Made by a program: the position numbers and the translations under genes. A DNA stretch of 64,000 bases. Origin: Polaromonas sp. (lineage in GTDB: Bacteria > Pseudomonadota > Gammaproteobacteria > Burkholderiales > Burkholderiaceae_C). Under the pieces are notes generated by a model, which was given only the letters and a program-made list of their open reading frames with translations, was not told the DNA's origin and ran no database searches. The DNA lies in NCBI GenBank assembly GCA_013298945.1, contig JAAFJR010000002.1, positions 62,001 to 126,000 of the forward strand, read 5' to 3'. Of this stretch, positions 1 to 64,000 are shown one piece after another (position 1 is the first letter of the stretch; each line of letters begins with the position of its first letter).

Positions 1-1
1 C

Positions 2-565
2 AGCTTGCGCCGTGTCGTTTTACTCAAAGCGCTGCGACCAGACGTGAAGATTGTCCCTTTGCGTGGCAATTTAGATACCCGCTTGCGAAAACTCGACGAA
101 GGCCAGTTTGATGCCATTATTTTGGCGGCAGCTGGATTAAAACGCTTGGGTTTGGCGCAGCGCATTCGTGCGGTGTTTGAGACGACAGAGATGCTTCCCG
201 CTGCGGGGCAGGGTGCTTTGGGTATTGAAATCAAGGCAAATAGGGCTGATTTGGCGGCAGCCTTAGCGCCTTTGGCACATTTGCAGACATGGATGGCCGT
301 TTCGGCTGAGCGGGCGGTCAGCCGTGCCATGGGCGGCAGTTGCTCTATGCCCTTGGCAGCGCACGCTGTTTGGGACGGTCAGCAATTGCGGTTGAACGCG
401 GCTTGGGGTGAGCCAGAGGATGAGAAACTATCAGCCTCAAACGACTTGGTCACTGCAAATGCTAGCCTTGCTGCAAACAACATTGAAACCGCCACAGCGA
501 TGGGCGAACAGGTCGCCGCAAAGCTTTTAGCTGGCGGTGCGCGTAAGTACACAAAAGTTGAGTAA
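2..565 (+). CDS. hemC: Hydroxymethylbilane synthase (porphobilinogen deaminase), 3' part
   Basis: The enzyme joins four porphobilinogen molecules into hydroxymethylbilane, the linear tetrapyrrole of haem synthesis. The 5' end lies outside the window, and the frame is open from base 2. The visible part starts in the family segment with S-L-R-R, followed by LRGNLDTRLRKLDEGQFDAI and ILAAAGLKRLGL. The cysteine that carries the dipyrromethane cofactor is in GGSCSMPLAAH, with its codon at 341-343. The gene is followed after 12 bp by hemD, so the two act in sequence in one transcript. The residues and order leave little doubt about identity. Confidence 0.97.
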   Translation, partial: SLRRVVLLKALRPDVKIVPLRGNLDTRLRKLDEGQFDAIILAAAGLKRLGLAQRIRAVFETTEMLPAAGQGALGIEIKANRADLAAALAPLAHLQTWMAVSAERAVSRAMGGSCSMPLAAHAVWDGQQLRLNAAWGEPEDEKLSASNDLVTANASLAANNIETATAMGEQVAAKLLAGGARKYTKVE

Positions 566-577
566 ATAGCCTTCACT

Positions 578-1411
578 ATGAAAATCATCGTGACCCGCCC
601 TCGCCTAGAGGCTGATGTTTGGGTCAAGCAATTGCGAGCTTTGAACTTTGATGCCGTTGCGTTACCGTTGATTCACATTGGCGCACCAGCGGATAACGGC
701 GATGTTGCGAAAGCTTGGGAGAGCTTGGATCAATACAGTGCTGTGATGTTTGTGAGTAGTAATGCAGTTCGCTATTTTTACCCTTCAAATATGCCTTTAG
801 CCGGCGTATTTATTGACTCTACAGCTATTAAAAACATAGTAAATTATGGTGAGTCGAGAGCTATGCCTAGAATGTGGGCGACTGGCCCGGGTACACGTGA
901 AGCTTTGTTGGCGCAGGGTGTGCCTAGCGCTTTGATTGTTTCACCTGCTTCAGATGCGGCGCAGTTTGACTCAGAAACGCTTTGGGATATGGTGAAAAGC
1001 CAAGTCAAACTGACTGACAAAGTGCTGATTGTTCGGGGACGCTCGCAAGGTTTGATGCAAGGTTTGATGAACGGTCGCCCTTGGTTGGCTGATCAGTTGA
1101 CGGCAGCGGATGTGCAGGTGGATACTGTGATCAGCTACGAGCGCAGCGCACCTGTGTTTGACGCGGCAGAATTAGCTTTGGTGCGTCAAGCCAGTACAAA
1201 TCAATCCATATGGCTGCTCAGCAGTTCTGAAGCCGTTGCCAATTTGTGCAAGGTGGCGGGCATAGATTCAGGCTTGAACTGGTCAAATGCCAAAGCCATC
1301 GCCACCCACCCGCGCATTGCACAGGCTGCCAGAGAAGCTGGATTTGGTGTTGTTTACGAGTCACGTCCGCTTCTGGCAGATGTGGTGGCTTCTATAGAAT
1401 CTATGCCATGA
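578..1411 (+). CDS. hemD: Uroporphyrinogen-III synthase
   Basis: This 277-residue protein cyclises hydroxymethylbilane to uroporphyrinogen III, the step after HemC. It opens with IIVTRPRLEADVWVKQL, typical of the family, and has FVSSNAVRYF near residue 58. HemD sequences are weakly conserved, so placement directly after hemC is strong support. Residues 73-88 (LAGVFIDSTAIKNI region) are encoded by a copy of the 47-bp dispersed repeat (794-840), an unusual insertion in a biosynthetic enzyme. The stop overlaps the hemX start (ATGA), which suggests coupled translation. Confidence 0.93.
   Translation: MKIIVTRPRLEADVWVKQLRALNFDAVALPLIHIGAPADNGDVAKAWESLDQYSAVMFVSSNAVRYFYPSNMPLAGVFIDSTAIKNIVNYGESRAMPRMWATGPGTREALLAQGVPSALIVSPASDAAQFDSETLWDMVKSQVKLTDKVLIVRGRSQGLMQGLMNGRPWLADQLTAADVQVDTVISYERSAPVFDAAELALVRQASTNQSIWLLSSSEAVANLCKVAGIDSGLNWSNAKAIATHPRIAQAAREAGFGVVYESRPLLADVVASIESMP
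794..840 (+). repeat. 47-bp dispersed repeat, copy 1 (inside hemD, A orientation)
   Basis: The copy carries AGCCGGCGTATTTATTG and then AGCTATTAAAA, matching the consensus over the whole 47 bp without gaps. It is read in phase 0, where the consensus has a TGA stop at bases 25-27. Here that triplet is TCT, so the frame stays open. Confidence 0.85.
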
Positions 1412-2535
1412 GCGACATTTCAATGCAAGAAAAACCCAGCAGCCCGGAGGTCGTGGCCCCAGCTGTCCCTGCCGCAGTCCCCATGGCTGCCCAAGATGTA
1501 AGCGTTTCGGGTGGATTTTCTAAGTTTTTTACTATATTTATAATAGCAGCTCTGTCAATATCTATGCTGGCTAGCTTCTATCTATGGCGTAAACTGACGA
1601 ATATGCAAGAGCATTTGGCCAGACAAAGCGCCGACGCCACCAATTTAAGCGTTGAAGCGCGCAGTTTGGCTAAAAATGCACAAGATGTGGCGCGGGAGGC
1701 ATCTGCCAGATCGTCGTTGAACGAAACTAAGTTAAGCGAAGTTGCCCTGCAGCGCAGCCAGTTGGACGAATTAATGCAAAGTTTGTCCCGCTCGCGCGAT
1801 GAAAACTTGGTGGTGGATGTGGAGTCTGCCCTGCGATTGGCGCAGCAGCAAGCGCAGTTAACTGGTAGTGTCGAGCCGCTCTTGGCGGCTTTAAAAACAG
1901 CAGACCAAAGGCTGGCCAGAGCGGCGCAACCCCGGTTAAACGGTGTTCGCAGAGCCTTGGCCAGCGATACCGACAAAATCAAAGCGGCAGCGGTGACGGA
2001 TATTCCGAGCTTGCTGGTAAAGCTAGACGAAATCAGCCGTTTGGTAGAAGACTTGCCTGTATTGAACACGGTGACGCCCGTCGTTAAAGTTGAGAAGAAA
2101 AATGCACCCATACCGGCATCAGGTGTTAAACCAGTCGTAAATCAGGCTAACGACTGGCAAAGCAGTGTGCAAAATTTCTTGCAAAGCAATTGGCAAATTG
2201 TACGTTCTGAGCTCGCGAAATTGGTGCGTGTTAGCCGTATTGAAAATCCAGACGCCGTACTGCTATCACCAGAGCAAACCTACTTTTTGCGAGAAAATCT
2301 GAAACTCAAAATCCTCAATGCTCGGCTAGGTTTGTTAGGACGGCAAATTCAGTCTGCCAAATCTGACTTGGCTTCAGTCGCGGACGATGTTCGTAAATAC
2401 AGCGACCCAACCTCCAAGCAAGCACAGACGCTGCAAAGCGCACTGTCGCTGGTACAAACGCAGCTGGGAAATGCATCGATTCCTGCGCTTGACTCATCTT
2501 TGGCCGCATTGACGTTAGCGGCGGCAGGTAAATAA
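1408..2535 (+). CDS. hemX: HemX-type inner membrane protein
   Basis: A 375-residue protein of the HemX family (often labelled uroporphyrin-III C-methyltransferase-like). These proteins lack a methyltransferase fold; their role in tetrapyrrole synthesis is not settled. I start it at the ATG overlapping the hemD stop rather than at an upstream in-frame codon at 1246. A Pro/Ala-rich cytoplasmic stretch (residues 1-35) is followed by one membrane segment at about 40-59 and a long periplasmic part rich in heptad-like Ala/Leu/Gln, likely coiled coil. Much of the membrane segment is encoded by a diverged copy of the 47-bp repeat (1531-1577). hemY follows with a one-base overlap. Confidence 0.9.
   Translation: MSDISMQEKPSSPEVVAPAVPAAVPMAAQDVSVSGGFSKFFTIFIIAALSISMLASFYLWRKLTNMQEHLARQSADATNLSVEARSLAKNAQDVAREASARSSLNETKLSEVALQRSQLDELMQSLSRSRDENLVVDVESALRLAQQQAQLTGSVEPLLAALKTADQRLARAAQPRLNGVRRALASDTDKIKAAAVTDIPSLLVKLDEISRLVEDLPVLNTVTPVVKVEKKNAPIPASGVKPVVNQANDWQSSVQNFLQSNWQIVRSELAKLVRVSRIENPDAVLLSPEQTYFLRENLKLKILNARLGLLGRQIQSAKSDLASVADDVRKYSDPTSKQAQTLQSALSLVQTQLGNASIPALDSSLAALTLAAAGK
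1531..1577 (-). repeat. 47-bp dispersed repeat, copy 2 (inside hemX, B orientation, diverged)
   Basis: The copy reads ACTATATTTATAATAGC followed by GTCAATATCTATGCTGGCTAG. It aligns to the consensus without gaps but with many substitutions. Phase 0 gives TIFIIAALSISMLAS, most of the HemX membrane helix. Confidence 0.6.
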
Positions 2536-3833
2536 TGCGCGCCGCTCTGTGGTTTTTGGCTTTGTTTGGCACAGCCGTTGCTGTTGCCGTTTTTGCAGGT
2601 AACAACGATGCAACAGTTACCTTGTATTGGGCGCCATATCGAGTCGATTTGTCGCTTAATTTTGTGATTCTTACGCTGGTTTTTAGCTTTGCACTTATCT
2701 ATGCTGCTATGCGTACGGCTGCGCTTTTGTTTGCATTGCCCGATCAAGCCAAACGTTGGCGTGCTCTGCAAAAGGAGCGTGCTATCAATGCCGAGCTGTT
2801 CAACGCGCAGTCGCATTTTTTAGCTGGGCGGTATATTCGCTCACGCAAATCGGCTTTGTCAGCATTGAGTTTGGACAAATCGCGCGAGCATTCTCACCCT
2901 AAAGCTACTGATTTGGTGGGGAATGAACCGCAGTTGCGTGCTCTTGCGCACGTCATGGCTGCGCAAAGTGCGCATGCCTTGCAAGACACTGCTGCGCGAG
3001 ATGACCATTTAAAACAAGCCCTAGAACATCAAAATCTACGCGCTTCGTTAGATACAAAAGAAGGTGCGCAGCTCTTGGCTGCAAGCTGGGCTTTGGATGA
3101 TCGTGATGCTCCTGAAGCGCATCGCTGGTTAGCGCAACTGCCTGGTGGCGCAGGCCGTCGTACCGTGGCACTCAGGCTCAAACTCAAAGCGGCTCAGTTG
3201 GCTAATTCAACAGCAGAGGCGCTTGAAACCACCCGTTTGCTAGCCAAGCACCACGCCTTCTCGAAAGATGCTGCGCCAAGTTTGATTAAAAGTTTGGTGC
3301 TAAAGCAGATTGACGATGCCAGAGACGCCTCCCAGTTGCAGGCGACATGGCGCGGTTTAGACGCTAATGACCGCTTGCAAGCTGATGTTGCTATTCATGC
3401 CGCCTTCAAACTCAATGTCTTGCAAGGCCAAGTTCAGCAAGTGACGGATTGGCTGCTGCCTGTTTGGAACGCATTGACCAGTTCTGAAGGCGGATTGAAC
3501 AATATTGACAACGCGCGGTATATCGAATTGATACATACGCTGGAAGCGATATTGGGCGAGCAAACGGAAACTAAAGATACGGCCTGGCTGGCTCGAATTG
3601 AAAAAGCACAATTGGCGAACCCCAGAGATGCGCGTTTACAGTACTTATCAGGCATCGCCTGCAAGTCACACCAACTGTGGGGCAAAGCGCAACAGCAATT
3701 GTCACAAGCTGCGCCGCATTTGAAAGATGCTAATCTAAAACGCCGCGCTTGGTGCGCTTTAGCGGAATTGGCCGAGCAGCGAGGTGATGCTATCGCAGCC
3801 GGCAGCGCATGGAAAAACGCCGCACAGATTTAA
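2535..3833 (+). CDS. hemY: HemY protein (membrane-anchored TPR protein)
   Basis: A 432-residue protein of the proteobacterial HemY family. It is not the Gram-positive protoporphyrinogen oxidase of the same name. Two N-terminal membrane segments (about 3-22 and 40-60) flank the family motif NNDATVTLYWAPYRVDLS. The rest is alpha-helical and TPR-like, ending in ALAELAEQRGDAIAAGSAWK. The start codon overlaps the hemX stop by one base. The family is linked to late haem synthesis, but its molecular function is not known. The 3' end overlaps comEC by 25 bp. Confidence 0.92.
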   Translation: MRAALWFLALFGTAVAVAVFAGNNDATVTLYWAPYRVDLSLNFVILTLVFSFALIYAAMRTAALLFALPDQAKRWRALQKERAINAELFNAQSHFLAGRYIRSRKSALSALSLDKSREHSHPKATDLVGNEPQLRALAHVMAAQSAHALQDTAARDDHLKQALEHQNLRASLDTKEGAQLLAASWALDDRDAPEAHRWLAQLPGGAGRRTVALRLKLKAAQLANSTAEALETTRLLAKHHAFSKDAAPSLIKSLVLKQIDDARDASQLQATWRGLDANDRLQADVAIHAAFKLNVLQGQVQQVTDWLLPVWNALTSSEGGLNNIDNARYIELIHTLEAILGEQTETKDTAWLARIEKAQLANPRDARLQYLSGIACKSHQLWGKAQQQLSQAAPHLKDANLKRRAWCALAELAEQRGDAIAAGSAWKNAAQI

Positions 3834-6424
3834 CACGGCATAAGTTATTTGCAACCCTGTTGGCTTGGGTTGTCGGTACTTGGTTGCAGTTGTTGCAAAC
3901 GCATTTAAATCATACGTATTTTTATGTGACATATATGTCTGTAGCCGCCGTATTTATTGCTTTTATAGCTATAAATAGCGCAGTAAAAATCTCTCAAAAT
4001 TATCGCATTCAAATGCAAACATGGCTGCCAGTTTGTATGCTTTTAGCCAGTGGTTGCGCTGCATTTGGTTTGTCAGGACTGCGTGCAGTTGCTTATGCTT
4101 CACATCAATTGCAGACAGTGTATGAAGGGCGAGATATTGAGGTCATTGGTGTTGTGTCTGCCATGCCTCAACTCAACGACATGGGAACGCGGTTTCAGCT
4201 AGATGTGGAATCCGCGAAATTGTTGAAGAATACACCTTCAAATTCTGAGCAACTACAAAGCAAACAAGTTGTTGTTAAACAAGATGTTCCGCTACCATCC
4301 AAAATTTCACTAAGTTGGTATGGCGGTGTTTTTGGAGTAAATGAAGCGGCTGCTGATATGGGGGTTGAGATGGTTGCATTGCAGCGCAAACCCATGCCTA
4401 TTCTGCCAGGTGAACGCTGGCAAATGACAGTTCGCCTCAAAGCGCCGCATGGCAACCTTAACCCTGGTGGATTTGATTTTGAACTGTGGCTCTGGGAGCA
4501 GGGCATCCAAGCAACGGGTTATGTGCGAACCAGTGCGAGCGATGTTGTTCCCGTGCGAATGACGCAGACCTGGCAGCATCCTGTAGAACAATTGCGCTAC
4601 AAGGTTAGGGATGCAATTTTTGCACGCATGTCCGCTTCAGATTCTTCTCCCAACGTTAACAAGCACTCAAGTGAAGCGGGGATCGTTGCGGCTTTGGTAA
4701 CGGGTGACCAGCAATCAATTGACCGTGCCGATTGGGATATCTTTAGAAACACGGGTGTAGCGCATTTGATGAGCATTTCTGGCTTGCACATCACCATGTT
4801 TGCTTGGGGCGCCGTACTTGTAGTTGGCAGCTTGTATAGATGCTCAACGCGCTTGTGCTTAGCCTATCCAGCGACAAATGCTGCTTTGTTGGGCGGCTTC
4901 ATGCTGGCGACCTGCTACGCAGTATTCAGCGGTTGGGGCGTGCCATCGCAGAGGACGATTTTGATGTTGGCAACAGTAACGATACTAAGGCTCATAGGCA
5001 AACGTTGGCCTTGGCATACGGTATGGATGTTGGCGTGCGTCATTGTGGTCGTGGTTGATCCTTGGGCGTTGCTGCAAGCGGGCTTTTGGTTAAGCTTTGT
5101 GGCAGTGGGCGTGTTGTTTGCTACTGATCTTTCAACCGGTACATCACAACCTACTGGCCACGATCAAAATCATGCCAGCGCTAGTACTACTAATACTAAC
5201 GCATTTTTAAAGCCAAACTTAGTCGCGGCACTAAGGGATAAATTCTGGATGAGTGGTCGTGAGCAGTTGATCATCACTTTGGTACTAGCGCCATTGACGC
5301 TATTGTTGTTTGGTCAAGTGTCTGTGATCGGGCTTGTGGCGAATGCCTTGGCCATCCCGTGGGTAACGCTGGTTGTCACGCCCTTGGCAATGTTGGGCAC
5401 GCTTTTTTCGCCGATATGGGACTTGGCAGGTTTTGCTATTGATGCGCTAAGTCGCTTTCTAGCATTGTTGGCTATATTGCCATTTGCAACTGTGTCCGTG
5501 GCTGTACCACCTGTTTTGATGAGTGTAGTCGCTGTAATTGGTGGTGTACTTTTGGTTCTGCCATGGCCTTGGGCACTGCGCTTGCTTGGGCTTCCTTTGA
5601 TGTTGCCAGTCGTTTTGTGGCAAGCGCCGCGCCCAGCAGAAGGGCAATTTGAAATGATTGCTGCTGATATTGGCCAAGGTAATGCGGTGGTCATACGAAC
5701 AGCACAACACACCTTGGTCTACGACGCAGGGCCGCGTTACTCTGTAGACAGCGATGCTGGTCATCGTGTGTTGGTTCCACTCTTACGGGCGACGGATGAA
5801 AAGCTTGATGCCGTCATGCTCAGCCATCGCGATATTGACCATTCGGGTGGTATTAAATCTGTGCTGTCCATGCATCCAAAAGCAAACTTTATCAGTTCGA
5901 TAGAAAGCACGCATGAGTTGCAATCAATTCGTCGTGCACAGCGTTGTGTAGCTGGGCAAACCTGGCAATGGGATGGTGTTGATTTTGCCGTGCTACATCC
6001 ATCCGCCACAGATTATGATTCGCCACAAAAATCAAATGCTATGAGCTGCGTGTTGCGCATCAGCACGGCACAAACTAGTGTTTTGTTAACTGGCGATATT
6101 GAGTCTACGCACGAAGCTAAGCTGGTTGTAGAAAAGAAAAATCTGAGCAGTACCGTTTTATTAATGCCTCATCACGGCAGCAAAACCTCCTCCAGTGTTG
6201 CATTTTTATATGCAGTTCAACCAGAGATCGCCGTTGTTCAAGCGGGCTACAGAAATCGATTTGGACATCCTGCAGCTAGTGTTTTGGAACGCTACAACGA
6301 GCGTCATGTCAAGGTGATAGATACAGCGCATTGCGGTGCGCTACAGTGGTCAAGCTCTGCACCGAAAGAGACGCGTTGCCAGCGTGAAGTTGGCAAACGA
6401 TATTGGCACCACCAAGTGCCATGA
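3809..6424 (+). CDS. comEC: ComEC/Rec2 DNA-uptake channel protein
   Basis: An 871-residue inner membrane protein that passes single-stranded DNA into the cytoplasm during natural transformation. An N-terminal membrane and OB-like part (about 10-210) is followed by the multi-helix Competence domain with HLMSISGLHITMF near residue 318. A C-terminal metallo-beta-lactamase-like domain (about 620-870) carries SHRDIDHSGG near 671, LLTGDIE and MPHHGSKTSSS near 787. All three parts are present, so the gene looks intact. The start lies 25 bp inside hemY; a later start is possible. The second hydrophobic stretch (residues 44-58) is encoded by a 47-bp repeat copy. Confidence 0.94.
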   Translation: MEKRRTDLTRHKLFATLLAWVVGTWLQLLQTHLNHTYFYVTYMSVAAVFIAFIAINSAVKISQNYRIQMQTWLPVCMLLASGCAAFGLSGLRAVAYASHQLQTVYEGRDIEVIGVVSAMPQLNDMGTRFQLDVESAKLLKNTPSNSEQLQSKQVVVKQDVPLPSKISLSWYGGVFGVNEAAADMGVEMVALQRKPMPILPGERWQMTVRLKAPHGNLNPGGFDFELWLWEQGIQATGYVRTSASDVVPVRMTQTWQHPVEQLRYKVRDAIFARMSASDSSPNVNKHSSEAGIVAALVTGDQQSIDRADWDIFRNTGVAHLMSISGLHITMFAWGAVLVVGSLYRCSTRLCLAYPATNAALLGGFMLATCYAVFSGWGVPSQRTILMLATVTILRLIGKRWPWHTVWMLACVIVVVVDPWALLQAGFWLSFVAVGVLFATDLSTGTSQPTGHDQNHASASTTNTNAFLKPNLVAALRDKFWMSGREQLIITLVLAPLTLLLFGQVSVIGLVANALAIPWVTLVVTPLAMLGTLFSPIWDLAGFAIDALSRFLALLAILPFATVSVAVPPVLMSVVAVIGGVLLVLPWPWALRLLGLPLMLPVVLWQAPRPAEGQFEMIAADIGQGNAVVIRTAQHTLVYDAGPRYSVDSDAGHRVLVPLLRATDEKLDAVMLSHRDIDHSGGIKSVLSMHPKANFISSIESTHELQSIRRAQRCVAGQTWQWDGVDFAVLHPSATDYDSPQKSNAMSCVLRISTAQTSVLLTGDIESTHEAKLVVEKKNLSSTVLLMPHHGSKTSSSVAFLYAVQPEIAVVQAGYRNRFGHPAASVLERYNERHVKVIDTAHCGALQWSSSAPKETRCQREVGKRYWHHQVP
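3938..3984 (+). repeat. 47-bp dispersed repeat, copy 3 (inside comEC, A orientation)
   Basis: The copy reads GTAGCCGCCGTATTTATTGC, then ATAGCTATAAATAGCGCAGT. It is in phase 0, the same phase as in hemD and murJ. The consensus TGA triplet is TTT here. It encodes VAAVFIAFIAINSA, part of a membrane helix. Confidence 0.85.
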
Positions 6425-6441
6425 ATTGCGTTTGGCCTGCT

Positions 6442-7530
6442 TTATTTACCCATTTGCAGAGCTACTTCGCGCCCCAAATCTATCACAGACATCGCGTAAT
6501 AGCTGCTCCAGTTGTAGCGGGTAATAGTGTAAAAATTTTCAGTCCCAGCCACATAGCTCGGTGCATTGCCAGCAATGCTGGTGTCACCATTTTGCAGCTC
6601 TATCAAGGCCAGTGGGCCCATATGCGCAGCACCAGCAGCATTCAAATTCGCCCCTTTGGCCATGAAGCTGCTAACGCTGAACGTGGGCAAAATGTCGGGT
6701 GCCATCAAAGCATCCATGTCTAATTTTGCTGTGTCAAAAGTAACGGGGTAATGCGTTGGCATGCCTGGCTGCCATTTAAAGGCTTTGAAGTAATTAGCCA
6801 CCGAGCCGATCACATCGGCAGGGCTGGTGAATAAATCGACTTTGCCATCTTCGTCAAAATCAATCGCATACTTTACCCAACTGCTGGGCATGAATTGCGG
6901 CAAACCCATAGCTCCCGCGTAACTGCCACGTGGCGATGTAGGGTCAACACCAGAGCGTGAGGTGAGTGATAAAAAATGTTCCAATTCGCCTTTGAAAAAT
7001 GCTTGTCGTTCAGCCGCGCGAGGATGCGATGTGGGGAAATCAAAAGTCAAAGTCGTCAGCGCATCAATCACCCGATAACTACCTGTATCACGCCCATAAA
7101 TGGTTTCAACCCCAATGATGCCGACGATGATTTCCGCTGGCACGCCATATTCTTTCTCCGCTTTCTCCAAAGCCGCCGCGTTGTCCTGCCAAAATTTAAC
7201 CCCCGCTTTGATGCGAACAGGGTCTATAAACCGGCTGCGATACACCCGCCAGTTTTTGGCAACACCTCTAGGGGCAGGCTGCATCAACCGCGAGATTTGG
7301 CCGATGTTTCTCGCTTGCCCAATCGCGTTACGCACCCACTCTTTGTCTAAATTGCGCCGCTCAGCAATGTCGTTAGCCATTAGCATGGCCTCGGCACGTG
7401 TGGCATAGAGTTCGTACTGTATTGAAGGCTTTATGCTGACCTGTTTTTTTGTTGTATTTTGAGCTGTAGCCGGCATATTCATTGCCTGAATAGCTATAAA
7501 TAAAATAGCAAAAATTAATCTTTGTTGCAT
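6442..7530 (-). CDS. mltB: Lytic murein transglycosylase B
   Basis: A 362-residue periplasmic enzyme that cleaves the MurNAc-GlcNAc bond of peptidoglycan to give 1,6-anhydro ends. The catalytic glutamate is Glu142 in IGVETIYGRDTG, and AMGLPQFMPSSW follows as in the family. The N-terminus (1-23, cleavage likely after PATA) is a signal peptide without a lipobox, so a soluble form is likely. Residues 8-22 of this signal peptide are encoded by a copy of the 47-bp repeat, so the export signal seems to derive from a mobile or repeated sequence. The gene converges with comEC; the stops are 17 bp apart. Confidence 0.93.
   Translation of the reverse strand: MQQRLIFAILFIAIQAMNMPATAQNTTKKQVSIKPSIQYELYATRAEAMLMANDIAERRNLDKEWVRNAIGQARNIGQISRLMQPAPRGVAKNWRVYRSRFIDPVRIKAGVKFWQDNAAALEKAEKEYGVPAEIIVGIIGVETIYGRDTGSYRVIDALTTLTFDFPTSHPRAAERQAFFKGELEHFLSLTSRSGVDPTSPRGSYAGAMGLPQFMPSSWVKYAIDFDEDGKVDLFTSPADVIGSVANYFKAFKWQPGMPTHYPVTFDTAKLDMDALMAPDILPTFSVSSFMAKGANLNAAGAAHMGPLALIELQNGDTSIAGNAPSYVAGTENFYTITRYNWSSYYAMSVIDLGREVALQMGK
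7463..7509 (+). repeat. 47-bp dispersed repeat, copy 4 (inside mltB, A orientation)
   Basis: The copy reads GCTGTAGCCGGCATATTC, then AATAGCTATAAATAAAATAGC, ungapped against the consensus. Relative to mltB it is in B orientation, phase 0, giving AILFIAIQAMNMPATA. This is the hydrophobic core and cleavage region of the signal peptide. Confidence 0.9.
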
Positions 7531-7582
7531 TTTAAAAAGGTTTTAATTTTTGATAATTTAAATGGATTGTCGGTTTTGACTA

Positions 7583-9625
7583 CTATTTTACAGGCCAAGC
7601 GATGCTTTTAAGTCTAGATTTCAAGCTTGCAATGTCCGTGTTACTTAGATGTTGACGGTAGCGAAGCTCCTCAAGTTGAATCAGCCAAGCAGCAAGTGGC
7701 TTAGCAGACGCTCCAAAATGGTTGATGGCGAAAAGTGCGAGTTCGCGTGGTGGCATGTTTTCTGGACTTGCTAAACCCATTTTTATTAGTCTGACACGCA
7801 CAGAAGAAAGCAAGCGTAACCATGGGTCATGTTGACGTTTATCCCATGTGGTCCAAGCGATACCTAGCAAACTGACGGTGATGATGATGGCAATCAATAC
7901 ATAGCTTAGATCTGTCCAACTCGGCGATGTGAAACCCAGATTTTTCAGGACATTTAGTTGTGTAGCCTCTGAGTAATTCAATATTTTTTGATTCCATGTG
8001 TTGTTCACCGCATCCCACACAGCGCGAAGCTGCAGCAGCGGGTTGTAGCCACTGTTGCCTAGGGTGTTTGTCCACAAATTCGCGATAGCTCCTCCGAAGG
8101 CGCCAGTTGGGGCTGCTAAACGTTGCATTGCATCTATCCGCAGTGGCGCAACGGCTGATGTTGGGTCGACGCGGACCCAGCTACCAACGGTGCTGCCATC
8201 TTCTTTACCCGCCTGCCACACTTCTGCCCAAGCATGTGCATCGCTTTGGCGTACAACCAAATAGCCATCAACTTGGTTGAATTCGCCACCTTGGTAGCCG
8301 GTGACAATGCGAGCTGGCACGCCCATAGCACGCATTAAGACGACAAAAGAAGAGGCGATGTGCTCGCAAAACCCGGCTTTGCGGTCAAACCAAAATTCAT
8401 CTGCCGTGTTGTCGCCATACAAACCAGGCTCTAAGGTATATTCATAACCGCCTGTGCGCAGCTTTTGCATGACGGCATTGACCAAGGTTGCTACATCGGC
8501 GTTGGTAAAACGAGGATCAGCTTTTATATCTGCTGCGAGTTGCAGTGTGCGCGGGTTATAACCTTTTGGCAGTTTTACATCGTTTTGCAAACTCAAGTCA
8601 GGTTTTTCAGGGCCGTAACTGAATTGCGTGTGGCTTTGTGCTTTGTAACGGATGAGGTCAGTGATTGGGCGATTTGTGAACCACTGTAATTCTGATGTTG
8701 TACGTAGCTGGTAGCCTGGCAACACGGGTGCTGTCGAGGCAGCATCTAGCGCAAACAACCATGGTTTGTTGCTGGGCTCTAAGGTTACTTCGTAATTTAA
8801 CGGCTGGCCTGTGACTTTCAAATTACTGCCTGCGCTAGAGCTGAGCGGTGGCAGCCATTGACGACCATCAAAATTAGACAGCACTGGCCCACGCAAGTAA
8901 ATGTCGCGGCTTGGCGGTGGTGCTTCCTCAAACTTGAGTCGCATGGCAATGCTATCGTCCAGCGCCAAATTGGCAATCGTGCCGACCCGCATGTCTGCAC
9001 TCAAGCCTGATTTACCTTGCAAAGGCCCGCCCGGTGTGCCCCATAAAGGTGCCAGCCGTGGAAATAGCATAAAAAGCACCACCATGATGGGCGCACCCAA
9101 CAGCGCCATCTTTGCCGCAACCATCGCAGCAACCATCAATGGTGGTTTGCCCACGGGCATATGTGCGTTGACCAAAGCGGTGAGCAAACCCATCAGCGCC
9201 ACCAGCATGGCAAAAGCGGTGAGTAGCGATTGAGAAAACAAGAAGTTGCTCAGCATGCAAAAGAAGCCAAGAAAAAATACGACAAAAGCATCTCGCTGCG
9301 CGCGTAGCTCCAAAGTTTTCAGTGCTAACAATATGACCAAAAGGGTCACACCAGCATCACGCCCCAAAATTGTTCTATGCGTGGCAAATGTTGCCGCAAC
9401 AGCGACAACCAGCAAAGTTACCAACCACCAGCGACTAGGCAGTGCTAGGGATTTCCAAGCCAGCATGCCACGCCAAACCAACACACCCGCCACCAAACCG
9501 CTGCACCACAATGGCAAATGCGACACTTGCGGCATCACCACGGCGGCGATGACAAACAGCAGGAACAGCGTATCGCGGCTGTCACGTGGTAGGCTCTCCA
9601 GCGTATTGACGAATTTTTTCAACAT
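7583..9625 (-). CDS. TgpA-type transglutaminase-like membrane protein
   Basis: A 680-residue protein with five to seven N-terminal membrane helices (DUF3488-like), a periplasmic transglutaminase-like domain and a C-terminal membrane helix with a DUF4129-like tail. The catalytic triad is visible as Cys in GFCEHIASS (about residue 420), His in DAHAWAEVW (about 464) and Asp in VRVDPTSA (about 486). The start lies 9 bp after the DUF58 gene stop, and a moxR gene comes before that. This moxR, DUF58, transglutaminase order is common in Proteobacteria; TgpA is essential in Pseudomonas, but the substrate is unknown. Confidence 0.88.
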   Translation of the reverse strand: MLKKFVNTLESLPRDSRDTLFLLFVIAAVVMPQVSHLPLWCSGLVAGVLVWRGMLAWKSLALPSRWWLVTLLVVAVAATFATHRTILGRDAGVTLLVILLALKTLELRAQRDAFVVFFLGFFCMLSNFLFSQSLLTAFAMLVALMGLLTALVNAHMPVGKPPLMVAAMVAAKMALLGAPIMVVLFMLFPRLAPLWGTPGGPLQGKSGLSADMRVGTIANLALDDSIAMRLKFEEAPPPSRDIYLRGPVLSNFDGRQWLPPLSSSAGSNLKVTGQPLNYEVTLEPSNKPWLFALDAASTAPVLPGYQLRTTSELQWFTNRPITDLIRYKAQSHTQFSYGPEKPDLSLQNDVKLPKGYNPRTLQLAADIKADPRFTNADVATLVNAVMQKLRTGGYEYTLEPGLYGDNTADEFWFDRKAGFCEHIASSFVVLMRAMGVPARIVTGYQGGEFNQVDGYLVVRQSDAHAWAEVWQAGKEDGSTVGSWVRVDPTSAVAPLRIDAMQRLAAPTGAFGGAIANLWTNTLGNSGYNPLLQLRAVWDAVNNTWNQKILNYSEATQLNVLKNLGFTSPSWTDLSYVLIAIIITVSLLGIAWTTWDKRQHDPWLRLLSSVRVRLIKMGLASPENMPPRELALFAINHFGASAKPLAAWLIQLEELRYRQHLSNTDIASLKSRLKSIAWPVK

Positions 9626-9634
9626 AAACTTTAC

Positions 9635-10615
9635 TCAATACAAAGCAAGCGCTTGCAGACACAGCTGTTGATGCGCTTCACCGCTGGCTGGAGAAATCTC
9701 AATTTTCGGCAATCGTAGTCCATAAACTAAACCTAGCGATTCCGCTTGCACCACCCAAGCGCAAAGTCTTGAGAGCGAAGCTTCTGCATCTGAACAGCCC
9801 GTGCGTGTAAAATCCAACCACAGCTCTTGTGCAGCAGCATGCTGCATATCACGACTGATCAAATTAACGGAAGGACTGGGGTTATCTGCTTCGATACTCG
9901 CCCAGGTTTTGGCTACTTTTTTCCACACAATGTGTTTCATGGGGTCGCCACGGCGGTAGGCGCGTATGCCGTCAAATTCACCTGTCGCTTTTGTTTGCGT
10001 TTGTTTGGCGTCGCCAGAAAGTGGTTCACCTGCAGGTAAAGCGGGTGCGTTGGGCTCAATAGATGGGTAAACCCACACGTGCATGGCTGGGCGAATAACG
10101 GTCCACACCCTAAACGTACCCATCGGGAAGCGCGTCTCTAACGTCAGTGTTGGTAATCTGTGTTTGCCTCGTGGCATGGGTTCGCCAGCGATTTGAACCG
10201 TGGTACTGCCTTGTGCGGGCACGTCTGCCCACGTCCAATTCGACAGTTTCAAAACACTCAAGCCAATGCCGTGCTTTAAGGTTTTTTGAGCATTGCTTAA
10301 AACCAACTCAAAATTAACTGTATTCGGCGTAAAATATGCCTGAGGCGCTATGATATTAATAGCTATTGCACGAAGATTGGCATGCCCAATATGCATACCA
10401 ACCAACACGCTGCCGCCGATCAAAAACGTCAACAAATAGCCCAAATTCAGCTGGTAGTTGATGCTTGCAACCAATAGCACAAGTAAAGTCACAACCATCA
10501 TCCAACCTGCTTTGGTGGGCAAAATGTACACATTGCGCTGGTTCAAGAGCATGCTGTCGCTCAACGGCGATCTGGCTTCAAACCATTGCTGAAAGCGTTT
10601 ACGAAAAAAGCCCAT
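9635..10615 (-). CDS. DUF58 domain protein (MoxR-associated)
   Basis: A 326-residue protein with two close membrane segments near residues 33-75 and the DUF58 signature FDGIRAYRRGDPMKHIVWKK near 212-231. DUF58 proteins are usually encoded beside MoxR ATPases, and their VWA-like part is thought to be handled by the ATPase. Here the gene sits 20 bp after moxR and just before the transglutaminase gene. Residues 85-99 (AINIIAPQAYFTPNT) derive from a diverged 47-bp repeat copy. Confidence 0.88.
   Translation of the reverse strand: MGFFRKRFQQWFEARSPLSDSMLLNQRNVYILPTKAGWMMVVTLLVLLVASINYQLNLGYLLTFLIGGSVLVGMHIGHANLRAIAINIIAPQAYFTPNTVNFELVLSNAQKTLKHGIGLSVLKLSNWTWADVPAQGSTTVQIAGEPMPRGKHRLPTLTLETRFPMGTFRVWTVIRPAMHVWVYPSIEPNAPALPAGEPLSGDAKQTQTKATGEFDGIRAYRRGDPMKHIVWKKVAKTWASIEADNPSPSVNLISRDMQHAAAQELWLDFTRTGCSDAEASLSRLCAWVVQAESLGLVYGLRLPKIEISPASGEAHQQLCLQALALY
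10317..10363 (+). repeat. 47-bp dispersed repeat, copy 5 (inside the DUF58 gene, A orientation, diverged)
   Basis: The copy keeps CGGCGTA, TGCCTGAG, GCTAT and the final ATAGC at the right spacing over 47 bp. Relative to the gene it is B orientation, phase 0, giving AINIIAPQAYFTPNT, close to the consensus product AINLIAAQAINTPATA. Confidence 0.7.
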
Positions 10616-10635
10616 GCTCGATGTGGAATGCTAAT

Positions 10636-11577
10636 TTAAGACAAAGCTACGGCGTCTAACATCGCTCGAACTTGCGCATTGGCGTTGCGCCCCGCGCTGC
10701 TGATAGGGTGCAGGCGATGAGCCACGGTTTGCACCATCACGGCGCGAATATCGTCAGGCGCGACGTAATCTCGTCCGCTCAACAGCGCTTGTGCTTTGGA
10801 CGCGCGCAAAAGCGCAATACCAGCCCGTGGGCTTAAACCTTGTACAAACCAGCTACCAGAGCGTGTGGCGGCGATCAGATCTTGTAAATAATTTAAGAGA
10901 GATTCAGACGCATGAATTTGCAGTACTTGCTGCTGCAGCTGCGCCAACTCGGTAGCCGTTAGAAGCGCGGGTAAAGTATCAACCACTGTTCGGGTATCGC
11001 CTTGCGTTCCTCCATTCGTGAGCAAGCTTCTCTCAGCGGCTCGGTCGGGATAACCCAAGGAAATGCGCATCAAAAACCGATCCAACTGAGATTCTGGCAA
11101 AGCATACGTCCCCAGCTGGTCATGCGGGTTTTGTGTGGCTATGACGAAAAAAGGCGAGGGCAGGGTACGGGTTTCACCTTCCACGGTGACTTGTTTTTCT
11201 TCCATGGCTTCCAACAATGCACTTTGCGTTTTCGGACTGGCCCGGTTGATTTCATCAGCCAAAAGCACTTGTGCAAATATAGGGCCGGGGTGGAATACAA
11301 ACGACTGGCTGGCGCGCTCGTAAATAGACACGCCGCTTAAATCGCTGGGCATCAAATCGCTGGTGAACTGAACACGAGAGAATTGCAGCCCAAACGTTCG
11401 CGCTAGCGCATGCGCTAGAGTGGTTTTGCCGACACCAGGAACGTCTTCAATCAGCAAATGCCCACCCGACAGCAGGCAAGCGACACAGTCTTGTACTTGT
11501 TCCGATTTGCCAACGATAACGCTGTTGAGCTGTGACAGCAAAGCCTTCAGCTTGCTTTGAGTATTGACATGGGTCAT
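10636..11577 (-). CDS. MoxR-family AAA ATPase
   Basis: A 313-residue AAA+ ATPase. It has Walker A GVGKTT at residues 48-53, Walker B VLLADEINRA at about 104-113, and a sensor region FFVIATQNPHDQLGTY. MoxR proteins act as chaperone-like ATPases for partner proteins with metal-binding or VWA domains; the partners here are probably the DUF58 and transglutaminase proteins downstream. I use the ATG at 11577 because MTHVNTQSKL fits the family N-terminus. An in-frame ATG at 11676 would add 33 residues with no family resemblance. Neither start has a clear ribosome site. Confidence 0.9.
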   Translation of the reverse strand: MTHVNTQSKLKALLSQLNSVIVGKSEQVQDCVACLLSGGHLLIEDVPGVGKTTLAHALARTFGLQFSRVQFTSDLMPSDLSGVSIYERASQSFVFHPGPIFAQVLLADEINRASPKTQSALLEAMEEKQVTVEGETRTLPSPFFVIATQNPHDQLGTYALPESQLDRFLMRISLGYPDRAAERSLLTNGGTQGDTRTVVDTLPALLTATELAQLQQQVLQIHASESLLNYLQDLIAATRSGSWFVQGLSPRAGIALLRASKAQALLSGRDYVAPDDIRAVMVQTVAHRLHPISSAGRNANAQVRAMLDAVALS

Positions 11578-11702
11578 GGTTTGATGATTTATCGCGTTAA
11601 AGGATGTAGGCTGAGATTTCTCAAAATATATTTTTGCACTATTATGGATAGCATAAGCGGTGTATTTCCACGCCATATCCCAAACATAGCATTTAATTCA
11701 TC

Positions 11703-12659
11703 ATGACGAGTCGCACTGGTTATTTCACCCACCCCGATTGCCGTAAACACGAAATGGGCCGTGGCCACCCCGAGTGCCCAGAGCGCTTGGATGCTATCAA
11801 CGACCATTTGCTCTACACTGGCTTGCTTGACCATTTGGTGCAGCCCGAAGTGCCTTTGGTGCCCATCAGCGTAGTTGAGCTTGCCCACAGCAAGCGCCAC
11901 GTCGCAGCGTTACGCGGCATGAACGATGCTTTGCTAGAAGATATCGATGCAGGCGGTCCCAAATATGCGCAAATCGACCCTGATACCGCCATGAACCCAT
12001 TCACCTTGATGGCCGCCCTGCGCGCTACGGGCGCAGCTGTAGCCGCGACAGACGCCGTTATGGCCGGCGAACTGGCCAACGCCTTTTGCGCCATCCGTCC
12101 ACCCGGTCACCACGCCGAGCATGATCGCTCCATGGGCTTTTGCTTGGTTAATAGCGTCGCCACCGCCGCCAAATACGCGCTGGAACGACATGGGCTAGAG
12201 CGCGTCGCCATCGTTGACTTTGACGTGCACCACGGTAATGGCACGGAAGACATCGTCAGTGGCGATGACCGTATTTTGATGGTCAGCATCTTCCAGCACC
12301 CGTTTTACCCGCATTCTGGCGCGGACAGCACCGCCAGAAACATCGTCAACCTGCCTGTAGCCGCCTATACCAAAGGCTCGGTAGTCCGAGAGATGATTGA
12401 GCACAGTTGGATTCCGCACTTAGAAGACTTCAAACCGCAAATGATTTTCATCAGCGCTGGTTTTGACGCCCACAAAGATGACGATTTAGGTCAGCTCGGC
12501 TTGGTCGAGGCTGATTACGCTTGGATCACCAGCCGCATCAAAGACATCGCCAAACGGCATAGCGCTGGGCGCATCGTCTCGTGTTTAGAGGGGGGATACA
12601 ACTTAAACGCCTTGGCCCGCAGCGTTGAAGCGCATGTGCGGGTGTTGGCTGATCTGTAA
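11703..12659 (+). CDS. Histone-deacetylase-like amidohydrolase
   Basis: A 318-residue zinc amidohydrolase of the bacterial histone deacetylase / acetylpolyamine amidohydrolase superfamily. Visible motifs are GRGHPECPERLDAI, RPPGHHAEHDRSMGFC (catalytic His136-His137) and VDFDVHHGNGTEDI (Zn ligands, about 171-184), then SAGFDAHKDD with the third ligand. The bacterial substrate cannot be told from sequence; acetylated polyamines, proteins or small amides are possible. It is transcribed away from moxR. A second, more distant family member lies at 39618-40574. Confidence 0.9.
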   Translation: MTSRTGYFTHPDCRKHEMGRGHPECPERLDAINDHLLYTGLLDHLVQPEVPLVPISVVELAHSKRHVAALRGMNDALLEDIDAGGPKYAQIDPDTAMNPFTLMAALRATGAAVAATDAVMAGELANAFCAIRPPGHHAEHDRSMGFCLVNSVATAAKYALERHGLERVAIVDFDVHHGNGTEDIVSGDDRILMVSIFQHPFYPHSGADSTARNIVNLPVAAYTKGSVVREMIEHSWIPHLEDFKPQMIFISAGFDAHKDDDLGQLGLVEADYAWITSRIKDIAKRHSAGRIVSCLEGGYNLNALARSVEAHVRVLADL

Positions 12660-12674
12660 AAGTTACCGTAACGT

Positions 12675-13991
12675 ATGACATTTTTGGCTACGCTTGCAAC
12701 ACCTTCCTTGGTTAACCCTAGCACGCCGATGCCGACACAAGATATTGGTCAATGGTTTGCCCAGCTAGCCACACCAAAATCGTTGCTAGAGCTAGCTGTG
12801 CTGGTGTTGTGTGCAGCCTTGGCTTGGGGGTTTTTGTGGCTGATGCGGCGCAGTTTGGCGCAGGTGGACAGTAAATCCATCTTATTTGGAAAACAGCTGG
12901 TTGATGGCGTGCTTTTTCCGCTCTTGTTGCTGTGCTTCGCTTACATTGCACGTGCGGTTTTGCTGCGCACCGCAGAAGTTCACTTGCTGCACATTGCGGT
13001 TCCTGTCCTGCTTGCGCTGGTCATGATACGCATGGGCGTGAAAGTGCTGCAAGCTGCGTTCAAAGAATCACCTGTTGTACGGTTTTTGGAGCGCACGATC
13101 TCTTGGGTAGTTTGGTTGGCTTTGGTGTTGTGGATCAGCGGTTTGCTGCCCTTGGTACTGCAAGAAATGGAGCAAATTAGCTGGAAGGTAGGCGGCAGCG
13201 CCATCTCGCTGCGTGCCATGCTGGAAGGGGCGCTCACTGCTGGGGCTGTGCTGCTGCTGGCTTTGTGGGTTGCATCTGCTGTTGAATCCAAGCTGCTGCG
13301 CCACGCCAGCGGTGGTGAGTTGTCTTTGCGCAAAGCCGCCAGCAATGCGGTGCGGGCCGTGTTGATTTTTGTGGGATTGTTGCTCTCGCTAAGTATGGTC
13401 GGTCTTGATCTCACTGCGCTGTCCGTTCTGGGCGGTGCTGTAGGCGTCGGTATTGGCCTGGGGCTGCAAAAGCTCGCATCCAACTACGTCAGCGGTTTTG
13501 TCATTTTGACCGAGCGCAGCATGCGCATTGGTGACTTTGTCCGTTTGGATAATTTTGAAGGCCGCATCACCGACATCAAAACCCGCTACACCGTTATCCG
13601 CTCTGGCAGCGGCCGTGAATCCATCGTCCCTAATGAAATGATGGTCACCAACCGGGTTGAAAACCTGACGTTCAGCGACACCCTAATCTCCCAGCAAACG
13701 CTGCTGTCGGTGGGCTACGACAGCGACGTCGCCTTGGTTAGCCGCTTATTGATAGAAGCTGCCTTGGCGCAAACCCGCGTCAAGGCTGAACCCGCACCCG
13801 TAGCCGCCTTGACGGCTTTTGGTGCAAATGGTCTGGAATTCACCTTGAATTATTGGATCACCGACCCCGAAAATGGCCAGCTCAATATCCGCTCAGACGT
13901 CAACACAGCCATTTTGACGGCGATGCGAAATCACAATATCGACATCCCGTTACCGCAGCAGGTGGTGCACGATGCGAAACCACGGGTTTAG
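12675..13991 (+). CDS. MscS-family mechanosensitive channel
   Basis: A 438-residue membrane protein. Several N-terminal helices precede the MscS pore helix and beta domain, with GGAVGVGIGLGLQKLASNYV (about 252-271) followed by GFVILTERSMRIGDFVRLDN. The C-terminus has the ferredoxin-like fold expected in the family, ending PLPQQVVHD. Such channels release solutes under hypo-osmotic stress. It is larger than the 286-residue E. coli MscS because of extra N-terminal helices. A second ATG at 12729 is a possible start. It lies 15 bp after the deacetylase-like gene. Confidence 0.88.
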   Translation: MTFLATLATPSLVNPSTPMPTQDIGQWFAQLATPKSLLELAVLVLCAALAWGFLWLMRRSLAQVDSKSILFGKQLVDGVLFPLLLLCFAYIARAVLLRTAEVHLLHIAVPVLLALVMIRMGVKVLQAAFKESPVVRFLERTISWVVWLALVLWISGLLPLVLQEMEQISWKVGGSAISLRAMLEGALTAGAVLLLALWVASAVESKLLRHASGGELSLRKAASNAVRAVLIFVGLLLSLSMVGLDLTALSVLGGAVGVGIGLGLQKLASNYVSGFVILTERSMRIGDFVRLDNFEGRITDIKTRYTVIRSGSGRESIVPNEMMVTNRVENLTFSDTLISQQTLLSVGYDSDVALVSRLLIEAALAQTRVKAEPAPVAALTAFGANGLEFTLNYWITDPENGQLNIRSDVNTAILTAMRNHNIDIPLPQQVVHDAKPRV

Positions 13992-14022
13992 AACGAACTT
14001 AGTTTTGGTTTTAAACGGACGT

Positions 14023-14055
14023 AAAAAAACCGCTGCATCTTGCGATGAGCGGTTT
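14023..14055 (-). terminator. Rho-independent terminator of rpsT
   Basis: AAACCGCT pairs with AGCGGTTT around a 13-base loop. On the minus strand the stem is followed by a run of T. It sits about 110 bp after the rpsT stop. Confidence 0.75.
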
Positions 14056-14163
14056 AGTTGCTAAATCTTTCGATTAAGGCTTGCTAGCTGACAGCGCACC
14101 CAACAAAACGGCGAACTACTGATTTGTTTAAACCTATGGTTCGGGCGATTTGCTTAAATTGAA

Positions 14164-14466
14164 TTAAGCAGTTGCTAAGGCCAAAGCCTTAACTTTCGTA
14201 GACAAACGGCTCTTATCGCGCGCTGCCTTGTTTTTGTGAAAGATGCCTTTGTCAGCCACGGTGTCAACCACAGCTTGCATCTTCGCAAAAGCTTCAGTCG
14301 CTTTTGCTTTGTCGCCAGCGATAACGGCTTTTTCGACGTTTTTCACAGCGGTACGGTATTTAGAGCGCAAAGAAGTGTTTGCAGCATTGATTTTGACGTC
14401 TTGGCGTACGCGCTTACGGCCAGAGGCTAGACGAGGGTTTTTCTTTTTTGGTTTGGCTGATGCCAT
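14164..14466 (-). CDS. rpsT: 30S ribosomal protein S20
   Basis: A 100-residue, Lys/Ala/Arg-rich protein that binds 16S rRNA in the small subunit. It starts [19 protein letters not shown] and contains [20 protein letters not shown] and [16 protein letters not shown], all family hallmarks. An AAGGAA ribosome site lies upstream of the start. It is a single-gene unit with its own terminator, back to back with murJ. Confidence 0.98.
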
Positions 14467-14562
14467 GATAGTGATTCCTTAAATGTATGCGGATGATGTC
14501 AGCTAAGCCCTCTATTCTAGCATTTTTAGAATTTATCTCAGTTTTCTGTATAAACTAGCCCC

Positions 14563-16134
14563 GTGTCACTCCTAAAATCCGCCTCCGTCATCTCCCTGCT
14601 TACCTTGGTATCTCGTATCACCGGCATGGTGCGTGACCAGTTGATGGCGGCCATGTTTGGGGCTTCGGCTATGACGGATGCGTTTAATGTGGCTTTTCGG
14701 TTACCTAATATGTTTAGGAGGCTGTTTGCGGAAGGGGCGTTCAGCCAGGCATTTGTGCCGGTTTTAGGGGCGAGTAAGGTCAAAAATGGGGACGAGGCGA
14801 CCAAGATATTGGTTGACCGCGTCGCCACCGTTCTGTTTTGGGTGTTAGTGCTCACTTGCATCGTTGGCGTTGCCGCTGCGCCCGTGCTGGTGTGGGTGAT
14901 GGCTAGCGGGTTGCAGCAAAATCAGCAAGGGTTTAACGCGGCAGTGTTCATGGCGCGGTGGATGTTTCCTTACATCGGCTTCATGTCGCTGGTGGCGCTG
15001 GGTGCGGGTGTGCTGAACACCTACCAGCGCTTTGCCGTGCCTGCATTCACGCCGGTCTTGCTAAATTTGTCTATGATTTTGGCGGCTTGGCTGGGCGCAC
15101 CGTGGTTCAAAAGTATGGGGGTTCAGCCGATTTACGCCATGGCGATGGGGGTAATTGGTGGCGGCGTGTTGCAACTTGGGATGCAAATGTGGGCGCTGCA
15201 CAAGATTGGGTTTTTGCCAAAAATTCGTGCCAATTGGGCAGATTTCAAAGCTGCTTGGGCAGATGCTGGCGTCAAAAACGTGGCTAAATTGATGCTGCCA
15301 GCGCTCTTGGGCGTGGGCGTGGCGCATATTTCGGCGATTATCAACCTGCAAATCGCCTCGCATTTGACGCCCGGAAGCGTTAGCTGGATGAGCTATGCCG
15401 AGCGGTTGATGGAGTTTCCCACCGCCATGCTGGGAGTTGCGCTGGGCGTGGTTCTGACGCCGCGTTTGGTGGCAGCTAAGGCCAGCGGCGATGATGCCAC
15501 CTATTCCGCCATGATTGACTGGGGGCTGCGTCTGGTAATTTTGTTGGCCGTACCTTGCACCGTGGCATTGCTGCTGTTTGCCAAGCCACTGGTGGCGACT
15601 TTGTTCCATTACGGTGTGTTTACAAACAACGACGTGAATCAAGTGACCACGCCTTTGATGGGCTACGGCGCTGGTTTGATTGGCTTGGTAGCTATCAAAA
15701 TATTAGCGCCTGGGTTTTACGCCAGCCAAGACATCAAAACGCCCGTCAAAATCGCTATTGCGGTGCTTGTCATCACTCAGCTGCTGAATATTGCTCTCGT
15801 TCCAATATTTGCCCATGCGGGTTTGGCGCTGTCGATTGGCTTGGGGGCGTTGATTAACGCGCTGTGGCTGTTGATAGGTTTAATCAAGCGTGGTAGCTAC
15901 CTGCCACTGCCAGGCTGGGGTAAATTCATAATCCAAGTCATCTTTGCCAGCGCCTTACTGGGAGTGTTGCTGTGGTGGAGCGCGGGGTATTTTGACTGGA
16001 CAGCGTTAAGAAGTGATATTTTTAAGAGAATCATGCTTCTAGCCGGCGTATTGATTGCCTCAGCAGCTATATATTTTATAGCATTATTGGTGGCAGGCGT
16101 TAAAATCAAGACTTTGCTAAAAGGGCAAGGTTAA
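14563..16134 (+). CDS. murJ: Lipid II flippase MurJ
   Basis: A 523-residue protein with about 14 membrane helices that moves lipid II across the inner membrane for peptidoglycan synthesis. It begins LLKSASVISLLTLVSRITG with the family RDQLMAAMFG, and has FRRLFAEGAFSQAFVP and KILAPGFYASQD. The start is GTG at 14563, the only start that keeps the conserved N-terminus. The last helix (about 492-506, LAGVLIASAAIYFIA) is encoded by a 47-bp repeat copy. rpsT next door on the opposite strand is the usual arrangement in betaproteobacteria. Confidence 0.96.
   Translation: MSLLKSASVISLLTLVSRITGMVRDQLMAAMFGASAMTDAFNVAFRLPNMFRRLFAEGAFSQAFVPVLGASKVKNGDEATKILVDRVATVLFWVLVLTCIVGVAAAPVLVWVMASGLQQNQQGFNAAVFMARWMFPYIGFMSLVALGAGVLNTYQRFAVPAFTPVLLNLSMILAAWLGAPWFKSMGVQPIYAMAMGVIGGGVLQLGMQMWALHKIGFLPKIRANWADFKAAWADAGVKNVAKLMLPALLGVGVAHISAIINLQIASHLTPGSVSWMSYAERLMEFPTAMLGVALGVVLTPRLVAAKASGDDATYSAMIDWGLRLVILLAVPCTVALLLFAKPLVATLFHYGVFTNNDVNQVTTPLMGYGAGLIGLVAIKILAPGFYASQDIKTPVKIAIAVLVITQLLNIALVPIFAHAGLALSIGLGALINALWLLIGLIKRGSYLPLPGWGKFIIQVIFASALLGVLLWWSAGYFDWTALRSDIFKRIMLLAGVLIASAAIYFIALLVAGVKIKTLLKGQG
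16036..16082 (+). repeat. 47-bp dispersed repeat, copy 6 (inside murJ, A orientation)
   Basis: The copy reads CTAGCCGGCGTATTGATTGC, then CAGCAGCTATATATTTTATAGC, nearly identical to the consensus. It is in phase 0. The consensus TGA is TCA here, which keeps the frame open and gives LAGVLIASAAIYFIA. Confidence 0.92.
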
Positions 16135-16186
16135 TGGCTAGTTTAGGGCTACTGAGCAAGTCTAAAAAATAGGTCAAAATAGAACC

Positions 16187-17050
16187 ATGCAACTCGAATT
16201 TGACGTCCCAACGCCTTTGGCTTATTTCAGCTTGTTGGTCAGCAGTGATGAGCACTTCCCACTGTTGGAAGCAGCAGTCGCCATCGCGCAAGATGAATAC
16301 CCCGAATTGGACGTCGAGCAGGTGCTGGGTGAGGTTGATCAGCTCTTGGCCAGAATCAAGCGCCGCTTGCCTGCCGATAGCACGTCGTTGTCAAAACTGC
16401 GTATTCTTAACCAGTTTTTTTACCACGACCTAGGCTTTAGCGGCAACGTAAACAACTATTACGACCCCGACAACAGCTACCCGCATGCAGTGTTGAAAAC
16501 TCGACGCGGCATACCGATTTCTTTGGCAGTGTTATGGCTGGAGCTGGCTCAGGGCTTGGGTTTGAACGCTCGCGGCGTCGCGTTTCCTGGGCATTTCATG
16601 GTGAAGGTGAATATGCCGAAGGGACAGGTGGTGATTGACCCGTTCACCGGCCAGTCGCTTAGTCGCGAAGACCTGAGCGAGCGCTTGATGCCGTTTAAGA
16701 ATCTCAACGATTTACCAGAATCTTTAGAACCTGAAACCGATATTCCACTAGGCTTGTACCTGCAATCAGCCAAACCGCGCGACATCATTACCCGAATGCT
16801 GCACAACCTCAAAGAAGTGCACAAAACAGCGGAGGACTGGCAGCGCATGATTCCAGTGCAAGACCGCCAAATCGCGCTGAACCCCGATGCCTGGAGCGAA
16901 TACCGTGACCGTGGTTTGGCTTTTGCCGAGTTGGGCAAGGCCACAGCGGCAGTGCGTGATTTTGATGTTTACTTACTCAACGTTACTGACGCGCCAGATG
17001 TGAAAGCCATCGCACTGCGGGCGCAAGAGCTGCGCCGCGCGGTGCTTTAG
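16187..17050 (+). CDS. SirB1-family protein (transglutaminase-like fold plus TPR)
   Basis: A 287-residue cytoplasmic protein of the SirB1 / UPF0162 family. An N-terminal half has FFYHDLGFSGNVNNYYDPDN and RRGIPISLAVLWLELAQGLG, followed by GVAFPGHFMVKV, resembling a transglutaminase fold. A C-terminal TPR-like part contains YRDRGLAFAELGKATAAVRD. Length and motif order match E. coli SirB1 (269 residues). The biochemical role is not known. Confidence 0.85.
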   Translation: MQLEFDVPTPLAYFSLLVSSDEHFPLLEAAVAIAQDEYPELDVEQVLGEVDQLLARIKRRLPADSTSLSKLRILNQFFYHDLGFSGNVNNYYDPDNSYPHAVLKTRRGIPISLAVLWLELAQGLGLNARGVAFPGHFMVKVNMPKGQVVIDPFTGQSLSREDLSERLMPFKNLNDLPESLEPETDIPLGLYLQSAKPRDIITRMLHNLKEVHKTAEDWQRMIPVQDRQIALNPDAWSEYRDRGLAFAELGKATAAVRDFDVYLLNVTDAPDVKAIALRAQELRRAVL

Positions 17051-17063
17051 TTATCAGCTACTT

Positions 17064-17831
17064 TTACGCGCCTTGTGAGCCTCTATGCGCCCATGCTGTG
17101 GTGTGGCGCTCGATATAGCTGAAAAATTCGTACATCGCCATCGCCATGGCACCAATCACCACCAAGCCTGCAAAAGCCAAAGCCAAGCGCTGCTGCGAAC
17201 TAGCCGTTTGCATGAGGTATCCAATGCCCGAGTCGCCAGCGGTCATCTCAGCCAATACCGTGCCCACAAATGCCAAGGTGATGGCAATTTTGAGCGAGGC
17301 ATAAAAGTAAGGCAAGGAGCGTGGTAAACCGACTTTGATCAAGACATCCCAGCGTTTTGCACCTAAAACACGCAGCACATCTTCGAGTTCAGGCTCCAGC
17401 GTTGCCAAGCCAGTCGCAATATTGACGGTGATGGGGAAGAATGAAATCAAAAATGCCGTCAAAATACCTGGCCCTATGCCGATACCAAACCACACGACCA
17501 AAATAGGTACGATGGCTGCTTTGGGAACGGCGTTGAAAGCGACCAAGAGGGGAAACACGGCGGCGTAAACCATGCGTGAAGACCCAACCAAAAAGCCAAG
17601 CAAAACGCCGACTAAAATAGAAAGACCAAAACCCACCATAGTCACCCAAAAGGTTTGCCAAGCGGCGCTGGCAATAGGGCCAGAAAATTCTGCCATTGCC
17701 TGCCCGATTTGCAAGGGGCTAGGGAAAATGAATTCAGGAATGCTGAACAGGCTACAAATGCCTTGCCAAAGCACAAGTAAAACAATAAATAAAATCAGTG
17801 GGGAATAAGCTTCTAGTTTTTTGGAGTTCAT
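17064..17831 (-). CDS. ABC transporter permease, NitT/TauT type
   Basis: A 255-residue inner membrane permease with about six helices. The ATPase-contact loop near EDVLRVLGAKRWDVLIKVGL has the EAA-like pattern of binding-protein-dependent importers. It is the last gene of a three-gene unit (receptor, ATPase, permease). Its start overlaps the ATPase stop by 4 bp, a sign of translational coupling. Substrate not identifiable; see the receptor gene. Confidence 0.9.
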   Translation of the reverse strand: MNSKKLEAYSPLILFIVLLVLWQGICSLFSIPEFIFPSPLQIGQAMAEFSGPIASAAWQTFWVTMVGFGLSILVGVLLGFLVGSSRMVYAAVFPLLVAFNAVPKAAIVPILVVWFGIGIGPGILTAFLISFFPITVNIATGLATLEPELEDVLRVLGAKRWDVLIKVGLPRSLPYFYASLKIAITLAFVGTVLAEMTAGDSGIGYLMQTASSQQRLALAFAGLVVIGAMAMAMYEFFSYIERHTTAWAHRGSQGA

Positions 17832-18649
17832 ACTGATTTCCCCACAGCGTTTACATTTGTGCCGCCTCTGATAGCGCCAATATGAGCACGCAGCTCGTGC
17901 ACAATGGCAGAAAACTCAGGTGTGTAGGTGATTTCTAAATCACGCGGGCGTGGCAAATCAATCTTACGTTCCACGACAAACCGACCCGGGTTTTTAGACA
18001 TCACAAACACTTTGTCAGCCAAGAAAACGGATTCGCGCAAATCGTGCGTGACTAAAATGACGTTGAATTTTTGCAATTGATGCAAATCGCGCAGCACGCA
18101 CCACAGTTCTTCCTTAGTGAAGGCGTCCAAAGCTCCAAATGGTTCGTCAAGCAACAGCATTTTAGGTTCGTGAATCAAGGCACGGCAAATGCTGGCGCGC
18201 TGCTGCATACCACCGGATAATTGCCAAGGAAACTTGTCTGCGTAGCCGTCTAGTCCGACGGTTTTGAGTAATTTTCTTGCGCGCTCTTCGTATTCAGAAC
18301 GCTTAGCTTTCAGGTTGCTGCGATAGGGTTCGACGATTTCGAGTGGCAGCATCACGTTGTCTAAGGTTGTACGCCATGGCAGCAAAGAGGGCGCTTGAAA
18401 TGCCATGCCTGATATCTTCAGCGGCCCAGTAACAGGCGCACCATCCACATGAATGCTACCGCGTGTGGGCATTTTCAAACCCGTCGTTAGCTTCATGAAG
18501 GTGGATTTGCCACAACCTGACGGCCCCACGATGGCGATGAATTCACCCTCGGTAACAGACAGGTTGATGTCCTCAACCGCAAACTGGTTTTGCGCTAGCA
18601 ACTCGTCGTTGTAGGCCAGCCAGACATTTTTAAAATCAACAAACGCCAT
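17828..18649 (-). CDS. ABC transporter ATP-binding protein, NitT/TauT type
   Basis: A 273-residue ATPase with Walker A GPSGCGKSTFMK, signature LSGGMQQRASICRAL, Walker B MLLLDEPFGALD and switch histidine in ILVTHDLRESVF. It powers import with the permease downstream. The sequence is typical of the SsuB/TauB/NrtD group, used for sulfonates, nitrate, pyrimidine precursors and similar small molecules. Confidence 0.93.
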   Translation of the reverse strand: MAFVDFKNVWLAYNDELLAQNQFAVEDINLSVTEGEFIAIVGPSGCGKSTFMKLTTGLKMPTRGSIHVDGAPVTGPLKISGMAFQAPSLLPWRTTLDNVMLPLEIVEPYRSNLKAKRSEYEERARKLLKTVGLDGYADKFPWQLSGGMQQRASICRALIHEPKMLLLDEPFGALDAFTKEELWCVLRDLHQLQKFNVILVTHDLRESVFLADKVFVMSKNPGRFVVERKIDLPRPRDLEITYTPEFSAIVHELRAHIGAIRGGTNVNAVGKSV

Positions 18650-18687
18650 GAGGCTGTCCTAACGAGTTAATCGAATTACTTCTTTGT

Positions 18688-19764
18688 TTATTTCTTGGCT
18701 GGCGCAGCTTTTGCAGCTGGCAACACAGCATTCAAAGCAGCATCGCTAGGCAAAAAGCTGCCATTCCAAATCGCATTGCGATCAACACGTGTTTTTGTTC
18801 CGAAGGCATCAGACACTTGGCTTGCCATCAACGACAAACGCCCATCGCTGACCTTGCCGAAACCCTCTTGACGTGCGTCAGGGCTGTTGATGACAGTGTC
18901 AATCGCCAACTTCAAGCGGCGTTCTTCCAGTGCAACGTTGATGATGCCATCACGACCCTTCACATAGGTGATGCCTTCAACAGGGTTGGCAACCACTTCT
19001 TTGGCAGCTTTTGTAAATGCAGCTAAAAAGGCTTTGATAGCCGCTGGGTTTTCTTTGATTAACTTAGGGCTGGCGATAATGGCGTTGCCATACAGCTTCA
19101 CACCGTAGTCTGGGTATTGCATGATGGCCACGTCTTCCGCTTTGACGCCACGTGCTTCTAAGTTGAGCAAGGAGGTGAAGGTAAATCCAGTTATAGCATC
19201 GATATCACCCTTAGCAAGCATGGTTTCACGCAGGGCTGGATCCATGGATACCCAGTTCACATTACCAACGCCGTTGGCTTTGGCAAAAATCGGGAAAGCA
19301 CGACGACCTGCATCAAAGCCTGGCGCACCCAGCTTCTTGCCGTTCAAATCAGCAGGGGATTTGATGTTTGATTTTTTGAGAGACATCACCGAGGCTGGCG
19401 TGTTGTTGTAAACCATCATCACTGCTACAGGTTTGTTAGGTGCGTCAGGGTTGTTCGCGTGAAATTCCATCACCGCCGCCAAGTCAGCAAAACCCATGTC
19501 GTAGGTGCCTGAAGCCACGCGCGTTACTGCACCACCTGAACCGTTACCAGCGTCAACTGTCACGTCCAACTTGGCGTCTTTGAAATAGCCTTTGGCAACG
19601 GGTGCCAAGAAGAAAGCAGCTGGACCCTCAAAACGCCAATCGAGCTGAAATTTGATGGGGGTTGCACTTTGTGCGTGGACTGTACCCATGGTTGCAGTCA
19701 GCAGTAAGGTGGCCAATGCAGCCGCGCTAGATTTGATAAATTGGCGTTTCAGACGTGTTGACAT
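18688..19764 (-). CDS. ABC substrate-binding protein, NMT1/THI5-like
   Basis: A 358-residue periplasmic receptor with a Sec signal (residues 1-32, ending VHA-Q). It has the THI5/NMT1-like pattern: KFQLDWRFEGPAAFF, AKGYFKDAKLDVTVDAGNGS, and FADLAAVMEF. The AGNGSGG stretch resembles receptors for thiamine pyrimidine precursors and formyl-aminopyrimidine, but related receptors bind other compounds, so the ligand is open. It is the first gene of the transporter unit. No thi gene or thiamine riboswitch is visible nearby. Confidence 0.87.
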   Translation of the reverse strand: MSTRLKRQFIKSSAAALATLLLTATMGTVHAQSATPIKFQLDWRFEGPAAFFLAPVAKGYFKDAKLDVTVDAGNGSGGAVTRVASGTYDMGFADLAAVMEFHANNPDAPNKPVAVMMVYNNTPASVMSLKKSNIKSPADLNGKKLGAPGFDAGRRAFPIFAKANGVGNVNWVSMDPALRETMLAKGDIDAITGFTFTSLLNLEARGVKAEDVAIMQYPDYGVKLYGNAIIASPKLIKENPAAIKAFLAAFTKAAKEVVANPVEGITYVKGRDGIINVALEERRLKLAIDTVINSPDARQEGFGKVSDGRLSLMASQVSDAFGTKTRVDRNAIWNGSFLPSDAALNAVLPAAKAAPAKK

Positions 19765-19889
19765 GATGGTGCTTCCTAAATTTTTGAATTAAACCTTGCA
19801 ATTTTAGCGGACATGTTTCAGTTCGCTACTGGTGACAACACCTAGAAGTGTATACAAAATTACTTAAGCACAATTTGTGCCAATTCAGT

Positions 19890-21608
19890 TTACTTTGCCG
19901 TTTGCGTTGGCTTTACCCTGCACGGTGCATAGGCATCCAAATCAGTCTTGTAAACCTCAGTTTGAATATCCATGAGTCCCAATACGGTATGGAAATAATT
20001 GTCATGGCTTAGCTTTTTACCGGCTCGGCTTTCCATGCAATCTGTGTCCAAGTTATGGCGACCTATAAAGTCGTTGGCAAACCAACTGATCCATGGAATA
20101 TGCTTCTGCACGTCAGGTGCGATGGCATAGGGCAGACCATGCAAGTACAAATTGTTTTCACCCAGCGATTCCCCATGGTCAGACACATACAGCATACCCG
20201 CTTGCACACCGGTAGCTTTAGATTTTAAATAGTCTATAACTTTGCTTAAGAAATAGTCTGTGTAAGCAATACTGTTGTCATAGGCATTCACCAATTCAGT
20301 GCGTGAACATTCTTGAAGCGCATTGTTGGTGCATTCAGGTTTGAATTTTTTAAGGGTTTGTGGAGAGCGTTTGTAATATGCGGGGCCGTGGCTGCCCATT
20401 TGGTGCATCACAATGACTGCGCCTTTGCTTAGCTTCTCGAACGATATTTCTCTCAACCGATCGTCCAGGTTGTGCAGCATGATTTCATCAAAGCATTCAC
20501 CAGTGCTACAAAATTCTGGAATATTGAGTTTGTTGGTCGCTGCTCGGTAAACACGATCACAAATGCCCTTGCAACCTGATTGATTTTCAAGCCAAATGAC
20601 GGCGAGTCCGGCTTTATCCAAAATATCAATCAGATTTTCATAGTCAAACTGTTTGTTTTCGTATTCAGATTTGCCAAGATGCGAGAACATACAGGGTAGC
20701 GAGGTTGCCGTTGTCGTGCCGCAAGACCACACATCCGTTTGGGTCGTCAGTTCACCGCTTTGATCTGTATTTCGCTTGATGGCTTTGAGCAAAGGGGTTG
20801 TTTCACGGCTATAACCATTGATACCAAAATTACCGCTTCGGGCAGTTTCGCCAACCACCAAAACCAGCAGCGGAATTTTCGGTTGATTTGTATACATGGG
20901 ACCAAGCTTGGCATCCTTTCCAATGGCTTGTAGTGTTCCCATTGGGTTTTGCAAAGGTTGGATGGCAAGTTGTGACAAACCATAAAAAGAATTCAAAGGG
21001 TTGATCAAATAACGCAGCTGAATATGGTTGCGCATACTCGATGCAAAATCTTGGTAAATAGGAAACACAGCCACAGCAGCAACGATGCAGCTCGCTATTA
21101 AAAGTTGAACATTACCAGCCAAGGTTTTTAAAACTGTCAGCTCTCGTACTCGTCTTTTCCACATGACAACGATGGGCAGCACCGCCAAAAATATAACGGC
21201 AACAACCAGCCTCCAGCTAAAGAGGTCTAAAGACTCTTTTAAATCAGTCTGCAAAACATTCACCATCATTGAGCTGTCAATGACCACACGATAGCTCAGC
21301 ATGAAATAAGCACCAAAAGCGGCGCTGGTTAAAAACAACGCAATCACTGGCTTGAGTGTCCAACGCCAGCACAGCAAGCTCATCAACATGCATAACAGCG
21401 CAGCTATCAAAGCGGCAAATGCGACGCCAAACCACACAGCTCGCCAGTCGTTCATTTCTGGTAACCGTGCTAATTCTTGCCATAGTGCAATATTACCTAC
21501 GCTTGCCAACCAAATGCTGCTCAAAACCATGAGCCAGATGGGATGAATACCTTGTGATTTGTCGTCTAAAAAGGAGAATTTTTTAGAGCTGAATGATTTC
21601 AAAAACAT
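19890..21608 (-). CDS. eptA: Lipid A phosphoethanolamine transferase (EptA/MCR family)
   Basis: A 572-residue inner membrane enzyme that moves phosphoethanolamine from phosphatidylethanolamine to lipid A. About five N-terminal helices are followed by a periplasmic sulfatase-fold domain. The nucleophile Thr is in VVGETARSGNFG (near residue 254); zinc-site motifs are HQMGSHGPAYYKR and YVSDHGESLGEN. Paired cysteines (SCGTTTATSLPCMF, CKGICDR, CSTGECF, CTNNALQEC) match the disulfides of this family. Family members reduce the negative charge of lipid A and can lower polymyxin sensitivity. It lies beside a truncated radical SAM gene, so it may have been inserted there. Confidence 0.9.
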   Translation of the reverse strand: MFLKSFSSKKFSFLDDKSQGIHPIWLMVLSSIWLASVGNIALWQELARLPEMNDWRAVWFGVAFAALIAALLCMLMSLLCWRWTLKPVIALFLTSAAFGAYFMLSYRVVIDSSMMVNVLQTDLKESLDLFSWRLVVAVIFLAVLPIVVMWKRRVRELTVLKTLAGNVQLLIASCIVAAVAVFPIYQDFASSMRNHIQLRYLINPLNSFYGLSQLAIQPLQNPMGTLQAIGKDAKLGPMYTNQPKIPLLVLVVGETARSGNFGINGYSRETTPLLKAIKRNTDQSGELTTQTDVWSCGTTTATSLPCMFSHLGKSEYENKQFDYENLIDILDKAGLAVIWLENQSGCKGICDRVYRAATNKLNIPEFCSTGECFDEIMLHNLDDRLREISFEKLSKGAVIVMHQMGSHGPAYYKRSPQTLKKFKPECTNNALQECSRTELVNAYDNSIAYTDYFLSKVIDYLKSKATGVQAGMLYVSDHGESLGENNLYLHGLPYAIAPDVQKHIPWISWFANDFIGRHNLDTDCMESRAGKKLSHDNYFHTVLGLMDIQTEVYKTDLDAYAPCRVKPTQTAK

Positions 21609-21625
21609 GGGGTTATTGTCTCTGA

Positions 21626-21817
21626 TTAAGGCGCTTCATTAAAAGTTATAACAGTAAGTTTGTCACGCGAATCAAGGGCGAGGGCATTTGGGCTGATCTG
21701 TTGGCGCAGCGCCTTCGCAAAGCCTGTCTCCAGCTTGGGCTGAACAAGTTGCAACATGAGCTTGATATCCGTCAATTTGATCCATCCAAACTCAGTTCAC
21801 AGCAGGGTTTGTTCTAA
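21626..21817 (+). pseudogene. C-terminal remnant of a radical SAM protein (PA0069-like)
   Basis: An open frame of 63 codons without a start runs to a TAA at 21815-21817. It encodes YNSKFVTRIKGEGIWADLL, AQRLRKACLQLGL and LDIRQFDPSK, ending SSQQGLF. This resembles, from memory, the C-terminal end of PA0069-family radical SAM proteins (WADLL...RF..A...LG...LD...F...GQ..LF). The SAM-binding CxxxCxxC part is absent: the frame is closed upstream by TGA at 21623 and eptA begins 17 bp further on the other strand. I read this as the tail of a gene whose 5' part was lost, perhaps when the eptA segment arrived. Identity is by recall only. Confidence 0.55.
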
Positions 21818-21819
21818 AT

Positions 21820-21866
21820 GCTATAAATTTAATAGCTGTTAAGGAAATAAATACGCCGGCTACAGC
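21820..21866 (-). repeat. 47-bp dispersed repeat, copy 7 (intergenic, B orientation)
   Basis: The copy reads GCTATAAATTTAATAGCTG, then AAATAAATACGCCGGCTACAGC. It lies between the radical SAM remnant and dnaJ, and is among the closest to consensus. Confidence 0.92.
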
Positions 21867-21871
21867 AATAT

Positions 21872-23014
21872 TCACCCTTTAAAAAAGCCTTTTAACTTGT
21901 CTGCCCAGCTGTCACTGGTCGGCGAGTGCTTGGCACCACCTTTTTTCAGCGATTCGTCAAACTCTTTCAACAACTTGCGTTGATGCTCGGTCAGTTTGAC
22001 TGGTGTTTCAATCGAGATGTGACAGTACAAATCGCCCGGATAGCTGCTGCGAACGCCTTTGATGCCTTTGCCGCGCAGGCGGAATTGTTTGCCCGCTTGC
22101 GTGCCATCGGGAATGTCAATCGCTGCTTTGCCAGCCAAGGTTGGCACGTCGATTTCACCGCCCAAAGCAGCCGTGGTGAAGCTGATTGGCACCGAGCAAT
22201 GCAAATCATCGCCATCACGCTCAAAAATATCGTGCTTTTTCAGGCGAATTTCAATGTACAAATCGCCTGGTGGGCCGCCGTTTGTGCCCGGTTCACCGTT
22301 ACCGGTGGAGCGGATGCGCATATTGTCATCAATACCCGCTGGGATTTTGACTTCCAAGGTTTTGTTGGTTTTGGTTTTTCCCACGCCCATGCATGCAGAG
22401 CACGGTTCAGGAATCAGCTTGCCATTGCCTTTGCAGGTCGGGCAGGTTTGCTGTACGCTGAAAAAACCTTGGCGCATTTGCACTTGGCCATGGCCGTGAC
22501 AGGTGGTGCAACTCACCACTTTGGTGCCTGGTTTTGCGCCGCTACCATGGCAGGTCGTACATTCGTCCCAACTCGGGATGCGAATTTGCGCGTCTTTGCC
22601 GGCTGCCGCTTCTTCCAACGTCACTTCCATGGCGTAGCTCAAATCGCCACCACGGTAGACTTGTCGCCCACCTTGGCCTCGGCCTTGCTGGCGACCACCA
22701 AAAACATCGCCAAAAATATCGCCAAACGCTTCGGCAAAACCTCCAAAACCTTCGCCGCCGCCCGCACCGCCACGCATATTCGGGTCAACACCCGCAAAAC
22801 CGTGCTGGTCATACGCCGCGCGTTTTTGGCTGTCAGACAGCATCTCATAAGCCTCTTTGGCTTCCTTGAATTTTTCCTCTGCTACTTTAGCTGTGTCGCC
22901 TTGGTTGCGGTCAGGATGGTGCTTCATCGCCAACTTGCGATAAGACTTTTTGATTTCTTCTTCAGAAGCGTTTTTCGGGACGCCTAGCGTTTCGTAATAG
23001 TCGCGTTTTGCCAT
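21872..23014 (-). CDS. dnaJ: Chaperone DnaJ (Hsp40)
   Basis: A 380-residue co-chaperone that delivers unfolded proteins to DnaK and stimulates its ATPase. The J domain has the HPD motif in MKHHPDRNQ (about 29-37). A Gly/Phe-rich linker follows, then four zinc-binding repeats: [24 protein letters not shown] and CSACMGVG. The C-terminal substrate domain is full length. It follows dnaK after 166 bp containing a hairpin. Confidence 0.98.
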
Positions 23015-23096
23015 GATTGTCCGTCGTTAGTCGTATTTTTTTATAAACAATATCAATGATTTCAATTTCAATGATTGGGTTAGCAGTAACTAGCAG

Positions 23097-23137
23097 AAAA
23101 GCCGCGATGAGGATCAAAGTTGATCACCATACGCGGC
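23097..23137 (-). terminator. Hairpin with T-run between dnaK and dnaJ (attenuator or terminator)
   Basis: On the minus strand GCCGCG pairs with CGCGGC, with an inner GATCAA/TTGATC stem, followed by TTTTCT. It lies after the dnaK stop and before dnaJ. It could stop part of the transcripts, giving less DnaJ than DnaK, or protect an mRNA end. The stems are seen; the role is inferred. Confidence 0.6.
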
Positions 23138-23180
23138 GTGTAGAGCACAAGATTGCCCGCTAAGTCGTTACTAAACTAGC

Positions 23181-25139
23181 TTATGCCTTCTTAGCTTCTT
23201 CTTTGACTTCTTTGACTTCAGCATCGACCACATTGTCGTCAGCTGCTTTGGCGCCAGTTTGCTCAGTACCTGTCGCACCAGCTGCGCCACTGGCTGCATT
23301 TGCAGCTTCCTGCGCTTGCATGTCAGCGTACATTTTTTCGCCCAATTTCTGGCTGACTTCCATCAAGCTGGTGTTCTTGGCTTCAATCGCAGCGGTGTCG
23401 TCGGATTTAACAGCTTCTTCCAGCTCTTTGATCGCGGCTTCGATTTTCTCTTTCTCGCCCGCTTCCAGCTTGTCACCGTATTCGCCCAATGATTTTTTCA
23501 CGCTGTGAACAGTCGCTTCACCTTGGTTGCGCGCTTGCACCAGGGCGAGTTTCTTCTTGTCGTCTTCAGCGTTCAATTCAGCATCTTTGACCATTTGCTG
23601 GATTTCGGCTTCGGACAAACCAGAGTTCGCCTTGATGGTGATTTTGTTTTCTTTGCCAGTGCCTTTGTCTTTCGCGCCCACGTGCAAAATGCCGTTCGCG
23701 TCGATGTCAAAAGATACTTCAATTTGCGGTGTACCACGCGCTGCTGGTGGAATGCCCTCTAAGTTGAACTCGCCCAAGCCTTTGTTACCCGCAGCGATTT
23801 CGCGCTCACCTTGGAAAACCTTGATGGTCACCGCAGGTTGGTTGTCTTCAGCGGTCGAGAAGGTTTGTGCAAATTTGGTTGGGATGGTCGTGTTTTTCTT
23901 GATCATCTTGGTCATCACGCCGCCCATGGTCTCGATGCCGAGTGACAAAGGTGTCACGTCCAACAGCAGAACGTCTTTGCGGTCGCCCGACAAGACCTGG
24001 CCTTGAATCGCTGCACCCACGGCCACGGCTTCGTCAGGGTTCACGTCTTTACGTGGCTCTTTGCCGAAGAATTCTTTGACCTTTTCCTGCACTTTTGGCA
24101 TGCGGGTCATACCGCCCACCAAAATCACATCATGGATGTCAGACACGCTGATGCCTGAGTCTTTGATGGCAGTGCGGCACGGCGCAATGGTGCGCTCGAT
24201 CAGCTCTTCCACCAGTTGCTCCAGCTTGGCGCGGGTCATCTTGATGTTCAGGTGTTTAGGGCCTGAAGCATCTGCCGTGATGTAGGGCAGGTTGATATCG
24301 GTTTGTGCGCTGCTGGACAGCTCGATTTTGGCTTTTTCAGCGGCTTCTTTCAGGCGCTGCAAGGCCAACACGTCTTTGGACAGGTCAACGCCTTGCTCTT
24401 TCTTAAACTCAGTGATGATGAAGTCGATGATGCGTTGGTCAAAATCTTCGCCACCCAAGAAGGTGTCGCCGTTGGTGGACAACACTTCGAATTGCTTCTC
24501 GCCATCGACGTCGGCGATTTCGATGATGGACACGTCAAAGGTACCGCCACCCAAGTCATACACGGCAATTTTGCGGTCGCCTTTTTCCATCTTGTCCATA
24601 CCAAACGCCAAAGCAGCAGCAGTAGGCTCGTTGATGATACGTTTGACATCCAAGCCAGCAATGCGGCCTGCGTCTTTAGTAGCTTGGCGCTGTGCGTCGT
24701 TAAAGTAGGCAGGGACGGTGATAACGGCTTCAGTGACTGGTTCACTGAGGTAATCTTCAGCGGTTTTCTTCATCTTGCGCAAAATGTCAGCGCTGACTTG
24801 TTGTGCAGAAATCGCTTTGCCTTGGGCTTCAACCCACGCGTCGCCATTGTCGGCTGCAACAATTTTGTACGGCATCAAAGAGATGTCTTTTTGCACTTCT
24901 TTTTCAGTGAATTTGCGACCGATCAAACGCTTCACCGCGTACAAGGTGTTTTTTGGGTTGGTCACCGCTTGGCGCTTGGCGGAAGCGCCAACGAGTACTT
25001 CGCCGTCCGCTTGGTAAGCGACGATAGACGGTGTGGTGCGTGCGCCTTCAGCGTTTTCGATCACTTTTGGCACATTGCCTTCAATTACGGATACGCAGCT
25101 ATTTGTTGTGCCAAGGTCAATACCGATGATTCTTCCCAT
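23181..25139 (-). CDS. dnaK: Chaperone DnaK (Hsp70)
   Basis: A 652-residue Hsp70. The N-terminal ATPase domain opens [20 protein letters not shown] and contains [14 protein letters not shown]; the linker is [19 protein letters not shown] (about 390). A substrate-binding domain and a helical lid follow, with a Gly/Ala-rich tail ending in acidic [10 protein letters not shown]. It folds and refolds proteins with DnaJ and GrpE, encoded on either side. Confidence 0.99.
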
Positions 25140-25211
25140 GATTTACTCCTAAATTTGATAATTACTTGTCGCCAAACCATCCATTTGGCTATGTTTGATA
25201 AGTTGTGGATA

Positions 25212-25229
25212 ACTTGAAAAACTTCAAGT
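25212..25229 (-). promoter_or_regulatory. Perfect inverted repeat upstream of dnaK
   Basis: ACTTGAA-AAAC-TTCAAGT forms a perfect 7-bp stem with a 4-base loop in the grpE-dnaK gap. On the minus strand it includes CTTGAA, the sigma-32 -35 element, but only a weak -10 (CCACAAC) follows. It may be an internal heat-shock promoter or an mRNA hairpin. Confidence 0.35.
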
Positions 25230-25251
25230 ACCCAAACGAGAATTTTTTTGC

Positions 25252-25881
25252 TTATTTCGGTGCAGAAACAGTCACCAAAGCAGGGCGCAGCACACGGTCA
25301 GCGATCAAATAGCCTTTTTGCAAGACCATCACAACGCTGTTCGCCTCTAAATCTGAAGGCACCACGCTGATGGCTTGGTGCTGGTGCGGGTCAAACTTCG
25401 CTCCAGCTTCTGGGTTGATGGCGATGACTTTGTTACGCTCAAGCGCACTGGTCAGCTGGCGCAGCGTTGCGGTTGCGCCTTCGCGAACTTGCTCAATAGT
25501 CGCGTCTTTGATCGCTAAACCGGCTTCTAAGCTGTCGGTCACAGGCAGCAAGCTCTCGGCAAAGCCTTCAACGGCGAATTTGCGAGCTTTGCTCACATCT
25601 TCTTCAGCACGGCGTCTGGCGTTTTGAACCTCAGCTTGGCCGCGTACATATTGGTCTTGTAGGTCGGCGACTTTGGCTTTCAAAGTGGCCACTTCCGCTT
25701 GGGCAACGGCTAATTCGCTGATAGTTTCGACTTCATTAGCTGCCAAAGCGGCTTCACGCTCTTCTGGCGATGCATCTAAAGGCACGCCATCCGCGCCCAT
25801 TGGGACAGCGTTTGAAGCTGCATCAGCTTTGCTAAGGTCTTGATTTTGTTCAGGTTTTTTATTTTCAGACATGCTAAACAT
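25252..25881 (-). CDS. grpE: Nucleotide exchange factor GrpE
   Basis: A 209-residue factor that releases ADP from DnaK. An acidic, disordered N-terminus is followed by a long helix ([20 protein letters not shown] region) and the conserved [20 protein letters not shown]; the C-terminal beta domain has [14 protein letters not shown] and [20 protein letters not shown]. It is the first gene of grpE-dnaK-dnaJ. The start is ATG 25881 or ATG 25872; neither has a good ribosome site. Confidence 0.97.
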
Positions 25882-25905
25882 ACGATAAATTGGAGAAGTT
25901 TAGCA

Positions 25906-25932
25906 AGTGAGGGCTGTGGCGCATTTTTCAAG
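25906..25932 (-). promoter_or_regulatory. Sigma-32-type heat-shock promoter of grpE-dnaK-dnaJ
   Basis: On the minus strand CTTGAAA (25926-25932) is followed after 12 bases by CCCTCACT (25906-25913). This fits the sigma-32 consensus CTTGAAA and CCCCATNT fairly well. It lies 25 bp before the grpE start, so the operon is probably induced by heat shock. Confidence 0.55.
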
Positions 25933-25956
25933 CTATTGCCACAGTTTCTATGATTT

Positions 25957-26003
25957 GCTATAAATAATATAGCTATTCAGGCAATAAATACGCCGGCTAG
26001 AGC
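25957..26003 (-). repeat. 47-bp dispersed repeat, copy 8 (intergenic, B orientation)
   Basis: The copy reads GCTATAAATAATATAGC, then CAGGCAATAAATACGCCGG. It lies between grpE and the FKBP gene, just upstream of the heat-shock promoter. Confidence 0.93.
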
Positions 26004-26083
26004 AGTATTTGACCTGCTATTTATTCAATAGTTGATTAAATGGCAGATCAAATGAGGATGCTAGCGAAAAAAATAGCTAAAAA

Positions 26084-26443
26084 TCAATGTGCGTCCAGCA
26101 ATTCGACTTCAAACTTCAAAGTCGCATTCGGTGGAATCACGCCGCCTGCGCCACGTGCGCCGTAGCCAAGTGCGGATGGGATGATCAACGTGCGCGAACC
26201 ACCAATTTTCATGCCTTCAAAGCCTTGGTCCCAGCCGGCAATCACTTGTCCAGCGCCCAATGAGAAGGCGAAAGGCTGGCCACGGTCTTTGCTAGAGTCA
26301 AATTTTGCACCTTGCACGCCGTCGTTGAACAACCAGCCTGTGTAGTGCACGTGCACGTGGTGGCCTTTTTTAGCTTCGCCGCCCGTGCCGACGACGGTGT
26401 CTGTGTACTGCAAACCTGTTGGGGTGGTGATAGTGTTGCTCAT
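26084..26443 (-). CDS. FKBP-type peptidyl-prolyl isomerase
   Basis: A 119-residue single-domain FKBP. It has VHVHYTGWLF, FDSSKDRGQPFAFSLGAGQV, GWDQGFEGMKIGGSRTLIIP and LGYGARGAGGVIPPNATLKF, covering the whole fold. It is cytoplasmic, with no signal peptide. Such proteins speed proline isomerisation during folding, and the position upstream of the chaperone operon fits. It is close in form to the small FKBPs of Neisseria and Burkholderia. Confidence 0.95.
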   Translation of the reverse strand: MSNTITTPTGLQYTDTVVGTGGEAKKGHHVHVHYTGWLFNDGVQGAKFDSSKDRGQPFAFSLGAGQVIAGWDQGFEGMKIGGSRTLIIPSALGYGARGAGGVIPPNATLKFEVELLDAH

Positions 26444-26501
26444 GGCTTTTCCTTTGATTTAAATAAGTGATAAATAAGTGATTTGTTAAAAATAATAAAA
26501 A

Positions 26502-26523
26502 AAGGACAGTTTAATCTGTCCTT
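26502..26523 (-). terminator. Rho-independent terminator of the HxlR-like gene
   Basis: AAGGACAG pairs with CTGTCCTT around a 6-base loop. On the minus strand it is followed by TTTTTATTATT, 45 bp after the regulator stop. Confidence 0.8.
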
Positions 26524-26568
26524 GTTGGGTTGTTTGTGCCTTTATTGAGGCGCAAACGAAGAAAATTT

Positions 26569-26877
26569 TTACTTTTTCTTAGCTTGGTTGTTGACCCATT
26601 TTGTCGCAAACGATGGCAAATCACCCAAGCGGCGCAACAAATCAGCACCGGCGCTGGTGACGATGTAGCCGTTGTCATTATGGTTGATTAAACCTGCTTC
26701 ACGCATTTCTTTAATACGTGTGTTCAAGGTGTTTGGTGTCACACCGCCCACGCTGTCTTGCAACAAGCGGAAGGTTTGTGGATGCCCATCTTTCAAAGCC
26801 CACAACACACGAATCGCGTAACGTGACTCTAGCAAACCTAGCAATTGAGCAACTGCTGCATTTTCTTTTGTACTCAT
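26569..26877 (-). CDS. HxlR-type winged-helix transcriptional regulator
   Basis: A 102-residue protein with an HxlR-like winged helix: LESRYAIRVLWALKDGHPQT, FRLLQDSVGGVTPNTLNTRI and KEMREAGLINHNDNGYIVTS. The start is set at ATG 26877 because AGGAGA lies 9 bases upstream; a frame opening at 26907 has no ribosome site. It lacks the N-terminal cysteine often seen in redox-sensing HxlR proteins. Target genes are unknown; it stands alone with its own terminator. Confidence 0.8.
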   Translation of the reverse strand: MSTKENAAVAQLLGLLESRYAIRVLWALKDGHPQTFRLLQDSVGGVTPNTLNTRIKEMREAGLINHNDNGYIVTSAGADLLRRLGDLPSFATKWVNNQAKKK

Positions 26878-27204
26878 AAATCTATATCTCCTGAAGCGCG
26901 CGCACATTTACGAATGTGGCAATGTTGTTATAAAAAACCAACTGAACTTAAAATTCATAAACAGGTCAAAGACCGACTAAGCGGTTGTGAACATATCTTT
27001 GTAAACCAAATATAGCTTAAAAGCTAACTTGCTCCTAGTTTTATAGCTATCTTTTTGCCATTTTTAGTTAAAAAACTAACAGTAAATAGTCAAAAATCCC
27101 ACAAATTCACGAATTTCATCCCTAAAACAGAGGATGAAATCCTGAAAACGAAAGGATTCATCCAAGTCTTAAAGATTACTTACAAGTAAGTATGCTGTGC
27201 ATGC
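26878..27204. other. 327-bp gap between rpoD and the HxlR-like gene
   Basis: This AT-rich stretch holds no supported gene. It contains the upstream region of the HxlR-like gene, a TTAGTT/AACTAA hairpin near 27065-27080, and the imperfect rpoD terminator hairpin listed separately. I see no copy of the 47-bp repeat, only an isolated TATAGCTAT near 27042. Confidence 0.6.
27132..27163 (-). terminator. Hairpin downstream of rpoD
   Basis: GGATGAAATCCT pairs with AGGATTCATCC (one bulged base) around a 9-base loop. It lies 42 bp after the rpoD stop on the minus strand. The following T-run is weak, so this may be a terminator or only a 3' stability hairpin. Confidence 0.45.
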
Positions 27205-29664
27205 TTAGAGCGTATCAATAAAACTGCGCAATTTGTCGGAACGGGTTGGGTGCTTGAGCTTACGCAACGCTTTGGCTTCGATTTGGCGAATCCGCTCACG
27301 CGTCACGTCAAACTGTTTGCCCACTTCTTCCAGCGTGTGGTCGGTGCTCATTTCGATACCAAAACGCATACGCAGCACTTTCGCTTCGCGTGGCGTCAAG
27401 CCATCCAAGATGTCTTTCACAACATCACGCAGGCCTGCTTGCATCGCGGCCTCTAGCGGCGCGGTGTTGTGACCGTCTTCGATGAAATCGCCCAAGTGCG
27501 AATCGTCATCATCACCAATCGGTGTTTCCATCGATATCGGCTCTTTCGCAATCTTCATGATCTTGCGAATCTTGTCTTCTGGAATTTCCATGCGCTCTGC
27601 CAACATGCCTGCATCTGGCTCAAAGCCAAATTCTTGTAAATGCTGACGGCTCAAACGGTTCATTTTGTTGATGGTTTCAATCATATGAACTGGAATACGA
27701 ATCGTGCGCGCTTGGTCGGCAATCGAGCGGGTGATCGCTTGGCGAATCCACCATGTTGCATACGTCGAAAACTTGTAGCCCCGGCGGTATTCAAACTTGT
27801 CCACGGCTTTCATCAAACCGATATTGCCTTCTTGAATCAAGTCCAAGAATTGCAAACCACGATTCGTGTACTTTTTCGCAATAGAAATCACCAAGCGCAA
27901 GTTCGCTTCAATCATTTCTTTCTTCGCAGCACGTGAGCCGCGCTCGCCTTCGTTCATGCGTTTGTTGATGTCTTTGAGGTGGTCAATCGGCACCACCACG
28001 CGCGCTTGCAAGTCAGCCAGTTTTTGCTGGATGTCTTGCACAGGCGGAATGTTACGCGCCATGACCACGCTCCAAGGCTTGCCTGCAGCTGCTTGCTTTT
28101 CAATCCATTTCAAATCCAACAAGTGCGATGGTGCAGGCTTGTTACTCTTGTCACGGCCACTGAATTCAGCAATAAATTGTGCTTGCGGGTAGCCGCACTT
28201 GTCCACAATGATGCGACGCAGCTCGCGCTCTTTTTTGCGTACATCTTCTACTTGCGCACGCAGCAAGTCGCAGAGCTTTTCAATCGTCTTTGCGGTGAAG
28301 CGAATCTTCATCAGCTCTTCTGACAGCAGCGCCTGCGCTTTCATGTAGTTCGGCGTACCGTAGCCCTCTTTGTCATAAACCGCATGTACTTTTTCGAAGT
28401 AATCACGAATGATTTCAAAGCGACGCATCGCTTCGACTTTCAACTCTTCTAATTTGCGGGTCAGCGCTTTAGAGCCACCTTTGCCATCGTCATCGTCAGC
28501 TTCGTCAAACTCGTCAAAGTCTTCTTCCGCCACATAGTCGTCGGCCTCGTTGATGTTGGAGAAACCATCCACCACAGAAGAAATAATGACTTTGGTGCCA
28601 GGATGGTTGATTTCTTCCATCATGGCGAAAATTTCAGCAATCGTCGCTGGGCTCTCGCTGATGGCTTCCATCATGCGCATCAAGCCGCCTTCAATACGCT
28701 TGGCAATCTCAATCTCGCCTTCGCGAGTCAAGAGTTCAACCGTGCCCATCTCGCGCATGTACATACGCACGGGGTCGGTCGTTCGGCCAAACTCACTGTC
28801 AACAGTCGCTACAGCAGCTTCAGCAGCTTCTTCGGCTTCTTCGTCAGAGGCGACGGTTTCGCCAGAATTCAAAATCGCATCAACGTCAGGCGTTTGCTCA
28901 AACACCTGCACACCCATGTCTTTCAACATGCCAATCACCACCGCCAAGGTTTCAGCGTCAACCAACTTGTCCGGTAAGTGGTCAGAAATTTCACCGTGCG
29001 TTAAATAACCACGGGTTTTTCCCAGCTTGATCAGTGCTTTCAAGCGCGTACGGCGAATCGCCAGGTCTTCTTCCGACAATACCGTGTCGTCCAAGCCAAA
29101 CTCTTTGATCAGCGCGCGTTCTTTAGCCTTGCTGATTTTCATCCGCAAAGGTTTTATCTTTTCGCCATTCTCATTCAAAGCGACAACAACGGGCTCACCA
29201 ACCAAATCGTCTTCAATATCGGACAAATCAGCGTCGCCCGGAGGTGCAATCGACCCCTTCGGTTTTGGCCCGCGCTTCGCGCCTTTTTTAACCTCTTTAG
29301 CAGGAGTATCCGCTTTGGCAGCTTTTGCTGGTTTTTCGGCTTTTTCTGGCTTCTCAGCTTTTTCCGCTTTTGCGGTTTTCGTTGGTTTCAAATCGACTTT
29401 TTCTTCGACAACTTTAGCAGCTGGCTTTGTGGTTGTTTTGACCACTTTTTCACCGGGCTTAGGTGCTCGTTTTAAAACGGGCGCTGGGGTAGCTTTACTT
29501 TTCGATGCGGGCACAGGTTTCACTTTCGGGGCAGGTTTGGGTGCTGGTTTCGCAGCCGGCTTGGTCGCTGGCTTTGCAAGCGTACTTGCAGTTTTGTCTG
29601 TTTTCGCGGCTTTAACAGCCTTAACCGATTTAGCGGGCTTAGCAACTGGCTTTTTAGATGGCAT
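27205..29664 (-). CDS. rpoD: RNA polymerase primary sigma factor (sigma-70)
   Basis: An 819-residue housekeeping sigma factor, longer than the 613-residue E. coli protein. The extra length is mainly an N-terminal stretch of about 150 residues rich in Lys, Ala and Pro, seen in many Burkholderiales. Region 1.2 has [20 protein letters not shown]; a non-conserved insert with acidic runs ([18 protein letters not shown]) follows; region 2 has [20 protein letters not shown] and [20 protein letters not shown]; region 4 ends [19 protein letters not shown]. It follows dnaG, as in the classic macromolecular synthesis operon. Confidence 0.98.
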
Positions 29665-29885
29665 AGCAATACCTCAAAGTGGACTCAAACTGCAATAAGT
29701 GGATAAATAGAGAAACAGACGCTGCAAGTTGAACTAAGCAAAAAATGCAAAAACCAACAATGACAACTAGGCAAGATGTAGGGCGAACATTTGGAATGCA
29801 ATCCTTGCGGTAGGTGGCGCGTGTGAATCAATTCACTGGTGGCCTAGGTCCGGAGGTGTTGCTGTCGCTCTTGCCAAAAAGATGG

Positions 29886-29894
29886 ATTATACCA
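29886..29894 (-). promoter_or_regulatory. Extended -10 promoter upstream of rpoD
   Basis: On the minus strand TGGTATAAT gives a perfect -10 with the TGn extension. No good -35 lies at 16-18 bases, which an extended -10 can tolerate. It would give rpoD its own transcript independent of dnaG. Confidence 0.5.
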
Positions 29895-29931
29895 AATTCG
29901 GTTACTAGCTTTACTGCAACGGCTTGTATTT

Positions 29932-29953
29932 AAAAGCTTTTTAGCAAGCTTTT
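29932..29953 (-). terminator. Probable terminator after dnaG
   Basis: AAAAGCTT pairs with AAGCTTTT around a 6-base loop, followed on the minus strand by AAATA. It is AT-rich and moderately stable, so partial read-through into rpoD is likely. Confidence 0.4.
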
Positions 29954-29974
29954 CTGCCACTTTTTGTTAAATTT

Positions 29975-32068
29975 TCAAGTCGTAGGAACCAGAGACGCTT
30001 CTAACTTTTTACGCCTTTCCACAATCTCTTTGTACTTGGAAAGCATAGTCGGGTCAGCTTTGGCGGCCTCGATCACCTCGGTTTCTAGCGCTTTGAGGCG
30101 GTCAATGTGCATGCGGTTGAGCAGGGCGCGCAGCTCTTGTTGTGCTTCACGTGCCGTACCTTGGGAGCTGGTTTGCGCTTTTGACGCATCGTCCTTGTCG
30201 TCAGTTAAATCGTCTTTATTTTGAACTTCTGCCATCAGCTTCAGCACAAACGGCTCCAACTCGGCGCCTCGCAACCCCTCGCGCAGCGCGCCCCACGGCA
30301 GCGCACCGTGGTCGTGCAGTTGCGCCTCTAGCCAAACAAACAGGGCGCCTGCAGGCGCAGGCTGCTCGCACAGCATGGCGTGGTCATCGTGCGACATAGC
30401 GTCCCACAAGCTCGTTGCGTTGAGCAGCAGCCGCGCCGCATGGTCTGCACGCCCCGTTGGTTGCACGCGACCATGCACGCGGGAAACACCCTCTATGTTG
30501 CCAAATTGAGTGCCAAATTTAGAGCCTGAAAAATGCCCTGAGCCGGCGTATTTATTACCTAAGCTGCTATTATTTTTATAGTAATCTTTTTTCGACGAAA
30601 AACGTTCTACCGGGCTGCCATCAGCGTTGTAGGTTTTCTCGGACTTGAATCCGCTGTTTGAATCGCTGTTGTAGTTGCTGCGGTAGCTACCACCTTCGCC
30701 GTTGTTGCTATTTGAGTATTTCGACTTGCTAGGTGGCAACTTGGCCGCAGCGGCGCTGTCCCAAATCGCGGTTAACTCACGGGTGCTGAGCTGCACCAAA
30801 TCGGCAATCTCGCCCAGTAATTGCCGCTTCAACGCCCCTTCTGGCATGGCTGACCACAACGGATTCGCATTACTGGCTAGGCGCGAGCGGCCTTCCATGG
30901 TGTTCAAATCGCAGCCTTCGCGGGCTGAATCAATCAAAAAGCGCGACAGCGGTGTCGCCTCGCTCACGTAGCGCGAAAACGCCTCTTTGCCAAACTCGCG
31001 GATAAAGCTGTCGGGGTCGTGCTCAGCGGGTAAAAACAAGAATTTGATGTTGCGTACATCCGTCGCAAACGGAATCGCCCCGTCCAAAGCCTTACGCGCC
31101 GCGCGTCGCCCCGCAGCGTCGCCGTCAAAGCTGAAAACGACAGCATCGGTGAATCTAAACAGCTTTTGCACGTGGTCCGTCGTGCATGCCGTGCCCAGCG
31201 TCGCCACCGCGTTGGGAAAACCCAGCTGCGCCAGCGCCACCACGTCCATATAGCCCTCAGTCACCAGCGCGTAGCCGTGTTCGCGTAAGTGAGTACGCGC
31301 TTCAAACAGCCCATACAGCTCGCGCCCCTTGCTAAAAACCGGCGTTTCGGGCGAGTTGAGGTATTTTGGTGTGCCCTCAAACAGCACCCGCCCACCAAAA
31401 CCAATGCATTCGCCTTTGACATTGCGAATCGGAAACATCATTCGGTCGCGGAAGCGGTCGTATCGTTTTTCGGTCGATTTATCCCCATCGCCAGATTCAT
31501 TGTTGGTAATCACCAAACCGCTCTCCGCCAGCAGCGGATCATCGTAATTCGGGAACACGCTCGCCAAGCTGCGCCAGCCCTCAGGCGCATAGCCCAAGCC
31601 AAACTGCTTGGCAATCTCGCCACTCAGCCCACGACCTTTGAAATAATCAATCGCTTTAGGCGAGTTTTTCAGGTGTTTTTTGTACGCATCACAGGCTTTT
31701 TCCAAAACATCCGTCAGCGTCGCCTGCTTTTGCCGTTGCTCTGCGGCTCGTGCGCGGTCTTGCGGCGAACCTTCTTCCTCAGGCACCTGCATGCCGTACT
31801 GCTGCGCCAAATCCTTCACCGCCTCCACAAAGCTCATGCCCCCGTGATCCATCAAGAAACTGATCGCATTGCCGTTCTTCCCGCAGCCAAAGCAATGGTA
31901 AAACTGCTTGGCAGGGCTGACGCTGAACGACGGCGACTTCTCCCCATGGAATGGGCACAGCCCCATAAAGTTAGCTCCCCCCTTCTTCAGCTGAACATAC
32001 CGCCCCACGATGTCAACGACATCAGCGCGGGCGATGAGTTCTTGGATGAAGGATGCGGGGATGGCCAT
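29975..32068 (-). CDS. dnaG: DNA primase
   Basis: A 697-residue primase that makes RNA primers at the replication fork. The N-terminal zinc domain has CPFHGEKSPSFS and YHCFGCGKNG (about 38-65). The catalytic core has GFGGRVLFEGTPKYLNSPET, TEGYMDVVALAQLGFPNAVA and VVFSFDGDAAGRRAARKAL (TOPRIM acidic residues). A Ser/Asn/Gly-rich linker (about 450-530) separates the core from the DnaB-binding C-terminus; it carries a copy of the 47-bp repeat (residues 496-510). The linker site suggests insertion where structure tolerates it. rpoD follows. Confidence 0.97.
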   Translation of the reverse strand: MAIPASFIQELIARADVVDIVGRYVQLKKGGANFMGLCPFHGEKSPSFSVSPAKQFYHCFGCGKNGNAISFLMDHGGMSFVEAVKDLAQQYGMQVPEEEGSPQDRARAAEQRQKQATLTDVLEKACDAYKKHLKNSPKAIDYFKGRGLSGEIAKQFGLGYAPEGWRSLASVFPNYDDPLLAESGLVITNNESGDGDKSTEKRYDRFRDRMMFPIRNVKGECIGFGGRVLFEGTPKYLNSPETPVFSKGRELYGLFEARTHLREHGYALVTEGYMDVVALAQLGFPNAVATLGTACTTDHVQKLFRFTDAVVFSFDGDAAGRRAARKALDGAIPFATDVRNIKFLFLPAEHDPDSFIREFGKEAFSRYVSEATPLSRFLIDSAREGCDLNTMEGRSRLASNANPLWSAMPEGALKRQLLGEIADLVQLSTRELTAIWDSAAAAKLPPSKSKYSNSNNGEGGSYRSNYNSDSNSGFKSEKTYNADGSPVERFSSKKDYYKNNSSLGNKYAGSGHFSGSKFGTQFGNIEGVSRVHGRVQPTGRADHAARLLLNATSLWDAMSHDDHAMLCEQPAPAGALFVWLEAQLHDHGALPWGALREGLRGAELEPFVLKLMAEVQNKDDLTDDKDDASKAQTSSQGTAREAQQELRALLNRMHIDRLKALETEVIEAAKADPTMLSKYKEIVERRKKLEASLVPTT
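30536..30582 (+). repeat. 47-bp dispersed repeat, copy 9 (inside dnaG, A orientation)
   Basis: The copy reads GAGCCGGCGTATTTATTACC, then GCTGCTATTATTTTTATAGT. Relative to dnaG it is B orientation but in a different phase from most genic copies, giving YKNNSSLGNKYAGSG, a polar linker rather than a hydrophobic segment. Confidence 0.88.
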
Positions 32069-32112
32069 GGGGTGATTGTACGGATTGCGTAGCGGCGGCT
32101 ACATCAGAAATC

Positions 32113-32187
32113 GGGGTCAGAGTCCAATTTCGATGTGAGTGCGTTGTCCGTCGACGTGTGAATTGTCCTGAATTGGAATCTGACCCC
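32113..32187. repeat. Inverted REP-like pair with GGGGTCAGA core
   Basis: GGGGTCAGAGTCCAATT (32113-32129) faces AATTGGAATCTGACCCC (32171-32187) with one mismatch in 17 bp, 41 bp apart. A partial third copy (TTGACCCCAATTTC) follows. The motif resembles repeats found beside REP-associated tyrosine transposases, but no such transposase is in the window. Confidence 0.75.
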
Positions 32188-32262
32188 AATTTCTTTTGAC
32201 CCCAATTTCTTTACCTCGGCTCGTAGAAGCTTCACTCGACTGCCAACCGTCAAATGAAAGCT

Positions 32263-32290
32263 CCCCTTTCACCCGGCGGGGTGAGAGGGG
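32263..32290. repeat. GC-rich hairpin
   Basis: CCCCTTTCACCC pairs with GGGTGAGAGGGG (one wobble pair) around a 4-base loop, giving a 12-bp stem. Such CCCCT...AGGGG hairpins are scattered between genes in many Proteobacteria. A second GGGGGTGAGCGGG follows. Confidence 0.7.
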
Positions 32291-32334
32291 TTGGGGGTGA
32301 GCGGGGGAAACAAGCCAATCAACATAATTAAATT

Positions 32335-32381
32335 GCTATAAATAAAATAGCTGCTCAGGCAATAAATACGACGACTAGAGC
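32335..32381 (-). repeat. 47-bp dispersed repeat, copy 10 (intergenic, B orientation)
   Basis: The copy reads GCTATAAATAAAATAGCTG, then CAGGCAATAAATACGACG. It lies 35 bp downstream of the ggt stop. Confidence 0.92.
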
Positions 32382-32415
32382 TATAAAAAGCCCTAAAAAT
32401 AGCCTAAATCAAGGT

Positions 32416-34326
32416 TTAATCCCCCAAAACAATCCCTTCACGCCGAGGATCCGCCCCACCAAAAAATCCGTTATAGGACGTTGAGTTAGGCGCAGTCGTC
32501 CGCTCAATCGCCTGCAAACCACTGGTCATCTCAATTTCACGGATTTCGTGGCCTTTGGCTTTCAGCGCTTCGACAACAGAAGCGGGGAAGCGCTTGGCTT
32601 CTAGGATGCTGGGGCCGTTGAGGGAGCCGAAGTTGGGTAGGTTGATGGCTTCTTGGGCGTTCATGTTCCAGTTCAGCATGCCAATCAGCGTTTTCGCTGT
32701 GAAGTGGATGATGAGCGCGCCACCTGGGCTGCCGGCGCTCATGATGACTTGGCCTGTGGTTTTGTCGATAACCAATGTCGGCGACATGCTTGAGCGGGGG
32801 CGTTTGCCGGGTTCTACGCGGTTGGCGATGGGTTTGCCGGCGGCGTCAGTGGGGGCGAAGCTGAAGTCGGTCAACTCGTTGTTGAGCAAAAATCCACCTG
32901 AAAGCGTAGGATTCGCTGTACTAAAGGGGTTGACCATCTGCATAGATCCAAAAGCGGCTTCAATCGTGGTCGTCATCGCCAGCGCATTGCCTGCCGCGTC
33001 GATGATGCTGATGTGCGATGTGCCGTATTCTGGCTGATCAGGCATAGGCGCATACTTCAACGTTTGATTGAAATTTACGCCTACTTTCATAGCATCATAG
33101 GGAAGTGGAATGCCGGCTGTAGCCGTTTTCATGCTCTTTTCACCGATTAATTTAGCGCGTTTCTCTAAATAAACTGGATTCAACATTTCCTGCCAACTGC
33201 CCGCTGGTGGCGCGACAAAATCAGGGTCAGCCACGTACTGTGCACGGTCGGCAAAGGTGAGGCGTGAGGCCTCTAGGTACAGGTGCAACCAATCGGGGCT
33301 GAGGAACTCGGCCGCGGTGGGCGCAGTGGCTGAATCCAGCGGCAGCTGCGGCGCAACCGTGTTGTTCAAAATCCCCAAAATCTGCCCAATTGCAATTGCG
33401 CCTGAGCTGGGCGGCGGCATGCCGCAGATTTGGTAGGTTTCAGGGTCAACTTTGTAGTCAAAACACAGCGGTTCGCGCTTTTTAGGGGCGTAATTCGCCA
33501 AATCTTGTAGGCTTAGCTGCCCTGCATTCGTGGGGTGATTTCGCACTTTGTTGACGATGGATTGCGCGATGTCGCCCTCATGCAAGGCTTTTGAACCCTT
33601 AGCAGCAATTTGGCGTAACACGGCGGCGTAAGCTGGGTTTTTGAGGACGTGACCGACGGGCCAAGCTGCACCCGTTGCGTCATAAAAATAAGCCGCCGCC
33701 ACAGGGTCGTTTTTGAGGTTTTTCTCGGCTGCCAAGAGCGTGTTCAAACGCGGACTGACTTTGAAGCCGCCTTCTGCCAAAGCTATCGCCGGCTGAAACA
33801 GCGCAGCCCACGGCAGCTTGCCATGCTGCTTGTGCGCCATCTCCAACATCCGCACCGTGCCAGGTACGCCCACGGAGCGACCACCCACTTGCGCCTCGGT
33901 AAACGACATCGGTTTGCCATCTTTGCCAATGAAAAGCGACTCGGTGGCCGCAGCGGGCGCGGTTTCGCGGCCATCAAACGCTTCCATTTTGCCGTTCAAC
34001 TTACCATCTTGATGCAGCAAAAACGCCCCCCCACCAATCCCGCTAGACTGCGGTTCCACCAACCCCAGCACCATCTGCACCGCCACAGCTGCATCTACCG
34101 CGCTGCCACCCGCTTTCAAAATTTGGTAGCCCGCATCCGTCGCCAGCGGGTTCGCCGCTGCAACGGCAAATTTCTTGGTCACCCAGCCGGGTTTGGCGGT
34201 GAAGCCAGAGGCGGCTTCGGGCAATATCGGAGCTGTGTAGGTGAATTGCTGCTGATTCGTAGCGCAGCCAGCAAGTAAGACTGCTGCAAAAGCGGCAGAG
34301 TAGCCAATTTTAGTGAAAGTTGTCAT
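32416..34326 (-). CDS. ggt: Gamma-glutamyltransferase, lipoprotein form
   Basis: A 636-residue periplasmic enzyme that cleaves gamma-glutamyl bonds, for example in glutathione. The precursor self-cleaves before the nucleophile Thr in PEYGTSHISII (about residue 434). The large-subunit part has GGSAVDAAVAVQMVLGLVEP and QSSGIGGGAFLL; the small subunit has SMSPTLVIDKTTGQVIMSAG. The N-terminus has a lipobox LLAGC (Cys21), so it is anchored to a membrane, unlike E. coli Ggt. A diverged repeat copy overlaps residues 401-416. It is monocistronic, with repeat copies on both sides. Confidence 0.95.
   Translation of the reverse strand: MTTFTKIGYSAAFAAVLLAGCATNQQQFTYTAPILPEAASGFTAKPGWVTKKFAVAAANPLATDAGYQILKAGGSAVDAAVAVQMVLGLVEPQSSGIGGGAFLLHQDGKLNGKMEAFDGRETAPAAATESLFIGKDGKPMSFTEAQVGGRSVGVPGTVRMLEMAHKQHGKLPWAALFQPAIALAEGGFKVSPRLNTLLAAEKNLKNDPVAAAYFYDATGAAWPVGHVLKNPAYAAVLRQIAAKGSKALHEGDIAQSIVNKVRNHPTNAGQLSLQDLANYAPKKREPLCFDYKVDPETYQICGMPPPSSGAIAIGQILGILNNTVAPQLPLDSATAPTAAEFLSPDWLHLYLEASRLTFADRAQYVADPDFVAPPAGSWQEMLNPVYLEKRAKLIGEKSMKTATAGIPLPYDAMKVGVNFNQTLKYAPMPDQPEYGTSHISIIDAAGNALAMTTTIEAAFGSMQMVNPFSTANPTLSGGFLLNNELTDFSFAPTDAAGKPIANRVEPGKRPRSSMSPTLVIDKTTGQVIMSAGSPGGALIIHFTAKTLIGMLNWNMNAQEAINLPNFGSLNGPSILEAKRFPASVVEALKAKGHEIREIEMTSGLQAIERTTAPNSTSYNGFFGGADPRREGIVLGD
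33077..33123 (-). repeat. 47-bp dispersed repeat, copy 11 (inside ggt, strongly diverged)
   Basis: About 26 of 47 positions match without gaps, including CATAGC, AGGGAA, GCCGGCTGTAGC at the right spacing. Relative to ggt it is A orientation, phase 0, giving ATAGIPLPYDAMKVG. This is the weakest copy and may be chance. Confidence 0.35.
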
Positions 34327-34344
34327 TTTTACCCCTCAAATATG

Positions 34345-34391
34345 ACTCTAGCCGGCGTATTTATTGCCTGAGTAGCTATGAAATTTATAGT
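34345..34391 (+). repeat. 47-bp dispersed repeat, copy 12 (intergenic, A orientation)
   Basis: The copy reads CTAGCCGGCGTATTTATTGC, then GAGTAGCTATGAAATTTATAG. It lies 18 bp upstream of the ggt start, where promoter elements would be expected, so it could affect ggt expression. Confidence 0.93.
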
Positions 34392-34558
34392 GATTTCGAG
34401 CAATCTATTCTACTTGCAAGTGAGATGTTTAGATATAGCTTTCTTATAAGGTTGATTTTTATATGTCTAATTAATTATATCAATCTAATTTAATATGATT
34501 TTACAATCTATTAAATTTTAGCCATCATGCATTCATTTGCATGAAAAAGGTGACCGTA

Positions 34559-35542
34559 ATGAAGTTTAGAGATATTGATTTGAGTGATAACACGCTAAAT
34601 GCCGAACATCTAAGACTCGGGATTCCGCCACTCGAAAGATCAGTTGAGAACATCGCCTTAGCAGACTCAGAAAGTCGCGTTATTCGCGGTGCTGTGTGGT
34701 TGAGCACGAGCATGCTTGCTTTAGCGATTGTCTATTTATTGATACAGCTTTTCGGAAATGGCACGATCGCAGCAAAAGCATTGCTAGGTGAAGCCTTGGC
34801 AAGCGATATTTTTTGGAGTGCTGTTGCCGTTGGCTTACTCGCTCAAATTGTGGATGGTGCGTTGGGCATGGCTTATGGCGTCACTTCAACTACTTTTCTA
34901 ATGGCTAGCGGCGTTAGCCCAGCCATGGCTTCTGCCAGTGTGCATGTTGCTGAAGTATTTACAACGGGCGTTTCTGGCATATCGCACGCAAAGCTCGGTA
35001 ACGTCAACAAAAAGCTTTTTCTCAAACTTTTGCTGCCAGGCATCACTGGCGCTGTTACTGGTGCTTATATATTGACGAATATCGATGGCAAGATACTCAA
35101 ACCGTATATTTCAGCCTATTTGGTGGTGATGGGCATTTACATCATCAGCAAGGTTTTCAAGAAAATCAAGGCAAATCGAGAAGAGCCCAAGCACGTTGCC
35201 AAGCTAGCGTTAGTAGGTGGTTTTGTTGATGCTATTGGCGGAGGGGGCTGGGGACCCGTTGTTACAACGACATTGGTAGGAACGGGGCAAGACCCAAGAA
35301 CCACCATTGGGTCTGTAAATTTTGCAGAGTTTTTCTTAACGTTTATAAGTGCCATCACCTTCACCGCCTTGGTTGGCTTTGGCCCTTGGATGGTGGTTGC
35401 CGGCTTGGTGATGGGTGGTTTGTTTGCAGCGCCATTTGCCGCTTATTTGTGCAGCAAATTACAAACCAGGACTTTGTTAATTCTAGTTGGCACGCTCATA
35501 ACTGTCGTTAGCACTTTTAATTTGTACAAGTCGTTGGTTTAA
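34559..35542 (+). CDS. TauE/SafE-family membrane exporter
   Basis: A 327-residue protein with about eight to nine membrane helices. It has the DUF81/TauE-SafE pattern: GLLAQIVDGALGMAYGVTST with SPAMASASVHVAEVFTTGVS near the start, and GGFVDAIGGGGWGPVVTTTL in the second half. Family members are proposed to export sulfite, sulfoacetate or other organic anions. The start is set at ATG 34559, with AAGGTGA 6 bases upstream, rather than 34541. A cytoplasmic N-terminal stretch of about 35 residues precedes the first helix. No sulfur genes are adjacent. Confidence 0.85.
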   Translation: MKFRDIDLSDNTLNAEHLRLGIPPLERSVENIALADSESRVIRGAVWLSTSMLALAIVYLLIQLFGNGTIAAKALLGEALASDIFWSAVAVGLLAQIVDGALGMAYGVTSTTFLMASGVSPAMASASVHVAEVFTTGVSGISHAKLGNVNKKLFLKLLLPGITGAVTGAYILTNIDGKILKPYISAYLVVMGIYIISKVFKKIKANREEPKHVAKLALVGGFVDAIGGGGWGPVVTTTLVGTGQDPRTTIGSVNFAEFFLTFISAITFTALVGFGPWMVVAGLVMGGLFAAPFAAYLCSKLQTRTLLILVGTLITVVSTFNLYKSLV

Positions 35543-35554
35543 TTCTTGAAGAAA

Positions 35555-35588
35555 AAAAGCCTGCTTATCCGGAGATATGCAGGCTTTT
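35555..35588. terminator. Bidirectional terminator between the TauE gene and the SDR gene
   Basis: GCCTGC (35559-35564) pairs with GCAGGC (35579-35584), flanked by A7 on one side and T4 on the other. It lies between converging genes and can serve both. Confidence 0.75.
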
Positions 35589-35617
35589 GGCTGATTAAAC
35601 CTGAGTTACTTCGGCGA

Positions 35618-36376
35618 TTATTTCGGTGCGAGGCGAATAGCGCCATCCAAGCGAATCACTTCGCCATTTAGCATGTCATTTTCAAAGATATGCTTGGCTA
35701 GTTTGGCGTAATCTTGCGGTGTGCCTAGGCGTGATGGAAACGGTACAGCAGCAGCCAGTGCGTCTTGCACATCTTGCGGCATGCCAAACATCATGGGGGT
35801 GCCGAAAATGCCGGGGGCGATGGTCATGTTGCGGATGCCGTTGCGGGCCAGGTCGCGCGCGATGGGCAAAGTCATGCCAACCACACCGCCTTTGGATGCG
35901 CTGTAGGCAGCTTGGCCGATTTGGCCGTCGTAGGCTGCGACAGAAGCGGTGGAGATCATCACGCCGCGCTCGCCAGTGGCTTCTGGCTCGTTTTTGCACA
36001 TGGCATCAGCCGCGAGGCGAATCATGTTGAAGCTGCCGATCAAGTTGATTGTCACGGTGCGTTTGAACGATTCAAAAGCGTGCGGGCCGTTTTTGCCGAC
36101 GGTTTTTTCACCTGTGGCGATGCCAGCGCAGTTGACCAAACCCATGAGTTTGCCCAAAGACTGGGCTTTGGCAACAACGGCTTGGCCGTCAGCCTCACTG
36201 GTCACGTCGCACTTGACGAATGCGCCGCCAATGTCTTTGGCGATAGCTTCGCCTTTGTCGGCCTGCATGTCCGCAATCACAACGGTGCCGCCAGCGGCAG
36301 CCAGCATGCGCGCTGTGCCTTCACCCAAGCCTGATGCGCCGCCGGTGACGATGAATACTTTGCCTTTGATGTCCAT
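35618..36376 (-). CDS. SDR-family dehydrogenase (3-hydroxyacyl-CoA dehydrogenase type-2-like)
   Basis: A 252-residue short-chain dehydrogenase. It has the NAD-binding [10 protein letters not shown] (11-20), NCAGIA (82-87), and catalytic Ser145, Tyr158 and Lys162 in YSASK. The C-terminal [16 protein letters not shown] stretch closely matches HSD10 / 3-hydroxy-2-methylbutyryl-CoA dehydrogenase proteins, which oxidise short branched 3-hydroxyacyl-CoA in isoleucine and fatty acid breakdown. No acyl-CoA genes adjoin it, so the substrate is inferred from family only. Confidence 0.9.
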
Positions 36377-36466
36377 GAAATTACCCTCTATGGTTGACGT
36401 AAATGTTGACGTTTATGTAAAGAGTAATTATCACCCAATAGCAGGACAATTCGCTTACAAAGAGCC

Positions 36467-36531
36467 GTCATTCCCGCGCAGGCGGGAATCCACAGTGGCG
36501 GGGCATGGATTCCCGCCTTCGCGGGAATGAC
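36467..36531. repeat. Double-hairpin inverted repeat, GTCATTCCCGC type
   Basis: Two 26-bp arms (36467-36492 and 36506-36531) form an inverted pair starting GTCATTCCCGC and ending GCGGGAATGAC. Each arm also folds alone through TTCCCGC/GCGGGAA. This is a well-known dispersed repeat of Beta- and Gammaproteobacteria. It lies between the fbpA-like stop and the SDR start and may shield mRNA ends. Confidence 0.88.
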
Positions 36532-36557
36532 ACAGTTCGGCGTGTTTTTAGCTTACT

Positions 36558-37613
36558 TTACTTATAACCAACACGATCCAACATCTGCTGCACTTTGACC
36601 AAATTCTTGCTGGCAGTCGCCAAAGGAACAGTCTCACTCTTGAAATCGCCGCCGCTCATGGCTTTGAGTGCTGCATTGTCAATTTTCACGCCTTTAACGG
36701 TGGGCCACTCATTGTTGCCATTGGCAAAGTGGTCTTGTGCGAAGGGGCTGGCGAGGTATTCCATGAATAAAACGGCGTTGTCGCGGTTTTTGGCGTATTT
36801 AGCTACAGCACCGCCGGCGATGTTCATGTGTGTGCCCCATGACGCTTGGTTAGGAAACACCACGCCGACTTTTTCCATGATGGCTTTGTCTTCAGGGTTG
36901 GTAGAACGCATCAGGCGGGCGATGTAGTAGGTGTTGGACACAGCAATGCCACATTCGCCAGAGGCAACAGCTTTGATTTGGTCGGTGTCGCCACCCTTGG
37001 GCGCACGTGCCATGTTGTCAACCATGCCTTTGAGGAAAACTTCGGTTTTGGCCTCGCCTAAATGCTCCATGACTGAAGAGAACAAACTCATGTTGTAAGG
37101 ATGTGAGCCAGAGCGGGTGCAGACTTTGCCCTTGTTTTTAGCGTCGGCCAATTCTTCATAGGTGTCAACGTCTTCTTTTTTCACTTTGACTTTGTCATAC
37201 ACAACCACGCGGGCGCGGGTGGAGAAACCGGTCCAGGTCACACCATCAGCTGTGGGTGCAGAGCGCCAATTGGCTGGAATGCTGTCGTCCAGCAGCTTAG
37301 ATTTGAAGGGTTGGAACAAGCCTTGCGCATCGGCTGAGGCCAAGCGGGCGGCGTCGACCAGCAAAATCAAATCAGCAGGAGAGGCTGCGCCCTCGGCTTT
37401 GAGGCGGTTCAAAATACCGGAATCATCAGAATCCACACGGTTGATTTTGATCCCAGTTGTCTTTGTAAAGGTGCTGTACAGCGTCTCGTCTGTTGAATAA
37501 TGGCGTGCAGAATAGATGTTTAGCACCTTCTCCGTGCTTTGTGCTTGGACATTTTGGATCGAGAAGAGTGTGCTGGACACAAGTGCGATAGCTAAGAGCG
37601 AACGTTTGAACAT
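36558..37613 (-). CDS. Iron(III) ABC transporter substrate-binding protein (FbpA/FutA family)
   Basis: A 351-residue periplasmic ferric-ion receptor with a signal peptide (1-25, ending VQA-Q). It has the family start VLNIYSARHYSTDETLYSTF, KAEGAASPADLILLVDAARL, and SNTYYIARLM near residue 220 with the tyrosines that bind iron. The permease and ATPase genes are not next to it, so it is an orphan receptor here. A strong Fur-box match lies 51 bp upstream, which fits iron-controlled expression. Confidence 0.92.
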   Translation of the reverse strand: MFKRSLLAIALVSSTLFSIQNVQAQSTEKVLNIYSARHYSTDETLYSTFTKTTGIKINRVDSDDSGILNRLKAEGAASPADLILLVDAARLASADAQGLFQPFKSKLLDDSIPANWRSAPTADGVTWTGFSTRARVVVYDKVKVKKEDVDTYEELADAKNKGKVCTRSGSHPYNMSLFSSVMEHLGEAKTEVFLKGMVDNMARAPKGGDTDQIKAVASGECGIAVSNTYYIARLMRSTNPEDKAIMEKVGVVFPNQASWGTHMNIAGGAVAKYAKNRDNAVLFMEYLASPFAQDHFANGNNEWPTVKGVKIDNAALKAMSGGDFKSETVPLATASKNLVKVQQMLDRVGYK

Positions 37614-37663
37614 GGTGAGTCCTTAAAAGAAGTAATTGAATAAAATCAGTGGGTAAATATATT

Positions 37664-37682
37664 GCAAATGCGAATCATTCTT
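37664..37682. promoter_or_regulatory. Fur box
   Basis: GCAAATGCGAATCATTCTT matches the 19-bp Fur consensus GATAATGATAATCATTATC at 13 positions. It lies 51 bp upstream of the iron receptor gene on the minus strand and 58 bp upstream of the patatin gene on the plus strand, so it may control either or both. Confidence 0.6.
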
Positions 37683-37739
37683 AATTATAACGCTGTTGCT
37701 GATGCTGCGTTGACAGTCACGCCTAAAAACAGAGGATTT

Positions 37740-38630
37740 ATGGGGTTAAAAGGATTCTTATTACTTGCTTTAACGGCATATTTAGCAGGTTGTAGCTCCA
37801 TTTCAACCTCTCCCACGCCGCCCACCATCCCTACCATTGTTGCGAAGCGCCTGCCCAAAATCGGCCTCGCATTGGGCGGCGGCGCTGCGCGGGGCTTTGC
37901 GCATATTGGGGTGATTCAGGTGTTGGAAGAGGCTGGTATCAAGCCCGATTTGGTGGTCGGCACCTCGGCAGGCAGCCTGGTTGCCGCCATTTATGCCAGT
38001 GGCAAAACGGGCACACAGTTGCAAACCGTGGCCGAAACCATGGAAGAAGCGGCATTGACCGACTGGACGTTGCCCTTTTTGAGCCGTGGCATGCTGCGCG
38101 GCGAGGCTTTGGCACGTTATGTCAGCAGTCAAGTCGGTGGCAAAACCATAGAGTCGTTTGCCATGCCGCTGGGCATTGTCGCCACTGATTTGCACAATGG
38201 CCAAGGCGTGCTGTTCACGCGCGGCGACACTGCCACGGCGGTGCGTGCCTCTAGCGCTGTCCCCGCGGTCTTTCAACCCGTCAAAATTGGCACGCGTGAA
38301 TATGTCGATGGCGGCTTGGTGTCACCCGTGCCCGTGCGCTATGCACGGCAAATGGGGGCGGAAGTGGTGATAGCGGTAGATATTTCAGCCACACCTGAAA
38401 GCAACCCTGCCCTTGGAAGCTTAGAAATTTTGCTACAAACCTTCGCCATCATGAGCCGATCCATCAACACATTTGAGCTAAGAGAAGCCGATGTCGCCGT
38501 GCGGCCTGCGCTGGCAGGTGTGTCGAGTGCTGATTTTGCATCCAAGCGCCGCTCGATTGAGGCGGGCAGGGCGGCGATGTTAGCGGTTTTGCCACAGCTA
38601 CGTACGGCTATGGCAGTAAAAAGTCAATAA
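37740..38630 (+). CDS. Patatin-like phospholipase lipoprotein
   Basis: A 296-residue predicted lipoprotein with lipobox LAGC (Cys18). It has the patatin oxyanion motif GGGAARGFAHIGV (46-58), the GTSAGS nucleophile elbow (Ser76) and the catalytic Asp in EYVDGGLVSPVP (about 190). The fold hydrolyses acyl esters of lipids. I set the start at ATG 37740, with AGAGGA just upstream and the lipobox at the expected distance; the frame stays open back to 37662, but that part overlaps the Fur box and has no signal peptide. Confidence 0.9.
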   Translation: MGLKGFLLLALTAYLAGCSSISTSPTPPTIPTIVAKRLPKIGLALGGGAARGFAHIGVIQVLEEAGIKPDLVVGTSAGSLVAAIYASGKTGTQLQTVAETMEEAALTDWTLPFLSRGMLRGEALARYVSSQVGGKTIESFAMPLGIVATDLHNGQGVLFTRGDTATAVRASSAVPAVFQPVKIGTREYVDGGLVSPVPVRYARQMGAEVVIAVDISATPESNPALGSLEILLQTFAIMSRSINTFELREADVAVRPALAGVSSADFASKRRSIEAGRAAMLAVLPQLRTAMAVKSQ

Positions 38631-38657
38631 GTAGATAATAAAATAAGTAGAAAAAAG

Positions 38658-38704
38658 GATATAGCCGGCGTATTTGTTGCCTGAGTAGCTATTAAATTTA
38701 TAGT
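38658..38704 (+). repeat. 47-bp dispersed repeat, copy 13 (intergenic, A orientation)
   Basis: The copy reads ATAGCCGGCGTATTTGTTGC, then GAGTAGCTATTAAATTTATAG. It lies between the patatin stop and the shared terminator. Confidence 0.93.
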
Positions 38705-38740
38705 AAATAGTTGCAACGCTTGTTTGCCGAAACCCCATAA

Positions 38741-38773
38741 AAAAAGCCACTCAGTCGCCTGAGTGGCTTTTTT
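38741..38773. terminator. Bidirectional terminator between the patatin gene and phaP
   Basis: GCCACTCAG (38746-38754) pairs with CTGAGTGGC (38759-38767) around a 4-base loop, with A5 before and T6 after. It is a strong terminator for either strand. Confidence 0.88.
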
Positions 38774-38801
38774 GTTAAATTTAGCTCAAAAAAGCTAAGA
38801 A

Positions 38802-39350
38802 TTAACGCTTCTTAGTTACAGTTGCTGAAGCAGTTGCTTTCATTGCTGTTTCTGTAGCGGCTGTGAGGTTCTTCTCAGCCATTTCAGTTGCTTGCTTGAC
38901 AGACTTTTGAACTGATTCCAAAGCGCTGTTAGCTGCAGTCACTGCGTTTTTCATCATGGCAACAGCAGACTCAGAGCCAGCTGGTGCGTTTTTAGCAGCA
39001 GTGTCAACCAAACCCATGAATTTCTTCTGTGCTTCAGCAGTTTGTGCTTCAACGTTTTTTGTGAACTCTGCGCCAGCGCTTTGTGCGATGTCATACAGGT
39101 GACGGCTGTAAGCAGCTGATTTTTCAGCCAAAGGCTGGATCAAACCGGCTTGCAATGCCAAAAATTCTTGTGCGTCTTTCACGCTCATAGAAGCTTTAGC
39201 GTGCTCTGTAGACTCAGCCAAAGCGGCTTTAGCTGCAGTAACGTTCAACTCAACCATTTTTTCAACGCCAGCGAAGGCTTTGGTGGTCAGGCCAAACAAT
39301 GTGTCTAAGTTAGCTTTGTTGGAGGCAACGATTTGTTCTACGGTCATCAT
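38802..39350 (-). CDS. phaP: Phasin (polyhydroxyalkanoate granule protein)
   Basis: A 182-residue, Ala/Lys/Thr-rich helical protein that coats polyhydroxybutyrate granules. The phasin-2 pattern is clear: [40 protein letters not shown], then [20 protein letters not shown]. The C-terminus is an Ala/Thr-rich tail ending TKKR. The promoter carries two perfect 20-bp PhaR-type operators, so expression should rise when polymer is present. No other pha gene is in the window. Confidence 0.95.
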
Positions 39351-39446
39351 GATAATTTCCTATCTATAAAGGTTAAATAAAAATTTAATAGACATGTGAA
39401 AGTGAAAAATTAACTTCGCCCTCACTACTATGAACTGCTCTGAAAC

Positions 39447-39466
39447 TTTTATGTTGCAGTGCAGCA
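39447..39466 (-). promoter_or_regulatory. PhaR-type operator, promoter-proximal copy
   Basis: TTTTATGTTGCAGTGCAGCA is one of two perfect copies; the core TGCACTGCA / CTGC-GCAG is the PhaR-type half-site pattern. It lies just downstream of the -10, over the likely transcription start. Confidence 0.7.
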
Positions 39467-39474
39467 TAAGGCGA

Positions 39475-39502
39475 ATTATAGGGTTATCCCGCACTATTGC
39501 AA
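39475..39502 (-). promoter_or_regulatory. Sigma-70 promoter of phaP
   Basis: On the minus strand TTGCAA (39497-39502) and a perfect TATAAT (39475-39480) are 16 bases apart. The promoter sits exactly between two identical 20-bp operators. Confidence 0.75.
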
Positions 39503-39505
39503 GTG

Positions 39506-39525
39506 TTTTATGTTGCAGTGCAGCA
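39506..39525 (-). promoter_or_regulatory. PhaR-type operator, upstream copy
   Basis: The second perfect copy of the 20-bp operator lies just upstream of the -35, 59 bp from the first. Two bound PhaR dimers would enclose the promoter. Confidence 0.7.
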
Positions 39526-39617
39526 AATTAGAGACGCATTTCTAAAAAACCTTAATATCAAGCATTTGCCACAGGGCTGACACAATCAGACACTATGAAT
39601 GTTTCTATGGATGTTTG

Positions 39618-40574
39618 ATGCACGCGTCAATGGATGTTTACTATACAGGTGAGTTCGTTTTGCCATTGCCAGAAGGCCACCGTTTTCCTATGGCGAAGTA
39701 CCACATGCTGCGCGACAGGCTGGTTACTGAATACCAAGGCATTGAGCTGAAAACAGCCTCACCAGCCAGTGACGGCTTGCTAGCGCTGGCGCATACGCCT
39801 GAGTACATTCGAGAGCTGACTACGGGCAGCATCGCCCCAGCGGCGATGCGAGAAATTGGGTTTCCGTGGAGCGAAGCCATGGTCGCACGGGCGCGGTTGT
39901 CGGTGGGGGCAACTGTTGACGCGTGTCGCTCGGCGTTTAAATACGGCATAGCAGCCAATATTGCGGGTGGTACGCACCATTCATATGCGCACAAGGGCAG
40001 TGGGTTTTGTGTTTTTAACGATTCTGCTGTGGCCGCTAGGCTGATGCAGGCTGAATGGAGCCGAGACAAAGTCAATTTACACAAACCTCTGCAAGTTGCC
40101 GTGATAGACCTAGATGTGCACCAAGGCAACGGAACAGCAAGTATTTTTCAAGACGACGACAGCGTGTTCACGTTATCGATGCACGGCGCTAAAAACTTTC
40201 CATTCCGCAAGGAAGCCAGTGATTTAGATATTGAGCTGCCAGAAGGCTGTCAAGACGAAGCGTATTTGCATGCGCTGGACCAGGCGTTGGACGAGCTGGA
40301 GCGACGGTTTACACCAGGTTTGATCATTTACTTGGCTGGAGCCGACCTGCATGAGGGTGATAGGCTAGGGCGGTTGAAAATCACCTATGACGGCTTGGAA
40401 GCGAGAGACAGGCGGGTGTTTGACTGGGCTTGGCAGCGACGCATTCCGCTCGCTTTTAGCATGGCCGGTGGTTACGGCAACAACATTGATGAAACTGTGC
40501 AGGTGCAAATTAATACTTACGGTGTCGCATTAGCGTACGCTGCTAAGTGGCGTCGCTGGCACAATAAAGCTTAA
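39618..40574 (+). CDS. Histone-deacetylase-like hydrolase, second copy
   Basis: A 318-residue zinc hydrolase of the deacetylase superfamily, distant from the one at 11703. It has GGTHHSYAHKGSGFCVFND (catalytic His120-His121) and VIDLDVHQGNGTASIF (about 163-178), then LAGADLHEGDRLGRLKIT. The third metal-ligand region uses GADLHEGD rather than GFDAH, typical of the class IV-like bacterial group. The start could be ATG 39618 or 39630. A thioesterase gene follows after 27 bp. Confidence 0.88.
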   Translation: MHASMDVYYTGEFVLPLPEGHRFPMAKYHMLRDRLVTEYQGIELKTASPASDGLLALAHTPEYIRELTTGSIAPAAMREIGFPWSEAMVARARLSVGATVDACRSAFKYGIAANIAGGTHHSYAHKGSGFCVFNDSAVAARLMQAEWSRDKVNLHKPLQVAVIDLDVHQGNGTASIFQDDDSVFTLSMHGAKNFPFRKEASDLDIELPEGCQDEAYLHALDQALDELERRFTPGLIIYLAGADLHEGDRLGRLKITYDGLEARDRRVFDWAWQRRIPLAFSMAGGYGNNIDETVQVQINTYGVALAYAAKWRRWHNKA

Positions 40575-40601
40575 TGTAAGCAGCCCCATAAACAATGCCA
40601 C

Positions 40602-41078
40602 ATGTCCAGTACACCATCTAATCCAGTAACACGCCCCGCTCCTGAGCCGCGTAGCGCCTATCACCTCTTCAGACGCATAGACACCCGCTGGGCTGACAAC
40701 GATGCCTATGGACATGTCAACAACGTTGTGTATTACGCTTGGTTTGACACGGCTGTGAACGCGTATTTGATCGAGCAGGGCGCTTTGGATATTCACGATG
40801 GGGCGACTATTGGGTTGGTCGTGGAGACGCATTGCAATTACTTTTCGCCTGTCGTCTTTCCGCAGTCTGTTGAGGTGGGTATACGCATCGCTAGTTTGGG
40901 TGCATCTAGCGTTCGGTATGAGCTGGGTGTATTTACTGCAGATGCGTACAGCGTTTATGAGGTTTGTGCCGCCAAAGGACACTTTGTTCACGTCTATGTC
41001 GATCAACAAACGCGCCGCCCAGTGCAACTTCCTTTAAATTTAATAACTGTTTTGAAAAAAATTGGAGAGAATAAATAA
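40602..41078 (+). CDS. Acyl-CoA thioesterase, 4HBT hotdog family
   Basis: A 158-residue hotdog-fold thioesterase. [20 protein letters not shown] holds the catalytic Asp of the 4-hydroxybenzoyl-CoA thioesterase class (Asp34). It is about 20 residues longer at both ends than the minimal fold. It hydrolyses acyl-CoA or acyl-ACP esters; the chain type is unknown. Its stop overlaps the nitroreductase start (TAATG), so the two are probably translated together. Confidence 0.88.
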
Positions 41079-41794
41079 TGTCTGAAGCTTTGAAAATGAA
41101 TACGAATTTGAATTCAGTGGATGCAGCCATCACAAGCCGCATGTCCGCTCGCGCGTTTACCCAGCAAGCTGTGCCGCGTGAATTGCTGGAGCAGATATTA
41201 GAAGTTGCTAGTCGCGCTCCATCAGGAACGAATACCCAGCCGTGGAAAGTCTATGTGTTGCAAGGCGCAAGCCGCGACAGCTTGGTTGAAAAAGCCTGCG
41301 CTGCGCACGATGCCATTCGTGCTAATCCTGAATTAGCTGCGAATTACAAAGAATCGTATGACTATTACCCAGAGAAATGGGTCAGCCCTTTCATCGACCG
41401 CCGCCGTGAAAATGGTTGGAGTTTGTATGGTTTGCTAGACATCGGCAAAGCGGACAAAGACAAAATGCACGTGCAGCAGCAACGCAATTTTAGGTTTTTT
41501 GATGCGCCTGTCGGGCTGATGTTTACTATCAACCGCGTTATGGGGCGTGGTAGCTTGGTGGATGCTGGCATGCTGTTGCAAAACATCATGGTATCAGCCC
41601 GTGGTCATGGTCTGCATACCTGCCCGCAAGCTGCGTGGAACGGTTTTTCCAACATTGTGATGCCGCACATTGGCGCGGCTGAAGACGAAATGCTGGTTTG
41701 CGGTATGTCCTTGGGTTACGCGGATGAGAACGATAAAGTTAACAGCTTTCACACGCCGCGCGTGCCCGTATCTGAGTTTACAACTTGGTTGTGA
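41078..41794 (+). CDS. Nitroreductase-family flavoprotein
   Basis: A 238-residue FMN oxidoreductase. It has TSRMSARAFTQQAVPRELLE and EVASRAPSGTNTQPWKVYVL at the N-terminus and SLGYADENDKVNSFHTPRVP near the end, all typical of the nitroreductase family. The physiological substrate of such proteins is usually unclear; nitro-compounds and quinones are reduced in vitro. It overlaps the thioesterase gene by one base. The AOR operon converges on it. Confidence 0.9.
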   Translation: MSEALKMNTNLNSVDAAITSRMSARAFTQQAVPRELLEQILEVASRAPSGTNTQPWKVYVLQGASRDSLVEKACAAHDAIRANPELAANYKESYDYYPEKWVSPFIDRRRENGWSLYGLLDIGKADKDKMHVQQQRNFRFFDAPVGLMFTINRVMGRGSLVDAGMLLQNIMVSARGHGLHTCPQAAWNGFSNIVMPHIGAAEDEMLVCGMSLGYADENDKVNSFHTPRVPVSEFTTWL

Positions 41795-41817
41795 ATTCTG
41801 GGGGGTGTTAGTTTGAA

Positions 41818-42117
41818 CTAACCACCACCGCGCTGCATATACAAATCAAAGCGCTTCATAAACGTGTAGCGCTCCTCGTCTGTTAAACCTGCGAAGCGAA
41901 AGCTAACAAGCAAACGCGGAATTTGTATCAAGCCGATAATTCGCGGTTCGGCCACTTGCCACTTCAGCCCAAGCGCGCCATCGCCAATGCGCACACCGGC
42001 GGATGATGTTTGTTGTTTCCAATGCTTGTCACCCACAGCATCGGGCAGCCAACGTAGCCATTCGGCCTCTGTGCAGCCCATCTCTCGGTCGAATTTTTCG
42101 GCGTAAAACGATTGCAT
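41818..42117 (-). CDS. Small protein of unknown function, last gene of the aor operon
   Basis: I do not recognise this 99-residue protein. With a start at ATG 42117 it lies 8 bp after the MoaD-like gene; an ATG at 42150 would overlap that gene by 25 bp. It opens with MQSFYAEKFDREMGCTEAEW, then LRWLPDAVGDKHW. A basic, hydrophobic second half has IIGLIQIPRLLVSFRFAG and ends FDLYMQRGGG. It has no cysteine cluster or signal peptide. The Gly-Gly-Gly end recalls MoaD-type tails but may be coincidence. Its place suggests a role in cofactor assembly or maturation of the tungsten enzyme, which is inference only. Confidence 0.7.
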   Translation of the reverse strand: MQSFYAEKFDREMGCTEAEWLRWLPDAVGDKHWKQQTSSAGVRIGDGALGLKWQVAEPRIIGLIQIPRLLVSFRFAGLTDEERYTFMKRFDLYMQRGGG

Positions 42118-42125
42118 GCTGTGAA

Positions 42126-42380
42126 TTAGCCGCCTGCTATTGGTGGCCAAATAGCTATTACATCGCCTTCAACTAAAGTGTGTGTTGCGCGTTGTTCAGG
42201 GTAAATATAAACACCGTTCACGAGCACCAAATGCACCCATTTGTGCGGCAAGTTATGCTGGTCAATGACGTTGCCAACGGTCGTTCCATCAGCAACGGTC
42301 AATGCCACAATGTTGGTGTATTTTGATTCTGGGGGAAGGTAATCAGTCAGTGTGGCAAATAACTTGAGTGTGATGTTCAT
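42126..42380 (-). CDS. MoaD/ThiS-like sulfur carrier protein of the aor operon
   Basis: An 84-residue beta-grasp protein. It starts NITLKLFATLTDYLPPES and ends VIAIWPPIAGG, with the C-terminal Gly-Gly that is activated as a thiocarboxylate. In the general molybdopterin pathway MoaD supplies sulfur to the pterin; a dedicated copy inside an aldehyde oxidoreductase operon probably serves the tungsten-bispterin cofactor. It lies 21 bp after the aorC-like gene. Confidence 0.88.
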   Translation of the reverse strand: MNITLKLFATLTDYLPPESKYTNIVALTVADGTTVGNVIDQHNLPHKWVHLVLVNGVYIYPEQRATHTLVEGDVIAIWPPIAGG

Positions 42381-42401
42381 GTGTAATATTTAATCACAAG
42401 C

Positions 42402-43694
42402 TTATCTTCTGCGTTCATCTTGCGCACCTGCCCATTTTTGCTGCCCTTGTGCGCTGGCAATGTAGGCTTCCATGAGTTTTGTAGGGTCAGCCTTGAGGTG
42501 GTTTTTCCATTCGCCCAGTTTGACTTTGCCTTCCACCAAACCACGCATCACGCCCACATGTTCAGTCCAACCAACGCTGTTGCAGCCTACCAGTACATCG
42601 TCTTTGAACTGTAAGCTCAGGTGTTTACCCTTCTTGACGTCAGTTAGTTCAACGTGCTCGCCACCAGGTTGGCCTTGCCAATCACCAAAGCTGGTTGAAA
42701 TCAAACCTAGCGTATCTAACACATTGATTTGTGTAACGCCTTTGAGTTCAGCTTGCATGGCTTTACCACGGCTACTAGCTACCATATTCATACCAGCAAC
42801 ACGCGCTTGCTCTGCAGCATTCGGTTGAATAGCGCTCACAATCGTTTTGCCAGTGACTTTGTCGAAAGCTTCGGCACAATCACCTGCTGCAAAAATACCC
42901 AGCACATTGGTTTGCAAATGCGCGTCGGTCAGTACGCCCAATAAGCAAGTAATGCCAGAGTCCTTCAAAAAACCAATGGCAGGGCGAACCCCTGCTGCGC
43001 TGATGACCAAATCAGCCTCTACAGTTTTGCCGTTGCTTAGCTTCACTTTTAGGGGTGTTCCGGCTTCAATAGATTCAACTTTAGTCGCAGTAAAAACTTC
43101 TACGCCCTTACTTTGCACCCAATTCCGAATCATGCCACCCGCCGTTGGTCCCATCATGCGTGGCACCATGCGGTCGCCCATTTCTACAACGCTGAGTTTG
43201 ACGCCACGCGCTGCAAGTGCTTCCATGATGATGCAGCCGATGAAGCCAGCACCTAATTGCAACACCCGCGATCCTTTGTTAGCAAGCACCATGATATGAC
43301 GCGCATCTTCCATGGTCCAGCAGGTGTGTACGCCTTTCGAGTCAATGCCAGGAATAGGTGGTTTGATGGGGTGAGAGCCTGAAGCAATCAACAAAGTGTC
43401 AAAAGTAACTTCTATGCCTGAGTTTAATGCTATTTTTTTTGTAGCTGTTTCAACTTTATTTACGCCGGCTACAACCCAATTCACATGCAGTGATTTGAGG
43501 TGATCTGGATTTTTGCGTAAATACGTGCCATCCTCCTGCACATTGCCAATCAATAAATACGGAATGGCCATGCGCGAGTAAGCGGGCACGGCCTCATCAC
43601 TGATGATGGTGATATTGTCGTACGGTGCTTGCTTGCGTATGGTTTCAGCGGCGATAACGCCGGCGGGGCCACCGCCGATGATGACGTGATGCAT
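42402..43694 (-). CDS. aorC: FAD/NAD-dependent oxidoreductase subunit of aldehyde oxidoreductase
   Basis: A 430-residue flavoprotein of the NADH-rubredoxin/nitrite-reductase-like class. It has FAD site GGGPAG (7-12), NAD site LQLGAGFIGCIIMEALAARG with VVEMGDRMVPRM, and the second FAD motif GIFAAGDCAEAF. In AOR complexes of the Aromatoleum type the flavin subunit couples aldehyde oxidation to NAD. Here it lies 15 bp after aorB. Residues 74-89 (VVAGVNKVETATKKIA) come from a 47-bp repeat copy. Confidence 0.88.
   Translation of the reverse strand: MHHVIIGGGPAGVIAAETIRKQAPYDNITIISDEAVPAYSRMAIPYLLIGNVQEDGTYLRKNPDHLKSLHVNWVVAGVNKVETATKKIALNSGIEVTFDTLLIASGSHPIKPPIPGIDSKGVHTCWTMEDARHIMVLANKGSRVLQLGAGFIGCIIMEALAARGVKLSVVEMGDRMVPRMMGPTAGGMIRNWVQSKGVEVFTATKVESIEAGTPLKVKLSNGKTVEADLVISAAGVRPAIGFLKDSGITCLLGVLTDAHLQTNVLGIFAAGDCAEAFDKVTGKTIVSAIQPNAAEQARVAGMNMVASSRGKAMQAELKGVTQINVLDTLGLISTSFGDWQGQPGGEHVELTDVKKGKHLSLQFKDDVLVGCNSVGWTEHVGVMRGLVEGKVKLGEWKNHLKADPTKLMEAYIASAQGQQKWAGAQDERRR
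43429..43475 (-). repeat. 47-bp dispersed repeat, copy 14 (inside aorC, B orientation)
   Basis: The copy keeps GCTAT, GTAGCTG and TTTACGCCGGCTACAAC at exact spacing over 47 bp. Relative to aorC it is A orientation, phase 0. The consensus TGA triplet is GAA here. Confidence 0.82.
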
Positions 43695-43709
43695 AGTGAC
43701 CCTAAAAAA

Positions 43710-45557
43710 TTACAAGCCGAGGCGTTCTTTAGTGGCAGCTGTTGGACGGCCTTCGCTGTCCCAGCCACGCGCTGCATAGTATTTCGGCATCATTTCAGCC
43801 AACATGTTCACTTTGCCTTTGGCTGGGCCAGTTTTGCAAGCCTCTTCGGTTAAACGCTTAGGCAAGCTGTCGTCTTTAGCCGTGAAGCCCGCACGGTTGT
43901 TGAACTCACGCTCCATGTTCCAAATGCGTTCGCCGATTTTTTCTAACTCTTCGGTGGTGTATTGGTCGCCACAAGCCGCCGCCATTTGCGGTGCTAGATC
44001 GGCAAGACCCCACGCAAAGGTCGTGAAAATACACAAACCTGACGAATCGAAAGCTGCCGTTGCGTCTTGAAAGGCTTTCACCAACTCCGGCTTGCCGTCG
44101 TGTTCCAGTGGGTCTGTTTTAACGGGTATACCCAAGACTTCAGAAGCAATGGTGTAGCCGCGCAAATGGCAGCCACCACGGTTGGATGTGGCATAGGCCA
44201 AGCCAATACCCTGAATAGCGCGACCGTCATACGCGGGGAACTCTTGGCCTTTGCTGCTCATGCTCAGCTCTGGGTGACCGTATTTAGCAGTCAACCGCTT
44301 GGAACCTTGTCCAATTTCTTTGCCAAAACCGCGTCCGTAAATGGTCTCTTCCGCTAAGAATGCCAAGGTTTCTGCCGAGCCAAACTTGGCATCGATACCA
44401 ATTTGCTCTTTGGTTAACACACCCATTTCATACAGCTCCATCACTGCGCCCACAGTGGTTCCGAAGCTGATGGGGTCTATTCCTTCTTCGTTACACAACA
44501 AATTGGCGTATTGTAGAGCTTCCAAATCGTTCACGCCATTGGCAGCGCCCAGCGCCCAAGCAGCTTCGTACTCCAAACCACCATTTGCGCCTTTGTATTG
44601 CGGCTTGTTGACGATGGTGAAGTGGTTTTCGTCCATTTTGCTAATGCGACCACAGGCAATCGTGCAGCCAAAGCAAGCTTGGTTGGTCACCAAGTGCTTT
44701 TTGCCGTCGGTTTTACGCGGTGTCGCCATAGCTTCTGCGCCAATATCTTTAGCGCCTTCAAACTGGTTGTCACGGTGATTGCGGGTCGGTAAGGCGCCGG
44801 TTTCGTTGATCACACTCATCAGCACCTGTGTGCCCATGGCTGGCAAGCCTGTGCCAGTGACGCCATTTTCTGCCAAGATTTTCTTTTTCTCTGCAATCAC
44901 TTTCATAAACTCTTTTGGGTTGTGCAAATTCCCCACGCCTTTGGTACCACGCACGGCGATGGCTTTGAGGTTTTTGCTACCCATCACTGCGCCTACACCA
45001 GAGCGGCCAGCTGCGCGGTGCAAATCATTCACAACAGCAGCAAACAGCACGCCGTTTTCACCAGCTTTGCCAATGCTGGAAACACGGGTGAGCGGGTCTT
45101 GCAAACTGGTTTTCAAGAGACCTTCAGTTTCCCAAACGCTCTTGCCCCACAAGTGGCCAGCATCTCGCAATTCGGCCACATCATCATTCACATACAAGTA
45201 AACAGGCTTTGGCGATTTACCTTCAAAAATAACCATGTCCCAGCCAGCCATTTTAAATTCTGCGCCCCAATAACCGCCAGAATTTGAGCAAGCAATCGCA
45301 CCGGTCAACGGGCTTTTGGTGATCACGGTGTAGCGACCACCGGTAGATGCCATCGTGCCCGTCAACGGGCCAGTTGACCAGATGATTTTGTTGGCTGGCG
45401 ACAGCGGGTCAACCGTGGCATCAACTTCTTCTACCAAATACTTGGTGCCCAGTCCACGTGAGCCAATGTACGCATTGGCCCAATCCATTTTGAGTGGTTC
45501 AGACTTGACGGTTCCCGCGGTCAAGTTAACGCGGAGGATTTTTCCAGCCCATGACAT
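43710..45557 (-). CDS. aorB: Tungsten-dependent aldehyde ferredoxin oxidoreductase, catalytic subunit
   Basis: A 615-residue enzyme of the tungsten AOR family that oxidises aldehydes to acids. It starts SWAGKILRVNLTAGTVKSEP as in the family. RSGVGAVMGSKNLKAIAVRG (185-204) is a pterin-binding segment. The [4Fe-4S] cysteines are Cys295, Cys298, Cys302 (ACFGCTIACG) and Cys509 (SSGLCIFTT), matching the spacing of archaeal AOR. The full length and all four ligands suggest an active enzyme. aorA precedes it by 51 bp and aorC follows. Confidence 0.95.
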   Translation of the reverse strand: MSWAGKILRVNLTAGTVKSEPLKMDWANAYIGSRGLGTKYLVEEVDATVDPLSPANKIIWSTGPLTGTMASTGGRYTVITKSPLTGAIACSNSGGYWGAEFKMAGWDMVIFEGKSPKPVYLYVNDDVAELRDAGHLWGKSVWETEGLLKTSLQDPLTRVSSIGKAGENGVLFAAVVNDLHRAAGRSGVGAVMGSKNLKAIAVRGTKGVGNLHNPKEFMKVIAEKKKILAENGVTGTGLPAMGTQVLMSVINETGALPTRNHRDNQFEGAKDIGAEAMATPRKTDGKKHLVTNQACFGCTIACGRISKMDENHFTIVNKPQYKGANGGLEYEAAWALGAANGVNDLEALQYANLLCNEEGIDPISFGTTVGAVMELYEMGVLTKEQIGIDAKFGSAETLAFLAEETIYGRGFGKEIGQGSKRLTAKYGHPELSMSSKGQEFPAYDGRAIQGIGLAYATSNRGGCHLRGYTIASEVLGIPVKTDPLEHDGKPELVKAFQDATAAFDSSGLCIFTTFAWGLADLAPQMAAACGDQYTTEELEKIGERIWNMEREFNNRAGFTAKDDSLPKRLTEEACKTGPAKGKVNMLAEMMPKYYAARGWDSEGRPTAATKERLGL

Positions 45558-45608
45558 GATATGTGCTCCTTATGAGTCGGTATTGAATAAGTGTCTTACG
45601 TGTTCGAT

Positions 45609-46085
45609 TTAAGACGCTGAGGGTTGATTACCTAGCTTGTCTGCCCACTGTGCCATCTTGCCAAGCCCCGTCCAGTTGGCGTCAATGAAGGTGATTGCTC
45701 CCGTTGGGCAAGCAGATGCGCAAGCTGGATCGCCACCGCAAAGGTCGCACTTTTGCACTTTGCCAGTTTCTTCCACGTAATTGATAGTGCCAAACGGGCA
45801 AGCGATGGTGCAAACTTTGCAGCCCACGCAGGTGCTTTCGTTGACCACTTTCGCGCCGGTCGCAGCGTCAACCGTGATAGCTTCTACGGGACAAGCATGC
45901 AAACACCAAGCTTCGTCGCATTGGGTGCAGGTGTAGGGTACTTTTTTACCCGTATGGTGGAAGTCAAAAACTTTGATTCGAGATTTGGCTGTGGCAAAAG
46001 TGCCGTAGTTCTCAAAAGAACAGGCCATTTCGCACTGCAAACAGCCTGTGCATTTGTCTGGGTTGATGTGCAATATCTTTTGCAT
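45609..46085 (-). CDS. aorA: Polyferredoxin-like electron-transfer subunit of aldehyde oxidoreductase
   Basis: A 158-residue iron-sulfur protein with sixteen cysteines in the DmsB/HycB-like arrangement, enough for four [4Fe-4S] clusters: CTGCLQCEMACSF, CTQCDEAWCLHACP, CVGCKVCTIACPFG and CDLCGGDPACASACPTG. It would carry electrons from the tungsten subunit to the FAD subunit. It is the first gene of the aor operon, and the promoter must lie in the 215-bp divergent gap upstream. Confidence 0.93.
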   Translation of the reverse strand: MQKILHINPDKCTGCLQCEMACSFENYGTFATAKSRIKVFDFHHTGKKVPYTCTQCDEAWCLHACPVEAITVDAATGAKVVNESTCVGCKVCTIACPFGTINYVEETGKVQKCDLCGGDPACASACPTGAITFIDANWTGLGKMAQWADKLGNQPSAS

Positions 46086-46300
46086 GCTTTTGACTCCTGT
46101 AAGTTAACTATCGATAGCAGCAGACATACCTATGTTTTGCAATGCTTATGAAATTGATAACATAACTATCATCTGCAGATCGAATTGCTGGTGGCATAGT
46201 GTTTACCCTTGGTTTAAATTAATGAAGTACGAAAATTCTCAATCTGAAACACTTGTGTTCAAGGTAACATTGGCAGCAACATGATTTGGAGTAGCACTCT

Positions 46301-47734
46301 TTGAAGATCAATCAATTTTCTTTACGCCAGGTCGTTAACTTTGCTTTGTTTGCCCTGTTTGTAACTTTGCCCAGTTTGTCTTTCGCGGCAGACATCGATG
46401 GCAGCAAGCTTTCAGCTGTTTGGGGCATTCCATTTGCTGGTGTTCTATTGTCAATAGCTGTGATGCCTTTATTGGCTGCAGGCTTCTGGCATCATCACTA
46501 CGGCAAAGTCACTGCGGCGTGGGCGCTGGCTTTTTTAGTACCTTTTGCGGTCATTTATGGGGCAGGAATAGCGGTTACTAGTTTGGTTCATGCTTTACTG
46601 GCTGAATACATTCCGTTTATCGTGCTGTTGACTGCGCTATTTACTGTTTCAGGTGGTATTTATATTCGCGGAAACTTGCACGGTAGCCCTGCTCTTAACG
46701 TCAGTATTCTCGCCATAGGTGCCGTATTAGCCAGTTTTATGGGTACAACAGGTGCGTCAATGCTGCTGATTCGTCCGCTTATTCGTGCCAATGACAACCG
46801 TCAGCACAAAGCGCATGTGATTGTTTTCTTTATTTTTATTGTGTCTAACGCAGGCGGCTCTTTGACACCCTTGGGCGATCCGCCATTATTTTTGGGCTTT
46901 CTCAAAGGGGTAGACTTTTTTTGGACTGTGAAACACATCTTCCCAGAAACGCTCTTTTTAATTGGCTCACTTCTAGCTATTTTTTACGCCTTAGATTCGT
47001 GGTTTTACCACCGCAAAGAAGAGCTTTTAAGCATGGATCCGACCCCGGACTCTCGAAATATAGGTTTTGACGGTGCCTTTAACTTCTGGTTGTTGGCTGC
47101 CATTGCTGCGCTGGTGTTGATGAGCGGGATTTGGAAATCCAGTGTCACCTTTAACCTTATGGGTACTGAGGTTGGCTTGCCCGGTTTGTTTCGTGATATA
47201 GGCTTGGTCGTCATCACTGTGCTGTCTTTCAAGCTAACTGCATCCAGCGTGCATGCGGATAACCAGTTTTCATGGGAGCCTATGTTTGAGGTTGCCAAGC
47301 TCTTTGCAGGCATCTTTTTGACCATCATTCCTGTCATAGCGATGTTAAAAGCGGGTTTAGATGGGCCTTTTTCAGCAATTATCACTGCGGTAACTAACCC
47401 CAACGGAACACCTAACCCAGCAGCCTATTTTTGGGCTACAGGTTTGTTGAGTTCGTTTTTAGACAATGCCCCCACTTATTTGGTTTTTTTCAACACAGCA
47501 GGCGGCGATGCCAAAGTGCTGATGACAACGTTTGCCCCCACTCTGGCCGCGATTTCTGCTGGTGCAGTGTTCATGGGTGCAAATACATACATTGGAAACG
47601 CCCCCAATTTAATGGTAAAGGCAATTGCAGAAAGCCGTGGTTTGAAAATGCCTAGTTTCTTTGGTTATATGGCTTGGTCGGTAGGCATACTTGTTCCCTT
47701 GTTTTTAGCCATGACTTTGATCTGGTTTATATAA
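46301..47734 (+). CDS. Sodium:proton antiporter / ArsB-NhaD superfamily transporter
   Basis: A 477-residue membrane protein with about 12 helices after an N-terminal signal-like segment. Conserved stretches are SILAIGAVLASFMGTTGASM, NAGGSLTPLGDPPLFLGFLK and FLDNAPTYLVFFNTAGG, as in NhaD-like antiporters of the ion transporter superfamily. The start is TTG 46301, about 10 bases after GGAG; no ATG keeps the N-terminus. It is divergent from aorA, so a shared control region is possible. The ion is not certain. Confidence 0.82.
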   Translation: MKINQFSLRQVVNFALFALFVTLPSLSFAADIDGSKLSAVWGIPFAGVLLSIAVMPLLAAGFWHHHYGKVTAAWALAFLVPFAVIYGAGIAVTSLVHALLAEYIPFIVLLTALFTVSGGIYIRGNLHGSPALNVSILAIGAVLASFMGTTGASMLLIRPLIRANDNRQHKAHVIVFFIFIVSNAGGSLTPLGDPPLFLGFLKGVDFFWTVKHIFPETLFLIGSLLAIFYALDSWFYHRKEELLSMDPTPDSRNIGFDGAFNFWLLAAIAALVLMSGIWKSSVTFNLMGTEVGLPGLFRDIGLVVITVLSFKLTASSVHADNQFSWEPMFEVAKLFAGIFLTIIPVIAMLKAGLDGPFSAIITAVTNPNGTPNPAAYFWATGLLSSFLDNAPTYLVFFNTAGGDAKVLMTTFAPTLAAISAGAVFMGANTYIGNAPNLMVKAIAESRGLKMPSFFGYMAWSVGILVPLFLAMTLIWFI

Positions 47735-47750
47735 ATACTGGTTAATATTC

Positions 47751-47797
47751 ACTATAAATTTAATAGCTGCTTAGGCAATAAATACGGCGGCTACAGC
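47751..47797 (-). repeat. 47-bp dispersed repeat, copy 15 (intergenic, B orientation)
   Basis: The copy reads ACTATAAATTTAATAGCTGC, then TTAGGCAATAAATACGGCGG. It lies between the antiporter stop and the 2-hydroxyacid dehydrogenase start, followed by CCATTTTTACCC, which also follows or resembles the flank of several other intergenic copies. Confidence 0.93.
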
Positions 47798-47826
47798 CAT
47801 TTTTACCCATTAATTAAGCAATATAT

Positions 47827-48792
47827 ATGAGTAAACCACGCATTTTGGTAACGCGCGCAATTTTTCCGGAAACGCTGGTTAAATTGGCAGAACATTTTGA
47901 AGTTGAATCTAACCAAGCCGATGATATTTGGACAAAACATGAGCTGATGGCCAAGCTGCAAGGCAATGTTGGCGCGTTCACTTTTGGCTTGGAGCGAATT
48001 GATGCTGAGTTACTGGCAGCGTGCCCGCAACTCAAAATTTGCACCAACATGACCGTGGGTTACAACAATTTCGACCTACCCGCTATGACGGCAGCTGGCG
48101 TTATCGGCACCAACGCGCCCGACACACTGACCGAAACCACCGCAGATTTCGGCTTTGCGCTGCTGATGGCGACTGCTAGACGGGTGACCGAAAGTGAACA
48201 TTTTTTACGCGCTGGGAAGTGGAAAAGCTGGCGGTTTGACATGTTTGCCGGCAGCGAGGTGCACGGCAGCACCTTGGGTATCATCGGCATGGGAAAAATC
48301 GGCCAAGCTATTGCCAAACGCGGTGCTTTCGGTTTTGGCATGAAAGTTATTTACAACAACCGCTCGCGCTTAGAAGTTGCGACTGAAACCGCATGCCAAG
48401 CACGTTATGTGAGCAAAACCGAGCTACTGCAAACGGCAGACCACGTCATGCTGGTCGTGCCTTATTCGGCAGAATCGCACCACACCATTGGCGCGGCTGA
48501 GCTGGCGTTGATGAAACCGACGGCCAATTTGATCAACCTTGCACGCGGCGGCATTGTGGATGATGCTGCGCTGGCTGCGGCGTTAAATCGTAGGCAAATC
48601 GCCGCAGCGGGGCTGGATGTGTTTGAGGGCGAACCCAGCGTTCACCCAGATTTGTTCAATGTGCCAAATATTGTGTTGACGCCGCACATTGCTAGTAGCA
48701 CCGTGCCTACGCGTATGGCGATGGCGAACAAAGCGGTGGACAATTTAGTAGGATTTTTTCTCAACGGTAAAGCAGTTTCCGCATTAAATTAA
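47827..48792 (+). CDS. D-2-hydroxyacid dehydrogenase (glyoxylate/hydroxypyruvate reductase type)
   Basis: A 321-residue NAD(P)-dependent dehydrogenase. It has the substrate-loop NMTVGYNNFDLPAMTAAGV, the nucleotide site GIIGMGKIGQAIAKRGAFGF (about 151), and catalytic Arg in NLARGGIVDD, Glu in FEGEP and His in LTPHIASS. It fits glyoxylate reductase / glycerate dehydrogenase of the GhrB group. Substrate is inferred from family. Confidence 0.9.
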   Translation: MSKPRILVTRAIFPETLVKLAEHFEVESNQADDIWTKHELMAKLQGNVGAFTFGLERIDAELLAACPQLKICTNMTVGYNNFDLPAMTAAGVIGTNAPDTLTETTADFGFALLMATARRVTESEHFLRAGKWKSWRFDMFAGSEVHGSTLGIIGMGKIGQAIAKRGAFGFGMKVIYNNRSRLEVATETACQARYVSKTELLQTADHVMLVVPYSAESHHTIGAAELALMKPTANLINLARGGIVDDAALAAALNRRQIAAAGLDVFEGEPSVHPDLFNVPNIVLTPHIASSTVPTRMAMANKAVDNLVGFFLNGKAVSALN

Positions 48793-48840
48793 ACTGTTTA
48801 TGTATCCAGTGTAGTGCGGATTAAACAGTAGAATCGATAC

Positions 48841-50241
48841 ATGGATGCCGCTAACTTAAACCCTGCTGTTGTGATTTGGTCTTTTCTTGCGTTGGTGGTG
48901 TTCAACATCATCGTTGTGCTTTGGTTTGCCGTGCGCAAAGCTGATAAACAAGCAACTGCAGCTGCTGTGCAAGGCAAACTTGAGCTTTTAGGCGCTGTTT
49001 CTGCCACTTCTGAGCGTTTAGAGCGTGAGTTGCGCCGTGAAATCACCGAATCGTCCCGTGGTGGCCGACAAGAGCTGACGCAGAGCTTCGGCGCGTTCCA
49101 GCAAGCAGTGGTGCTGCAAAGCGGCGAAGCTTTTCGCACACAAAACACCCAAATCGATGCGTTGACAGTTCAATCCAGCCAACAACTTGCTGCGCTGCAA
49201 AAAACATTGGCAGATACGCTGACAACGCAGCTTCAGGGCTTGTCTGAGTCCAACGCCCGCCGAATGAACGAAGTGCGCGACACGTTAGAAAAGCAACTCA
49301 TGCAGTTGCAAAACAGTAATTCAGCCAAGCTGGATGAAATGCGCGCCACAGTCGATGAAAAATTGCAAAGCACCTTGCAAGCACGCTTGGGCGAAAGTTT
49401 TAAACAGGTTGCTGATCGTCTAGAGCAAGTCCACAAAGGCTTGGGCGAGATGCAAACCCTTGCACAAGGCGTGGGCGATTTGAAGCACCTGCTCACCAAT
49501 GTCAAAACGCGCGGTATTTTCGGTGAAGCGCAGTTAGCCAGTTTGTTGGAGCAAGTTTTTACAGTTGATCAATACGGCGCACAAATTGCAACAAAACCCG
49601 GTAGTAAAAACATGGTCGATTTTGCAGTCAAACTGCCAGGCAGATCTGTTGATGGCGAACCGCTTTGGCTGCCAATCGACGCAAAATTTCCAAACGAAGA
49701 CTACGAGCGTCTGCTAGACGCACAAGGCAATGCAGATGTGCTGGGCGCTGAGGCTGCTGGCAAAGCGTTGGAGATGCGGATTCGATTCGAAGCGAAATCG
49801 ATCTCGGAAAAATACATAGAGCCGCCTCATACCACCGATTTTGCGATTTTGTTTTTACCAACCGAGGGTCTTTATGCGGAAGTGCTGCGCCGCCCTGGTT
49901 TGATGGAGGCTCTGCAACGTGAGCACCGCGTCACCTTGGCCGGGCCGACGACGCTGCTGTCAATGCTTAGCTCACTGCAGATGGGTTTCAGGACATTGGC
50001 TTTAGAAAAACGTTCAAGCGAAGTTTGGCAAGTACTGGGTGCAGTGAAGACTGAATTTGGAAAGTTTGGTGACGTCCTGTCTAAAGTAAAAATACAGGCT
50101 CAGACTGTGGTTAATACGTTAGACCAAGCACAAACTCGTAGTAATGTCATGAATAGGGCGTTGCGTAGAGTCGAAGCTTTGACAGAGGAGCAGGCAATAG
50201 AGTTACTTCCTGCAAATAACTCTGAAAATGAAGATGGCTAA
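48841..50241 (+). CDS. rmuC: RmuC-family DNA recombination protein
   Basis: A 466-residue protein with one N-terminal membrane helix (about 10-30), a long coiled-coil region (about 60-190) rich in Gln, Glu and Arg, and the RmuC nuclease-like domain with VKTRGIFGEAQLASLLEQVF, LPIDAKFPNEDYERLL and PTTLLSMLSSLQMGFRTLAL. RmuC limits inversion rearrangements at short inverted repeats in E. coli, which is notable in a genome rich in such repeats. It overlaps the YdcF-like gene by 14 bp. Confidence 0.93.
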   Translation: MDAANLNPAVVIWSFLALVVFNIIVVLWFAVRKADKQATAAAVQGKLELLGAVSATSERLERELRREITESSRGGRQELTQSFGAFQQAVVLQSGEAFRTQNTQIDALTVQSSQQLAALQKTLADTLTTQLQGLSESNARRMNEVRDTLEKQLMQLQNSNSAKLDEMRATVDEKLQSTLQARLGESFKQVADRLEQVHKGLGEMQTLAQGVGDLKHLLTNVKTRGIFGEAQLASLLEQVFTVDQYGAQIATKPGSKNMVDFAVKLPGRSVDGEPLWLPIDAKFPNEDYERLLDAQGNADVLGAEAAGKALEMRIRFEAKSISEKYIEPPHTTDFAILFLPTEGLYAEVLRRPGLMEALQREHRVTLAGPTTLLSMLSSLQMGFRTLALEKRSSEVWQVLGAVKTEFGKFGDVLSKVKIQAQTVVNTLDQAQTRSNVMNRALRRVEALTEEQAIELLPANNSENEDG

Positions 50242-50866
50242 AAGTTTTAGGCTTATAGTCGCATGGACATTAATTGCAGGCGCCTTACTGTACCTTGTCG
50301 TTTACATTGCTTTGGCTCTGCGTGCTTATGAATTTAGTGCCGAAGTTAAGTTGGCTAATGTTCCAAACCCCGTCGTTGTGGTTTTGGGCAATCGCACTGT
50401 AACCAAGGGCGTACCAAATGTTTGCATGACTGGCCGGGTTGATAAGGCCATAGAACTGATTGCTCCGCACCAAAGACAAATCTTGTTACTCTCTGGAGGT
50501 CTTGATCCGGTGGAACAAAACTTTGAGTCGCAGGTCATGGCAGATTATGCGATTGGAAAAGGTTTTAAAGGCCAACTCATTCAAGAAAATAATTCAACTA
50601 CAACACATGAAAATTTAAAATATTCAGCGCTAATATTGAGAAACGAAGGTGCGAAAACCGTCATCATCGTATCGGAGCCGTATCAATTATGGCGAATCAG
50701 TCTGCTAGCAAGCGCTCAAGGCATGAACAATCAATTTGACCTTCATTATGCTGCGGCTAAAACAGAGTGTTGGAAAATGCAGGGTATGCTTTCGACAGGA
50801 GCAGTCAGAGAACCTTTTGCATTAGTTAAAAATTTTGTGCAAGGTAATTTTTTTAAATTACCCTGA
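50228..50866 (+). CDS. YdcF/SanA-family (DUF218) membrane protein
   Basis: A 212-residue protein with one N-terminal membrane helix (about 8-28) and a DUF218 domain: VVVLGNRTVTKGVPN, ILLLSGG, and a stretch with AKTVIIVSEPYQLWR. Family members bind S-adenosylmethionine in one structure and are tied to envelope integrity, but the activity is unknown. The start codon lies inside rmuC, so it is probably translated from the same mRNA. Confidence 0.82.
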   Translation: MKMAKSFRLIVAWTLIAGALLYLVVYIALALRAYEFSAEVKLANVPNPVVVVLGNRTVTKGVPNVCMTGRVDKAIELIAPHQRQILLLSGGLDPVEQNFESQVMADYAIGKGFKGQLIQENNSTTTHENLKYSALILRNEGAKTVIIVSEPYQLWRISLLASAQGMNNQFDLHYAAAKTECWKMQGMLSTGAVREPFALVKNFVQGNFFKLP

Positions 50867-50886
50867 TTACTAACAGATTTACCGGT

Positions 50887-51753
50887 CTAATTAAGTTTGT
50901 AAAACGTTTTGATGGTGTCCCAAGCCTCTTGCGGATCATCAGTGTAGGTAAAGAGCTCCAAATCCTCTTTTGAAATCGTGCCTTCTTCTACCATCACATC
51001 AAAATTAATCAAGCGCTTCCAGTAGTCGACGCCAAACAACACAATAGGCACTGGCTTGACTTTGCGGGTCTGCACCAAAGTCAGCACCTCAAACAGCTCG
51101 TCCATGGTTCCCATGCCGCCAGGAAAGGCGACCAGCGCTTTTGCGCGCATCATGAAATGCATTTTTCGCAAGGCGAAGTAGTGAAATTTGAAGTTCAGTG
51201 ATGGTGACACATAGGGGTTGCCGCTTTGTTCGTGTGGTAATGCAATGTTCAGCCCTACCGTCAGAGCACCTACATCACTCGCACCACGGTTTGCCGCTTC
51301 CATGATGCCTGGGCCGCCACCCGTGCAAATGTACAAGCGGTCTTTCGCAGGCTTGCGTGCGCCATAGCCAGCAACCAAACGCGCAAACTGCTGCGCTTGG
51401 GCATAGTAGTCGGCATTCCGCGCTTTCTGTGCAGCCAGTGCAATGGCTTTAGCATCTCCTGAGGCCTGCGCAGCTAGCTGTGCTTTTAAAGCATCTTCAG
51501 GTGCTACAAAGCGCGCACTGCCAAACACAACTATCGTGCTTTCAATGCCTTGCGATTGCATTTCAACTTCCGGCTTCAACATCTCCAACTGCATGCGCAT
51601 GCCCCGCGTTTCGCGGCGTAACAAAAATTCGGGGTCCGCAAAAGCCAAGCGGTAAGCATCCGCATGCAGCGGGCTGCCTTCGTTGGCGTGGTGTTGTAGT
51701 TCTGCCCAAGCGTTGGCTAGGCGGGAAACGCTGAGATCTTGTGTGTTTTGCAT
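50887..51753 (-). CDS. LOG-family protein (TIGR00730 type)
   Basis: A 288-residue protein with the LOG motifs GGGPGIMEAANRGASDVGAL and PGGMGTMDELFEVLTLVQT. Proteins with both release the base from cytokinin riboside monophosphate or act as nucleotide nucleosidases. This is the longer bacterial form with about 100 residues before the domain. It lies convergent with the YdcF-like gene and upstream of no operon partner. Confidence 0.9.
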   Translation of the reverse strand: MQNTQDLSVSRLANAWAELQHHANEGSPLHADAYRLAFADPEFLLRRETRGMRMQLEMLKPEVEMQSQGIESTIVVFGSARFVAPEDALKAQLAAQASGDAKAIALAAQKARNADYYAQAQQFARLVAGYGARKPAKDRLYICTGGGPGIMEAANRGASDVGALTVGLNIALPHEQSGNPYVSPSLNFKFHYFALRKMHFMMRAKALVAFPGGMGTMDELFEVLTLVQTRKVKPVPIVLFGVDYWKRLINFDVMVEEGTISKEDLELFTYTDDPQEAWDTIKTFYKLN

Positions 51754-51868
51754 GTTGCTATTGTGTATGAAAAATATCGCTTCTTTTGAAGCTTATTTGG
51801 TGATTAATTTGAATTAATGTAATCAAAGCATTTAGAACAACAATGACCATGATGAAGGAGACACAACC

Positions 51869-52756
51869 GTGATTGACCAAGTCCGCCTCAATTTCAACCC
51901 GCAGGCCACCATGGCGTTGAATGTGATACTCGCTTTGATCATGTTGGGCATTGCGTTGGATTTGAAAGTGTCAGACTTCAAAGTCGCTTTCAAAACACCC
52001 AAAGCACTGTTGTTGGGGCTGGTGGGGCACCACATCGTTTTCCCTGCGATGACGTTTTTACTGATTTTAATCACCAAACCTACCCCCTCCATTGCTTTGG
52101 GCATGTTGCTTTTTTCAGCGTGTCCTGCAGGTCATATTTCCAATTTATTCGCCGCACGGGCCAATGGCAACGTTGCATTGGCCGTGTCTATCAGCATTTT
52201 TTCAAAAATAGCAGCCATTTTTATGATGCCGCTCAACGTCATCTTTTGGGGCAACCAAGACGCTGGCATGCGGGCCTTGTTGAAAGACTTTTCGCTAGAC
52301 CCTGTCAGCATGATGGTTGAGGTAGATCTTCTGCTGGGTGTACCCTTATTGCTGGGTTTGTTTATCTCACACAAATATCCTGCTTTTGCCAAGCGAGGGT
52401 ACAAGCCCATGCGTATTTTTTCACTGCTGGCATTGGTCTTTTTTATTGTGGGTGGGTTAGCCTCCAATTGGGCGATTTTCAAAGACTACGGCCAGTTTGT
52501 CGTCGGCGTCGTTGCGCTTCACAACGCCTGTGCGCTGGCTTTGGGTTATTACATGGCCTTAGCCGTTGGTTTGCCAGAGCCAGACCGACGCGTCGTCGCT
52601 TTTGAAACCGGCATTCAAAGCTCAAGCCTAGGCTTGGTCTTGATTTTTACCTTCTTCGGCGGCCTAGGCGGCATGGCTATCGTCACCGCGTGGTGGGGTA
52701 TTTGGCACATTATTGCGGGCATGGCACTGTCAACGTATTGGATGAAGCGGGCATAA
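51869..52756 (+). CDS. Bile acid:sodium symporter (BASS) family transporter
   Basis: A 295-residue protein with about nine to ten helices. It has GIALDLKVSDFKVAFKTPKA near the start, ACPAGHISNLFAARANGNVA and ETGIQSSSLGLVLIFTFFGG, typical of BASS proteins. The start is GTG 51869, with AAGGAG 8 bases upstream. Family members import bile acids, pyruvate or other organic acids with sodium; the substrate here is unknown. Confidence 0.87.
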   Translation: MIDQVRLNFNPQATMALNVILALIMLGIALDLKVSDFKVAFKTPKALLLGLVGHHIVFPAMTFLLILITKPTPSIALGMLLFSACPAGHISNLFAARANGNVALAVSISIFSKIAAIFMMPLNVIFWGNQDAGMRALLKDFSLDPVSMMVEVDLLLGVPLLLGLFISHKYPAFAKRGYKPMRIFSLLALVFFIVGGLASNWAIFKDYGQFVVGVVALHNACALALGYYMALAVGLPEPDRRVVAFETGIQSSSLGLVLIFTFFGGLGGMAIVTAWWGIWHIIAGMALSTYWMKRA

Positions 52757-52759
52757 AAA

Positions 52760-52782
52760 AAGGCTCCTACAGGAGCCTTTTT
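52760..52782. terminator. Bidirectional terminator between the BASS gene and efp
   Basis: AAGGCTCCT (52760-52768) pairs with AGGAGCCTT (52771-52779) with a 2-base loop, flanked by A and T runs. Confidence 0.88.
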
Positions 52783-52837
52783 GCTGAATGTTTAAAACTT
52801 ATACACGTTTACGGAACGCGTTTTGTTAGACACGTTT

Positions 52838-53398
52838 TTAGACGCGTTTTCTGTATTCACCAGTACGTGTATCAATCTCAACCATGTCGCCCTGCGCCAC
52901 AAAAATTGGCACGCCGATTTCGAAGCCTGTCGCCAATTTAGCTGGCTTGAGCACTTTGCCTGAAGTGTCGCCTTTGACAGCTGGCTCGGTCCAGTCGATC
53001 ACGCGTTGTACGCTGGTTGGGACTTCAACAGAGATGGCTTTTCCTTCGTAAAACACCACTTCCAGTTCCATGCCGTCTTCGAGGTAGTTCAGCGCGTCGC
53101 CCATGTTTTCGGCTTCGACTTCGTATTGGTTGTACTCAGAGTCCATGCAAACGTACATAGGCTCTGCGAAATAGGAGTATGTGCACTCTTTTTTGTCCAA
53201 CACGATTTGGTCAAACTTGTCGTCAGCGCGGAACACTTGCTCGGTGTTGAAGTTGCCGATCAAGCTTTTCAGCTTCATGCGCACTGTTGCCGCACCACGG
53301 CCACCTCGAGCGTATTCGGTTTTTAGGACGATCATAGGGTCCTTACCGTGCATAACGACGTTGCCTGCGCGGATTTCTTGAGCGATTTTCAGTGCCAT
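52838..53398 (-). CDS. efp: Elongation factor P, arginine type
   Basis: A 186-residue factor that relieves ribosome stalling at polyproline. The loop reads [19 protein letters not shown] with Arg34 at the tip, corresponding to Arg32 of Pseudomonas EF-P, which is rhamnosylated by EarP. A lysine-type EF-P would need EpmA. The adjacent upstream gene is earP, so modifier and target are encoded together. The remaining domains (about 65-186) end [16 protein letters not shown]. Confidence 0.97.
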
Positions 53399-53486
53399 AG
53401 TGTTCTTCTAAAGGTTGTGCGCTTAATGATTTATAAGCGTTGAGTTTGTTCGGAGTTTCCCTAGAAAAGTGGGAAAGCCTATGATT

Positions 53487-54695
53487 TTAGCCGTTTTTCT
53501 CTGCAAAAGCGATGAGCTTGGATGCCAAATCAGCTTGCAAACGCAGCTTGTTGCTTAATTTTTCAGCACTTTGTTTCCAAGTTAGTAGGTCAAGCTGTGG
53601 AAAGCTAGGCAAGTTGGGGTTGTTTTCACGCTCCAAAGCCGATGCATTCCACGCTATAAGCGCGGTTTTCAGCGACGCTGGTGCTTCCATCATCTGCAAA
53701 AACGCATCCAGCTTGGCATGATGCGCCCCGTCGTGCTGCGGGTAAATCTGCCAAATAAATGGTTTAGTCGCCCAAATGGCGCGAATCAAGGAGTCCTCAC
53801 CCCTTACAAAATTCAAATCGCAGCTCCACAGCAAGTGGTCAAAATCGAGTTGAGTTAGCTGCGGAATATATAAAATTGATAGCTGCTTAGGCAATAAATA
53901 CGTTGGCTGTAGGCGTTTTTTATGCTCTAGAAGAGCTTTTACAGCAGCGCTAGCTCGTCCTGCGGTGACAAACAAGCAAGACGGCATTCCGTGGGTTGAG
54001 AGCTGGTCAATCAAGACTTCTAATGCAGCGGGTTCATAGCAAAAAAGCGAAATGTAGGTCGTTGTGTCACTGAATTCGAGTTGGTTTTGGGCTAAAAACG
54101 GCGTCAGCCAAACCTGCCGGTCAAACCCCTTTTGCCGCTCCAAAAGATCGTTTTCCCGCAGCAATCCACCTGTTTTTGCCGTAAATCCTGGGTAAAAATA
54201 GCGCTGCGTCCAACCCTTAGCCGCGCCGCTGTGGTGCACATAGGGCAGGGTGTGGGCGCGTTCGGCGAACGATTCAGCCGTCAAATACTCCAAATTCAAC
54301 CAAACTGGCTGAATAGTCGATTTTATATGCTCAAATTGGCCTCTAGCCGGCGTATTTATTGCTTGTATAGCTATTAAATTAATAGCAAATTCACAATCAA
54401 AGGTATCTACCAATACGTCGCCTAAAGTGTAATTTTGATCGCTGGGTAAGTCTTTTTTTAAACCATGTTGGCAGTCAATCACCTCTACATTGGCGTGTCC
54501 ATTCGGCGCCATCCAAGTCAGTGGCGATACATCATCCACCCACAGCCGCACCCGTTTGCCCCGCGCCGCCAAATTACAAGCCAGTCGCCAGCAAACCCCA
54601 ATGTCGCCAAAGTTGTCGACAACGTTGCAGAAGATGTCCCAGTTTAATTGGGGTGAGATGGGCTTTGGAGCGGATTCCATCCCTAGATTGTCCAC
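53487..54695 (-). CDS. earP: EF-P arginine rhamnosyltransferase EarP
   Basis: A 402-residue glycosyltransferase (GT-B like) that moves rhamnose from TDP-rhamnose to the loop arginine of EF-P. The N-terminus has NWDIFCNVVDNFGDIGVCW with the catalytic Asp region, and the C-terminal half has LNFVRGEDSLIRAIWATKPF and QHDGAH. It is 88 bp upstream of efp. Unusually it contains two copies of the 47-bp repeat, encoding residues 104-118 (AINLIAIQAINTPAR) and 262-276 (LQPTYLLPKQLSILY region). The frame is open throughout, so it is likely functional. Confidence 0.95.
   Translation of the reverse strand: MDNLGMESAPKPISPQLNWDIFCNVVDNFGDIGVCWRLACNLAARGKRVRLWVDDVSPLTWMAPNGHANVEVIDCQHGLKKDLPSDQNYTLGDVLVDTFDCEFAINLIAIQAINTPARGQFEHIKSTIQPVWLNLEYLTAESFAERAHTLPYVHHSGAAKGWTQRYFYPGFTAKTGGLLRENDLLERQKGFDRQVWLTPFLAQNQLEFSDTTTYISLFCYEPAALEVLIDQLSTHGMPSCLFVTAGRASAAVKALLEHKKRLQPTYLLPKQLSILYIPQLTQLDFDHLLWSCDLNFVRGEDSLIRAIWATKPFIWQIYPQHDGAHHAKLDAFLQMMEAPASLKTALIAWNASALERENNPNLPSFPQLDLLTWKQSAEKLSNKLRLQADLASKLIAFAEKNG
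53867..53913 (-). repeat. 47-bp dispersed repeat, copy 16 (inside earP, B orientation)
   Basis: The copy reads ATAAAATTGATAGCTGC, then TTAGGCAATAAATACG and TTGGCTGTAGG. Relative to earP it is A orientation, in an unusual phase, giving LQPTYLLPKQLSILY. Confidence 0.88.
54340..54386 (+). repeat. 47-bp dispersed repeat, copy 17 (inside earP, A orientation)
   Basis: The copy reads CTCTAGCCGGCGTATTTATT, then ATAGCTATTAAATTAATAGC. Relative to earP it is B orientation, phase 0, giving AINLIAIQAINTPAR, nearly the consensus peptide. It is inverted relative to copy 16, 427 bp away. Confidence 0.93.
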
Positions 54696-54734
54696 AAAAT
54701 CAATGCATGCTAATTTTGTGGATTTCTTTTTGAA

Positions 54735-55745
54735 TCAATCGAGCTTGATACCCAAATCCACCGCTGTTTTGATCCAAACTGGAATCGCTTCATCAAAATC
54801 TTTACGAGTTTCTGTCAAATTTTTAGGTTTGTTTGGGATGGCGAACGTTTCGCGCATTTTGGCGGCTTGGTCGCTGTTGGCCCAAACAACGGCTTCGTCA
54901 GCCACGCGTTTGAGGATAGCTTCTGGCGTTCCAGCCGGTGCAAACAGAGGCAAGCCACCTTCTAACGTAACAAGCTTGCCTTTGACGCCTTGCTCCACCA
55001 GCGTTGGGACATCTGGTAATTTAGGCGAGCGGTAAACGCCGGTCACCCCAATAGCGCGTGCGCCTTTGGTAGAGACGGCGTTGAATGCGGAAAAACTTCC
55101 CACCGCAATTTGGACTTGTCCTGAAGCCAAGTCTAAAAACATCGGTGCCTCGCCCCTGTAGTGAACGGACTGAATTTTGGTGCCTTCACTGCGGTTGGTT
55201 TGGTCAGCCACCATGTGCGGAATCGAGCCGGCTGCGTAGGTGCCCATGTTGGCATTGTTGGCTTTGGACCAAGCGATAAATTCGACCATGTTTTTAGCTG
55301 GAATTTTGTCGTTGATAGCAACCACCAAAGGCCCGGAAGGGAAAAATGTGACCGGTGTGATGTCTTTGTCTAAGTTGTACGGTAATTTGGTAAACAAAAC
55401 GCGGTTTTGGAAAAGCGTGCCGGAAGTCGTCATGCCAAAGGTATAGCCATCTGCAGGAGATTTAACAACGGCATCAATGCCGATAACCGCACCCGCTCCG
55501 GGTTTGTTATCAATAACTACTGGTACGCCAAGTTTGGCACTAAGGTGCTGTCCGAAATTGCGTGCCAAAGAATCTGTCAAACCGCCCGCTGCGAAGGCCA
55601 CGACAATTTTGATAGGTTTTGCAGGCCATGGTGCAGCTTGAGCCCAAGCTTGTCCCATGCTGGTAGCGCCTGCTAAAGCGACTACAGCGATAGCTGAGGC
55701 GGTTTTCAATATGCAGCGGCGTTGGTGGTTTTGACGAAATGACAT
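54735..55745 (-). CDS. Tripartite tricarboxylate transporter receptor (Bug family)
   Basis: A 336-residue periplasmic solute receptor with a signal peptide (1-36, with an ASMGQAWAQA end). It has PWPAKPIKIVVAFAAGGLTD, DNKPGAGAVIGIDAVVKSPA and GYTFGMTTSGT, typical Bug motifs. The TctAB-type membrane genes are not adjacent, which is common for the many orphan Bug genes of Burkholderiales. Ligands are small carboxylates or amides; none can be assigned. Confidence 0.9.
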   Translation of the reverse strand: MSFRQNHQRRCILKTASAIAVVALAGATSMGQAWAQAAPWPAKPIKIVVAFAAGGLTDSLARNFGQHLSAKLGVPVVIDNKPGAGAVIGIDAVVKSPADGYTFGMTTSGTLFQNRVLFTKLPYNLDKDITPVTFFPSGPLVVAINDKIPAKNMVEFIAWSKANNANMGTYAAGSIPHMVADQTNRSEGTKIQSVHYRGEAPMFLDLASGQVQIAVGSFSAFNAVSTKGARAIGVTGVYRSPKLPDVPTLVEQGVKGKLVTLEGGLPLFAPAGTPEAILKRVADEAVVWANSDQAAKMRETFAIPNKPKNLTETRKDFDEAIPVWIKTAVDLGIKLD

Positions 55746-55886
55746 GAAAGTTCCTTCAAGAAATGAAAAGATGACTGCTAAAAGTTAGCTTCAAGTCCAG
55801 TCTAGTGGGAGGTGGCTGTAATTGAATTGGGGTTTGCACCCATGCACCAACTCGGAGCGTGCAAAATAGCATCACAATACTGGCTT

Positions 55887-57884
55887 ATGCAAGACTTGCC
55901 TTCTCAATTTCCACCCAATATCGACGAAATCACTGGTTTGCCCATCTCTGCCAAGCCGCATTCTGACGCGCTCTTGGCGGAAGTCGCCGCACTGCCTTCG
56001 CTGCCTGGGGTGTATCGGTATTTTGATGCAAACGACGAGTTGCTGTATGTGGGCAAGGCGATTCATCTGAAACGGCGGGTGAGCAGTTACTTCCAAAAAG
56101 ACCACGGCGGCACGCGCACGGGGCACATGGTCAGCAAGATCGTGCGGATGGAGACGACGGTGGTGCGCTCAGAGGCGGAAGCGCTGCTCTTAGAAAACAA
56201 CCTGATCAAAACGCTGAACCCGAAGTACAACATTTTGTTTCGGGACGACAAGAGCTATCCGTACTTGAAAATTACGAGCCAAGCTTTCCCCAGAATGGCG
56301 TATTACCGTGGCGCGGTTGATAAAAAGCACAGCTACTTTGGCCCCTACCCCAACGGCTGGGCGGTGAAAGAATCTATTTTGTTGCTGCAAAAAGTGTTCA
56401 TGCTGCGCACCTGTGAAGATTCAGTGTTCGCGAACCGCACGCGGCCGTGTTTGCTGTACCAAATCAAGCGCTGTTCAGGCCCGTGCGTGCCCAGTTTGAG
56501 CAAAATCACACCGCTTGCCTATGCGGCAGATGTGCAACATGCGCAGCAATTTTTGCGGGGCGAAACGCAGCTTGTCATGCAAACGCTGGAGGCGCAGATG
56601 ATGGCGTGCTCGGACCAGCTGGAATTTGAAATGGCGGCGGAGCTGCGCGACCGCATTGCCGCGCTGTCAAATATCTTGCACCAGCAAGCGGTTGAAACCA
56701 CGGGTTCGGACAAAGACGTGGATATTTTGGCGGTGAAAGTGCAGGGCGGCAAAGCTTGTGTCAATTTGGCCATGGTACGCGGCGGGCGACATTTGGGGGA
56801 CAGGCAGTATTTTCCGGTGCATGTGGAAGATGCGGTGAGTATGCAAAGGGTTGAAGGCGAGGTTGAAGGCGATTCGGTAGAGCCGAAATCTGTTGATGTG
56901 TTGGTTTTAGAAGCTTTCATCGCTCAGCATTACATCCACGTACCCATTCCTGTAGCGCTGATTACCAGTGTAGAAATTGATAAAAACTTGGTCAAAGCCC
57001 TGTCTGAGCAAGCGGGTTTCAAGGTTAGCGCCGTGCATAACCCGCGCGAACAGCGGCGTATTTGGCTGGAAATGGCGCAAAACAATGCGAATATTCAGCT
57101 TACAAGGTTGTTGAGTGAAGAGGGCTCGCAGCAAGCCAGAACGCGCACGCTGGTAGAGGCGCTGGAACTGGTGACAGATGATATTGATGCGCTACGCATT
57201 GAGTGTTTTGACATTTCCCACACAGCGGGCGAGGCAACGCAAGCGTCTTGCGTGGTTTTCCACCACCACAAAATGCAAAGCGCTGAGTACCGTCGTTACA
57301 ACATCGAAGGCATCACTGGCGGTGACGACTACGCCGCCATGCGCCAAGTGCTGGAGCGGCGCTACAGCAAAATTGTGGAAGCAGACAACATGGCCAAAAA
57401 AGCCGCCGAGGAAGCCGGCACAGAGCCAAAGTCTCTCATGCCACAAGTGGTGTTGATTGATGGTGGCAAAGGTCAAATCAGCACGGCAAAGGAAGTGTTT
57501 GAGCGGCTGGGGCTGGATTTGGCGCTCTTAGTAGGCGTTGAAAAAGGCGAAGGCCGCAAGGTGGGTTTGGAGGAGCTGGTGTTTGCAGACGGGCGGGAAA
57601 AGGTCTATTTGGGCAAAGATTCCAGCGCGTTGATGCTGATCGCGCAAATTCGGGATGAGGCGCACCGATTCGCCATCACCGGCATGCGCGCCAAACGTGC
57701 CAAAGTGCGGGTGGGCGGCAGCAAAATTGAGGATATTCCGGGCATTGGCCCTAAGCGCCGTGCCAAGCTGTTGCAGCGGTTTGGCGGTATTCGGGGTGTG
57801 GCTATGGCCAGTGCAGAAGATTTGGCGACGGTTGAAGGCGTGTCTAAAGAGTTGGCGGAGACGATTTATCGGGCTTTACATTGA
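55887..57884 (+). CDS. uvrC: Excinuclease ABC subunit C
   Basis: A 665-residue subunit that makes both cuts in nucleotide excision repair. The GIY-YIG domain has [18 protein letters not shown] (41-58); a UVR domain near 210-245 has [18 protein letters not shown]; the second nuclease domain has [16 protein letters not shown] and [13 protein letters not shown]; tandem HhH at the end has [20 protein letters not shown]. Start set at ATG 55887 ([10 protein letters not shown]); the frame stays open 25 codons upstream. Confidence 0.96.
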
Positions 57885-57954
57885 ATTATGCTGAGGTTCC
57901 TCGGTTATAGTCATTCAGTTGTTTGGTTTTCATCATCGGTTTGAAAGATAAAAA

Positions 57955-58887
57955 ATGCGCAGTTGCGTCATCGGTGGCGGTGGTTTTATAGGTCGTTACC
58001 TGAGTGAAGCTTTGGCGGCTTCTGGGCGCGATGTGCTCGTGTTGGGTCGCAAACCCAGTCTTCAATTCACGAATAAACGTATTCAATACCAAGCTGTAGA
58101 CGCAACGAACATGGGGGTGCTGCGGCCTTTGCTGACGACGTGCGACGAAGTGATTGATTTGGCCTACGCCACCGTGCCCAAAACCAGTTACAGCGACCCG
58201 ATGTTTGATTTGCAATCTAATCTGCCACGCGTGGTGGCGTTGATGGAAGAGCTGCAGCATCATTCGCAGCTGCGCCGTTTCATGGTGGTGTCTTCCGGCG
58301 GTACGGTATACGGGCATGCCAATCGGCTGCCGATTTCTGAGTACGCGGAGACTGAGCCTGTGTCTCCCTACGGTATCACCAAATTGACCATAGAACGTTA
58401 CGCGCTGATGTACCACCGCTTGCATGGTTTGCCCTTGGTCGTGGTACGACCGGCGAATGCGTATGGGCATGGTCAGCTGCCTTTCATGGGCCAAGGCTTC
58501 ATCGCCACGGCAATGGGGAATGTGTTGGCTGGCAAAAATATTGCGGTTTTTGGTGAGCGCGGTACGGTGCGCGACTATGTGCATGCGAAAGATGTTGCCT
58601 CTGGCATGGTTGCCGCGCTTGAGCATGGCACGAATGGTGCGGTTTACAACATTGGCAGCGGGGTAGGCTTGAGCAATTTGGATGTTATTGATTTGATTCG
58701 TCCGTTGGCAAAGCAAGCGCAGCTACCAGTGATGGTGAGCCATGAAGAGGAGCGAAAATTTGACGTTGCCGCCAATGTGTTGAATTTTGGCCGTTTGCTA
58801 AGCTGTTCGGGTTGGTTGCCTAAAATTAGCATGGAAGAGGGGCTGCAAGAGATGTGGCAGGGCTTGGCGAAATCTGTAGCACAATAG
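57955..58887 (+). CDS. NAD-dependent epimerase/dehydratase (UDP-glucose 4-epimerase-like)
   Basis: A 310-residue extended SDR protein. It has GGGGFIGRYLSEAL (7-20), SSGGTVYG (113-120) and the YxxxK pair Tyr139/Lys143 in SPYGITK. RPANAYGHGQ and YNIGSGVGLSNLDVI follow. The motif set fits nucleotide-sugar epimerases or dehydratases. It is followed after 4 bp by pgsA, but no sugar gene cluster is near, so the substrate is open. Confidence 0.85.
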   Translation: MRSCVIGGGGFIGRYLSEALAASGRDVLVLGRKPSLQFTNKRIQYQAVDATNMGVLRPLLTTCDEVIDLAYATVPKTSYSDPMFDLQSNLPRVVALMEELQHHSQLRRFMVVSSGGTVYGHANRLPISEYAETEPVSPYGITKLTIERYALMYHRLHGLPLVVVRPANAYGHGQLPFMGQGFIATAMGNVLAGKNIAVFGERGTVRDYVHAKDVASGMVAALEHGTNGAVYNIGSGVGLSNLDVIDLIRPLAKQAQLPVMVSHEEERKFDVAANVLNFGRLLSCSGWLPKISMEEGLQEMWQGLAKSVAQ

Positions 58888-58891
58888 CCTT

Positions 58892-59458
58892 ATGTTTTTA
58901 ACCATTCCGACTTTAATGACTTGGGCGCGCATCGTGGCGATTCCGCTCATCATTGGGGTGTATTACCTCAATATCGATTTGCAGACCCAAAACCTGATCG
59001 CAACGGTTTTGTTTGTGGTGTTTGCCTTGACGGATTGGTTGGATGGCTACTTGGCACGCAAGTTAAATCAAACTTCGGCTTTTGGTGCGTTTTTAGACCC
59101 TGTCGCCGATAAAATATTAGTCTGCGCATCGTTGCTCATTTTGGTGCATCTGACTCGGGTAGATGTTTTTGTCGCACTCATCATCATTGGTCGTGAAATT
59201 GCCATTTCTGCATTGCGCGAATGGATGGCGCAAATCGGCGCTTCAAAAAGTGTGGCAGTCCACATGATTGGCAAGTTAAAAACGGTGGCTCAAATGGTCG
59301 CTATCCCGTTTTTGCTGTTTGATGGCAAGCTTTTTGGCATCATCGACACTAGGCTGTGGGGAACATGGCTGATTTGGGTTGCAGCGATTTTGACCATCTG
59401 GTCCATGATCTACTATTTGCAAAAAGCCATCCCTGAAATCCGCGCTAGGGTGAAATAA
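58892..59458 (+). CDS. pgsA: CDP-diacylglycerol-glycerol-3-phosphate 3-phosphatidyltransferase
   Basis: A 188-residue membrane enzyme that forms phosphatidylglycerol phosphate, the committed step to phosphatidylglycerol and cardiolipin. It has the CDP-alcohol phosphotransferase signature in DWLDGYLARKLNQTSAFG and FLDPVADK (about 47-75). It has about five helices and the family opening NIPTLMTWARI-like TIPTLMTWARIVAIPLI. Confidence 0.95.
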   Translation: MFLTIPTLMTWARIVAIPLIIGVYYLNIDLQTQNLIATVLFVVFALTDWLDGYLARKLNQTSAFGAFLDPVADKILVCASLLILVHLTRVDVFVALIIIGREIAISALREWMAQIGASKSVAVHMIGKLKTVAQMVAIPFLLFDGKLFGIIDTRLWGTWLIWVAAILTIWSMIYYLQKAIPEIRARVK

Positions 59459-59608
59459 GAATGTAATTAGCGTGGATAAATCCCTTTTCGACAGATTTTT
59501 TTGCCACAAACGTATCTTATCTTGGGTAAAGCAGTTCAAGGTGCCCAAAAAAACGACTAGAATCTGCTTCGAGACAATTAATCCCTAATTTCTAAGAGGA
59601 AGTTTACT

Positions 59609-59881
59609 GTGAACAAATCAGAACTCATTGAGCATATTGCTACGCAATCCGATATTTCAAAAGCAGCGGCTACACGTGCTTTGGAATCTATCATCGGTGC
59701 TGTGAAGTCAACGCTTAAAAAGGGTAACTCAGTGTCTTTGGTTGGTTTTGGTACATTTGCGGTAACCAAACGCGCAGCCCGCGTCGGTCGCAATCCACGT
59801 ACTGGCGCAGCCTTGAAAATTAAAGCGGCTAAAGTGCCAAAGTTTCGTCCAGGCAAAGCATTGAAGGATGCTTTGAACTGA
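59609..59881 (+). CDS. HU-family DNA-binding protein
   Basis: A 90-residue histone-like protein. It begins [19 protein letters not shown], has [20 protein letters not shown] and the DNA-arm motif [21 protein letters not shown] split over the next residues. It bends and compacts DNA as a dimer. An AAGAGGAAG ribosome site precedes it. tRNA-Val follows after 19 bp. Confidence 0.97.
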
Positions 59882-59900
59882 TCACAAATAGGATTAGCTT

Positions 59901-59976
59901 GGGTGATTAGCTCAGTTGGTAGAGCGGCGCCTTTACACGGCGTAGGTCGGCGGTTCGAGCCCGTCATCACTCACCA
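59901..59976 (+). tRNA. tRNA-Val (anticodon TAC)
   Basis: A complete 76-base cloverleaf. The acceptor arm is GGGTGAT/ATCACTC, the anticodon stem GCGCC... loop reads CTTTACAC, the T arm has GGTTCGAGCC, and CCA is encoded. All arms pair well. Confidence 0.97.
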
Positions 59977-60009
59977 CTCAAACTAGAACTTGTGATAAAT
60001 AAAAATTTA

Positions 60010-60037
60010 AAGGGCGAACTGCAGGTTCGCCCTTTTT
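60010..60037 (+). terminator. Rho-independent terminator after tRNA-Val
   Basis: AAGGGCGAAC (60010-60019) pairs perfectly with GTTCGCCCTT (60025-60034) around a 5-base loop, followed by TTT. It ends the HU/tRNA transcript. Confidence 0.93.
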
Positions 60038-60104
60038 CGTTGTTAATAAAAGTTATCTTAGTAAAAGTTACGTTAGCAAAACATTTTTAAGGTGTAGCGT
60101 TTTT

Positions 60105-62030
60105 ATGTTTGAATTTTTTAGAAATCACGGTAAACCGGTCTACGCGATTTTGTTTTCACTCATTATCTTAGCGTTCGCTGTAAGTGGAATGTCTGGTTAT
60201 GAGAGCATGTTCAATGCTGGCGAAGATGTTGCCAAAATTGATGGGAAAAAGATCAAGCAAGCTGATTTGGATGCCGCTTATAAAAACGAGTTAGAACGCA
60301 TTCGCGCTGCCAATCCTTCCGTTGACATCAAGCTTTTGGACACGCCAGAAGCGAAATATGCCACCCTAGAACGCTTAGTGCGTGAGCAAGTGATTGGTGC
60401 AGCGGCGCGTGCGGCACATTTTGAAACCAGCGACCAGCGTTTAGCGAACGAGTTACAAGCTGACCCAACGATCGCTTCATTGCGTCAACCCGATGGAAAA
60501 ATCGACAAAGAGCGTTATAAATTATTGGTTGGCAGTCAAGGTCTAACACCTGAAATGTTTGAAGCTCGCGTTCGTTCTCAAATATCTGCACGCCAGGTCT
60601 TTAAAGGTATCCAAGGCTCTGGTTTTACGACTAATGCTGTAGGAGATGTTGCATTAAATGCTTTTTTACAAAAACGTGAAATTCAAGTCGTCGCTTTTGA
60701 TGCTTCAGGTTTTGCTGGCAAAGTTACCTTGACTGATGCAGATCTAGAGACATATTACAAAGCGAATCAGTTGCAGTTTCAAGCGCCAGAGCAAGCCAGT
60801 ATCGAATATGTTGTGTTGGATGTTGAATCCATCAAAAAAGGCATCACTGTTACCGACGAAGAGCTAAAAACCTATTACGAACAGAACCAAGCACGTTTAG
60901 CGACACAAGAAGAGCGTCGTGCTAGCCATATTTTGATTACTGCTCCAAAAGGCGCACCTGCTGCTGAGCGCGACAAGGCAAAAGTAAAAGCGCAAGCTTT
61001 ATTGGATACCGTGAAAAAAGCACCTGCAAGTTTTGCAGAAGTTGCCAAAGCTAATTCTCAAGACCCAGGCTCTGCAGTCAAAGGCGGTGATTTGGATTTT
61101 TTTGCACGTGGTGCCATGGTGAAGCCTTTTGAAGACGTTGCCTACGCCTTGAAAAAGGGTGACATTAGCGCTTTGGTGGAATCAGATTTCGGTTTTCACA
61201 TTATTCAATTGACCGACATTAAGTCAGCCAAGCAACGCAGTTTTGATGAAATAAAACCAGAATTAGTAGAAGAAGCGAAAAAACAGCAAGCTCAGAAAAA
61301 ATTTGCCGAAGCTGCAGAAACGTTTACCAATGCGGTTTACGAGCAATCAGACAGCTTGAAACCCATTGCTGATAAATTAAAGCTTGAAGTGAAAACCGCG
61401 ACAAATGTCATGCGTAATGTTGTACCAGGTGCTGTTGGTGCTTTGGCAAATCCTAAATTTTTGAACGCTATTTTTTCAGCAGATGCAATTGAAAAAAAGC
61501 GCAATACAGAAGCATTGGAATTAGCTAACAAGCAGCTTGTATCAGGTCGTATTGCTCAATACACAGCAGCACGTACGCTTCCTTTTGCTGATGTGAAAGA
61601 TCGCGTTCGTGACAGGTTATTGGCGGCTCGTAGCTTTGAATTAGCCAAAAAAGAAGGCATGGATAAACTTGCAGCTTGGAAGCTTGCACCAGCCTCAGCT
61701 GTCATGCCTGCAGCTGTTGAAATTGCGCGCAATCTAGCGCAAAACTTGCCGGGGCAAATTGTTGAAGCAGCTTTAAAGGCCGATGCGAGCAAGTTGCCTG
61801 ATTTTGTTGGCGTAGAAATTCCCGGTCGTGCTTATTACGTGGCCAAAATTAATAAAGTATTACCACCCGTTGCAGCTGACGATGCTATGGCTAAACAAGG
61901 ACGTGTGCAACTGTCACAAGCATGGGTTGCGGCTGAAGACCAAGCCTATTACAACTTGCTGAAAGAGCGCTTTAAGACGGATATTAAACTAGCAAAACCG
62001 ATTGCTAAATCAAATCTGCTGAGTCAATAA
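60105..62030 (+). CDS. ppiD: PpiD-like periplasmic peptidyl-prolyl isomerase/chaperone
   Basis: A 641-residue protein with one N-terminal membrane anchor (about 12-30, AILFSLIILAFAVSG), a SurA-N-like helical part, and a parvulin domain (about 270-370) with RRASHILITAPKG, AKANSQDPGSAVKGGDLDFF and GFHIIQLTDI. PpiD sits at the periplasmic side of SecYEG and assists outgoing proteins. The order HU gene, tRNA-Val, ppiD is the familiar hupB-ppiD neighbourhood. Confidence 0.93.
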   Translation: MFEFFRNHGKPVYAILFSLIILAFAVSGMSGYESMFNAGEDVAKIDGKKIKQADLDAAYKNELERIRAANPSVDIKLLDTPEAKYATLERLVREQVIGAAARAAHFETSDQRLANELQADPTIASLRQPDGKIDKERYKLLVGSQGLTPEMFEARVRSQISARQVFKGIQGSGFTTNAVGDVALNAFLQKREIQVVAFDASGFAGKVTLTDADLETYYKANQLQFQAPEQASIEYVVLDVESIKKGITVTDEELKTYYEQNQARLATQEERRASHILITAPKGAPAAERDKAKVKAQALLDTVKKAPASFAEVAKANSQDPGSAVKGGDLDFFARGAMVKPFEDVAYALKKGDISALVESDFGFHIIQLTDIKSAKQRSFDEIKPELVEEAKKQQAQKKFAEAAETFTNAVYEQSDSLKPIADKLKLEVKTATNVMRNVVPGAVGALANPKFLNAIFSADAIEKKRNTEALELANKQLVSGRIAQYTAARTLPFADVKDRVRDRLLAARSFELAKKEGMDKLAAWKLAPASAVMPAAVEIARNLAQNLPGQIVEAALKADASKLPDFVGVEIPGRAYYVAKINKVLPPVAADDAMAKQGRVQLSQAWVAAEDQAYYNLLKERFKTDIKLAKPIAKSNLLSQ

Positions 62031-62036
62031 AAAAAC

Positions 62037-62060
62037 AGTCCCGTAAGGGGCTTTTTTTTT
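62037..62060 (+). terminator. Terminator after ppiD
   Basis: AGTCCC (62037-62042) pairs with GGGGCT (62047-62052, one G-T pair) around GTAA, followed by nine T. Confidence 0.85.
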
Positions 62061-62156
62061 GTCTTCGTAGCCTCGATAACATCAAAGACAATTTGAATTT
62101 TGCAGAATCTTTGAGAATTTTACAAAATTGCAGATGGAGTTCCTACAATAGAAGCT

Positions 62157-64000
62157 ATGTTTGTACACCTACGCCAGCACACTGAATTTTCCGTCGTAGA
62201 CGGTACCAATCGCATTTCTGATGTTGTAGAAGCAGCCTCAAAAGATCAGCAGCCAGCTTTGGCAATCACTGATTTGAACAATCTTTTCGGGACGGTTAAA
62301 TTTTACAAAACCGCACGCAAATCAGGCATCAAACCTTTGATTGGGGCTGAAATTTTCTTAGAAGGTCTGAATCAAGATGCATCAAACTTGTCGCGCATAT
62401 TGGTGTTGGTTCAAAACAACCAAGGCTATTTAAACCTGTCGGAGTTGTTAACCCGAGCATGGACCCAGAACATTGTTAGGGCACAAGCTGTTTGCAAATT
62501 GGCTTGGCTACAAGAATTGAATGCTGGCTTGATTGTTTTAAGTGGTGCGCAGTCTGGTGTTATTGGTCAAACTCTCTTGCAGGGTGATAACTTGCAGGCT
62601 GGTAACGTTGCTATGCAATTAGCTACGATGTTTCCACATCGGTTTTACATTGAATTGCAGCGTGCAGGTAGAGCTGATGATGATAAGCATATTGCTTTAG
62701 CTGTACAGCTTGCTGCACGTTTAAAACTACCTGTGGTGGCAACACATCCCGTGCAGTTTACTGATAGCGATGGATACGATGCTCATGAAGCGCGAGTATG
62801 TATTTCTGATGGTGAAATACTGGGAAATCAAAGACGTGTCCGTAAATTTACCCGAGAGCAATATTTCAAATCGACTGAACAAATGCATTCGCTTTTTGCT
62901 GATATGCCTTCAGCATTAACCAACACCGTTGAAATTGCGAAAAGATGCAACCTGAACTTAGTGCTTGGCAAACCGCAATTGCCTGTTTTTCCTACGCCAG
63001 AAGTTAATGGGCAAAAACTGACTCCTGAAGAGTATTTTCGGTATGCTAGCCTTGAAGGCTTAGACGTTCGTTTAAAACACTTATACCCTGATGAGGCTCT
63101 TAGAAGCGACAAGAGGCCCAGTTACTTAGCTCGTTTAGAGTTTGAGATTTCTACTATTTTGAAAATGGGTTTTCCTGGCTATTTTTTAATTGTGGGCGAT
63201 TTCATCAACTGGGCTAAAAACAACGGTTGCCCTGTGGGACCGGGTCGTGGCTCTGGTGCGGGCTCTTTGGTGGCATATGCACTCAAAATTACCGACCTTG
63301 ACCCATTGCAATATAACTTGCTGTTTGAGCGATTTTTAAATCCTGAGCGGGTATCCATGCCCGACTTCGATATTGACTTTTGCCAAGCCAACCGCGACCG
63401 CGTGATTGACTACGTGAAGCTCAAATATGGTCGCGAAGCGGTCAGTCAAATCGTCACCTTCGGCACCATGGCGGCGCGCGCTGCGGTTCGCGACGTGGGT
63501 CGTGTGCTGGACATGAGCTACACCTTTTGCGATGGCATCAGCAAGCTGATTCCTAACAAACCCGGTATCAGTGTGACTTTGCAGTTGCCACCGCCCGGAC
63601 GTGCAAAAGACGACAAAATGGTTTACGCGTCTGAAGCGGAACCCATTTTGGCGGAGCGAGAGCGCAATGAAGATGAAGTCAAAACCTTGCTAGAGTTAGC
63701 GCGTAAGCTTGAAGGCATGACGCGTAACGTTGGCATGCATGCTGGTGGTGTGTTGATTGCACCCGGCAAACTCACAGATTTTTGTCCGCTGTACCAACAG
63801 CCAGGCAGTGAATCTGCCGTGAGTCAGTTCGATAAAAATGATGTCGAAGACATCGGTTTAGTGAAGTTCGACTTTTTGGGTTTGGCGACGCTCACGATTT
63901 TAGAGTTGGCGCGCGAATTCATCAGCAAAGGTCACGCAGGGCAAGAAAACTTTGCCTATGAAAACTTGCCGCTTGATGATGCACGTGTTTACAAACTTTT
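62157..64000 (+). CDS. dnaE: DNA polymerase III alpha subunit, 5' part
   Basis: The catalytic subunit of the replicative polymerase, cut off by the window end after 614 codons. The PHP domain starts FVHLRQHTEFSVVDGTNRI. The polymerase part has VGPGRGSGAGSLVAYAL (about 360) and MPDFDIDFCQANRDRV (about 400) with the catalytic aspartates, then MTRNVGMHAGGVLIAP. The reading frame is open to the last base. The start ATG follows GAAG and is the first in frame with the conserved N-terminus. Confidence 0.96.
   Translation, partial: MFVHLRQHTEFSVVDGTNRISDVVEAASKDQQPALAITDLNNLFGTVKFYKTARKSGIKPLIGAEIFLEGLNQDASNLSRILVLVQNNQGYLNLSELLTRAWTQNIVRAQAVCKLAWLQELNAGLIVLSGAQSGVIGQTLLQGDNLQAGNVAMQLATMFPHRFYIELQRAGRADDDKHIALAVQLAARLKLPVVATHPVQFTDSDGYDAHEARVCISDGEILGNQRRVRKFTREQYFKSTEQMHSLFADMPSALTNTVEIAKRCNLNLVLGKPQLPVFPTPEVNGQKLTPEEYFRYASLEGLDVRLKHLYPDEALRSDKRPSYLARLEFEISTILKMGFPGYFLIVGDFINWAKNNGCPVGPGRGSGAGSLVAYALKITDLDPLQYNLLFERFLNPERVSMPDFDIDFCQANRDRVIDYVKLKYGREAVSQIVTFGTMAARAAVRDVGRVLDMSYTFCDGISKLIPNKPGISVTLQLPPPGRAKDDKMVYASEAEPILAERERNEDEVKTLLELARKLEGMTRNVGMHAGGVLIAPGKLTDFCPLYQQPGSESAVSQFDKNDVEDIGLVKFDFLGLATLTILELAREFISKGHAGQENFAYENLPLDDARVYKL

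Follow-up and report, generated by a model that had tools for sequence, protein, structure and literature searches.

The mltB locus and a repeated motif

The window, the whole 64,000-nucleotide stretch of Polaromonas sp. DNA that was analyzed, carries on its minus strand the lytic transglycosylase gene mltB, whose product begins with the 23 residues MQQRLIFAILFIAIQAMNMPATA. An initial annotation had proposed that the core of this signal peptide is encoded by a dispersed repeat, and a profile search with nhmmer located a copy of the motif in the corresponding codons (Table 1). The segment AILFIAIQAMNMPATA is indeed spelled by the repeat, with the correction that it comprises residues 8–23 rather than 8–22. 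The annotation was also right that EarP carries a close peptide from the repeat, EFAINLIAIQAINTPARG. The earP gene (53487–54695, minus strand, PF10093) holds two copies, in different frames.

The iterated profile gave 17 matches in the window at E < 0.01, counting one (54369–54436) that overlaps a copy on the other strand, and a larger model gave 16. The comEC copy looks similar by eye in locus L009 and is weak in L010/G001 (E 0.011).

Table 1. Position, strand and supporting evidence of mltB and of motif copies in the window
Feature	Position	Strand	Evidence
Copy in mltB signal-peptide codons	7457..7511 (7461–7511 with larger model)	+ (gene -)	nhmmer E 1.7e-14
mltB, lytic transglycosylase; signal peptide MQQRLIFAILFIAIQAMNMPATA, cleavage by eye before QN	6442..7530	-	ORF, PF13406 SLT_2; N-terminus matched in L009, L010
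hemD copy (AGVFIDSTAIKNIVN)	784..842	+	profile; PF02602
Weaker copy in ORF after hemD, hydrophobic segment	1530..1574	-	profile, gene calls
comEC copy	3927..3985	+	profile; PF03772
Copy in minus-strand gene (AINIIAPQAYFTPN)	10307..10364	+	profile; kept gap-free in L010
Copy within ORF (LLAGVLIASAAIYFIA)	16027..16083	+	profile, gene calls
Copy at ORF edge	21819..21877	-	profile, larger model
Intergenic copy	25955..26015	-	profile, larger model
Copy within minus-strand ORF	30523..30584	+	profile, gene calls
Intergenic copy	32333..32385	-	profile, larger model
Intergenic copy	34334..34392	+	profile, larger model
Intergenic copy	38650..38705	+	profile, larger model
Weaker copy within ORF	43428..43482	-	profile, gene calls
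Intergenic copy, top score in window with larger model	47750..47808	-	profile, larger model
Second earP copy, other frame	53869..53924	-	profile, larger model
earP copy (AINLIAIQAINTPAR)	54329..54388	+	profile

Abundance and sequence of the motif

Two 400-kb stretches of the same genome (G000) were sampled together with the window, making up 864 kb of 3.07 Mb. The iterated profile found 189 copies of a motif of about 55 bp in this sample (E < 0.01), or one per ~4.6 kb, whereas a single first-order Markov sequence of equal length (864 kb) contained none. The dyad GCTATN7ATAGC occurs 317 times in the whole genome, against 2 occurrences of its reversed control. The repetition seen in the window is beyond chance on both counts, and extrapolation suggests roughly 670 copies in the whole genome.

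The consensus from the sample is AATATGGCTGTAGCCGGCGTATTTATTGCCTAAGCAGCTATTAAATTTATAGCAA, and that of the G000 dialect is GCCgGCGTATTTATTGCCTaAgcAGCTAT. Conservation extends over 40–55 bp, including the 17-bp dyad. The information content was 51 and 65 bits, the end columns being inflated by local alignment. The columns are nearly independent, with a highest mutual information of 0.16 bits, and thus give no sign of subfamilies. RNA structure was rejected as the basis of the motif: compensatory changes in the dyad stem were not in excess, and a comparison of the window with Rfam at the gathering score matched only a tRNA, the motif having no Rfam match.

Dialects at shared positions

Copies were scored with the dialect model of each genome, by which mixed forms may be missed. 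The first 800 kb of contig C1 of G102, a relative in another genus, contains 230 copies at E < 0.01 with the consensus GCCGGCaTAgAatCTGCGCaaagTGCTAttaAatt.aTAG; its dialect reads GCCGGCaTAgAatCTGCGCaaagTGCTAt. The genome of locus L027 (Variovorax sp. PCZ-1) gives identical matches. Eighteen coding copies of G000 could be compared with G102, and for 10 of them the aligned codons of G102 hold a copy in the G102 dialect and in the same orientation, while for 8 they do not; random placement gave a mean of 0.17 shared positions and never more than 2 in 1000 trials. HemD is an illustration: the codons that hold the hemD copy of G000 carry a G102-dialect copy in G102.

Dialects also differ within the genus, column 36 being A in 84% of the copies of G000 and 81% of those of G001, whereas G002 has T there in 83%. 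G001 keeps a copy at 26 of the 28 testable sites (one of the others is weak and one has been replaced by other DNA), and G002 keeps 3 of only 5 testable. Between G000 and G001, the 26 pairs of orthologous copies share 82% identity and their flanks 83%, so that single copies change about as fast as their surroundings and appear to be under no strong constraint. Copies within G000 are 73% identical to each other. A genome-wide dialect of Acidovorax was recognized only by eye in the loci, where a profile run gave 5 sequences.

Location of copies in genes and gaps

Of the 189 copies, 101 lie between genes, 69 fall entirely inside called ORFs and 19 overlap ORFs in part, in a sample that is about 90% coding. 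Genes were called with a simple script, which started mltB at an internal ATG (7482), and the mltB copy was accordingly tallied as partial. Orientation was biased on contig C1 (61:37, p 0.02), with ratios of 36:39 on C11 and 9:7 in the window.

Two reading frames account for 59 of the 69 coding copies. Their peptides, AGVFIAxxAIKxIA and AINLIAAQAINTPA, are both small and hydrophobic, and the latter frame is shared by the MltB and EarP peptides compared above. The sole frame of the consensus that is free of stops (CYKFNSCLGNKYAGY if translated) is used by 5 of the 69. Protein compatibility rather than stop codons therefore seems to set where copies are tolerated. The corresponding two frames hold 99 of 124 coding copies in G102. 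Since the second frame falls on the hydrophobic signal core of MltB, this signal is spelled in the letters of the motif and varies with the dialect. A general role of the repeats as a source of signal peptides was ruled out, because the first 40 codons hold only 3 of the 69 coding copies, against an expected 12%.

Intergenic copies are densest in convergent gaps (3.33 per kb), followed by co-directional (1.33) and divergent ones (0.45). Such a preference would suit a binding site for a chromosome-organizing or regulatory protein, selected at each place, with dialects arising by co-evolution; the conserved positions, the coherence of the dialects and the resemblance of the 17-bp dyad to the site of a dimer point the same way. 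The ~50–65 bits of the motif, however, lie far above the ~13 bits that we estimate to be needed for ~670 sites in 3 Mb, and the presence of copies in many unrelated genes, in protein-compatible frames, suggests tolerance rather than local function. We regard the binding-site explanation as rather unlikely.

A single stretch of 42 kb on C11 of G000 (179957–222259, from the end of locus L117 to the start of L120) has no copy at E < 0.01. Its genes include those for a 2681-residue cadherin/Ig adhesin, type I secretion, a Tle1-like phospholipase domain and a Mu/rve transposase. It is probably an acquired island, which fits the practice of finding acquired elements from DUS distributions (PMC7371117). 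Copies of the present dialect also occur on two viral contigs from IMG/VR, three (one partial) on L259 and one on L260; these could be host flanks or misassigned contigs.

Probable substitution rather than insertion

Among 134 reciprocal best-hit pairs between G000 and G102 (at least 40% identity), 18 copies could be placed, one with a footprint truncated at the gene start. All 18 showed between 0 and 7 gap columns per 18-column footprint and never a gap of the size of the motif. Coding copies thus look substituted rather than inserted, and insertion of a mobile unit is disfavored for them. The conclusion that USS are not insertions was reached by a comparable examination of gaps in protein alignments (PMC1626085). 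At C1 343235–343283 the entire segment of ~55 nt differs between G000 and G002 at equal length, with flanks that are 87% and 78% identical. As a counter-case, the copy at C11 349969 lies opposite a 13-residue gap in G002 that spans about half of it.

The occurrence of concerted dialects at fixed sites could also be ascribed to ectopic gene conversion, which would homogenize the copies of each genome without any uptake bias. Nevertheless, short and divergent sequences are poor substrates for RecA, and the copies are of this kind, with an identity of only ~73% within the genome. Conversion alone also makes no new copies by substitution at unrelated sites, of the kind found at C1 343235–343283. 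This explanation is considered quite improbable.

The mltB copy in relatives

The start of mltB was compared using one fixed stretch per locus, at 80 loci of the family Comamonadaceae and 28 of other families. The family loci were the best 80 of 546 relatives and are biased toward near ones; of the six peptides used as queries, one comes from the signal peptide itself. An in-frame copy with at most two mismatches to the 10-letter dyad was found in the signal-peptide codons of 59 of the 80 family loci, the window's own locus (L209) having no mismatch. The remaining 21 include L055, whose exact dyad lies in a frame other than that of its alignment. At the other-family loci, 1 of 28 had such a copy in frame, at exactly two mismatches; irrespective of frame, 4 loci (the same one included) reached two mismatches and none had fewer.

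The mltB copies of the window and of G102 each follow the dialect of their own genome. The window copy scored 47.3 bits with the own-dialect model, in whose training set of 177 it was included, and 11.7 bits with the G102 model, whereas the G102 copy (L027), from a locus outside the stretch that trained the G102 model, scored 34.2 bits with the G102 model and 15.7 with the own model. Scores with the own and G102 models, in that order, were 46.7 and 16.0 bits for L010, 25.9 and 2.8 for L009, and 24.8 and 35.7 for L065. The Acidovorax copy in L071 was poor in both (16.7 own, 18.0 G102). In the 22 Acidovorax mltB loci, the rare codon ATA accounts for 33 of the 350 codons that surround the closest dyad match, compared with 3 of the remaining 6968 (Fisher p 4e-41), an enrichment which argues that the DNA, and not just the peptide, has been kept.

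The initial annotation had suggested that a dispersed repeat supplied or replaced the export signal of MltB. Supply by an ordinary mobile repeat inserted in mltB accords with the coincidence of the signal-peptide core and the motif copy. Two motif-free relatives speak against it: L075 (Caenimonas) with AILFLAAGA and L083 (Ramlibacter) with AILFVAAAA show almost the same signal residues, spelled with different codons, and have no near-dyad in their loci. This is what the annotation itself had named as contrary evidence, and an origin of the signal in the repeat is not required, although these two loci may also reflect loss of an older copy. Moreover, a hydrophobic N-terminus is seen by eye in many of the MltB proteins from other families, conservation of the mltB site extends across the family with dialects that differ, and other coding copies align at near equal length. 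Donation by a mobile repeat is thus largely refuted and very improbable. Replacement, taken as overwriting by substitution, is consistent with the data. The best reading is that the motif did not donate the MltB export signal but apparently wrote over one already present, in the genome-wide dialect.

Twenty-six of the 59 in-frame mltB copies encode a lipobox-like IAAC, IASC, VAAC or FVAC, with the cysteine coming from a TGC or TGT of the motif, where the window's genus has CAG (Gln). As a lead from these codons, a dialect shift could alter the anchoring of MltB.

Distribution among genomes and the Y1 gene

Of 120 genomes of the family, 40 carry between 12 and 317 exact dyads and the other 80 at most 7, the reversed control reaching at most 6. 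Of 150 genomes drawn from the order, 145 belong to other families and contain no more than 10 dyads each (reversed control up to 24), by which a spread beyond the family was rejected; the 5 family genomes in the draw comprise 3 with at least 24 dyads, one with 7 and one with none. The own-dialect model, used with stricter filters, matches in 7 of the 120 family genomes at E ≤ 1e-6.

G000 has ComEC, an ORF with an HHH_3 domain of the ComEA type, and DprA, all of them widespread and unspecific. ComEC was considered as a discriminator and proved uninformative: it is present in 117 of the 120 family genomes and so does not separate motif-bearing from motif-free ones. In G006, which has 48 dyads, the comEC match falls into three adjoining pieces (C1 1836740–1837544), and G040, with 41 dyads, has no ComEC match. 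Both are low among the motif-rich genomes and too few for a conclusion.

A single-copy gene of G000 (C1 192220–192918, equivalent to L098:12220–12918) encodes a Y1 protein, IS200-like and of the RAYT type. The large gene downstream was read as gltB from its translation. REPs are mostly extragenic palindromes, and the present motif shares with REP/RAYT systems a short, dyad-bearing repeat and a Y1 protein common in the same genomes. The motif might accordingly be a REP-like element moved by the Y1 transposase. Y1 is present in 37 of the 40 motif-rich genomes and in 52 of the other 80 (p 0.0009), and a motif copy follows its stop codon in G000, G001 and G124. Nevertheless, Y1 is not a constant companion of the motif, with no match in G021 (235 exact dyads), G063 (36) or G087 (13; absent from the matches). 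The gene is flanked by dyads of its own, of the GGGTCAGA..TCTGACCCC type, in many of 20 loci, including those of all 3 motif-poor genomes among them. Nor is the motif extragenic in location, its copies being frequent in coding sequence (69 of 189 wholly inside ORFs and 19 partly), and motif-sized gaps are absent in the comparison with G102. Movement by Y1 is therefore judged improbable.

Comparison with known repeats and uptake sequences

No description of the motif was found among the papers listed in literature searches by names and by sequence fragments of the G000 and G102 dialects and of an Acidovorax-like form, with most subscription journals outside the coverage.

The BRE of Bordetella is likewise dispersed, is reported also from Polaromonas, Acidovorax and Rhodoferax, and is usually intergenic with some copies in genes. 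It differs in being ~90 bp long, 69% GC in Bordetella and often tandem, and its authors counted no more than 29 in any genome, whereas the present motif is AT-rich with hundreds of copies. The comparison is with the published description in PMC3110155.

Closer likenesses are found among uptake sequences. According to PMC1626085, the USS of Pasteurellaceae (Hin and Apl types) have many copies in and between genes, a clade-specific consensus and flanking AT-rich tracts, and arise by substitution and not by insertion, all of which recalls the present motif. They differ in having a 9-bp core at ~1 per kb, as against 40–55 bp and ~1 per 4.6 kb. The uptake of USS has been demonstrated by experiment, whereas the Comamonadaceae motif is a candidate uptake signal, in another family and with another sequence. 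The DUS of Neisseriaceae are alike in that dialects follow the core-genome tree, copies lie in permissive coding regions, most dialects have a stop codon in one frame and some species have dyads, as reported in PMC3630211. They are shorter, at 10–12 bp, and have a named specificity factor, ComP.

Features expected of DUS and USS and observed here are over-representation, an apparent origin by substitution, clade dialects at shared positions and competence machinery, the last being unspecific. Also expected are a lack of orientation bias, in which C1 and C11 differ, and scarcity in acquired islands, of which the 42-kb stretch would be a single case. A core of 9–12 bp is not among them, the motif being conserved over 40–55 bp.

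Proposed mechanism and significance

By analogy with these systems, the best mechanism would be a drive like the one proposed for DNA uptake sequences, although the motif here is much longer. A candidate uptake receptor would prefer motif-bearing DNA and so bias import. Recombination after biased import would restore and spread the motif, as has been argued for DUS and USS, and a changed specificity of the receptor would move every site to the new dialect at once. We place at even odds the proposal that 7457–7511 is one copy of a ~55-bp motif spread mainly by substitution and recombination and driven by biased import. Counting against the uptake reading, the motif is 4–5 times longer than known uptake cores and its density is lower. 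On the same side weigh the strand preference on C1, the association with Y1, the failure of ComEC to separate genomes by motif content, the similar divergence of copies and flanks, the 13-residue gap in G002 and the 8 G000 copies that lack a G102 counterpart. The broader proposal, of a third and independent uptake-sequence system in Comamonadaceae, with a long motif (40–55 bp, 17-bp dyad) and a drifting dialect that rewrites many proteins in parallel, the MltB export signal among them, is possible and is put forward tentatively.

If the motif is an uptake signal, self-preferring natural transformation would characterize a large environmental family, a subject on which no paper was found in our search, and its many dialects would be available for the study of co-evolution between receptor and motif. 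Even without an uptake mechanism, the motif is a clear case of a drive at the level of DNA that shapes proteins throughout the genome in a coordinated manner, down to a signal peptide.
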